Below, piece by piece: positions 1-37,703 of a stretch of 37,703 bases of DNA. The notes below the pieces were generated by a model. It made no database searches. It was not told the origin of the DNA and worked only from the letters and a program-made list of their open reading frames with translations. Every line of letters begins with the position of its first letter. Within the stretch, counting starts at the first letter, position 1. The position numbers were made by a program, and so were the translations under genes. The stretch lies in the NCBI GenBank assembly GCA_021817345.1, contig JAKAVC010000106.1, positions 1 through 37,703 on the forward strand, in the 5' to 3' direction. This DNA comes from Deltaproteobacteria bacterium (GTDB lineage: Bacteria; Desulfobacterota; Binatia; Binatales; Binataceae).

Positions 1-171
1 ATTTCACTGCGCAGTGAGGAATCGGAGGTCGCGGTCGGCCACTACAGCTGTATCGCTACTGCGGTTTCGACCTCCGCGTCCAATACGAGCATCGACGCGG
101 CGAACGAATCGGCCCATCTTTCGGCCTACGTGCTGAATCCCGGGATAGTCAACAAGAACAAGGATCGCTGA
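1..171 (+). CDS. 3' end of an unknown protein (partial)
   Basis: Frame 1 is open from the left edge to a TGA at 169-171, giving the last 56 residues of a protein whose start lies outside the window. The tail reads as ordinary protein, with a Ser/Thr/Ala-rich stretch and the ending VLNPGIVNKNKDR. I recognise no family. A strong hairpin followed by T residues begins 22 bases after the stop, which supports this being a real gene end on the plus strand. The function cannot be stated. Confidence 0.5.
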   Translation: MSLRSEESEVAVGHYSCIATAVSTSASNTSIDAANESAHLSAYVLNPGIVNKNKDR

Positions 172-192
172 TCCGACCAGCCATGCGTGCCG

Positions 193-247
193 CCGGCGCG
201 GCCGGGCAAGGGCAAATCGCCGTCCTGGCCGCGCCGGTTGTTTTATT
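193..247 (+). terminator. Rho-independent terminator between convergent genes
   Basis: An 11-bp perfect inverted repeat (193-203 CCGGCGCGGCC with 227-237 GGCCGCGCCGG) encloses a 23-base loop and is followed by the T-rich run TTGTTTTATT (238-247). It sits between the stop of the plus-strand partial gene and the stop of the minus-strand gene ending at 243. The T-run is on the plus-strand side, so it most likely ends the plus-strand transcript. The loop is long, so efficiency is uncertain. Confidence 0.65.
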
Positions 248-734
248 CGCGGCGGCGCGCAGGTCTTTCGGCGGGTGGGCGCTTTCGCTTGCCGCGAAAC
301 GGCGCAAGCTTCTTTAGCGCGTCCATCACGGCTTTGGCCTCGGCCTTTACCGATTCGGGGTCGTGTCCGCGTTCCTCGATGACGCGCGCGACCTCAGCAA
401 TCGTTTTTGCGTAATCGTTCCTGAAGTGCCGGTTGATCTCCTTCCACGGGATTGCGCTCAGCGCCTCGACGGTCTTCGGGCGTGGGCGGTAAAGCCCGCG
501 CGCAAGCAGCACCGCGATCCCCGGATAGCCAAGATAACCCTGCCAGTACGACGCGTTGTCATTCGAGGAAATCTCGTGAAGGTCGGGCGAGTTCTCGACC
601 TCGTAGGTCTTGTCGCCCTCCGAGGAGACGACGGCCGCGCGGGTTTCGTCCTTAAGCGTTACGCGCCCGTCGCCGAGTGCGCCGAGCGCCTCGTACACCT
701 TGACGAGCGGCGGCATCTTCCACGGCTCGGCCAT
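243..734 (-). CDS. Conserved-looking hypothetical protein, 163 aa
   Basis: I do not recognise a family. The start is set at the ATG at 734. The frame stays open to a TTG at 788, which would add 18 residues, so the N-terminus is uncertain. The sequence looks like real soluble protein: an N-terminal half with KVYEALGALGDGRV and DLHEISSNDNASYWQGYLGYPGIAVL, then a helical, charged C-terminal half ending in a Lys/Arg-rich tail. No signal peptide or membrane segment is visible. The early part resembles a small alpha/beta domain, but no catalytic motif stands out. It is divergent from the GST gene (855), so the roughly 120 bases between them must hold both promoters. The competing plus-strand frame at 363-803 is Arg-rich and judged a shadow. 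Confidence 0.7.
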   Translation of the reverse strand: MAEPWKMPPLVKVYEALGALGDGRVTLKDETRAAVVSSEGDKTYEVENSPDLHEISSNDNASYWQGYLGYPGIAVLLARGLYRPRPKTVEALSAIPWKEINRHFRNDYAKTIAEVARVIEERGHDPESVKAEAKAVMDALKKLAPFRGKRKRPPAERPARRRE

Positions 735-840
735 GCTTTTCTCTATTGCGGAGCGGACGCGATGGGGCAAGTCCGGCAAGTCCCGCAAGCCATTTCGGCT
801 TGACGGTCAAACGCGCCGGAATCTAACATCGCGGATGTCC

Positions 841-845
841 GGAGG
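841..845 (+). promoter_or_regulatory. Shine-Dalgarno that fixes the GST start upstream of an in-frame TGA
   Basis: GGAGG at 841-845 lies 9 bases before an ATG at 855-857. This is the best ribosome site in the region. It places translation initiation ten codons upstream of the TGA at 882-884, in the same frame as the rest of the GST. No comparable site precedes the TTG at 915, the only nearby start after the TGA. Confidence 0.8.
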
Positions 846-854
846 CGCCGTCCG

Positions 855-1469
855 ATGCTGAGGCTTTTCGACTACAAGCCGTGACCGTATGCGCGCAAAA
901 CGCGCATCGCCCTTTTGGAAAAAGGGCTCCAATGGGAAACCACGTGGCTTGACCTGCCCAAGGGCGAGCACAAGAAGCCCGAATACCTTGCGATAAACCC
1001 GCTGGGCAAGGTGCCGGCGCTCATCGACGACGCCGTCGTCGTTCACGACTCAACGATAATCAACGAGTATCTCGAGGATAGCTTTCCAAAGGCGCCGCCG
1101 CTTCTGCCCAGGGATCCCGCGATGAAGGCGCGGGCGCGCTCGCTTGAGGATTACGCGGACGCCTACCTGGCGCCCTCGCTCTACAAGATTCTGCGCGAGA
1201 TGCGAAAGCCCGAAGCCGAGCGCGACCGGGAGCGGCTCAGGGAAGGCGAGCAGGAAGTGCTGAAACACTTCGCCTACCTCGACGGACAACTGAAAGGGCG
1301 GCAGTTCTTCGCCGGGATGTTCAGCGTTGCGGATATTTCGTTTATCCCGCAGCTTTCGAACTACGAACGGACGGGCTACAAAATCTCCGACGAGTTTCCC
1401 AACCTGAAGGGATGGTGGGAACGGATGAAGGCGCGTCCGAGCTACGCCGCGAGCATGCCCACCGATTGA
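855..1469 (+). CDS. Glutathione S-transferase with in-frame TGA at the active-site position (candidate selenoprotein)
   Basis: Read through the TGA at 882-884 this is a 204-residue GST. The N-terminus is MLRLFDYKP-(TGA)-PYARKTRIALLEKG, the usual beta1-alpha1 segment of the thioredoxin-fold domain. The TGA is residue 10, where many GST-like proteins have the Ser or Cys that activates glutathione. The rest is normal: NPLGKVPALIDD (cis-Pro region), DSTIINEYLED (the gamma-glutamyl-binding Glu/Asp-Ser region) and an all-helical C-terminal domain with FSVADISFIPQL. An SD at 841-845 supports the ATG at 855. A start after the TGA (TTG 915) lacks an SD and would remove the glutathione-site strand and helix. 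Two perfect hairpins directly follow the TGA (889-927). Sec insertion is therefore my preferred reading; a nonsense mutation or a sequencing error from Ser or Cys is the alternative. Sec-containing GST homologues have, as I recall, been reported from marine metagenomes. Confidence 0.75.
889..927 (+). promoter_or_regulatory. Tandem hairpins after the TGA, SECIS-like
   Basis: Two perfect hairpins lie inside the coding sequence just after the TGA. Hairpin 1 pairs 889-895 (ATGCGCG) with 901-907 (CGCGCAT) around the loop CAAAA. Hairpin 2 pairs 909-916 (GCCCTTTT) with 920-927 (AAAAGGGC) around the loop GGA at 917-919. One base separates them. Bacterial SECIS elements are described as stem-loops with a G in the first two loop bases and the apical loop about 16-37 nt after the UGA. 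Hairpin 2 has G at loop positions 1 and 2, and 32 bases lie between the TGA and its loop. There is no T-run after it, so a terminator is unlikely. The assignment is inferred from geometry only. Confidence 0.5.
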
Positions 1470-1520
1470 GCGACACGCCGCGCGCGTTGTGCAAGATTCT
1501 CCGCAAGGAGAACATGCAAG

Positions 1521-1985
1521 ATGGCTGGTCAGCCGATCGGTAAGCTCGACCATATCGGAATCGCGGTAAACAATCTCGCCGTGGCGCGCGCGTTCTGGGA
1601 GAACACGATGGGCGCGCGGTTCATGTACGAATGGGAGAATCCCGAGGCGGGTTACAAGCTCGTCGAGCTTGAGCTCGCCGGGCTCACCGTCGAACTCCTG
1701 GAGCCGCTCGGCGGGAATTCATTCCTGCGCAAATTTATCGACAGGCACGGCGAGGGGATGCATCACATGACCTTCGCCCTGCCCGACGTGAAGAGCAAGG
1801 CGGCGGAACTGAAGGCGCGCGGCGTCCGCGTGGTGGACGAACACGAATTCTCGCCAACGTCCTACGAATGTTTCATCTCGCCGCGCTCGAGCCACGGCGT
1901 CCTGATTCAGCTCGGTTCCGGCTATCCGACGCTCGCGAACGCGGCCGAATGGGCGAAGGCGCCCGGCAAGCCTCAGGCCGAGTAG
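1521..1985 (+). CDS. VOC-family protein, methylmalonyl-CoA epimerase-like
   Basis: This 154-residue single-domain protein has the vicinal-oxygen-chelate fold pattern. It opens with KLDHIGIAVNNLAVARAFWE (a beta strand with a metal-binding His), continues with VELELAGLTVELLEPLG and GEGMHHMTFALPDV (second His), and ends with SPRSSHGVLIQLG, where epimerases and glyoxalases usually carry a metal-binding Glu; here the position reads Gln in VLIQLG. Length and motif order match methylmalonyl-CoA epimerase and related VOC proteins, but substrate cannot be fixed from sequence. The SD AAGGAG (1504-1509) lies 11 bases before the ATG. It follows the GST by 51 bases, so both may be one transcript. Its last 13 bases overlap the convergent SDR gene. 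Confidence 0.8.
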   Translation: MAGQPIGKLDHIGIAVNNLAVARAFWENTMGARFMYEWENPEAGYKLVELELAGLTVELLEPLGGNSFLRKFIDRHGEGMHHMTFALPDVKSKAAELKARGVRVVDEHEFSPTSYECFISPRSSHGVLIQLGSGYPTLANAAEWAKAPGKPQAE

Positions 1986-2752
1986 CCGCCGTCAACCGGG
2001 ATTGCGAGTCCGGTCAGGAACTCGGATTCGTCGCTCGCGAGGAAAAGCGCGAGATGTGCGGTGTCGAGCGCGCGTCCGAGCCGCCCCATCGGGATTTGCG
2101 CCGCCGCGGCTTTCCTCATCGCGTCGAACGAAACCGTCGCCCCTCTGGGCAGGAACCTGGGCAGCATCGGAGTGTCCGCCGCGACCGGGCAGATCGCGTT
2201 GACGCGGATCTTTCGCGAGGCGAGCTCGACCGCGAGCGATTTGGTTAGTGCGACGACCGCGCCCTTGGAAGCGCAATAGATGCTCAGATTCGGCCGTCCC
2301 CTGAGCGCCGCCATCGAGGCCATGTTGATAATCGAGCCGCCCGCGCCAGCGTTGGACTTTTCGATTGCGGGCGCGCCGTACCTGCATCCGAAGAGCACGC
2401 CCTTCAGGTTCACGTCCATGATATGGGCGTACTGATGCTCGGTTATTTCGGCGATCGGCGTCTGCTCCATCGCGACGCCGGCGTTGTTGAACAGGATGTC
2501 GAGGCGGCTGAAGGTCTCCATTGTTTCTTCAACCATCGCTTTAACTTGCTCGGGATGGCTGAGATCGGTGCGGATGAAGATCGCGCGGGCGCCGTGCGAG
2601 GCTATCTGCGAGGCGGTATCGCTTCCACCGGTTTCGTCGAGATCGGCGATCGCGACCGACGCGCCTTCGCGCGCGAAGAGGATCGCCGACTCTCGTCCGA
2701 AGCCGGAACCGGCGCCGGTGATAAGTGCGACCTTGCCCTTGAGCCTGTCCAT
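1973..2752 (-). CDS. SDR-family NAD(P)-dependent oxidoreductase
   Basis: The start chosen at 2752 gives 259 residues, the classical short-chain dehydrogenase length. The open frame extends to 2833, but the added N-terminus is basic and unlike the family. Motifs in order: the dinucleotide-binding GAGSGFG near the N-terminus, Asp after the second strand (IADLD) suggesting NAD preference, NNAGVA, the catalytic Ser region NMASMAALRG, the catalytic YCASK, and the C-terminal FLASDESEFLTGLAIPVDGG. It oxidises or reduces an alcohol or ketone on an unknown substrate in the cytoplasm. It is convergent with the VOC gene and divergent from argS. Confidence 0.9.
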   Translation of the reverse strand: MDRLKGKVALITGAGSGFGRESAILFAREGASVAIADLDETGGSDTASQIASHGARAIFIRTDLSHPEQVKAMVEETMETFSRLDILFNNAGVAMEQTPIAEITEHQYAHIMDVNLKGVLFGCRYGAPAIEKSNAGAGGSIINMASMAALRGRPNLSIYCASKGAVVALTKSLAVELASRKIRVNAICPVAADTPMLPRFLPRGATVSFDAMRKAAAAQIPMGRLGRALDTAHLALFLASDESEFLTGLAIPVDGGYSA

Positions 2753-2922
2753 CGGCAGCTCCCTCGTTCTTTGCAGGGGCGCGTGACGGCTGAATATGCG
2801 CGTTAGGCGCGCGCGCCCTGGCGTCGAGGCCAAGGTTTCATCGCCCGAGTTGCTGCGTCAAGCTGAAGCCGCGCCTTAACAGGCGGGGGTGTATCTGGCA
2901 GATTCTTTAAACGACCTTTTAG

Positions 2923-4602
2923 ATGAAAGACCTCATCGTTCCCATTATTTCTGCGGCGATCGAACGGGCCCATGCCGCCGGCAGGCTCAAATCCGCGCCG
3001 TCCGGCGAGATTGCTGTCGAAGAACCGAAGGATCCGTCGCACGGCGATGCCGCGACGAACGTCGCGCTCGCGATGGCGCGGGCCGAAGGAATGCCGCCAC
3101 GCAAAATAGCGGAAACGCTCCGTGAATTCATCGAGATTCCCCCCGAAATCAGGGAAGTCTCGGTCGCCGGTCCGGGGTTCATCAATTTCCGGATGGCGCC
3201 GCTTTACTGGCATCGCGAGATGCGCCGGGCGGCGGCGATGCGCGAGGCGTACTTTCGCCCGCGCAAATGGAAGATTCGCGAAGGCGGCAACGACACCGTA
3301 CAGGTCGAGTTCCTCTCCGCAAATCCGACCGGGCCGCTGACCGTGGGACACGGCCGAAACGCGGTGCTGGGCGATACACTCGCGCGGCTTTACGAAGCTG
3401 CGGGCTTTGCCGTTACGCGCGAGTACTATTTCAACAACGGCGGCCGCCAGATGCGGCTGCTCGGCGAATCGGTGCGCGCGCGCTATCTGCAGGAACTCGG
3501 ACGCGAGGCGACGCTGCCCGAAGACGGCTACCAGGGCGAGTATATCCGCGAGATCGCGCGCGAACTGGTCAGACAGCACGGCGCAAGTCTTGCCGATTCC
3601 GCGGAACTGGAAGTCTTCCGCGCCGCCGCCGAGCAGGCGATCTTCGCCGACATCCGCAGGACCTGCGAACGGCTCGGAATCCGCTTCGACGTTTATACCA
3701 ACGAACTCGACCTCGTGCGCGACGGCAAGGTTGCCGAGGTGCTTGCGGGGCTTCGAGAGCGCGGACTCGTCGCCGAATACGACGGCGCGGTATGGCTTCG
3801 CGCTGAGCCGCTCGGCCTGCCCAAGGACCGCGCGCTGGTCCGCTCGGGAGGCGAGCAGGAACCGATCTACCGCACCCCCGATATCGCCTATCATATGGAC
3901 AAACTGCGCCGCGGCTTCGACCTGGTGATCGACGTTTTCGGCGCTGACCATCTGTCCGAGCACGAGGACGTAATCGCGGCGGTGCGCGCGCTCGGCGGCG
4001 AGACTTCGCGCATCCGCGCGATCATCTACCAGTTCGTTACGCTGACGCGCGGCGGCGAGAAGGTGAAGATGTCCACGCGCAGGGCGACCTACGTCACCCT
4101 GGAAGAGCTGATCGACGAGGTCGGCTCGGACGTGGCGCGTTTTTTCTTCCTGTTCCGCAAGCACAACAGCCATCTCGACTTCGACCTCGATCTCGCCAAG
4201 AAGCAGGCGCCCGAGAACCCGGTTTTCTATGTGCAATACGCGCACGCGCGCCTTGCGAGCGTCTTTCGCGAGGCCGAGAAGGCCGGCCTTGCGCTGCCGG
4301 CCGACGACGCGGCGATCGATCTTTCGCTTCTTTCGGACGAGGAGATCGAACTGACCAAGCGCGCGCTCAAGCTGGCCGAGGTTTCCACGCTGGCGGCGCG
4401 CGAACTGGAGCCGCATCGGATTCCGTTCCATCTCCTCGAACTGGCCGGCGACTTCCATCGCTACTACAACAAGCCAACCAACCGTATAATCGGTCCGGAG
4501 CGCGAACTGAGTCTCGCGCGGCTTTACCTGGCCGGATTGCTCAAGTGCGCAATCGCGGCGGGTCTTGGATTGCTCGGGGTGAGTTCGCCGGAGCGGATGT
4601 GA
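2923..4602 (+). CDS. argS: Arginyl-tRNA synthetase
   Basis: Class I aminoacyl-tRNA synthetase that charges tRNA-Arg with arginine in the cytoplasm. At 559 residues it has the family's usual length. An N-terminal Add1 domain contains DPSHGDAATNVAL and VAGPGFINF. The HIGH-type signature is NPTGPLTVGHGRN around residues 135-145. A KMSKS-like KMSTR lies near residue 382 (GGEKVKMSTRR). The C-terminal DALR anticodon-binding domain follows YVQYAHARLASV and ends with HRYYNKPTNRI. The ATG lies 12 bases before the next gene's partner start downstream (4602 to 4615), so argS and the SPOR gene are probably cotranscribed. A TTAACA at 2876-2881 is a possible -35, but no good -10 follows it. Confidence 0.97.
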   Translation: MKDLIVPIISAAIERAHAAGRLKSAPSGEIAVEEPKDPSHGDAATNVALAMARAEGMPPRKIAETLREFIEIPPEIREVSVAGPGFINFRMAPLYWHREMRRAAAMREAYFRPRKWKIREGGNDTVQVEFLSANPTGPLTVGHGRNAVLGDTLARLYEAAGFAVTREYYFNNGGRQMRLLGESVRARYLQELGREATLPEDGYQGEYIREIARELVRQHGASLADSAELEVFRAAAEQAIFADIRRTCERLGIRFDVYTNELDLVRDGKVAEVLAGLRERGLVAEYDGAVWLRAEPLGLPKDRALVRSGGEQEPIYRTPDIAYHMDKLRRGFDLVIDVFGADHLSEHEDVIAAVRALGGETSRIRAIIYQFVTLTRGGEKVKMSTRRATYVTLEELIDEVGSDVARFFFLFRKHNSHLDFDLDLAKKQAPENPVFYVQYAHARLASVFREAEKAGLALPADDAAIDLSLLSDEEIELTKRALKLAEVSTLAARELEPHRIPFHLLELAGDFHRYYNKPTNRIIGPERELSLARLYLAGLLKCAIAAGLGLLGVSSPERM

Positions 4603-4614
4603 GGTTAATCTCGT

Positions 4615-5325
4615 ATGCGCTTTGAGATACGGGCGCCGGGGATGGTGCTGATACTGCTCGGGCTGGCTGGACTGTCCGGCGTTGTGTTCGCGCTTGGCCT
4701 GGTAGCCGGATACGAGATGGCTCGGCAGACGGCGCCGCAGACCGCCGAGGTCGCAAGCGTGTTTCCGGCGCCGAGCCCGCCAGCGGTCGAGGCGACGCCA
4801 GCGGCTTCGCCCACGACACAGGCGATGACCGCCTCCGTCTCGCCGGAAGCGCACGCGAGCGAGATTGCGCCGGCGGTCCTGCCGACACGGCGGCCGGCTG
4901 CGATGCCTTCGGTGGCTGAGCGCGAAGCTCCTCCGGTTCTTCCGGCCAGAACCGCGGCGCCCTCGCCGGCCGCAATTGCGACCCCGCGGGTTGCCCGTGA
5001 GACGGCCGCGCGTCCTGAACGGTCCCCCGAAGCGCGCGCGACCTCCGAGGAACGGCCCGCTCCGCACGAGGCGTCCGCTTCCGCCGAACGCACGAAGCCC
5101 TACAACATCCAGATCGACGCGGTTATGGACAGGCATAATGCCGAGCAGATGTCCGCGCGGATTCGCAAGCTCGGTTATCCCGCGTTCCTCGTGCCGACCA
5201 CTATCGCCGGGCAGACCTGGTGGCGGGTGCGCGTCGGACCGTACCAGACCGAGGACGAAGCGCGCGCCGCGCAGGACAAGCTTCGCCAGCAATACGGCGA
5301 GGCCTACAAGTCGGGCAGGTTTTGA
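4615..5325 (+). CDS. SPOR-domain membrane protein
   Basis: A 236-residue protein with one N-terminal membrane segment (about residues 8-33, MVLILLGLAGLSGVVFALGL), a long Ala/Pro/Glu-rich linker (about 40-160) and a C-terminal SPOR domain (about 162-236). The domain begins YNIQIDAVMDRHNAEQMSAR and contains TWWRVRVGPYQTEDEARAAQ, the typical SPOR ending. SPOR domains bind denuded glycan strands of septal peptidoglycan, so this is probably a periplasmic, inner-membrane-anchored division or cell-wall protein. An argS-SPOR gene order is common in proteobacteria. The linker's low complexity makes orthology to FtsN or DedD uncertain. Confidence 0.9.
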   Translation: MRFEIRAPGMVLILLGLAGLSGVVFALGLVAGYEMARQTAPQTAEVASVFPAPSPPAVEATPAASPTTQAMTASVSPEAHASEIAPAVLPTRRPAAMPSVAEREAPPVLPARTAAPSPAAIATPRVARETAARPERSPEARATSEERPAPHEASASAERTKPYNIQIDAVMDRHNAEQMSARIRKLGYPAFLVPTTIAGQTWWRVRVGPYQTEDEARAAQDKLRQQYGEAYKSGRF

Positions 5326-5345
5326 CGCGGTTTCGGCTGAATCGG

Positions 5346-5374
5346 TTGACAAGCATCCGAGCAGACGGTTAACC
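5346..5374 (+). promoter_or_regulatory. Candidate trp promoter, TTGACA-N17-TTAACC
   Basis: TTGACA (5346-5351) is a perfect -35 box. After a 17-base spacer comes TTAACC (5369-5374). Alone the -10 is weak, but the E. coli trp promoter has the same plan: TTGACA, 17 bases, TTAACT, with GTTAAC across the -10 as part of the TrpR operator. Here GGTTAACC (5367-5374) is an 8-bp palindrome at the same place. The predicted start, near 5381, would leave only about 5-8 bases before the leader peptide ATG. Confidence 0.5.
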
Positions 5375-5383
5375 TGCTTGTCA
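5347..5383 (+). repeat. Inverted repeats across the trp promoter (possible operator)
   Basis: TGACAAGC (5347-5354) and GCTTGTCA (5376-5383) form a perfect 8-bp inverted repeat that spans the promoter. Nested inside are AGCAG (5360-5364) and CTGCT (5374-5378) flanking the palindrome GGTTAACC. The symmetry is centred near the -10 box, where a repressor would act. The half-sites are not the E. coli TrpR CTAG type, so the binding protein, if any, is unknown. Confidence 0.35.
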
Positions 5384-5385
5384 CG

Positions 5386-5466
5386 ATGATGGATCGCGTA
5401 AACGGGATCGATTGGGCGGGCTGGCGCTGGTGCGTCAATGCGCTCGCCTGCGCGCCGGGTTCGTAA
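5386..5466 (+). CDS. trpL: trp operon leader peptide (26 aa, Trp-rich)
   Basis: A 26-codon frame from ATG 5386 (a second ATG at 5389) to TAA 5464-5466 contains WAGWRW, three Trp codons within six (5413, 5422, 5428). Trp is rare, so this density directly before trpE is the hallmark of an attenuation leader peptide. Ribosome stalling at these codons when charged tRNA-Trp is scarce would free the segment 5443-5452 to pair with 5497-5506. The peptide itself needs no function. No clear SD is visible, and translation may be near-leaderless if the promoter at 5346-5374 is used. Confidence 0.75.
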   Translation: MMDRVNGIDWAGWRWCVNALACAPGS

Positions 5467-5531
5467 TCCACTATAACCGGGCGTTTTTACAAGGGTCGCA
5501 GGCGAGATTTCCTGCGGCCCTTTTTGTTTTT
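5422..5531 (+). promoter_or_regulatory. trp transcription attenuator (pause, antiterminator and terminator)
   Basis: Three mutually exclusive pairings are visible. Segment 1:2 pairs TGGCGC (5422-5427, in the Trp codons) with GCGCCG (5452-5457). Segment 2:3, the antiterminator, pairs CTCGCCTGCG (5443-5452) with CGCAGGCGAG (5497-5506), 10 perfect base pairs. Segment 3:4, the terminator, pairs GGGTCGCAGG (5493-5502) with CCTGCGGCCC (5511-5520), 10 bp including one G-T, followed by TTTTTGTTTTT (5521-5531). This is the layout of the enterobacterial trp attenuator. High Trp lets the ribosome pass, blocks segment 2 and terminates; low Trp stalls it and allows read-through into trpE. Confidence 0.85.
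5493..5531 (+). terminator. Intrinsic terminator of the trp attenuator
   Basis: The stem 5493-5502/5511-5520 with an 8-base loop and an 11-base T-rich run sits 51 bases before trpE. It is a textbook intrinsic terminator in a place where it would block its own operon unless regulated. It shares its 5' arm with the antiterminator. Confidence 0.88.
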
Positions 5532-5581
5532 CGCGGCCGCTGACGCGACCCCGGAGTTCCGGGTGAACGGGAGAATACGCG

Positions 5582-7093
5582 ATGACCCTTACACCAGGCG
5601 AGAGCGAGTTCGAGGCGCTGGCATCCCGGGGATACAACCTGATCCCGGTAAGCCGAGAGATTCCCGCGGACCTTGAGACGCCCGTGTCGGCCTTTTTGAA
5701 GGTCGCCCGTGGCGAGTACGCCTTTCTGCTCGAAAGCGTGCGCGGCGGCGAGAAGTGGGGCCGTTACACGTTCCTCGGCTCGGAGCCCGCGATGGTGATT
5801 CGGGCGCGCGGCGCTCAGACCGATATCATCCGTCCCGGACGCGGAGTCGAGTCGCGCTCGGCGCCCAATCCGTTCGAGGAACTCCGGCGCGAGGTCAAGC
5901 GCTTCAAGGCGCCCGAGGTTGCGGGACTGCCTCGATTCTTCGGCGGCGCGGTCGGATTTCTCGCCTACGATATCGTGCGATGCTTCGAGCCGAAAATCCC
6001 CGCGCGCGCCAAGGACGATCTCGGCACGCCCGATCTGTACATGATGTTCACGGACACGGTGCTCGTGTTCGACAACGTCCGCCAATCGCTCAGGATAATC
6101 GCCAACGTTGCACTTGACGAGTTCGATTCGACCCACGCCGCCTACGAAAGCGCGCGGCGCAAAATCGACGAGATGGCCGGGCGGCTCGCCGGTCCGATCG
6201 CACTTCCGCGCCTGGAGAATCCCCCCGTCTCACGCGCGGCGGACGCCGGTATCACCTCGAACCTGACGCGCGAGGCCTACATGGCGAACGTGCTGCGCGC
6301 CAAGGAGTACATCGCGGCCGGCGACATCATCCAGGTGGTTCCCTCGCAGCGCTTCGAGGCTCCGCTCGAAGTGCATCCGTTCAACCTTTACCGCAGCCTT
6401 CGCACGATCAATCCGTCGCCGTACATGTTTTACCTCCGGCTCGGCGACCATACGCTGGTCGGCGCGTCGCCCGAGGTGATGGTCCGTGTCGAAGGGCGCG
6501 ACGTCACGCTTCGCCCGATAGCGGGCACGCGCCGGCGCGGCGCGAGCGAGGAGGAGGACCTCGCGCTCGAGCGCGAGCTGCTCGCCGATCCCAAGGAGCG
6601 CGCCGAGCACGTGATGCTGGTCGATCTCGGGCGCAACGACGTTGGCCGCGTCGCGAAAATCGGTTCGGTTCACGTGAGCGAGCTGATGGTCGTCGAACGA
6701 TACTCGCACGTGATGCATATCGTCTCGAACGTGAAAGGAACGCTGCGCGACGAATGCGACGCCTTCGACGCGTTCCGCGCGACCTTTCCGCAGGGAACCG
6801 TTTCGGGCGCGCCGAAAATCCGCGCGATGGAGATAATCGACGAGCTGGAACCGGCGCGCCGGGGCGTTTACGCGGGCGCGGTTGGATATTTCAGCTACAC
6901 CGGCAACACCGACACCGCGATCGCGCTGCGCACGCTTTTGGTCAAGAACAACCGCGTCTATATCCAGGCGGGCGGCGGCGTGGTCGCCGATTCCGACCCC
7001 GCCGCCGAGTACGAGGAGTCGGTCAACAAGGCGCGCGCTATGATCCGCGCGCTCAGCGCCGGCCGCGAGTTCGAGGCGGCCGCCACGAGGTAG
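5582..7093 (+). CDS. trpE: Anthranilate synthase component I
   Basis: Converts chorismate and ammonia (from TrpG) to anthranilate, the first step of tryptophan synthesis. At 503 residues it matches the family. The N-terminal region has the LLES motif of the tryptophan feedback site (FLLESVRGGEKWGRYTFLG). The C-terminal chorismate-binding domain has GRNDVGRV, MHIVSNVKG, FPQGTVSGAPKIRAMEIID and the ending AGGGVVADSDPAAEYEES. The ATG at 5582 has GGGAG (5569-5573) 8 bases upstream. It is the first structural gene after the attenuator, and trpG follows by 6 bases. The intact LLES indicates allosteric inhibition by Trp in addition to attenuation. Confidence 0.97.
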   Translation: MTLTPGESEFEALASRGYNLIPVSREIPADLETPVSAFLKVARGEYAFLLESVRGGEKWGRYTFLGSEPAMVIRARGAQTDIIRPGRGVESRSAPNPFEELRREVKRFKAPEVAGLPRFFGGAVGFLAYDIVRCFEPKIPARAKDDLGTPDLYMMFTDTVLVFDNVRQSLRIIANVALDEFDSTHAAYESARRKIDEMAGRLAGPIALPRLENPPVSRAADAGITSNLTREAYMANVLRAKEYIAAGDIIQVVPSQRFEAPLEVHPFNLYRSLRTINPSPYMFYLRLGDHTLVGASPEVMVRVEGRDVTLRPIAGTRRRGASEEEDLALERELLADPKERAEHVMLVDLGRNDVGRVAKIGSVHVSELMVVERYSHVMHIVSNVKGTLRDECDAFDAFRATFPQGTVSGAPKIRAMEIIDELEPARRGVYAGAVGYFSYTGNTDTAIALRTLLVKNNRVYIQAGGGVVADSDPAAEYEESVNKARAMIRALSAGREFEAAATR

Positions 7094-7099
7094 GCTCCG

Positions 7100-7678
7100 A
7101 TGGGCACGATACTGATGATCGACAATTACGACTCGTTTACCTACAACCTCGTGCAGTACCTCGGCGAACTCGGGGCCGCTCTCAAGGTGGTGCGCAACGA
7201 CGCGATCGACGTGCCCGGCGTGCGCGCGCTCAAGCCCGCGGCCGTGGTGATCTCGCCCGGGCCGTGCACGCCGCGCGAAGCGGGCGTTTCGGTCGCGGTA
7301 ATCCGCGAGATGGCGGGCGAAGTGCCGATCCTCGGCGTCTGCCTCGGCCATCAGTGTATCGGCGAGGCGTTCGGCGCAAGGGTCGTGCGCGCGTGGAGGC
7401 TGATGCACGGAAAAACCTCGCCTGTGTTCCATGACGGAAAGACGCTGTTCGAGGGACTGCCCAACCCGTTCGAGGCGATGCGCTATCATTCGCTCGTGGT
7501 CGAACCCGAATCGATTCCGTCCTGTCTCGAAGTCAGCGCCCATACCGCCGAGGGCGAGGTGATGGGCCTGCGCCATCGCCAGCACTTCGTCGAGGGCGTC
7601 CAGTTCCATCCCGAGTCGATCGGCACGGGCGACGGCAAGGCCCTGCTGCGCAACTTCCTGAGGAGGGTCGGCGCGTGA
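7100..7678 (+). CDS. trpG: Anthranilate synthase component II (glutamine amidotransferase)
   Basis: A class I glutamine amidotransferase that supplies ammonia to TrpE. At 192 residues it is a stand-alone subunit, not fused to TrpD or TrpE. Motifs: [20 protein letters not shown] at the N-terminus, [11 protein letters not shown] (oxyanion region), the nucleophile elbow GVCLGHQ with Cys81, and VQFHPESI with the catalytic His and Glu. It could also serve folate synthesis as PabA, but its position inside the trp operon favours TrpG. Its TGA overlaps the GTG of trpD. Confidence 0.95.
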
Positions 7679-8715
7679 CGGCGCTTGGCGAAGCGTTCCA
7701 TCGCGTGCTCGCCGGAGCGTCGCTTGATGCCGACGAGGCCGAGCGCGCAATCGGCGAGGCGCTCGACGGCGGCGCTCCCGAGGGCCTGGTTGCGGCGTTC
7801 CTCGTCGCGCTCAAGCTCAAGGGCGAATCGGCGGGCGAGCTGGCGGGCGGCGCGCGCGCGATGCGCGCGCGGGCGCGCGCCGTCGCTCTCAACGGCGGCA
7901 ACGTGCTCGACACCGCAGGCACCGGCGGCGACGGAGCCGGCACGTTCAACATCTCGACCGGCGCGGCGCTTATCGCGGCTGCGGCCGGGGTCGCGGTCGC
8001 GAAGCATGGAAACCGCGCGGTGAGCGGGCGGGTCGGCGCCGCCGACGTGCTCGAACGGATGGGTGTCAGGATCGAGCTCGAGCCGCGGGGGTTGCAGCGA
8101 TGCCTTGAAAGCGCCGGTGCGTGCTTCATCTTTGCCCCCGCGTACCATCCCGCGCTCGCGCGATGGGCCGCGCTCAGGCGCGCGCTCGGCACGCGCACGC
8201 TGTTCAACCTGATCGCGCCGCTCTCCAATCCAGCCTTTCCGCGCCGCCAGTTGCTGGGCGTCGCCGATCCGCGCCTGTTCCGCGCGATGGCCGAGGCGCT
8301 TGCGGCGCTCGGCGTCGACCATGCGATGGTGGTGCACGGGCTCGACGGGCTCGACGAAATATCGCTCGGCGATTCGACCCGCGTCGTGGAAATCGAACGC
8401 GGAGATATTCGCGAATACGAAATCGAGCCCGGGGATTTCGGTATCGCGCGGAAGCGACCGCAGGAGCTGTTCGCCGCCGATGCCGCGCAGGCGACCGCGA
8501 TGCTCCGGGCGGCGCTTGCGGGCGGGCAGGGGCCGGCGCAAGATGTGCTCGCGCTCAACGGCGGCGCGGCGATCTACGCCGGCGGCAGGGCCTCTTCACT
8601 TGCCGGGGGAGTGCGGATGGCGCGCGAGATAATCGCCGCGGGCCGCGCGCTCGAAGTCGTGGAGCGGATGCGGCGCGCAAGTCATGAGCCGTCGCCGGAC
8701 GGAGCCGCGGAATGA
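7675..8715 (+). CDS. trpD: Anthranilate phosphoribosyltransferase
   Basis: Transfers the phosphoribosyl group of PRPP to anthranilate. At 346 residues it matches family length. It has the glycine-rich PRPP site [17 protein letters not shown], the anthranilate-site [19 protein letters not shown], and [25 protein letters not shown]. It starts with GTG at 7675, overlapping the trpG stop as GTGA, with AGGAGGG (7661-7667) 7 bases upstream. This implies translational coupling. Many homologues read VSS where this has VSG in the anthranilate loop, a conservative difference. Confidence 0.95.
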
Positions 8716-9509
8716 GCTCGATCCTTGACAAAATTTTCGAAGCCAAGCGTGCGGAACTGTCCGAGACCCGGAGCGCGACTCCGGACGACGCGGTTATCCG
8801 CGCCGCTTCCAGGATGCCGGCGCCGCGAGACTTCGTCGCGGCGCTTCGCGCGCGCCGTCCCGCGATAATCGCCGAGGTAAAGCGCGCCTCTCCGAGCAAG
8901 GGCGATATCCTGCCCAATCTCGATCCGGCCTTTATCGCGCGCGAATACCAGCGATCCGGCGCGGCTGCCGTCTCGGTTCTTACCGATCGCCATTTCAAAG
9001 GGTCGCTCGACGACCTTCGCGCGGTGCGTGCGGCGGTCGAGTCGCCCGTGCTGCGCAAGGATTTCATGTTCGACCCCTACCAGGTGTACGAGGCGCGGGC
9101 GGCGGGCGCCGACTGTATCCTGCTGATCGTCGCGATGCTCGACGACCGCACGCTCGGCCTGCTCCATCGCCTTGCGCATGAACTCGGGATGGCGGCGCTC
9201 GTCGAGGTCCACAACGAAAACGAATTCTCACGCGCCGAACGGATGGGAGCCCGGCTTATCGGAATCAACAACCGCGACCTCCACACCTTCGTTACCGATA
9301 TCGCGGTGACGGAGCGGCTGCTGCGCGACTATCGCGCCGACGCCCTGGTGGTTGCGGAGAGCGGAATCGATTCGCCCGAACATATCAGGAGACTCGATCG
9401 CGCCGGCGCCGGCGCGTTCCTCGTCGGCGAGAGCCTGCTCCGCGGCGGAAATCCCGCCGGACGGCTCGGCGAACTGCTCGGCGCGCTCGGCGAGGCGGCT
9501 TCGCGATGA
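8712..9509 (+). CDS. trpC: Indole-3-glycerol-phosphate synthase
   Basis: Closes the ring of carboxyphenylamino-deoxyribulose phosphate to indole-3-glycerol phosphate. The 265-residue TIM barrel has PAIIAEVKRASPSKGDI (catalytic Glu and Lys), VLRKDFMFDPYQVYEARAAG (catalytic Lys), EVHNENEF, GINNRDLHTF and VVAESGI. It is not fused to TrpF. The ATG overlaps the trpD stop (ATGA, 8712-8715), with GGAG (8701-8704) 7 bases upstream, and its own stop overlaps the trpF start. Confidence 0.95.
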   Translation: MSSILDKIFEAKRAELSETRSATPDDAVIRAASRMPAPRDFVAALRARRPAIIAEVKRASPSKGDILPNLDPAFIAREYQRSGAAAVSVLTDRHFKGSLDDLRAVRAAVESPVLRKDFMFDPYQVYEARAAGADCILLIVAMLDDRTLGLLHRLAHELGMAALVEVHNENEFSRAERMGARLIGINNRDLHTFVTDIAVTERLLRDYRADALVVAESGIDSPEHIRRLDRAGAGAFLVGESLLRGGNPAGRLGELLGALGEAASR

Positions 9510-10117
9510 CGGTGCGGGTGAAAATCTGCGGCGTCACGCTGCCTGAGGATGCGGAAGCGGCCGCCTCGATGGGCGCGGACATGATCGGGCTCAACTTCTA
9601 TCCGAAGAGCCCGCGCTTTCTTGAGCTTTCGCGTGCGCGCGAGGTGCGGGCGGCGGCCGGAAGCCGCGTCGCCGTGGTCGGCGTGTTCGTCAACGCGCCG
9701 CGCGAAACGATCGCGGACTATCTCGGCGAGCTTCGCCTCGACATGATTCAATTTCACGGCGACGAGCCCGAGGAATTGCTCGAAGGATGGCCCGTTCCGG
9801 TGGTGCGCGCGCTCAGGTTGCGCCCCGGTGAGAGGTTCGACGCGTCGGCGTCGGCGCGCGCCAGTTATCTGCTCGTCGATACGTTCCATCCCGCGCTTTA
9901 CGGCGGTACCGGACGGGCGCGCTCGTTCTCCGAGCTTGCCGGCGCGAACCTGAGCCGCGTCATCATCTCGGGCGGGCTGACGCCCGACAACGTCGCCGAG
10001 GCCGCCGCCCTTCGTCCATACGCGGTCGATGCCGCCAGCGGCGTTGAATCGGCGCCCGGTGTCAAGGACCATCAGAAACTCAGGAGATTTATCGAGAATG
10101 CCAAGTCTTCCCGATAG
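9506..10117 (+). CDS. trpF: Phosphoribosylanthranilate isomerase
   Basis: Carries out the Amadori rearrangement of phosphoribosylanthranilate. The 203-residue TIM barrel has VKICGVT (catalytic Cys), [28 protein letters not shown] (catalytic Asp), [10 protein letters not shown] and [14 protein letters not shown]. The ATG at 9506 overlaps the trpC stop (ATGA). Its last 20 bases overlap the start of trpB, which has its own SD within trpF. Confidence 0.95.
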
Positions 10118-11291
10118 CCACGGACATTTCGCCGAACACGGCGGGCGTTACGTTGCCGAGACGCTGATGCCGGCGCTGTTCGAACTGGAGAAGGCCTACA
10201 AGGAGGCGCGTCGCGACCCGGCTTTCCGGCGCGAACTGGAAAATTACTCGCGCGAGTACGTCGGCCGGCCGACCCCGCTTCACTTCGCGGCCCATCTTAC
10301 CGAACGCCTCGGCGGCGCGAAGATTTATCTCAAGCGCGAAGACCTTTGCCATACCGGCGCGCACAAGGTGAACAACACGCTCGGGCAGGCTCTGCTCGCG
10401 GTCAGGATGGGCAAGACGCGCATCACGGCCGAGACCGGCGCGGGACAACACGGCGTCGCGACCGCGACCATGGCCGCGTTCTTCAGGCGCGAGTGCGAGG
10501 TCTTCATGGGAAGCCTCGACGTCGAGCGCCAGTCGCTCAACGTCTTCCGAATGAAGCTGCTCGGCGCGAAAGTAACCGCGGTCGATTCCGGAAGCCGAAG
10601 CCTGAAAGACGCGCTCAACGAGGCGCTGCGCGACTGGATCGCGACCGTTCGCGATACCTATTACCTGATCGGCACGGCGGCCGGACCGCATCCGTACCCG
10701 ATGATCGTGCGGGATTTTCAGGCCGTGATCGGACGCGAGGCGCGCCGCCAGATTCTGAAGAAGGAGGGCCGGTTGCCCGACATGCTTGTCGCGTGCGTCA
10801 ACGGCGGTTCCAACGCGATCGGTCTGTTCTATCCGTTCATCAAGGATACAAGCGTAAAGATGGTCGGCGTCGAGGCCGCGGGGCTCGGGCTCAACACCGG
10901 ATCGCACGCGGCGACGCTCAACGCCGGCACGGTCGGCGTGCTGCACGGCAACAAGACCTACCTGCTCCAGGATGAACTCGGGCAGATTCGCGAGACCCAT
11001 TCGATCGCGGCGGGTCTCGATTATCCCGGCGTCGGTCCCGAGCACGCGTGGCTCAAGGATACCGGGCGCGCCACGTATACGGCGGTCACGGACGCGGAGG
11101 CGCTCGAGGCGCTCAAGATGCTCTCCGAGACCGAGGGGATAATCCCGGCGCTCGAGAGCTCACACGCGGTCGCTGAGGCGATAAAGCTCGCGCCCACGAT
11201 GGACAAGGACCGGGTGATGATCGTCAATCTTTCCGGGCGCGGCGACAAGGACATGCAGACCGTCGCGCGTGCGTTCGGCGTGACGCTGTAG
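10098..11291 (+). CDS. trpB: Tryptophan synthase beta subunit
   Basis: PLP-dependent enzyme that joins indole (channelled from TrpA) and serine to form tryptophan. The start at 10098 gives 397 residues, the normal length, and AGGAG (10082-10086) lies 11 bases upstream. The open frame reaches 10029, but those residues belong to trpF. PLP binds Lys90 in [10 protein letters not shown]. The substrate loop [10 protein letters not shown], the phosphate-binding GGSNAIG and the C-terminal LSGRGDKDM are all present. It is the TrpB1 type, which pairs with the trpA that follows. Confidence 0.97.
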
Positions 11292-11306
11292 GACGGAAAA
11301 TCCGAA

Positions 11307-12146
11307 ATGGCGAATTCAGGCAGGATAAGCGCGAAATTCCGGGAACTGAGAGCGCGCGACGAAGCCGCGCTGATACCGTATATCGTCGCGGGCGACCCGG
11401 ATCTCGAAACGACGGCTCGGCTCGTGCTCGAACTGGAGGCGCGCGGCGCCGACCTGATCGAACTCGGCGTTCCGTTTTCCGATCCGATGGCCGACGGCCC
11501 CGCGAATCAGCGCGCGGCCGCGCGCGGGCTTTCCTCGGGCGCGTCGCTCGCGGCGATTCTCTCGATGGTGAAGGAACTCAGGGCGCGCACCGAAATTCCA
11601 ATCGTGCTGTTCGGATATTACAACCCGATTTTCCATTACGGATGCGAGCGGTTTTCGGCGGACGCGGCGCGGGCCGGCGTAGACGCGCTTCTGGTGGTCG
11701 ATCTTCCGCCCGAGGAAGCCGCCGAATTGCAGAAACCGGCGTGCAGGAACGGCCTCGACTTCATCTACCTGCTTGCGCCGACCACGCCGCTCGCCCGCGC
11801 GGAAAGGATCGCGCGCTCCGCGAGCGGCTTTCTGTACTATGTCTCGGTGACCGGCGTGACCGGCGCGCGCGCCGAGCTTGCCACGGACCTCGAAGAGCAT
11901 GTGCGCGGGATCAAGGGCGTGACGGAGCTTCCGGTCGGCGTGGGCTTCGGAATCTCGAATCCCGCGCAGGCGGCGCGGGTGGCGGCGTTTGCCGACGCAG
12001 TGATTGTCGGAAGCGCGCTCTCGCTGGCAATCGAGGCCAATGTACACTCTCCCAATCTGGTCGAGACGCTCGGAGCGATGGTTGGTGCGATGAAGGATGC
12101 GATGAGAACGGCTCGGCGCGGCAGCGAGACCAGCGCCGCCAGGTGA
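11307..12146 (+). CDS. trpA: Tryptophan synthase alpha subunit
   Basis: Cleaves indole-3-glycerol phosphate to indole and glyceraldehyde-3-phosphate. The 279-residue TIM barrel has the catalytic Glu and Asp in LIELGVPFSDPMADGP, VLFGYYNPIFHYG, the flexible-loop region YYVSVTGVTGAR, and the phosphate-binding GVGFGIS and IVGSAL. It follows trpB by 15 bases and precedes accD by 5, so it is inside the same operon. Confidence 0.96.
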   Translation: MANSGRISAKFRELRARDEAALIPYIVAGDPDLETTARLVLELEARGADLIELGVPFSDPMADGPANQRAAARGLSSGASLAAILSMVKELRARTEIPIVLFGYYNPIFHYGCERFSADAARAGVDALLVVDLPPEEAAELQKPACRNGLDFIYLLAPTTPLARAERIARSASGFLYYVSVTGVTGARAELATDLEEHVRGIKGVTELPVGVGFGISNPAQAARVAAFADAVIVGSALSLAIEANVHSPNLVETLGAMVGAMKDAMRTARRGSETSAAR

Positions 12147-12151
12147 TCCGG

Positions 12152-13000
12152 ATGGCTGAGCGAGCAACAAAGGAACAGACAGGACAGGCTCCCGCCGAGG
12201 ATATCTGGGTAAAATGTCCCGGATGCAGGGAGATCGCGTTCCGCAAGGAAGTGGAGCGCAATCTGAACGTATGCGGTAAATGCGGACATCATTTTCGCGT
12301 GACCGTCGCGCAACGCCTCGCGATAACCGTTGACCGGGGCTCGTGGCGCGAGATGTTCGCCGAACTCGCCATCGGCGATCCGCTCGGATTCGTCGACAGC
12401 AGGCCGTATCCAATCCGGCTTGAGCAGGCGCGCAAGCAGAGCGGACGCAATGACGCGGCGGTCACCGGCCTCGCGGCTATCGGCGAGCGCCCGGTCGCGC
12501 TCGGGTTGATGGATTTCGAATTTATGGGCGGCAGCATGGGCGTGGTCGTGGGTGAGAAGCTCGCGCGGCTTTTCGAGCACGCGCTCAAGCGGCGGCTTCC
12601 CGTGGTCGTGTTCAGCGCGTCGGGCGGCGCGCGCATGCAGGAGGGCGCGCTTTCGCTGATGCAGATGGCGAAAGTATCGTCGGCGATTGCGCGGCTTCGC
12701 GACGCGCGCCTGCCGTATATCTCGGTGCTGTGCGATCCGACGACGGGCGGCGTTGCGGCGTCTTTTGCGATGCTTGGTGACCTGAATATCGCGGAACCCG
12801 GAGCGCTGATCGGTTTCGCTGGACGGCGGGTTATCGAGCAGACCACCAACCAGCAGCTTCCCGAAGGTTTTCAGCGCGCGGAATTCCTGCTGGCGCATGG
12901 GATGCTCGACGCGATCGTCCCGCGCCCCCAGATGCGCGACACGCTGGCGCGCCTGCTCGCGGATCTGATAGCGCGCCGGCCGCGGGCCTTGCGGCGATGA
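12152..13000 (+). CDS. accD: Acetyl-CoA carboxylase carboxyltransferase subunit beta
   Basis: Beta subunit of the carboxyltransferase that makes malonyl-CoA for fatty acid synthesis. The start at the ATG at 12152 gives 282 residues; the frame is open back to 11642, but that part is antisense-like noise inside trpA. It has the N-terminal zinc ribbon (CPGC and CGKC separated by 15 residues), then the crotonase-like carboxylase domain with VVVFSASGGARMQEGALSL and DPTTGGVAASFAMLGD. It lies directly after trpA, a gene order seen in many proteobacteria, where folC often follows. No folC is present here: the operon ends in a hairpin. Confidence 0.96.
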   Translation: MAERATKEQTGQAPAEDIWVKCPGCREIAFRKEVERNLNVCGKCGHHFRVTVAQRLAITVDRGSWREMFAELAIGDPLGFVDSRPYPIRLEQARKQSGRNDAAVTGLAAIGERPVALGLMDFEFMGGSMGVVVGEKLARLFEHALKRRLPVVVFSASGGARMQEGALSLMQMAKVSSAIARLRDARLPYISVLCDPTTGGVAASFAMLGDLNIAEPGALIGFAGRRVIEQTTNQQLPEGFQRAEFLLAHGMLDAIVPRPQMRDTLARLLADLIARRPRALRR

Positions 13001-13050
13001 AGGCCGCGCGCGGCGCGTTCCTGTTCAGAGATGACGGACAGCAGATGCAA

Positions 13051-13083
13051 TTGGGGCCGGCGGCTTTCGCCCGCCGGCCCCAA
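13051..13083. terminator. Strong hairpin after accD
   Basis: A perfect 13-bp inverted repeat, TTGGGGCCGGCGG (13051-13063) and CCGCCGGCCCCAA (13071-13083), encloses the 7-base loop CTTTCGC. It lies 50 bases after accD and 21 bases before the stop of the convergent broken gene. There is no long T-run on the plus strand. It probably ends or stabilises transcripts from one or both sides. Confidence 0.6.
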
Positions 13084-13104
13084 AACGCTCCATGTGGAAG
13101 TCGC

Positions 13105-13569
13105 TTATCTCGCGACGAAGAGGAAGAAGGAAGCGTCAGCCGGATTGCCGCTGGAGTCGAAGCACGCCACATATATCGCATTGGCATCTCCGTCCCGGTC
13201 CGCAGTGGTGCAATACGCCTGCTCCTGGCCGATAGTGAGCGTATCGGGCTGCACCCAACGGCTCCAACCCTTGACCGCCGGATGTTCAGGCACGGCCTCT
13301 TGAACCCGACCTGATATTCCCCTGTGGCGATGTGGACGGTATCGGCGGCATTGCAATGCTTGCAGCTAAGCACGCTACCGTCGGTGTTAATGTCTGCCGT
13401 GCATTTTCACACTTCCGTTTGTGAACTTCGGACCCTTCGAAGCCGACGGAACCGTCGCAACGCCGTTGTCAGTGCTTGCACTCTGGGCAAACGCCGCTGG
13501 CGCCAACACTGCGGCAAGCAGCACGCCCGCTACTCCCACCATCAGGCCACTCACAAACCGTTTCATCAT
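13105..13569 (-). pseudogene. Secreted hypothetical protein broken by two compensating frameshifts
   Basis: Three frames must be joined to read one protein. Frame A starts at ATG 13569 with a signal peptide (KRFVSGLMVGVAGVLLAAVL, then APAAFA) and continues to KFTNGSVK, then stops at 13387-13389. Removing one A from the AAAA run near 13402 restores a sensible frame B (CTADINTDGSVLSCKHC, then GEYQVGFKRPCLNI). A second shift, a missing base around 13290, restores frame C (VKGWSRWVQPDTL to FFLFVAR, stop at 13105). The two shifts cancel and the span is 155 codons. I do not recognise the family; the mature part is Cys-containing and probably exported. The promoter and SD are intact. Indel errors at homopolymers cannot be excluded. 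Confidence 0.65.
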
Positions 13570-13927
13570 ACCCTTGCGCGCTCCTGTATCTCCGCTTTGG
13601 AACGGAAAAAGTGTTGCTTTTTTATACAGTGCGCTTCTGACCAGAGCAAACAATTACACGCCTTTGAATTCTTATGTCATCCAATAATCGTGATTTTCGC
13701 TCTTGATTTGCCCAGATGAGCTAGGCTGCGGCCGCGCCACCCGCAAGGCATCGCTGCGGCGGAAATCCAATGGCCGCGCTTGTACAGCTCATTGGCGATT
13801 TGGACCTGACCCCGGGCTGCTTGTTTCGAGCGCTAGTGCCTACTCGGTTTCTGGCGCACGCGGGCCTTGGGCATCGACTTGCGCGGGAGACCTCCCGCAG
13901 TGCCCCTTCGCCGTCTTTCCCGTAGAG
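13570..13927. other. Gene-free stretch with one promoter
   Basis: 358 bases between the broken secreted-protein gene and the 87-aa hypothetical. The left third is AT-rich and holds the promoter at 13621-13649. The remainder is GC-rich, and open frames there are short and Arg-rich. I see no RNA gene or repeat. Confidence 0.5.
13621..13649 (-). promoter_or_regulatory. Promoter of the broken secreted-protein gene
   Basis: On the minus strand TTGCTC (13649-13644), a 17-base spacer and TATAAA (13626-13621) form a good sigma-70 promoter (4/6 and 5/6 matches). The predicted start, near 13614, leaves about 45 bases before the ATG at 13569, with AGGAG and AAGGG in that leader. Confidence 0.7.
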
Positions 13928-14191
13928 CTAGTCTCTTTTTCGGGTGGTTTCCGCGGCGACCTGTTCGCGCAACTTTTTCATCGTGCGTTCGAGCACCTTG
14001 AGATAGCGCTGTTTGGTCCAGGTCTCCTTGGTCCGCATCTTGAGCCATCCGAGTTTGACCGCGTCGGGCTTGTTGCCCATCTCTCCGGTTGAGACTTCGA
14101 TGACGGCCTTCTCTTCGGGACTAAGCGTTGCAAGAACCTCGCGCTTGAGGCTTTGCAGAAATCCGGCTTTAAGGTCGATATCGAACTTCAT
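13928..14191 (-). CDS. Hypothetical protein, 87 aa
   Basis: I do not recognise a family. The frame begins GTG-ATG at 14194/14191; the ATG at 14191 is chosen. The protein is charged and helical: KFDIDLKAGFLQSLKREVL, LSPEEKAVIEVSTGEMGNKP, then WLKMRTKETWTKQRYLKVLE and a Lys/Arg-rich end. No membrane segment or signal peptide is visible. Amino acid composition is balanced, unlike the Arg-rich shadow frames around it, so it is probably real. It lies alone in a poorly coding island. Confidence 0.6.
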   Translation of the reverse strand: MKFDIDLKAGFLQSLKREVLATLSPEEKAVIEVSTGEMGNKPDAVKLGWLKMRTKETWTKQRYLKVLERTMKKLREQVAAETTRKRD

Positions 14192-14460
14192 CACGAATGT
14201 CCGTAGTGCGGAGCGTAGATCAGACCCCGCGATGGCTCAAGGCCGTCTGGAAAAACCAGTCGCGCGGCCGGCCGTGATTCCGCCAATCCGAATAAAAATC
14301 TAGAGGCCTGCGTGCGGCCGCCGCACACGATCCCTCACTTAGGCCTGGATTTGCGGAAGGAAACGCCGGAAATCAATTCGATAACGAGCGCAAGCCGTTT
14401 CACACAGCCCAGGCCTCGCGCGACCGGATGAAAACTGTTTCGTGCTTCGGAGCCCGGCGC

Positions 14461-14898
14461 TCAGAACGTATCGTCGTCGACGGCCTGGCGTATCGAATTG
14501 AGGATGAACAGGAACTGGCGCGGCGAGGACACCCGTCCGAGCAGGTTCACCTGCTTGAGCACGCGCACTTCACGGGGTGTGACCTTGTAGCGCGCCAGCA
14601 GCGCGCGGTCGCCGAGGAACCTGCGCCATGCGTTGTCCGGCCGCGACGTGGGCGCAACCTGACGGTTACCTAAGAGCGCCCGCGCCTCGGGATGGGCCAG
14701 CAGGAACAGGGGCTCCTTTTCCAGGCTGAGCACGTTCGCAAGACGCCCGAGCAGCGACAGCGAGGGTCGCCGACGCCCGTTCTCCAGGTAAGCGACGTGG
14801 CTCGCCTTGACTCCGAGCTTGGCGGCTAGCTCGCGCTGGGTTAACCCCATCGCCTCACGCCGCGCCTTCAAGACCTCACCCAGGGTTTTTTTCTTCAT
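14461..14898 (-). CDS. XRE-family HTH transcriptional regulator
   Basis: The start at ATG 14898 gives 145 residues. Residues about 5-60 form a Cro/C1-type helix-turn-helix: LGEVLKARREAMGLTQRELA, then KLGVKASHVAYLENGRRRPS and LSLLGRLANVL. The C-terminal half (RFLGDRALLARYKVTPREV) has no recognised motif. The open frame extends to 15000, but those residues overlap the upstream gene in another frame. The start lies 4 bases after the stop of the degenerate ImmA/IrrE-like gene, so they were one operon. Such XRE plus metallopeptidase pairs usually control stress, mobile-element or toxin genes. Confidence 0.82.
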   Translation of the reverse strand: MKKKTLGEVLKARREAMGLTQRELAAKLGVKASHVAYLENGRRRPSLSLLGRLANVLSLEKEPLFLLAHPEARALLGNRQVAPTSRPDNAWRRFLGDRALLARYKVTPREVRVLKQVNLLGRVSSPRQFLFILNSIRQAVDDDTF

Positions 14899-14902
14899 GT
14901 TC

Positions 14903-15380
14903 TCATTCCGCCAGTAGTCCCGAACTTTGGTTTCGCAAAGTGAACCAGCCGGCGAGGTAGGTGAGGTTCCGGCCCGGCTCTCCCCATCGCGTAAAATCAA
15001 CGCGATAACTCCTTTTCAGATGCCCCCCTGCCATATCGGCGATCGTTTTGGACGTCAGCCGCCGTCCCCGCCCAACCAGACCGCCGTTTAACGTCCCGGT
15101 GAATGTCCACCGTGCGGTTGGCTCCGGACAGTCGGCGAGCCGTACCAGCGCATCGGGCTGCCGGCTCGACCGGATTGTCGAGATGAGGCGCGTAAGCACC
15201 GTCGAAAAAAATACGCCGGTCGGTCTTGCTTCGCCCGAACATCAACGCGGCAAGATAACTGCCGACTTCGTGACAGAAAGTTGATTCCACGGCAGCCTGG
15301 TGACGCGCTGTATTCAGGTATATCAAAGGACGCTTCAGTGTCGAGCCTCCGCCATGGACATAAAGTCTACTGGGAGCCAA
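14903..15380 (-). pseudogene. Degenerate ImmA/IrrE-like metallopeptidase
   Basis: Frame A (from TTG 15380) reads RPLIYLNTARHQAAVESTFC, then HEVGSYLAALMFG and the ending HLDNPVEPAA. Removing one base from the GGG run at 15155-15157 joins it to frame B (DALVRLADCPEPTARWTFTG to NQSSGLLAE, stop at 14903). This matches the pattern of a zinc peptidase helix followed by a downstream Glu-containing helix, as in ImmA/IrrE proteins. The HExxH motif reads HEVGS, so the second zinc His is lost. Frame A is also closed by a TAA upstream (about 15418) before an ATG at 15467. Together these indicate decay. The family call is an inference from motif shape and the XRE neighbour. Confidence 0.5.
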
Positions 15381-16136
15381 CCGTGCCGCGCTCCCGAAGG
15401 GGCTTTGCGGACAGGTTTACGCAGCGTCGCCCGGCTGTTTCACCGAGCCTGAGCGATAGAGGCTCATAATCGAGCCTGGGCCAGGTTTTCCTTCCTGTCG
15501 AAAACGGTTACCGCACGGATCCCAGTATTCAGGTCGTTTCATCAGCGCACCAACTTCAGTCGCATCACGACGAATTTAGAGTCATGCGTCGGTTTCTTCG
15601 AGGCGCCAAGCTCCGATCAATTCGAGAGCGGCTTCCATCAGGATATTTCTCACGATTGATCTGACGCTAAATAACCCTTGGAGAGTGTTAGAGTCCTTTT
15701 AAGAAGCAAATAGTTAAGTAGTCTATCGTCGGCACCCGGTGGTTCGCAAAGCATAATATGACTATACGGCGTTTTCCGGTTGCGTAAACAAAGTGACTAT
15801 GTTAGTCGGACTCACAGTTAACTCCAATTGAAGACAAATATTGCTCAAGGTCGCTCACGACGACCGGCAATACCGAGTCATTGCAGTCAACCGCCGCGTC
15901 GTTTGGGGACGGGCAGACGCGAGTGTTGTTGGAGCTTGGCGTCGCGGGGCGAAGGTTGAGAGGGCCTTCGCCTTTTTCTTGACAGGCTTCCACTGTGCCT
16001 CGGCGTCAGCCGCGATTGCCGAGACGGTTCGGAAATACCGCGCGCGATTGTCACAAATAGCTAGCTAAAGAGAGGGACAGAATAATTGTCACGCATTATA
16101 GCCTTTGAATGCCTAAATAAGGAGGTTATAGACAAA
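15381..16136. other. Long gene-poor, AT-richer stretch
   Basis: About 750 bases with no convincing gene. GC drops clearly between about 15650 and 15850. The best short frame is 15802-15993 on the minus strand (63 codons, GTG start, ending LEQYLSSIGVNCESD). It has no SD and no recognised motif and may be the tail of a decayed gene. The heptamer TGACTAT occurs twice near 15758 and 15792, and ATTGTCAC occurs twice near 16047 and 16085. The right end holds the promoter and SD of the next gene. No transposase, integrase or tRNA is seen. Confidence 0.5.
16074..16126 (+). promoter_or_regulatory. Candidate promoter and strong SD for the 226-aa gene
   Basis: GGGACA (16074-16079), a 17-base spacer and TATAGC (16097-16102) form a moderate sigma-70 promoter. 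AAGGAGGT (16119-16126), a near-perfect anti-16S match, lies 10 bases before ATG 16137. It decides that start over the in-frame TTG at 16086. Confidence 0.5.
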
Positions 16137-16817
16137 ATGGAACTGCGTCTTCTGACGACCGATGCCGAGCGGCGCATCTTCATCGATCGGATGACCCACG
16201 CACGGGCGGTCAGAAATGGAGGCTTCAGGGAAACCGAACGTTCCTGTGTCGGCAGGATTCACATCGAGTTCGGCCGTATGTACGCGCTGTTCGACGACGC
16301 CGGACCGCATCCAGACCAGATGGTTGCGGGATTCATCATGCACGATCTGGCGTCGTTCGCTCAGAGTTATCCGAAGCCGGACTTCAGCCGGTACAGCCCC
16401 GAGTATGTCTTCGAGTTCGGCGAACTGTGGTCGCTGGCGCGTGGCGCGGGAACGCTGCTGCAGCGCGCCGGGGTGCTGCTGCTCGGGTTGTTGCAGGCTC
16501 AGGCCGTGGTCGGTTATGCGATCGTCAAGCCGTGGGACCTCACGATGTTCTATCGAGACCTGGTTCCGGTCGGCGACCCGATTGAATGGCCGTACGCGCG
16601 GACTCTGGACGGCGGCAAGATCTACTGCCGGGCGATGGTTTCCGAAGGCGACCATCTGCGCGCCTGGGTTAACAAGGTGTGGGCAACCGGTTTCGAGACC
16701 CATGATAACCATCGGCGCATGCGCTTTCCCGACTATATCGGAGAAGTGCCGCAGAGCGAGGAACTCGTCGCGGTTCCCGCACGCCAGGAAGAGACCAACG
16801 GTGCGGCTCACGCCTGA
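16137..16817 (+). CDS. Unknown 226-aa protein, possibly GNAT/FeeM-like acyltransferase
   Basis: I do not recognise this protein with certainty. The start follows the strong SD at 16119-16126. It begins MELRLLTTDAERRIFIDRMT and has alternating strands and helices: GRIHIEFGRMYALFDDAG, MVAGFIMHDLASFAQSYP, then VFEFGELWSLARGAGTLLQR, LLLGLLQAQAVVGYAIVKPW and DLTMFYRDLVPVGDP. The order of a central strand pair, a Glu-containing strand (FEFGELW) and a later helix recalls the acyl-CoA N-acyltransferase fold of FeeM-type N-acyl amino acid synthases. This is fold-level inference only. No signal peptide is visible; the hydrophobic stretch at about 115-135 is short. It stands alone next to the gene-poor island. 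Confidence 0.75.
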   Translation: MELRLLTTDAERRIFIDRMTHARAVRNGGFRETERSCVGRIHIEFGRMYALFDDAGPHPDQMVAGFIMHDLASFAQSYPKPDFSRYSPEYVFEFGELWSLARGAGTLLQRAGVLLLGLLQAQAVVGYAIVKPWDLTMFYRDLVPVGDPIEWPYARTLDGGKIYCRAMVSEGDHLRAWVNKVWATGFETHDNHRRMRFPDYIGEVPQSEELVAVPARQEETNGAAHA

Positions 16818-16983
16818 TTCGCGTCCTGGCAGAGTATCCGGAAACGACGTGAAGTGCGGTCACTTTTTTGGGGGAAAAAGGCTTCTCGGCGGTCGCGCCG
16901 AGCGGATCGCATGAAGCATCGGCAGGGCGGGCGCCGCAAGGTTGGCGGTCGCCCTGTTCCGGAATTACTCGAGCGCTTGGGGC

Positions 16984-17445
16984 TCAGCCGTTGGAGGGTG
17001 GCGGAAGTTTAGGCTTCTGGCAGGAGCCTCCGCTGAGGCAACTCAGTCCCGCGCCGAGATAAATCGCCCCGACGCGAAAAGGATAGAAGGCGTAGTCCAG
17101 AGGCGTCTGGATCGGGTCGAAATTCGACGGCGGCGGGGGCCCGGACGGCTCCGTCTCGGCCGAAGTCTGCGTGGTGGCGGGGCTCAGCCGCTGAATCTCC
17201 GCGATTCGGTTGTCGGAACCAAAGACCGCCGATTGTCCGGCCTTGAGCCAGGTATAGCGCAGCATCGCGGGACCGTTCTTACCCGCGGGGGTGATCGTGT
17301 CTTTCAGATCCGGCTCACCCATCGCCGCGACAGCCTGTCCCGGCGTCATTCCGGGTTCCAAGGGTTTCCGCTGCGCCGAGCATGCTCCGATCGCCAGTGC
17401 CATCGCCGCCACGCTGAACCATCGCAGGACCGTTTTCATCGCCAT
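16984..17445 (-). CDS. Outer-membrane-type lipoprotein, SmpA/OmlA-like
   Basis: A 153-residue protein with a lipoprotein signal: a hydrophobic stretch ends in the lipobox IGAC at about residues 19-22, so the mature protein starts at the Cys. The following region, PLEPGMTPGQAVAAMGEPD, matches the GMT-x-x-x-V-x-x-x-x-G-x-P pattern of SmpA/OmlA (BamE-type) domains, with a strand-rich segment LRYTWLKAGQSAVFGSDNRI. The C-terminal part is Pro-rich with two Cys and ends PPPSNG. It follows mlaD by 93 bases on the same strand and may belong to the lipid-transport operon as an outer-membrane partner. That role is inferred from position. Confidence 0.75.
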   Translation of the reverse strand: MAMKTVLRWFSVAAMALAIGACSAQRKPLEPGMTPGQAVAAMGEPDLKDTITPAGKNGPAMLRYTWLKAGQSAVFGSDNRIAEIQRLSPATTQTSAETEPSGPPPPSNFDPIQTPLDYAFYPFRVGAIYLGAGLSCLSGGSCQKPKLPPPSNG

Positions 17446-17538
17446 TACCCCGCAAGGATCCTCCCCCTGCTAACACGCGAGTGCCGCACGGGGCAAGGCG
17501 AGGCCTGTGGAGGACGATAAGCCCGCGAAGATGCGCGG

Positions 17539-18717
17539 TCAGGGGTTCGACGGCGGCGCGGAGCCGGTGGCGGCCGTGTTTGCGCCGGACTGAACGCCTA
17601 TCACCGTCGCCGAAGTGACGGCTTGTGCGGGCCCACACGCATTGATTTCGCCGGAACTGGTTGCAGGCTGGTAGAAGGGATGGGTCAGGCCGTACAGGCC
17701 GTTCATCATCCGGATGCCCCATCCGGCGCTTCCCGACATAAGGTTGGTCGCGTCGCGGTAGAGCGTCGGATCGTTGATTGCGAGGCCGACCGTTCCCTGT
17801 CCGGTGTTGATCTTGTGCAGGATGTCGCGGAGATCGCGCGAGGATTGCAGCATGTTGGCGAGGATCTGGTCGCCGTAGCGCTTGTCCTCGAGCAGCTTGG
17901 GGACCGCGCCCTGGGCCTTGTTGAAGCGCTCCATCAGGACGTCCATTTTGCGCGCGGTGAATTTCATCGCCTCGGCCGCCTGGTTGATATTCGCGAGTAT
18001 GCGCCGGCCGTTGGTACGGCGGCTCAACATCGCGCCCGCCAGTCCTTGGCCACGATTCATCTCGTTCAGGGTCTTGTTCAGCTCGGCAACCAGCAGGTTC
18101 ATGTTCTGCATGGTTTTTTCCACTGTGGCGAGCGAGAACTGCCGCGCCGGCGGCACTCCCGGCTCGCCCTTGATCATCTGGGCAAGAACGCCTTGGCCCT
18201 TCTGGACCGAGTCGAGCAGCGAGCGAAGCGATTCGGAGATCGCGATGGTGTTGGCTATGAGATCGCCGGTGCCCTCTTTCTGGAGCAGCGCCTCGTAGTC
18301 GATCGGGTTTTGCGACGGTATGACCGAGCCGGGCGTTATCGCGGGCGCGCTGGGCGTGCCGGCGGATATCTCGACGTACTTGTCGCCGAGAAGCCCCATC
18401 GTGGCGATCCGCGCGACCGAATCGGCACGGATTCGGTCGAACGCGCGCGCCTCGATCCACATCCGCACGATTACATAGTTGGCGTGCGGATTGCGCGGGA
18501 ACTCGATCGAATAGACCGCGCCTATATTGACTCCGGTAAACATCACCGGGGCGCCGGTTTGGAGCCCGTTGATACGCTGGAAGTGTGCCTGGATAAGGTC
18601 GGTGTGCTTGAACAGCCGCGAGCCGTGGCCGATTGAAAAGATCGCGAAGCACACCAGCGCGATCCCCGCCGCCATCACGACTCCCACGCGCAAGGTCACG
18701 ATAGTTCTTTTCGCCAC
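17539..18717 (-). CDS. mlaD: MlaD-family (MCE domain) substrate-binding protein
   Basis: Periplasmic, inner-membrane-anchored component of an Mla-type lipid ABC transporter. Residues about 12-30 form one membrane segment (VGVVMAAGIALVCFAIFSIG). The MCE domain follows (about 40-120): VMFTGVNIGAVYSIEFP, then GLLGDKYVEISAG. A long helical region (about 140-350) contains VQKGQGVLAQMIKGEPG and repeated helix-turn units, typical of long MCE proteins that form a tunnel or needle. The C-terminus is Ser/Pro-rich. At 392 residues it is longer than E. coli MlaD, about 180. It lies 18 bases after mlaF. Confidence 0.92.
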   Translation of the reverse strand: MAKRTIVTLRVGVVMAAGIALVCFAIFSIGHGSRLFKHTDLIQAHFQRINGLQTGAPVMFTGVNIGAVYSIEFPRNPHANYVIVRMWIEARAFDRIRADSVARIATMGLLGDKYVEISAGTPSAPAITPGSVIPSQNPIDYEALLQKEGTGDLIANTIAISESLRSLLDSVQKGQGVLAQMIKGEPGVPPARQFSLATVEKTMQNMNLLVAELNKTLNEMNRGQGLAGAMLSRRTNGRRILANINQAAEAMKFTARKMDVLMERFNKAQGAVPKLLEDKRYGDQILANMLQSSRDLRDILHKINTGQGTVGLAINDPTLYRDATNLMSGSAGWGIRMMNGLYGLTHPFYQPATSSGEINACGPAQAVTSATVIGVQSGANTAATGSAPPSNP

Positions 18718-18735
18718 AGCGGACTCCGTGTTTTT

Positions 18736-19488
18736 CTAAAGCGCCGTCGTCACGAACTCGCGCATCAATTCGTCGCTGGTGGAACGCACCTCTTCGGCGC
18801 TGCCGCTGAAGCGGATACGACCCTGGTCGAGAAGGGCGAAGCGGTCTCCCACCATGAAGGCGCTTTTGAGATCGTGCGTAACCACGACTGAGGTGAACCC
18901 GAGGCGCGACTGAAGCGAGCGGATCATCAGGTTTATCTTGTGCGTGACGAGCGGATCGAGACCCGTGGTCGGCTCGTCGTACAAGACCGCCTTGGGCTCC
19001 AGCGCGAGCGCGCGCGCCAGCGCCACGCGCTTTTTCATTCCGCCGGAGAGCTCCGCCGGGTAGAGATTGTCGACGCCGGTCAGCTCCACCATCTCGAGCA
19101 CCTCGTGGACGCGCTCGCGCACTTTCTCCTCCGGACCCCATCGATGCTCGACGAGCGGGTAGGCAACGTTGTCGAACACGGTGAGCGAGTCGAACAGCGC
19201 GCCCAACTGGAAGACCATCGAGACCTTCTTGCGCACCTCGTCGAGTTCGTCCTCGCCGAGTTCGCCGAGCGCCTGGCCATCGACGACCACTTCGCCGCGG
19301 TCGGGCCGTTCGAGCCCGTTGATATGGCGCAGCAGGACGGTTTTGCCCTCGCCGCTTGCGCCCAGCACCACCATCGTCTCGCCCTCGAACACGTCGAGAT
19401 CGACGCCGCGCAGCACCTCTTTTGGCCCGAAGCTTTTTTCGAGCCCGCGAATCGAGATGAAGGGGCGGCGGCCGTTGCTCGTTATCAT
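18736..19488 (-). CDS. mlaF: Mla-type ABC transporter ATP-binding protein
   Basis: ATPase of the Mla lipid transporter. The 250 residues contain Walker A GASGEGKTVLL, the Q-loop VFQLGALFDSLTVFDNV (typical of MlaF), the signature LSGGMKKRVALARAL, Walker B AVLYDEPTTGLDP and the switch His in VVVTHD. It overlaps mlaE by 4 bases (ATGA), indicating coupled translation. No MlaB-type STAS partner is visible in this operon. Confidence 0.95.
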   Translation of the reverse strand: MITSNGRRPFISIRGLEKSFGPKEVLRGVDLDVFEGETMVVLGASGEGKTVLLRHINGLERPDRGEVVVDGQALGELGEDELDEVRKKVSMVFQLGALFDSLTVFDNVAYPLVEHRWGPEEKVRERVHEVLEMVELTGVDNLYPAELSGGMKKRVALARALALEPKAVLYDEPTTGLDPLVTHKINLMIRSLQSRLGFTSVVVTHDLKSAFMVGDRFALLDQGRIRFSGSAEEVRSTSDELMREFVTTAL

Positions 19489-20240
19489 AGCTCAAGGAAA
19501 AGCTTGGTCAGGAAGAAGTCGGAGATGAGCACGCTTATCGACGCTGCCACCACCGCCGAGGTTGTCGCGCGGCCCACGCCGTCGGCGCCTCCGCGCGCGC
19601 TCAGTCCCTTGAAGCAGGCGATTATTCCGATGAGATAGCCGAAGAAGATCGACTTGCCGAGCCCGCTCATCAGGTCGCCCAGCGTCACGTTCTGTACCAG
19701 TGAAGCGTAAAAGTAATCGCCGCTCACGCCAAGCTGGGTCACCGAGATGACCCATCCGCCGACGAGCCCGATCGTGTCCGCGATCATCGTCAGCACCGGC
19801 ATCATCAGGATTGTGGCAAGCACTCGCGGCACGACGAGCTTTTTTATCGGGCTGGTCGCCAGCGCGCGCATCGCGTCAATTTGTTCGGTGACCTTCATGG
19901 TGCCGAGCTCGGCGGTGATTCCCGCCCCGACCCGCGCCGCGACCATCAGGGCCGCCAGCACCGGGCCCATCTCGCGCAACAGTGAGATTCCCATGATCCG
20001 GCTCACATAAATCTTCGCTCCGAACTTGGCCAGGAACTGCCCCATCTGGAGCGCCAGCACCATCCCTGAGAAGATCGCGGTAAGATTGACCACGTTGAGC
20101 GAGCGGTAGCCGACGCTGTCCAACTGATCGACCAGTGGCTGCACCTCGAACGGACGGCGCAGCAGGTAACGGAAGAAATCGAACGTGAGGATGCCGATTT
20201 GACCCAGCTCGTCGAGGAACAGGTATACTCGCTCAAACAT
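19485..20240 (-). CDS. mlaE: Mla-type ABC transporter permease
   Basis: Inner-membrane permease of the Mla/YrbE family, 251 residues, with five or six hydrophobic segments. Family motifs are LREMGPVLAALMVAARVGAG, ITAELGTMKVTEQIDAMRAL and GCFKG-like IACFKGLSARGGADGVG. With MlaF and MlaD it forms the core that moves phospholipids between the outer and inner membranes. It is the first gene of the minus-strand operon and is divergent from the GGCT-like gene by 46 bases. Confidence 0.95.
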   Translation of the reverse strand: MFERVYLFLDELGQIGILTFDFFRYLLRRPFEVQPLVDQLDSVGYRSLNVVNLTAIFSGMVLALQMGQFLAKFGAKIYVSRIMGISLLREMGPVLAALMVAARVGAGITAELGTMKVTEQIDAMRALATSPIKKLVVPRVLATILMMPVLTMIADTIGLVGGWVISVTQLGVSGDYFYASLVQNVTLGDLMSGLGKSIFFGYLIGIIACFKGLSARGGADGVGRATTSAVVAASISVLISDFFLTKLFLEL

Positions 20241-20286
20241 CTCGAACTTTCGGACCGAAGCGGTCTGTGAGCAGCCGAGACCCGCG

Positions 20287-20634
20287 ATGACCGATGCTGA
20301 AGCGCCGAGAGAACTGCTTTTCGTCTATGGCACGCTCGTCGAGCCGGCAACGCGGGAACGCATTCTCGGCAGGCGGGTCGAGGCGGTCCCGGCGCTTCTT
20401 CCCGGCTACCTGCGCGGACGCTCCCGTCACTTTTATATCGTTCGCGAGCCCGAGGCGACGACCGCCGGGATGCTGCTCAGCGGTCTCAGCGAACGCGATT
20501 TCACGATCCTTGACGAATACGAGGAGGTGCCGAAGCTCTACCTGCGCGAGCGCGTCGAGGTGATTTCGGCGGGCGCGACGGTTGGCGCGTGGGTCTACAT
20601 GCCGACCGCGTGGGCCGGCGTCCGGACGGCCTAA
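20287..20634 (+). CDS. Gamma-glutamylcyclotransferase (AIG2)-like protein
   Basis: A 115-residue single domain. The N-terminal LLFVYGTLVEPATRERILG is the substrate-binding YGTL motif of the GGCT fold. The candidate catalytic Glu lies in ILDEYEEVPKLYLRERVEV, and the protein ends with a strand VGAWVYMP. The family releases 5-oxoproline from gamma-glutamyl compounds, but many bacterial members have no known substrate. It is a single gene between mlaE (divergent) and the response regulator (convergent). Confidence 0.88.
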   Translation: MTDAEAPRELLFVYGTLVEPATRERILGRRVEAVPALLPGYLRGRSRHFYIVREPEATTAGMLLSGLSERDFTILDEYEEVPKLYLRERVEVISAGATVGAWVYMPTAWAGVRTA

Positions 20635-20657
20635 GCGATGCGCGGCGGGCGTGTTCG

Positions 20658-22069
<1,412 letters not shown>

Positions 22070-22073
<4 letters not shown>

Positions 22074-23557
22074 GATGCCTTTACTACTTCCTGGGATGCG
22101 ACTCGCGCGGCGCCGGCGGCGGGCAGCGTCAAAGTCACCACCGTGCCGCGTTCATCCTGGCGCGGCGCGATCGCAATCGTTCCGCCGTGGCGTTCCACGA
22201 TAGCCTTGGAGAGGAACAGTCCAAGCCCGATTCCCTCGCGTTTGGTGGTGAAGAACGGCTCGAAGATACGCTGCGCGAGCTCGGGGTCGATTCCCACTCC
22301 CGTATCGAGAAAGCTTATCACGAGACGGCCGTCGCGTTCCTCGAACCGGACGGTCAGTTTGCCGCCGTCGGGCATTGCCTGGATCGCGTTGGCGATCACG
22401 TTGACGAAGCACATCCTGAGCTTTTCGGCGTCAACGCTGAGCCGAGTCTGCGCGCCGTCGACCTGCTCGGAGTGAGTGATACCCTGGCTTCGCATCTTCG
22501 ACTCCGAGAGCTGCAGGACGCCGTCGACCAGCGCCTTGACGTCGGTCGGCGCGGGGTGGATCTCGATCGGCTTGCCGTAGCTCAAAAAGCTCTGGACCAG
22601 CTCGGAGAGGCGGCGGATCTCGTCTTTCATCAGGCCGATCTGATGGAGGAAGTTGCCGCCGTCCTGCAACTGGCGGCCGTAACGCGCGCGAAGCTGGTCG
22701 AGGGCGAGGCTTATGAAGTTGAGCGGATTCTTGATCTCGTGTGCGAGCCCGCCGGCGAGCTGGCCGAGCGCGGTGAAGCGCTCCAGCCGCGCCAGCTCCG
22801 CCTCGCGTTCGCGCGCGCGGCGCAGTTGATCGACCATCTCGTTGAAGCTTCGCGTGAGCAGCCCGATTTCGTCGCGCCGGCGGGCCTCGGGCACCGGCTC
22901 CAGGCCCCGCGCGGCGATATTCTGCGCGGCATTGGCCACCGCGTGGATCGGCTCGACGTAGCGCTCGGCCACGAAGTAGGCGATTACCAGCCCGATCGCG
23001 AAAATCACCGACGCGAGCGTCAATTCATGAAACCGGCTTTCGGCCAGCGGCTGCGCGAAGTCGCCGAAGTTCGCCACCACCCGAACGTAGCCGAGCAGGT
23101 GGTTTTCGACCTCGACCGGAATCAGGTAAACGGTCGGCTCGTTGGAGGCCATCCCAAGCCGGATTGGCTGCACAGTCGCCTTGCCGTGCTTCAGGCGCTC
23201 GACGATCACCTTGTCGGCGTCGCTCGGCTTTATCGCCTCGCCGATAAGCTTCGGGTTGGAGCTGTTGATGATGAGATTGCGGCTGGAGGCGATCGAGACT
23301 TCGAAGCTCTTGGTATGAAGACTCTCGACGTAGTTATGAAGCCGCGCGGGATTGGTCGGGCCGACCGAGGTCAGTTCCTGCACGCTTATCTGGATCGCGT
23401 TGGCAAGGTCGGTCACCTTCTGCTGCGTCGCCTCGACGATCGCCTGCTGGGTGCGCAGGCTCACGACAACCTCGGCGCCGAGCGTGAGCGCAAGCAACAG
23501 CACCATCAGGGCGATGAGCTTGGCTCTCAGGTTAAGGACCGGGAACGGAAATTCCAT
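22070..23557 (-). CDS. Membrane sensor histidine kinase
   Basis: The start chosen at ATG 23557 gives 495 residues; the open frame reaches 23623, but the added part is Arg/Pro-rich. Order: TM1 (about 10-30), a periplasmic sensor region of about 150 residues, TM2 (FAIGLVIAYFVAERY), HAMP linker, coiled coil, the dimerisation and phosphorylation box GGLAHEIKNPLNFI, the N-box CFVNVIANAIQAM, then DTGVGIDP and GIGLGLFLSKAIVERHGG. This is the HPK4-like group that pairs with NtrC-type regulators. The ligand cannot be inferred. Confidence 0.94.
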
Positions 23558-23644
23558 ATCAATCAGGCGCCGCGCCCAGGCTCGGCGCCGTTTCGGGGGA
23601 CGCGGCCGCCGCAATACCGACACACAGGGCGTGCGGCCCGGGGC

Positions 23645-24253
23645 TCATGTTTTGCTCTCGCCGGCGCGCTGCAGGACGAGCAGCCGGGTCGCGTAAATAG
23701 CCACGCACAGCAGAGCCACGATCCAGAGCAGATGCTCCGCGCCGCCGATATAGCGGATCGCCGTCCCTATATCCTCGCCGAAGATGTATCCGAGCGAAAC
23801 CACGATCGGCACCGAGATGAGCGCGCCCAGCAAATCGAAGAATAAAAAGGTCCTCGGCCTGACGCCGAGCGATCCGGCCGAAAGATAGATTAGCGCGCGA
23901 AGCCCCGCGAGGAAGCGCGCGTAGAAAATCGTCAGAGGCCCGTGGCGATGCATGAAACCTTGCATCCGTTCCACCTGTTCGCGCGAGCGCGGACGCTTGA
24001 GCCCGAAGTATGCGAGCAGCCCCGTGCCCACTCTGCGTCCGAAGAAGAACAGCATGTTGTCGCCCGCAACCACGCCGAGCAGGGAGATCGCAAGCGTGGC
24101 CGGATAACGGATTATCCCGCGATGCACCAGGTAGCCGCCCGCGAGCAGCACCACGTCCTCGGGCAACGGCAATCCCATGCCGCACAGCAGCAGTACGACG
24201 AACAGGCCGACGTAAGTGAAGTGCTCTATGTAGGTGGAGACCAGTCCGACCAC
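23645..24253 (-). CDS. DedA-family membrane protein
   Basis: A 202-residue polytopic membrane protein with a GTG start at 24253, which lies 3 bases after the stop of the upstream gene. Family features are LCGMGLPLPEDVVLLAGGYL, GDNMLFFFGRRVG and FYARFLAGLRALIYLSAG (the F-x-R-x-x-P/A-x-x-R motif), then a C-terminal membrane helix. DedA proteins are linked to membrane-potential homeostasis and lipid-carrier flipping; the substrate here is unknown. Confidence 0.9.
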   Translation of the reverse strand: MVGLVSTYIEHFTYVGLFVVLLLCGMGLPLPEDVVLLAGGYLVHRGIIRYPATLAISLLGVVAGDNMLFFFGRRVGTGLLAYFGLKRPRSREQVERMQGFMHRHGPLTIFYARFLAGLRALIYLSAGSLGVRPRTFLFFDLLGALISVPIVVSLGYIFGEDIGTAIRYIGGAEHLLWIVALLCVAIYATRLLVLQRAGESKT

Positions 24254-24256
24254 ACT

Positions 24257-24712
24257 CTATTCACCGTCGCCCCAGCGCGCCCTGAGTTTGTCGCGAATTT
24301 GTTCGATCGGAACTCCCTGCCGGGCCAGGCGAGCGGCCTCCAGCGCCTCGCCCATGCAGATCGGACATTGCGAACCATGACTGGTCCGGTAGCAATCGAG
24401 CAGGTTGTGCATCATTCCGTCCCGCTCGCATCCGCAATAGCAATGCAACTGGGCGAGCAGCGCGGGATGACGCGCGGCGACTTCGTAGGCGCGGCGCGCC
24501 TCGCCGGCAAACAGGTTCGGGTCAAGCGTCACCCGAAGCCTGGCGGCCGCGGACTCCGTCTTGACTGGCGCGGCGGAGGCGCGCGAAGAGGCGAGCGACG
24601 ACGGACCGAGTCCATAAATCGTGGCTGCGGCGTACACCAGCGCCGCGGACGCCGCGACTGCCGCAATCGCCACCGGGACCTTCCTGAATCGCCGGGATTT
24701 CCTCTTCGCCAT
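24257..24712 (-). CDS. CYCGC-motif membrane-anchored protein
   Basis: The start chosen at ATG 24712 gives 151 residues; the open frame to 24817 overlaps the nrtR-like gene. A basic N-terminus (AKRKSRRFRK) and one hydrophobic segment (about 12-33) anchor it to the membrane or act as a signal. The C-terminal half has HCYCGCERDGMMHNLLDCY and SQCPICMGEA, giving Cys pairs typical of the PCYCGC protein family, whose function is unknown. The Cys-rich region would face outward and could bind metal or form disulfides. It is probably cotranscribed with its neighbours. Confidence 0.8.
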   Translation of the reverse strand: MAKRKSRRFRKVPVAIAAVAASAALVYAAATIYGLGPSSLASSRASAAPVKTESAAARLRVTLDPNLFAGEARRAYEVAARHPALLAQLHCYCGCERDGMMHNLLDCYRTSHGSQCPICMGEALEAARLARQGVPIEQIRDKLRARWGDGE

Positions 24713-24722
24713 CGCGCCCCAA

Positions 24723-25415
24723 CTATAGCATTTCAACCGTTTGCAGGCTCCGCCGCTTGAACGTGTAAAGCGCCGCCGGTCGATGCGCCCCGCGACGCTC
24801 GCCCGGGCATCGCGCAAGCAGTCCCATCGACATTATCCGGCGGCGAAAATTGCGCCGGTCCACCGGACGGCCGAGGATCGCCGCGTAAAGCTCTTCGAGC
24901 TCCGCAAAGGTGAACTCCCGCGGCAGCATCGCGTAGGCGATATTCGTGTACTCAATCTTTCCCTTGAGCCGCCTGAGCGCGTATTCCGCCATCAGGCCAT
25001 GATCATACGCAAGCGGCGGCAGCGCGGAAACCTCGAACCATCGCCCCCGCGGGTACTCGTCGGCCCTCGGCGCCACCGCCCGCGGATCGCGCGCGAGCGC
25101 CATGTACGCAACCGACACCACGTGGGCAACCGGATCGCGCGACGGATCGCCGAAGGTGAACAACTGCTCCAGATAGGCGTCGGCAAGTCCGGTCGCCGCG
25201 ACCAGCTCGCGTCGGGCCGCGTCGTCGAGCATCTCGCCCGTTCGCACCAATCCTCCCGGAAAAGCCCATTTTCCCGCAAGCGGCCCGCGAACCAACGGTA
25301 CTAGGTAGCTTACCAGCCGTCCGCCGCTTGCCGCGAACAGCACCGTATCGACGGCGACTTTGGGCCGCGCATAACCGGTTCGGCGCGTATCGGGTGGGAG
25401 ATTGTCGTTCGCCAA
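24723..25415 (-). CDS. nrtR: NrtR-like NAD-metabolism regulator (Nudix-like domain plus winged helix)
   Basis: A 230-residue protein with a Nudix-fold N-terminal domain and a C-terminal winged helix (about 150-225: FTFAELEELYAAILGRPVDR, NFRRRIMSMGLL). Its Nudix box (about 54-77) reads GGLVRTGEMLDDAARRELVA, then ATGL. The REUxEExG core appears as RELVAATG, so the two catalytic Glu are replaced by Ala. Loss of catalysis with a C-terminal DNA-binding domain is the pattern of NrtR repressors, which sense ADP-ribose. nadA lies 24 bases upstream on the same strand, and a GT-N7-AC palindrome precedes nadA. The TTG start has no good SD, so the N-terminus is uncertain. Confidence 0.85.
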   Translation of the reverse strand: MANDNLPPDTRRTGYARPKVAVDTVLFAASGGRLVSYLVPLVRGPLAGKWAFPGGLVRTGEMLDDAARRELVAATGLADAYLEQLFTFGDPSRDPVAHVVSVAYMALARDPRAVAPRADEYPRGRWFEVSALPPLAYDHGLMAEYALRRLKGKIEYTNIAYAMLPREFTFAELEELYAAILGRPVDRRNFRRRIMSMGLLARCPGERRGAHRPAALYTFKRRSLQTVEML

Positions 25416-25439
25416 GGTGGGACGCGGGCGCGCGCGGCC

Positions 25440-26453
25440 TCAGGCGCTCAATTCAAGCATCCGCGCCAGCGCCCGCCTTGCGCCGTCACGCACGGATTCG
25501 TCGAGCGTTATCTCGTGCCGCATATGGCGAAGCGAATCGAGCGTGCCCTCCAGCGTGATCATCTTCATGTACTGGCAGAGCTTGCAAGTCTTGAAGAAGC
25601 GCTTGTCCGGCACTTCCATCAAAAGCCGGTCGGAAAGCCCGCATTCGGTCACGATCAGGAACTTCTCCGCCGCGCTGTTCTTCGCGTAACTGATCATCGC
25701 GCTGGTTGACAGCACTGCATCGGCCAGCTTAAGCACGTCGCGCCGGCATTCGGGATGGGCCAGCACCTGGATTCCGGGTATCGAGTCGCGCACCCGCGCG
25801 ATTTCCTCGGGGTTTATCTGATGATGCACGTAGCAGTTGCCGTCCCACGAGATGATCCGCTTGCGGGTCTTGCTCTGCACGTAGTTGGCGAGATTGCGGT
25901 CGGGAACGAACAGGATGTTCTCCGAATCGATCGCCTCGACCACCTTGACCGCGTTCGAAGAAGTGCAGCACGCATCCGAGAGCGCCTTCACGTCGGCCGT
26001 GGTGTTCACGTAGGAGACGACACGAAGGTCGGGGTAGAGCGCCTTCAACTCTTCCTTGCGCTCGGCCAGCGCCTCGGCGGTCACGCTGTCCGCAAGCGAG
26101 CATCCCGCCTTCATGTCCGGCAGAAGCACGGTCCGCTCCGGATTCAGCACCTTGGCGGTCTCGGCCATGAAATGGACGCCGCAGAAAACGATCACCTCGG
26201 CGTCCTCGACCTCTCGCGCGCGGCGCGCCAGCTCCAACGAATCGCCGGTAAAGTCCGCCACCTCGAAAATTTCCGGCCGTTGGTAATTGTGCGCAAGCAC
26301 GACCGCGCGCCGTTTGCGTTTGAGATCGTTTATCTCCTCGACCATCGAGGCGTAACGCTCGCAGGTCTCAAGGTCGTAGGCGTCCTGGCCGAGCGGCGCG
26401 AGCTTTGCGCGCAGTTCGGCGACGCTTGTGGATAGGTTGGCTGCTGCGTTCAT
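25440..26453 (-). CDS. nadA: Quinolinate synthase A
   Basis: Condenses iminoaspartate and dihydroxyacetone phosphate to quinolinate, the second step of de novo NAD synthesis. The 337 residues carry a 4Fe-4S cluster. Likely ligands are Cys118 (KAGCSLAD), Cys207 (NCYVHHQINP) and one of Cys290/Cys293 (CKLCQYMK). VVLAHNYQRPEI and VIVFCGVHFMAETAKVLNP are family signatures. nadB and nadC are not in the window. It is the first gene of a minus-strand series with the nrtR-like gene next. Confidence 0.96.
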   Translation of the reverse strand: MNAAANLSTSVAELRAKLAPLGQDAYDLETCERYASMVEEINDLKRKRRAVVLAHNYQRPEIFEVADFTGDSLELARRAREVEDAEVIVFCGVHFMAETAKVLNPERTVLLPDMKAGCSLADSVTAEALAERKEELKALYPDLRVVSYVNTTADVKALSDACCTSSNAVKVVEAIDSENILFVPDRNLANYVQSKTRKRIISWDGNCYVHHQINPEEIARVRDSIPGIQVLAHPECRRDVLKLADAVLSTSAMISYAKNSAAEKFLIVTECGLSDRLLMEVPDKRFFKTCKLCQYMKMITLEGTLDSLRHMRHEITLDESVRDGARRALARMLELSA

Positions 26454-26527
26454 CCCTCGATGCCTCGGTTGAAAATCCGCTTGCGCTTTACGCTATCCGG
26501 TTGCCCGATTGGGACCGGTACTTACTT

Positions 26528-26544
26528 TGCGTCAATTTGACACA
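26528..26544. promoter_or_regulatory. Candidate NrtR operator upstream of nadA
   Basis: The site reads TG-C-GTCAA-T-TTGAC-A-CA, a dyad with one mismatched pair in 17 bases. The core 26531-26541 fits the GT-N7-AC described for NrtR sites. It starts about 10 bases downstream of the nadA -10 box, so a bound repressor would block the transcription start. Confidence 0.6.
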
Positions 26545-26554
26545 TACTCTATCA

Positions 26555-26583
26555 ATTCTAGCACCCCGAAAACAAGCCCGTAA
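26555..26583 (-). promoter_or_regulatory. Candidate nadA promoter
   Basis: On the minus strand TTACGG (26583-26578), a 17-base spacer and TAGAAT (26560-26555) give a 3/6 -35 and a 5/6 -10. The region is AT-richer than its surroundings. The transcript would begin near 26548, inside or next to the palindrome, with about 95 bases of leader before nadA. Confidence 0.5.
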
Positions 26584-26591
26584 CTGAACTT

Positions 26592-27632
26592 TTAGCGATG
26601 CTCGCGAGGGAGCCTGACCCAGACCGCCGCGCCCTCGATGAGCGAATCGGCGCCCGGTTCGCCGCGCGCGACGCACGCGTCGAGCCGAAGACCGACATTG
26701 AGTGTCAGGCGAACAACGTCGGGCCGCCGCTCTATCGCAACGATTCGTCCCGCGACGTCGTGCTCGCGGCGGGCGGCGCCCGGTTCGCCGCGCGTAATCA
26801 ATACGTCGTCGGCGCGCAGTTCGGGTGCGCCGCCCGGGTCGCCGTTTCGGCTCGGCGCGAGGCTCAGCGTGCGCGGACAGATCGTCGGCGCGCCGCTCTC
26901 GGGGTCCGCCGTTTCGTGTTCGGCCGCGCGCGTGGCCGAGCGCAGGAAGCCTGCGATTACCGGCGAGGCCGGATGCGAGAAAACTTCCGTGGTCGGTCCG
27001 ATCTGCAGAATCTTTCCCTCGATCAGGATCGCGACCCGGTCGCCGAGGGCGAGCGCCTCGGCGAAGTTGTGGGTTACGTGAATCGTGGTGGTGCGGAGTT
27101 CGCGATGCAGTTCGAGGAGCGTCGCGCGCAAGTCATGGCGCGAGTTCGGGTCAAGCGCCGCCATCGGCTCGTCGAGCAGCATCAGCGCCGGATTGGTCGC
27201 GAGCGCCCGAGCCAGCGCGACGCGCTGACGCTCGCCGCCGCTCAGCCCCCCGGGCATCCGCTCCAGCAACGCCTCGACTCCGGCGACGCGCGCCATCCGC
27301 GCGACGGTCGCCTCGCGCTCCGCGCGCGGCATTTGTGCCGCGCCGTAGGCGATATTGCGCCTGACGCTCAGATGCGGGAACAGCAGGCTGTCCTGGAACA
27401 AAAAGCCGATTCGCCGCGATTCGGGCGCCGAGTGCGTGATGTCCCGCCCGTCCATCATGATTCGCCCGCTCCTGACGACGCGCAGGCCCGCGATCGTCTC
27501 GAGCGTCATCGTCTTGCCCGCGCCGCTCGGCCCGAGCACGACCAGGTACTCGCCCTCGGCGACCGTCAGGGTGAGCGGGCCGAGCCGGAACGACCCCGCC
27601 TGTACGGTTATTTCCTCGAGCGCAAGCTTCAT
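26592..27632 (-). CDS. ABC transporter ATP-binding protein, molybdate/ModC-like
   Basis: A 346-residue ATPase. Walker A GPSGAGKTMTLETIAGL, Q-loop FLFQDSLLFPHLSVRRNI, signature LSGGERQRVALARAL, Walker B LMLLDEPMAALDP and switch His VTHNFAEALALGD lie in order. The C-terminal about 100 residues resemble a TOBE/Mop-type regulatory domain (LRADDVLITRGEPGA, IVAIERRPDVVRLTLNVG). This layout is typical of molybdate, tungstate, sulfate or iron importers. No permease or binding protein lies beside it, so it is an orphan here. It is divergent from the acyl-CoA dehydrogenase by 174 bases. Confidence 0.85.
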   Translation of the reverse strand: MKLALEEITVQAGSFRLGPLTLTVAEGEYLVVLGPSGAGKTMTLETIAGLRVVRSGRIMMDGRDITHSAPESRRIGFLFQDSLLFPHLSVRRNIAYGAAQMPRAEREATVARMARVAGVEALLERMPGGLSGGERQRVALARALATNPALMLLDEPMAALDPNSRHDLRATLLELHRELRTTTIHVTHNFAEALALGDRVAILIEGKILQIGPTTEVFSHPASPVIAGFLRSATRAAEHETADPESGAPTICPRTLSLAPSRNGDPGGAPELRADDVLITRGEPGAARREHDVAGRIVAIERRPDVVRLTLNVGLRLDACVARGEPGADSLIEGAAVWVRLPREHR

Positions 27633-27806
27633 CGCGGATCACGAATCCTAGCGTACTTGGACGACAACTCGGATAGGAGCCAGGAGATCTGCTCTTCGAG
27701 GCAGCTCGGTGCGGACGCCCCCCTGCGTTGGCCAGCCGCAGTCCTCTTCTGCTAAACGAAAGCGCGGGTTTCCGGGTGAGCTTGCGCCCCGGCAGGAGTT
27801 AAAGTG

Positions 27807-28955
27807 ATGGATGAAGTTCTGGACCGCGACATTATCGACGCCGTCAGGCGCTTCGTCGACCGCGACGTCATCCCCGTCGCCTCCGACCTCGAGCATCGCG
27901 ACGAATATCCCCACGCTCTCGTCGCCCGGATGAAGGAACTCGGCCTTTTCGGCGCGACGATTCCCGCCGAGCACGGCGGACTCGGCGTCGGCTTCGGCAC
28001 CTACGCACGCCTGATGGAAGAACTGTCGCGCGGATGGATGAGCCTCGCGGGCGTGATCAACAGCCATCTCATCATGGCCTACATCATCACCCATCATGGC
28101 ACCGCCGAGCAAAAAGCGCGGTTTTTGCCCGCGATGGCGCGCGGGGAAAAGCGCGGCGGACTCGCTCTCACCGAGCCGCACGCGGGAAGCGACGTGCAAT
28201 CGATCCGAACCGTCGCGAAACGCGCTGGCGAAGATTATGTGCTCTCGGGCTCCAAGATGTTCATCACCAACGCGCGCCACGGCACGATGCTCGCCGTGGC
28301 GGCAAAGACCAATCCAACCGCGAAACCGGCCTACGCGGGAATTAGCATGTTCGCGGTCGAAAAGAGCGAGCGCGGTCCGACCGTGAGCCGCAATTTGAAA
28401 AAGCTCGGCTACAAGGGAATCGATACCTGCGAGGTGTTGTTCGAGGACGTCCCCGTGCCGGCCGCGAATCTAATCGGCGGGGCCGAAGGGCAGGGGTTCA
28501 AGCAGGTGATGAGCGCGCTCGAGGTCGGCAGGATCAACGTCGCCGCGCGCGCGGTCGGCGTCGCGCAGGCCGCCTTCGAGAGCGCGATCCGCTACTCGCA
28601 GCAGCGCGTCGCCTTCGGCAAGCCCATCTGCCAGCATCAGGCGGTGCAACTGATGCTCGCCGACATGGCGACGCGGCTCGAAGCCGCGCGGCTGCTGGTC
28701 GCCAACGCGGCGCGAAAGAAGGACGCGGGCGAGCGGTGCGACCTCGAAGCCGGGATGGCGAAGCTGTTCGCCTCGGAGGCGTGCGCGAAGATCTCGCTCG
28801 ACGCGATGCGCGTGCTGGGCGGTTACGGCTTCACCGTCGAATTTCCGGTCGAACGTTTCTACCGCGACGCCCCCCTGATGATGATCGGCGAGGGCACCAA
28901 CGAGATCCAGGCGCTTGTGATCGCGCGCCGCCTCCTCGAACTCCATGCAATCTAG
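27807..28955 (+). CDS. Acyl-CoA dehydrogenase
   Basis: FAD enzyme that oxidises an acyl-CoA to the 2-enoyl-CoA. The start chosen at ATG 27807 (382 residues) has GCAGGAG 8 bases upstream; a GTG at 27804 would add one residue. Family motifs: LALTEPHAGSDVQSIRT (FAD site), YVLSGSKMFITNARHG, FGKPICQHQAVQ, LGGYGFTVEFPVERFYRDA and the catalytic-base region MMIGEGTNEIQ. Chain-length specificity cannot be read from sequence. GFA and MaoC-like genes follow on the same strand. Confidence 0.94.
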   Translation: MDEVLDRDIIDAVRRFVDRDVIPVASDLEHRDEYPHALVARMKELGLFGATIPAEHGGLGVGFGTYARLMEELSRGWMSLAGVINSHLIMAYIITHHGTAEQKARFLPAMARGEKRGGLALTEPHAGSDVQSIRTVAKRAGEDYVLSGSKMFITNARHGTMLAVAAKTNPTAKPAYAGISMFAVEKSERGPTVSRNLKKLGYKGIDTCEVLFEDVPVPAANLIGGAEGQGFKQVMSALEVGRINVAARAVGVAQAAFESAIRYSQQRVAFGKPICQHQAVQLMLADMATRLEAARLLVANAARKKDAGERCDLEAGMAKLFASEACAKISLDAMRVLGGYGFTVEFPVERFYRDAPLMMIGEGTNEIQALVIARRLLELHAI

Positions 28956-28992
28956 CGCGCCGCGGTTCATAATCTTCCAACCCGGAGGCCAA

Positions 28993-29406
28993 ATGATGAT
29001 TACCGGCGGATGCCTATGCGGAGCGGTGCGGTACCAGGTTTCGGGAACCCCGCTCTATGCGGTTCTCTGCCATTGCCGCGACTGTCAGCGCGCTTCGGGA
29101 ACCGGGCATGTACCGGTGCTGGGGATGCCCAAGTCGTCGTTCACCGTTGCCGGCGAAACGAAGGGGTACGCGATACGCCATGCCAGCGGACGAACCTCGG
29201 TCCGTCACTTTTGTCCGACCTGTGGCAGCCTCCTGTTCGGAACCGCGGAAATCACCCCGGATGCGGTGTCAATCTACGTCGGCACGATGGACGATCCGTC
29301 GGTGTTTCGGCCCGAGGCCGTGATGTTCAAACGGGACCGGCACGGCTGGGACGTGACGGCGAATCCTCTTCCGGAATTCGAGACAATGCCTCCCGGCGCC
29401 GACTGA
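28993..29406 (+). CDS. GFA-family (glutathione-dependent formaldehyde-activating-like) protein
   Basis: A zinc-binding protein of 137 residues. Two ATG codons (28993 and 28996) follow GGAGG (28984-28988) by 4 and 7 bases; upstream residues to 28945 overlap the dehydrogenase and are not used. It has the Cys pairs of the family: GGCLCGAVRY, CHCRDCQRASG and HFCPTCGSLLFG. Despite the name, most members are uncharacterised and only a few are linked to formaldehyde and glutathione. A GST lies far upstream, but no link is implied. Confidence 0.9.
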   Translation: MMITGGCLCGAVRYQVSGTPLYAVLCHCRDCQRASGTGHVPVLGMPKSSFTVAGETKGYAIRHASGRTSVRHFCPTCGSLLFGTAEITPDAVSIYVGTMDDPSVFRPEAVMFKRDRHGWDVTANPLPEFETMPPGAD

Positions 29407-29426
29407 GCGGAGCAGGAGAGCCTTCG

Positions 29427-29882
29427 ATGGAACCGCGATACTTTGAAGATTGGAAAGTGGGCGACCGGATCGAGACGCTCGGCCGCACTGTCGGCGACGC
29501 CGAGATTTCCCAGTTCGTCGCGCTCGGCGGCTTTTTCGAGGAATTGTTCATCAACCAGCCGTACGTAGAAAAGTCCTCGCTCTATCCGAAGCGTTTTGCG
29601 CCCGGCGCGCTGACCTTCGCATTCACCGAGGGGCTGATAATCCTGACCGGATGCATCCACGGCGTGGGACTCGCGCTGATGTCGGTCGACAACATGACGT
29701 TCAAGCGTCCACTCTTCGCGGGCGACACGATGCGCGTCGTCGTGGAAGTGATCGAGACGCGGGAATCGAGCCGGCCGGACCGCGGCGTGGTGACTTTCCG
29801 GCATACGGTGTTGAATCAGAACGACGAGGAAGTAATGCAATGCGCGGTCAAGCGGATGCTACGTCGCCGGACTGCGGGCTAG
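29427..29882 (+). CDS. MaoC-like hot-dog hydratase
   Basis: A 151-residue single hot-dog domain. Start at ATG 29427 has AGGAG (29414-29418) 8 bases upstream; the frame is open further, but that part is antisense to the GFA gene. Features: RYFEDWKVGDRIETLGRTVG (MaoC opening), DAEISQFVALGG, a central helix, MTFKRPLFAGDTMRV and a final strand with VVTFRHTVLNQNDEEV. It likely hydrates an enoyl-CoA or similar thioester. With the acyl-CoA dehydrogenase it would give consecutive beta-oxidation-type steps; that pairing is inferred. Confidence 0.88.
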   Translation: MEPRYFEDWKVGDRIETLGRTVGDAEISQFVALGGFFEELFINQPYVEKSSLYPKRFAPGALTFAFTEGLIILTGCIHGVGLALMSVDNMTFKRPLFAGDTMRVVVEVIETRESSRPDRGVVTFRHTVLNQNDEEVMQCAVKRMLRRRTAG

Positions 29883-30087
29883 CGAATTGGGAACCTGCCG
29901 GGCAACATTGTCCGATATCAATAAGCTCCTGGCACCGCAGGGCCCTGTCGGTCCAGGCAGGCTTTTGCTTTTCCCCATAACGGGGTTTGCACTGGCGCGG
30001 AGTAGGCGACAAAAGATACTGTTACTCTACCGTGACGGCACGGAAGAGAGCCCGAGCGCGGTTTTTTTGAGATTCCGGAGGAACGAA

Positions 30088-31782
30088 ATGGCAGCAGACA
30101 ACCAATCCCTTCGCCCCAACTCAAGCGTCCTGGTGGACGGGCCGTCGCGGGCGCCCGCGCGCGCGATGTTCAAGGCGGTTGGTTTCACCGACGAGGACCT
30201 GAGCAAGCCTCTGGTTGGAATCGCCAATACCTGGATCGAAGTCATGCCCTGCAACGCCCATCTGCGTCAGCTCGCTGAGCACGTCAAGGCCGGTGTGCGG
30301 GCGGCGGGGGCAACGCCGATCGAGTTCAACACGATCGCGGTCTGCGACGGAATCTCGATGGGCACGGCGGGGATGCGCGCGTCGCTGATCAGCCGCGAGG
30401 TCGTTGCCGACTCGATCGAGCTTACCGTGCGCGGCCATCTGTTCGACGCCGTTGTTGCGCTCTCCGGGTGCGACAAGACGATTCCGGGGACCGTGATGGC
30501 GCTGCTGAGATTGAACCTCCCGTCGGTGATGCTCTATGGGGGTTCGATCCAGCCCGGGCGCTATGGCGACCGCGACGTCACGATCCAGGATGTCTTCGAG
30601 GCGGTCGGCGCCTATGAGGCGGGCAAGATGAGCCTTGCCGAGCTCAAGGCGTTGGAGGACCGCGCGTGCCCGGGGGTCGGAGCGTGCGGCGGACAATTCA
30701 CCGCCAACACGATGGCGACCGCAACCGAACTGCTCGGAATCTCCCCCTGCGGTTTCAACAGCGTGCCGGCAGTCGATCCGCGCAAACCGGAAACCGCTTT
30801 CAAGACGGGCGAGATGGCGGTCGAACTGCTCAAGAAGGATGTTCGTCCGCGCCAGATCGTGACCCGCAAGTCAATCGAGAACGCGATTGCGTCGGTGTGT
30901 ATGACGGGCGGTTCGACCAATGCGGTGTTGCATCTGCTCGCGATCGCCCACGAAGCCGGAGTCGCTCTAAGCATCGATGATTTCGACCGGATAAGCAGCC
31001 GCACTCCGCTGCTGGCCGATCTCAAACCGGGCGGACGCTTCGTCGCCACCGACATGTACAAGGCCGGCGGCATCCCGCTCATCGCCAAGCGCCTGAAGGA
31101 AGCCGGTCTTCTCAACTGCGAAGCACTTACCGTTTCCGGACGAACGATTGGCGAGGAGGCCGACGCCGCTTCAGAGACGCCGGGGCAGGAGGTGGTCCAC
31201 GCACTTTCCAATCCGCTCAAGCCCACGGGCGGACTCGTGATTTTGAAGGGAAACCTCGCGCCCGAAGGATGCGTCATCAAGGTGGCGGGCCATGAGCGCA
31301 TGTCCCATCGCGGCCCCGCGCGCGTTTTCGACGGCGAAGACATGGCGTTCAAGGCCGTCTCACGCCGCGAGATCAAGGAAGGCGACGTGGTCGTCATCCG
31401 CTACGAGGGACCGAAAGGTGCGCCCGGAATGCCCGAGATGCTTGGAATCACCGCCGCGCTGGTCGGCCAGGGGCTCGGAGAAACCGTGGCGCTGCTTACC
31501 GACGGCCGCTTCTCCGGCGCAACCCACGGCTTGATGGTCGGGCACGTCGCTCCCGAAGCCGTGGTGGGCGGACCGATTGCGGCCTTGCGCGACGGCGACA
31601 TGGTAACCTTCGACATCCCGAACCGACGCCTTGATGTCGCGCTCAGCGACGAGGAGATCAAGCAGCGCTTGAAAGACTGGAAGCCGCCCACGCCTCATTA
31701 TGAGAGCGGCGTGATGGCGAAATACGCGCAACTGGTGTCCTCCGCTTCGCGCGGAGCGGTGACGGGCGGGAAATTGACTTAG
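30088..31782 (+). CDS. ilvD: Dihydroxy-acid dehydratase
   Basis: Fe-S dehydratase that makes the 2-keto acids of valine and isoleucine synthesis. Start at ATG 30088 has GGAGG (30077-30081) 6 bases upstream; the frame extends to 29887, but that part has no family match. The 564 residues carry the three cluster Cys: Cys55 (MPCNAHL), Cys128 (SGCDKTIPG) and Cys200 (GACGGQFTANTM), the pattern of 2Fe-2S IlvD enzymes. The C-terminal TDGRFSGATHGLMVGHVAPEA matches the family. Closely related sugar-acid dehydratases exist, but these motifs favour IlvD. Confidence 0.93.
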   Translation: MAADNQSLRPNSSVLVDGPSRAPARAMFKAVGFTDEDLSKPLVGIANTWIEVMPCNAHLRQLAEHVKAGVRAAGATPIEFNTIAVCDGISMGTAGMRASLISREVVADSIELTVRGHLFDAVVALSGCDKTIPGTVMALLRLNLPSVMLYGGSIQPGRYGDRDVTIQDVFEAVGAYEAGKMSLAELKALEDRACPGVGACGGQFTANTMATATELLGISPCGFNSVPAVDPRKPETAFKTGEMAVELLKKDVRPRQIVTRKSIENAIASVCMTGGSTNAVLHLLAIAHEAGVALSIDDFDRISSRTPLLADLKPGGRFVATDMYKAGGIPLIAKRLKEAGLLNCEALTVSGRTIGEEADAASETPGQEVVHALSNPLKPTGGLVILKGNLAPEGCVIKVAGHERMSHRGPARVFDGEDMAFKAVSRREIKEGDVVVIRYEGPKGAPGMPEMLGITAALVGQGLGETVALLTDGRFSGATHGLMVGHVAPEAVVGGPIAALRDGDMVTFDIPNRRLDVALSDEEIKQRLKDWKPPTPHYESGVMAKYAQLVSSASRGAVTGGKLT

Positions 31783-31802
31783 CCTGCGGAGGCTCCGTGC
31801 CG

Positions 31803-32564
31803 ATGAAGTGCGGGCCGAAACGGACTATCAAGGCGCGGGCCGCGCGAGTGGTTCTGGCGCTGACACTCGCCTGTTCCTTCGCGCCCGCACCGGTGCGTGC
31901 CCAAGGGCCCGATGACAACTGGGTCGCCGTCGGGCATGAAAATTCGCAGCAGCCCTCGGGCGTCCAGAACGATTCTCCCGCCGCATGGAGCGCGCGCGCC
32001 AACGGCGCAAGCCAAATCGTAATCGCGTGCGGCGAAAGAGCGCGTCCGGCCAGCCCTCCGTACACGAATATCATGGCGAGGCTGAATTCGATCTGGGGGA
32101 CGCATGCGCGGATTTACGAGTCGCTCGCGCAAACCGGTCCTCACGCGCGGCGCGGCGGATGCATCTTTTACAACCGCAAATTCCTGAGTTTCCTGACCAA
32201 GAAATGGATGGGTATCAGAAATCCGGAGGAAGTCAGGCCGATGCTCTACGCGATCTTCGCGCATGAACTCGGCCACCTGGTCCATCATGACTTAAGCCCG
32301 GCGCGCGCCAACGTTCCCATCGAGCAGCGCGAGCTGGAAGCCGACCGCTTCGCCGGATACACGCTCTGGCAGTTGAACATACGGTTCGACGCCGAGGATC
32401 TCGCCACCTACTATCGCCTCGTCGGCGACGATTTTTTCGGGGTCAAAAACAACCACGGCTCCGGCAAGCAGCGGGCGCAAGCTTTCGAAGAGGGCTACGA
32501 TCTTGCGCGGATGGGTTTGCCCGAGAGCAACGGGCAGCCGGCCGCGGGCCTGAGCGGCCCCTGA
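31803..32564 (+). CDS. Secreted zinc metallopeptidase-like protein (M48-like)
   Basis: The start is placed at ATG 31803 (253 residues), with GGAGG (31788-31792) 10 bases upstream; a GTG at 31797 is an alternative. A signal peptide (about 1-33) has a basic start, a hydrophobic core VVLALTLACSFA and a likely cut after VRAQ. The mature protein has HELGHLVHHD, an HExxH zinc site, and downstream ELEADRFAGY with a candidate third ligand Glu, as in M48-type peptidases. Typical M48 membrane helices are absent, so it is probably periplasmic. It starts 20 bases after ilvD, which may only reflect cotranscription. Confidence 0.8.
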   Translation: MKCGPKRTIKARAARVVLALTLACSFAPAPVRAQGPDDNWVAVGHENSQQPSGVQNDSPAAWSARANGASQIVIACGERARPASPPYTNIMARLNSIWGTHARIYESLAQTGPHARRGGCIFYNRKFLSFLTKKWMGIRNPEEVRPMLYAIFAHELGHLVHHDLSPARANVPIEQRELEADRFAGYTLWQLNIRFDAEDLATYYRLVGDDFFGVKNNHGSGKQRAQAFEEGYDLARMGLPESNGQPAAGLSGP

Positions 32565-32602
32565 ATCGCGCGCCGCGCGGTACCCCGTCGCTGATGTGAG
32601 CG

Positions 32603-32631
32603 TTGCCCCTGCGGACCCGCGGGGCAATAAT
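32603..32631 (+). promoter_or_regulatory. Promoter with an inverted repeat in its spacer, upstream of the ABC exporter genes
   Basis: TTGCCC (32603-32608), 17 bases and AATAAT (32626-32631) form a fair sigma-70 promoter (4/6 and 5/6). The same bases form a hairpin: TTGCCCC (32603-32609) pairs with GGGGCAA (32621-32627), and GCG (32611-32613) pairs with CGC (32618-32620), with one bulged T. The dyad overlaps both boxes, so it could be a repressor site. The predicted start near 32638 leaves about 11 bases before ATG 32649, with no SD, so initiation would be near-leaderless. Confidence 0.45.
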
Positions 32632-32648
32632 GTACGCACTGCCCCACG

Positions 32649-33650
32649 ATGAGTATCTTTTCTTCCGCGTCGAATGTCGCAGCGCGCGAGCCTGAGCCAC
32701 GGCCCGAGACTCCCGCGCTGGAAGCCTCGGGTTTGAGTTTTTCCTACGGCGGCGGGCACCAGGCGCTCAGTGACGTGAATTTCGCCGTTGCGCGCGGGGA
32801 AATCTTCGGATTTCTCGGACCTAACGGCGGCGGAAAGACCACCCTCTTCCGCCTGCTTTCCACGCTGATCCCGATTCAATCGGGCGAAATACGCGTTCTC
32901 GGCCACGACTTCCGCTCGGGAACGCTTGCGATACGGTGCCGGATGGGCATCGTGTTCCAGCATCCGAGCGTGGACGGAAAGTTGACCGTCGCCGAGAATC
33001 TCGCCCATCACGGCCATCTCTACGGAATCTCGGGACGGCGCCTGCGCGAGCGATCGGCCGCGATGCTCGAACGGCTCGGGCTCGCCACGCGCGCCGCTGA
33101 CCGCGTGGAGACGCTCTCGGGCGGACTAAGGCGGCGGGTCGAACTCGCCAAGGCGCTGCTCCACGAACCGCGGCTGCTGCTTCTCGACGAACCCAGCACC
33201 GGTCTCGATCCGGTCGCGCGGCGCGAGTTCTTCGGCTACCTGCATCACCTGCGCGAGATCGACGGCGTCACAATCGTCCTGACGACGCATCATATGGAAG
33301 AAGCCGAACGATGCGATCGAATCGCGATTTTGAACCAGGGACGGATGGTCGCCACGGCGCCGCCCGGCGAACTCAAGTCGCAGGTGGGCGGCGACGTCAT
33401 CGTCATCCGCGCGCCGGAACCCGAGATGCTGCAGCGCAAGCTGATGCATCAGTTGAAACTCGCGAGCACGATGGTCGACGGCATGATTCGCATCGAACGC
33501 CCGCGCGGCCATGAACTGGTGCGCGAGATGGTTGACGCCTTCGGCTCTGAAATCGATTCGGTCACATTCGGCAAACCCACGCTCGAGGACGTGTTCGTTC
33601 ACCTGACGGGCCATCAGTTTGCCACTTCCGAAGCGGGAGACCCGTCATGA
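32649..33650 (+). CDS. ABC-2 type exporter ATP-binding protein
   Basis: A 333-residue ATPase of the DrrA/NatA group. Motifs: an N-terminal LSFSYGGGHQALSDVNFAVA, Walker A GPNGGGKTTLFRLL, Q-loop IVFQHPSVDGKLTVAENL, signature LSGGLRRRVELAKAL, Walker B LLLLDEPSTGLDP and switch His VLTTHHMEEAERCD. The C-terminal portion (LEDVFVHLTG) is the typical end of this group. Its stop overlaps the permease start (ATGA, 33647-33650). Substrate is unknown; family members export drugs, ions or lipids. Confidence 0.93.
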   Translation: MSIFSSASNVAAREPEPRPETPALEASGLSFSYGGGHQALSDVNFAVARGEIFGFLGPNGGGKTTLFRLLSTLIPIQSGEIRVLGHDFRSGTLAIRCRMGIVFQHPSVDGKLTVAENLAHHGHLYGISGRRLRERSAAMLERLGLATRAADRVETLSGGLRRRVELAKALLHEPRLLLLDEPSTGLDPVARREFFGYLHHLREIDGVTIVLTTHHMEEAERCDRIAILNQGRMVATAPPGELKSQVGGDVIVIRAPEPEMLQRKLMHQLKLASTMVDGMIRIERPRGHELVREMVDAFGSEIDSVTFGKPTLEDVFVHLTGHQFATSEAGDPS

Positions 33651-34432
33651 GCAACCTCATCCTCCAGGCGGGGACGCTATGGATGCGAGAGATCGTCCGA
33701 TTCGTCCGGCAGCGAAGCCGGGTGACGGGGGCGCTGCTTCAGCCGTTGCTCTTCTGGCTGGTTCTGGGCGCGGGGCTTGCCGCGTCATTCCAGCCGAGCG
33801 GGATGCCGAAGGGCACCGGCTACGCCGAGTACTTCTATCCCGGCGTGATCATGCTGGTGCTGCTGTTCACAGCGATTTTCGGCACCGTCTCGACCATCGA
33901 GGACAGGCGCGAAGGTTTCCTGCAGGGGGTGCTGGTCGCGCCGGTATCGCGCACCACGGTCGTGATGGGGCAGGCGCTCGGCGGGACCACGCTCGCGCTT
34001 GTCCAGGGACTGATATTCCTCGTGCTCGCGCCGTTCGCGGGAATCCATCTGACGCTTGCGGCGGTGCTCGTGTCGGGCGCGATGATGGCGGTAATCGCGT
34101 TCGCGCTGACCAGTATCGGACTCATTATCGCGTGGCGGATGGAATCGACGCAGGGGTTCCACGTTATCGTGAACATGATCCTGATTCCGGTCTGGCTGCT
34201 TTCGGGAGCGTTTTTTCCGCAGACCGGGGTTCCGGCGTGGCTCGAATGGCCGATGCGGCTGAACCCGCTCAGCTATGGGATGTCAGCGCTTCGGCGCGCG
34301 CTTTACCTTGGGCAGCCTGAGAGCTTTTGCTCGCTCACGAGTTTTCACTGGTCGGTCGTGGTCTCGATTGTCTTCGCGGTGGCGATGTTCGCGATGGCGG
34401 CGCGGGTGGCGCGCCACTCGTCGCCGGTCTGA
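33647..34432 (+). CDS. ABC-2 type exporter permease
   Basis: A 261-residue membrane protein with about six hydrophobic segments. It begins with a cytoplasmic helix (LWMREIVRFVRQRSRVTGAL), then PLLFWLVLGAGLAA. The loop YAEYFYPGVIMLVLLFTAIF and the VEDRREGFLQGVLVAPVS-type segment (TIEDRREGFLQGVLVAPVS) are characteristic of the DrrB/NodJ permeases. The motif LNPLSYGMSALRRAL near the C-terminus is also typical. It forms a transporter with the ATPase directly before it and is convergent with the Nudix gene at 12 bases. Confidence 0.92.
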   Translation: MSNLILQAGTLWMREIVRFVRQRSRVTGALLQPLLFWLVLGAGLAASFQPSGMPKGTGYAEYFYPGVIMLVLLFTAIFGTVSTIEDRREGFLQGVLVAPVSRTTVVMGQALGGTTLALVQGLIFLVLAPFAGIHLTLAAVLVSGAMMAVIAFALTSIGLIIAWRMESTQGFHVIVNMILIPVWLLSGAFFPQTGVPAWLEWPMRLNPLSYGMSALRRALYLGQPESFCSLTSFHWSVVVSIVFAVAMFAMAARVARHSSPV

Positions 34433-34444
34433 GCGCGCGACGGC

Positions 34445-35104
34445 TCACAGCGGATCGAAGTACGGCTCGGTCCTTCCCTCGAAGCGGAACTGGCGCGCGA
34501 TCGCGATCCACTTGCGGTCGGCGCCGTGAAGCGGATGCGGCAGCGCGTCGAGAGGATAGAACGCGGCCTCCATCGCTTCGAGCGGGTTCGGCCTGAGTTC
34601 GCCGCCTTCCACTTCGCACTCGAACAGCATCGAGTAGATATGCCGCGCGGCCGACCCCGCCTTCAGGCTGTCGATCACCGCCATCAGGCGCACGGGACGC
34701 ACGACAAGCCCGAGTTCCTCGCGCACTTCCTTGGCCGCATTCTCAGCCGGCGAGATTCCCACGTCGCAAAACCCGGTGGGATACCACCATCGCCCGTTCG
34801 GCCGCTTCATCATCAGGACTTCCCGGGCGCGGTTGAAGACAATCGCGCCGACTCCGACTGCGGCGGTAACGTAACCGTCGTATCCGCCGCCGACCGACTC
34901 GCGCCATCGGCGCCGCACCTCGTTGGCTGCGGCCTCATTCGCGCCCGAGAGCACCGCGCTAAGGCGCGAAGCTTCCTTGAGAAGCTCCTCGTAGCGCTCG
35001 GCGTCGTAGCCATCAGGCTTGAAGGCGAGACCGGTGCGCGCGATTGCCGCAATCCGTTCGACGAAACGGGCAAGTTCAAGCAAAAGTTGAGATTCGTCCG
35101 CCAT
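34445..35104 (-). CDS. Nudix hydrolase with N-terminal helical domain
   Basis: The start chosen at ATG 35104 gives 219 residues; the open frame to 35158 has no support. An N-terminal helical region (about 1-68) of the Nudix-N type precedes the Nudix domain (about 78-215). The box is GFCDVGISPAENAAKEVREE, then LGL, with the metal-binding REE core intact, unlike the nrtR-like gene. Upstream MMKRPNGRWWYPTGFCDVG is the usual Nudix entry. It hydrolyses a nucleoside diphosphate linked to another moiety (for example ADP-ribose), but the substrate is not assignable. Confidence 0.88.
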   Translation of the reverse strand: MADESQLLLELARFVERIAAIARTGLAFKPDGYDAERYEELLKEASRLSAVLSGANEAAANEVRRRWRESVGGGYDGYVTAAVGVGAIVFNRAREVLMMKRPNGRWWYPTGFCDVGISPAENAAKEVREELGLVVRPVRLMAVIDSLKAGSAARHIYSMLFECEVEGGELRPNPLEAMEAAFYPLDALPHPLHGADRKWIAIARQFRFEGRTEPYFDPL

Positions 35105-35266
35105 CGCGCTGCTCTGCTCCGCGCTCAAGTTTAGCACGCCCGCCGCGACCTCCGGCACCCGGCGGTCTTTGCGATCGAGGCCGGATTCGTACTAATCGAT
35201 CGGTCCAGGAGAACCGTTTCGTCCCCTCCGATGGCGAAACCTAGGCCGCGGACGCCGGGAGAACCC

Positions 35267-36682
35267 ATGATGCTTGACCCGTATATCGAAGCGTTCGAAT
35301 TGCGCGAGCTTTTGCGAAAGCGCGAGCTCGCTCCGCGCGAGGTCACGGAATTCTTCCTCGCCCGTATCGAGAAGCTCAACCCCCGCCTGGGCGCATTCGT
35401 GACCGTCACCCGCGAACGCGCACTTGCCGAGGCCGCGCGGCTCGAAGCGCTTGCGCGCGAGCAGGCCGACACGATGCCGCTTTACGGCATCCCGTGCTCA
35501 ATCAAGGATTTGACCTGGACTGCGGGCGTGCGCACAACATTCGGCTCGGCCAACTACGCCGATTTCATTCCCCCGGCCGACGCGGAAGTCGTTGTTCGCC
35601 TTCGCAACGCGGGCGCGATCATGCTCGGCAAGACCTCGACCCCCGAGTTCGGCGCGCGGCCGACGACGGAAGGCGGTTTCTGTCCGGTCGCGCGAAACCC
35701 GTGGAGCGTCGAGCATACCGCGGGCGGCAGCAGCGGCGGCGCGGCGGTCGCGGCCAGCGCCGGACTTGGACCGCTTCACCTCGGGAGCGACGGAGGCGGC
35801 TCGATCCGCATCCCGTCCTCATGCTGCGGCATCGTGGGCATCAAGACCTCGCGCGGACGCATCACTTACGCGCCGTCGCACGCCGAAGGATGGGGCGGAT
35901 GCTCCACGATGGGTCCGATGGCGCGCTCGGTGCGCGACGCGGCGTTGATGCTCGACGTGATGGCGGGTCCGGCGGTCGGCGATCCGTATTGGGCCCCGCC
36001 GCCGAAGAAGCCGTTCGCCGAGGCAGCCCGCGAGCGTCCGCAGCGGCTTCGTCTCGCGGCGCTGTCGGAGACGCCGTTCGCCGAAATCGAGGAGGACACG
36101 CTCGCGGCCTTCGAATCCTCGCTTGAAACGTTCCGCGCGATGGGCCATCGGGTCGAGCGCGTCAATATCGATATCGCGAAGATGCTCGAGCCCTACGGGA
36201 CCGTCGTCGTCGCCGGAATCTCCTCCAACCGCGTTGCCGACCCCGACAAGATGGATCCGGTCGCGCGAGCGCCGTGGCAGGAGGGCCAGAAGATCACCGC
36301 CGGACAATATCTGCAAGCGCTGACCGCGATGCATAACGCGGCGCGCGAACTGGTCCAGGAACTAGCGCCCTACGACGCGCTGCTGACGCCCACGCTGACG
36401 CGGCCCGCGGTCAGGCTTGGCACGATGCCTTCGGCGAACCCGTGGATTAGGGACAAACTCGGCCGGCGGGTGTACGAATTCTACAACTGGACCGCGTTCT
36501 GCTTCCCGTTCAACACGACCGGCCAGCCCGCGATTTCGGTCCCGATGGGATTTGCGGAAGGCGGCCTGCCGCTCGGACTCCAGCTCGTCGGAAGGCCGGC
36601 GAATGAAGCGACGATAATCTCGCTCGCCGCAGCGTTCGAGGAGGCGCGACCCTGGCGCGCGAAGCATCCGCCGCTCGAGTAG
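35267..36682 (+). CDS. Amidase-signature family hydrolase
   Basis: Start at ATG 35267 (471 residues) has GGGAG (35257-35261) 5 bases upstream; an ATG at 35231 without an SD is less likely. It has the Ser-cisSer-Lys triad of the amidase signature: Lys in IKDLTW, the cis Ser in TAGGSSGGAAVAASAG and the nucleophile Ser in GSDGGGSIRIPSSCCGIVG. The C-terminal FPFNTTGQPAISVPMGFAEG and LPLGLQLVG are conserved. Likely substrates are small amides; GatA is unlikely because no gatB or gatC is nearby. Confidence 0.92.
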   Translation: MMLDPYIEAFELRELLRKRELAPREVTEFFLARIEKLNPRLGAFVTVTRERALAEAARLEALAREQADTMPLYGIPCSIKDLTWTAGVRTTFGSANYADFIPPADAEVVVRLRNAGAIMLGKTSTPEFGARPTTEGGFCPVARNPWSVEHTAGGSSGGAAVAASAGLGPLHLGSDGGGSIRIPSSCCGIVGIKTSRGRITYAPSHAEGWGGCSTMGPMARSVRDAALMLDVMAGPAVGDPYWAPPPKKPFAEAARERPQRLRLAALSETPFAEIEEDTLAAFESSLETFRAMGHRVERVNIDIAKMLEPYGTVVVAGISSNRVADPDKMDPVARAPWQEGQKITAGQYLQALTAMHNAARELVQELAPYDALLTPTLTRPAVRLGTMPSANPWIRDKLGRRVYEFYNWTAFCFPFNTTGQPAISVPMGFAEGGLPLGLQLVGRPANEATIISLAAAFEEARPWRAKHPPLE

Positions 36683-36717
36683 CCGGAGACGGAGCCGGGC
36701 GAGCGCGGGTTGCGCCG

Positions 36718-37557
36718 CTACTTTTTCTTTCGCTCGGCGGTGCGGTAGTCGCCGAACTTGCTGTCGCGTTCGTCGAGCGCTTTGGTGACATTCTCGCGCA
36801 GCTTGCCCAGATACTCGCGCGAGGAGCGCTGATGAAAGCATAGCGCCTGGATTTCCGTGGCCGAGCGGATAGCGGCCCGCACGCCCATTATCTCCATCGC
36901 GCGATGGACCACGCGCTTGTTGAGCGCCTGGAGATCGCGCGGAATCCTGGCGACGCGCCGCGCCACCTTGAGCACTTCCTCTTCGAGGCGCTCGGCTGGA
37001 AACGCCCGATTGGCGAATCCGGACGCAACCGCCTCGATTCCCGAGATGGAATCGCCCGTCAGCATCATCTCCATCGCGCGCCGCATCCCCATCAGCCACG
37101 GATGGTACGCGCAGTCGGGCGTGGACATCGCGCGCACCGGCGGATAGCCGATCTGCGCGTCCTCGGCGACGTAAACCAGGTCGCAGGCCGTGGCAAGCTC
37201 GCTTCCGCCGGCCAGGCAATAGCCGTGGACCTGCGCGATTACCGGCGTCGCCATGTCCCACATCTCGAACCATCCGTCGACCAGATGACGCGGCCAGGTT
37301 CCTTCGCCGGGCGAGATATGGCGCGGGAGCGGCTCGTCGGGCGATTGCCCAAGATCGTAGCCCGCGCTGAAGCATTTGCCCTTGCCGCGCAGGATGATCG
37401 CGCCAATCGACGGGTCGAGGTCGGCCTTGCGCAGCGCGTCGAACAACTCGGCGCGCAGCGCGTTGGAAAGCGCGTTGCGCTTCTCGGGCCGGTTCAAGGT
37501 GATACGGCGAATGCCGGTTTCGGGATCGTCAACCTCGATGAATTTGTACTCGCCCAT
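36718..37557 (-). CDS. Enoyl-CoA hydratase/isomerase-family protein
   Basis: Start at ATG 37557 gives 279 residues; the open frame to 37653 adds a His/Arg-rich stretch that is probably not translated. The crotonase fold is shown by ITLNRPEKRNALSNALRAEL, the oxyanion-hole region KCFSAGYDLG, and VHGYCLAGGSELATACDLVY. The usual catalytic Glu positions are less clear: QIGYPPVRAMSTPDCAYHPW lacks the typical FGxPE pattern, so isomerase or other crotonase chemistry is possible. It is convergent with the amidase and 40 bases after a partial gene on the same strand. Confidence 0.88.
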   Translation of the reverse strand: MGEYKFIEVDDPETGIRRITLNRPEKRNALSNALRAELFDALRKADLDPSIGAIILRGKGKCFSAGYDLGQSPDEPLPRHISPGEGTWPRHLVDGWFEMWDMATPVIAQVHGYCLAGGSELATACDLVYVAEDAQIGYPPVRAMSTPDCAYHPWLMGMRRAMEMMLTGDSISGIEAVASGFANRAFPAERLEEEVLKVARRVARIPRDLQALNKRVVHRAMEIMGVRAAIRSATEIQALCFHQRSSREYLGKLRENVTKALDERDSKFGDYRTAERKKK

Positions 37558-37597
37558 GACAGCTCCGTTTTTATCTCGGTGATGATTCGCGCGCGGT

Positions 37598-37703
37598 TCA
37601 ATGCGCGGCCGATTGGCAGACGGCCCATGCCGCGTCGGCGAGCGCGGGCACACGTTGCTTCATGTGTACGAAGAGCGGATCGTCGGTCTGCCCGTGAAGA
37701 AAT
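37598..37703 (-). CDS. 3' end of an unknown protein (partial)
   Basis: The minus-strand frame from the right edge to TGA at 37600-37598 gives 34 residues that read as real protein: FLHGQTDDPLFVHMKQRVPA, then LADAAWAVCQSAAH. Its start lies outside the window. It precedes the enoyl-CoA hydratase by 40 bases on the same strand, so it is probably the previous gene of that operon. Family not recognised. Confidence 0.55.
   Translation of the reverse strand, partial: FLHGQTDDPLFVHMKQRVPALADAAWAVCQSAAH

Follow-up and report, generated by a model that had tools for sequence, protein, structure and literature searches.

Glutathione S-transferases (GSTs) containing selenocysteine (Sec) have been known since 2005, when GST was among 15 new selenoprotein families reported by Zhang et al. 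from the Sargasso Sea data set, with four sequences (PMC1088965). The GOS survey yielded 12 Sec-GST sequences (PMC2398784). A GST-like selenoprotein family also appears in reviews of 2022 and 2026, the latter of which describes the functions of such families as largely uncharacterized. GSTs in which serine was replaced by Sec through engineering have peroxidase activity near that of natural GPx (PMC9944854). We found no papers on selenoproteins or Sec use in the Binatota in the open-access literature.

The first-pass annotation of the window (the whole 37,703-nucleotide contig analyzed here) proposed, from the sequence alone, a candidate Sec-containing GST at positions 855–1469, and noted that such homologues had been proposed from metagenomes, as the Sargasso Sea and GOS surveys bear out. 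This gene lies on the plus strand and encodes 204 residues, with an in-frame TGA (882–884) as codon 10, at the GST catalytic position, and a terminal TGA at 1467–1469. A Shine-Dalgarno GGAGG (841–845) is located 9 nt 5' of the ATG at 855, and a GGAGG-like or GAGG-like motif occurs at a comparable position in the 12 orthologues described below. The 194 codons after the internal TGA are open, and the product matches the Pfam families GST_N_2 (7.4e-23) and GST_C (3e-13). Sequence and Pfam thus agree with the frame, start, and normal downstream GST region that had been described for the gene.

The list of open reading frames made with translation table 11 contains only a truncated form starting at TTG 915, and the protein could in principle begin there, with the 5' part untranslated. 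We consider such a start highly improbable. The TTG has no Shine-Dalgarno ahead of it, as had been noted, whereas the ATG does, and codons 1–9 are conserved as protein among the 12 orthologues. The shorter protein had been expected to lack the first strand and helix of the fold; in the structural model, it would lose strand 1 and most of helix 1.

The TGA at codon 10 is conserved without exception. Six records 68–85% identical to the gene in the window, all with TGA at codon 10, were obtained in a scan of ~85,000 species genomes of bacteria and archaea, and the remaining matches had at most 44% identity. A search of 41 genomes of the host family identified 12 holders in eight genera, the window's genome included, and each gene has one internal stop, which is always TGA. 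In none of the 12 orthologues is codon 10 a sense codon or a stop other than TGA. These 12 species-level genomes, whose genes are 68–85% identical to that in the window, make up the orthologue set used throughout. No further holder was found in 148 genomes of the class, a viral collection held no relative of the Sec-GST, and the GSTs in a plasmid collection were all below 60% identity. Two other GST matches labeled as having TGA (G028:C363 and G025:C10:183942) were rejected, as both have serine at codon 10; in the former, the TGA falls where the matched region ends on the C-terminal side. The host family probably lies at or near Candidatus Binataceae in the phylum Binatota. One holder record carries this family name, which NCBI places in Binatota, and the others are labeled Deltaproteobacteria or Proteobacteria.

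This pattern bears directly on the possibility that the GST gene is dead or was misread, its TGA having arisen by nonsense mutation or through an error in base calling. The frame does have only a single internal stop, as such an error would leave. However, the identical TGA occurs in 12 species-level genomes, including records from independent metagenome projects, so 882–884 is not a sequencing error. The frame is otherwise intact, and the changes in codons 2–9 are mostly synonymous. Decayed frames in close relatives, which the first-pass annotation had raised along with sequencing error, are likewise ruled out, the orthologous frames being intact and under purifying selection. Conservation of the exact stop codon in 12 of 12 genes already refutes the pseudogene or error reading, to which we assign a negligible probability.

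In a phylogenetic tree, the 12 Sec-GSTs form a single clade (support 100/100), and the group closest to them, with support of 95/73, is a cysteine-type GST from the same class. One tree row, L128_Sec, is mislabeled and has serine at codon 10; the tree's tally of 13 Sec rows and two changes is due to this row. In the homologue alignment, the column of the UGA codon has cysteine in 23 rows, serine in 31, and glycine in 55. The cysteine subfamily reads CPYGQK, CPFGQK, or CPFCQK at this position, another group of the class has serine, and more distant proteobacterial GSTs have glycine or serine. The expectation of serine or cysteine at this site therefore holds for the nearest homologues, with the 55 glycine rows belonging to the more distant proteobacterial group. 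Members of the cysteine subfamily of Binatia (e.g., G000:C80:4747-5343, with CPFGQK) resemble the Sec-GSTs in length, have the same domains, and are 43–49% identical to them, with cysteine exactly at the Sec position. No cysteine orthologue more than 50% identical was found, and the Cys/Sec pair rests on this subfamily at 43–49% identity.

Downstream of the UGA, the RNA appears to be conserved beyond the protein. A hairpin at 909–927, composed of an 8-bp stem (GCCCUUUU/AAAAGGGC) and a GGA loop (917–919), begins its loop 32 nt from the UGA, and the same GCCCUUUU-GGA-AAAAGGGC hairpin is present in all 12 genes. It satisfies every published constraint on bacterial SECIS (bSECIS) elements (loop 3–9 nt, stem 4–16 bp, a G at one of the first two positions of the loop, spacing 16–37 nt, MFE ≤ -7.5; PMC13188914 Fig. 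2), and the hairpin in the window has an energy of -8.9 to -10.1 kcal/mol. These rules are loose, and ~11% of control codon positions in the Sec-GST genes also satisfy them, so the evidence lies in the conservation of the hairpin and not in its presence. In the 12-gene codon alignment, pairs with the same residue use the same codon in 87% (0.874) of cases at codons 13–28, as compared with 52% (0.523) from codon 29 to the end and 55% at codons 2–9. None of 100,000 random column resamplings reached the value for codons 13–28, and codons 20–24 (CTT TTG GAA AAA GGG) are invariant in 12 of 12 genes. RNAalifold found no compensatory changes in the stem among the 12 sequences; covariation is not usable as evidence here because the stem hardly varies. 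No Rfam family exceeded the cut-off in a scan of the region surrounding the gene. The cysteine paralogues have no conserved SECIS-like hairpin at the corresponding downstream site. We interpret the hairpin at 909–927, on which the first-pass annotation was silent, as a bSECIS element that, from its sequence and conservation, lies within the codons specifying helix 1.

RNAalifold also predicted, from the 12 sequences, a first hairpin (GCGCG-CAAAA-CGCGC, 891–905) between the UGA and the SECIS core. With this stem folded out, 17 nt are left to the loop (885–890, 906–908, and 909–916). The selD gene of the same genome, which has its own in-frame TGA, likewise has 17 nt between UGA and loop and a GGA loop, as compared with the unfolded spacing of 32 nt in the Sec-GST gene. 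The stem at 891–905 may therefore act as a spacer between the UGA and the SECIS core.

The genome encodes most of the machinery for Sec insertion, for which the first pass had suggested a search and whose absence it had named as grounds for rejecting its proposal. Matches over cut-off were found for selA (contig 79, 579.5 bits), selB (contig 139, 359.7 bits), and selD, which is next to selB (377.9 bits). The selD gene (contig 139, 6720–7646, minus strand) is itself a selenoprotein gene, its TGA lying in the context KAAG-TGA-AGKL (KAAG-U-AGKL in the protein) with a short GGUCC-GGA-GGACC hairpin. The fourth component, tRNA-Sec (selC), was not detected in the assembly to which the window belongs, which is 94% complete. 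The sole match over cut-off in this genome (on C51, 48.9 bits) was rejected, as ARAGORN identified it as tRNA-Ser(UGA). A tRNA-Sec is present at 70–74 bits in 10 of the 12 holders, namely the sister genome of the same genus (G009) and G019, G022, G024, G025, G026, G028, G033, G034, and G039; it was absent from a search of the assembly of holder G035. All seven loci checked with ARAGORN were called SeC, with anticodon UCA. Synteny with the selC region of the sister genome ends before selC. Since selD also needs UGA decoding, the missing selC is most simply explained by an assembly gap, though this is not proven. selA was found in 38 of the 41 family genomes, holder G039 being among the three assemblies with no selA match, and the Sec trait is therefore wider than the Sec-GST. 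Paired copies of tRNA-Sec, which are unusual for selC, were seen ~3–4 kb apart on a single contig in G028 (C298:6544-6635 and 10728-10819) and likewise on one contig in G012 (C18:23069-23160 and 25930-26021).

The missing selC would also suit a UGA that is read through by a near-cognate tRNA (e.g., Trp) and not as Sec, or one that is purely a regulatory stop. We regard either as very unlikely, given that this genome has selA, selB, and a selD with its own UGA, that relatives carry tRNA-Sec, that the bSECIS is conserved, and that the sister group has cysteine. A selenium-dependent switch between stop and full-length protein may operate, and it would include Sec insertion. We are thus highly confident that the gene encodes a selenoprotein GST with UGA codon 10 read as Sec, as first proposed from the sequence. 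Comparison among genomes supports the gene itself, the conservation of its UGA and RNA element, the machinery except for selC in the genome's own assembly, and the predicted fold, and it strongly supports Sec insertion at residue 10. Insertion would follow the usual pathway of bacteria (SelA, SelB, SelD, and tRNA-Sec), directed by the bSECIS hairpin at 909–927.

An AlphaFold model of the protein (24 sequences) has a pLDDT of 95.8 and a pTM of 0.91. In the model, the protein is a standard GST, and residue 10 is located between strand 1 (residues 2–6) and helix 1 (residues 11–22), directly ahead of the helix at the predicted catalytic position. The features of cytosolic GSTs are present, including a thioredoxin-like N-terminal domain, an all-helical C-terminal domain, a cis-proline site (P54, invariant in the wider alignment), and the acidic-serine motif (D65-S66, in 12 of 12 genes). 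The closest solved structures are GSTs of the phi, delta, and Nu classes (Z 24–27, ~200 residues, 22–32% identity), which score alike and so do not point to a single class. Glutathione binding is plausible, as the genome encodes a glutathione synthetase (366.5 bits).

Sec at the N-terminus of helix 1 would occupy the usual place of the GST catalytic serine or cysteine, where bound glutathione presents its thiol. The selenolate would most likely attack an oxidized substrate (hydroperoxide, disulfide, or electrophile), a selenenyl-sulfide with glutathione would form, and a second glutathione would regenerate the selenolate. Because a selenolate at the GST Cys/Ser site would be paired with glutathione, as in the engineered seleno-GSTs, we lean modestly toward a glutathione-dependent peroxidase or thiol-transferase.

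The main functional rival takes account of the neighboring gene. A VOC/glyoxalase-superfamily gene (1521–1985, plus strand; Pfam Glyoxalase_4, 7.4e-19) adjoins the Sec-GST gene in 10 of 12 genomes, and is on the same strand in nine. Sec could be inserted in a GST that is chiefly a conjugating, isomerizing, or lyase-type detoxification enzyme, sharing its glutathione adduct with the adjacent VOC/glyoxalase protein. The conserved adjacency favors such a role, as does likeness, below cut-off, to maleylacetoacetate isomerase and FzlA models. The VOC profile, however, is nearest methylmalonyl-CoA epimerase only below cut-off. Moreover, cysteine-type GSTs generally carry out redox chemistry rather than conjugation. 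The same is generally true of Sec-substituted GSTs (PMC9944854). We therefore view a conjugation or isomerase role with a VOC partner as possible, though rather unlikely.

Several other genes occur in the window. Upstream of the Sec-GST gene and divergent from it is an open reading frame of 181 residues (243–788, minus strand) with no Pfam match; four other genomes have a similar sequence (58–83% identity) upstream of their Sec-GST gene. Downstream are argS (2923–4602) and a complete-looking run of tryptophan biosynthesis genes by Pfam (trpE, trpG, trpD, trpC, trpF, trpB, and trpA; 5582–12146, plus strand). A 726-residue frame (17318–19495, minus strand) with no Pfam match may be spurious and opposite real genes.

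The Binatota Sec-GST is a member, in a new lineage, of the family first reported from the Sargasso Sea in 2005. Like the family of Zhang et al. (COG0625/PF13409) and the GOS sequences, it belongs to the GST family and has an in-frame UGA, a bacterial SECIS, and cysteine homologues, the likeness being one of description. Those sequences are marine, whereas the clade of the window is found only in one Binatota family. The engineered seleno-GSTs (rat theta, human zeta, and others; PMC9944854) similarly have Sec at or near the catalytic serine or cysteine and use glutathione as reductant, but they were produced artificially, through chemical modification or expression in auxotrophs, and the Sec-GST of the window is natural. 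A more far-reaching reading would join three elements. The conversion of cysteine (or serine) to Sec would have occurred independently in this clade, with no relation to the marine Sec-GSTs. The SECIS would comprise two hairpins, the stem at 891–905 bringing the UGA closer to the SelB-binding loop. The protein would be a GST-fold enzyme that acts naturally as a Sec-dependent glutathione peroxidase and forms a conserved pair with a VOC enzyme. We consider this combination speculative and doubtful as a whole.

Sec-GSTs have stood for twenty years in selenoprotein tables with no assigned function. Standard annotation would remove the catalytic residue of the Sec-GST described here. Its compact clade has a clean SECIS, a stable neighbor gene, and a cysteine sister group in the same genomes, and provides a natural enzyme that may be compared with the peroxidase-active seleno-GSTs obtained by engineering. 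Through this gene of a soil bacterium, a kind of protein that was previously only listed from marine metagenomes can be tied to a defined lineage of bacteria, to a conserved signal for Sec insertion, and to a function that can be tested.
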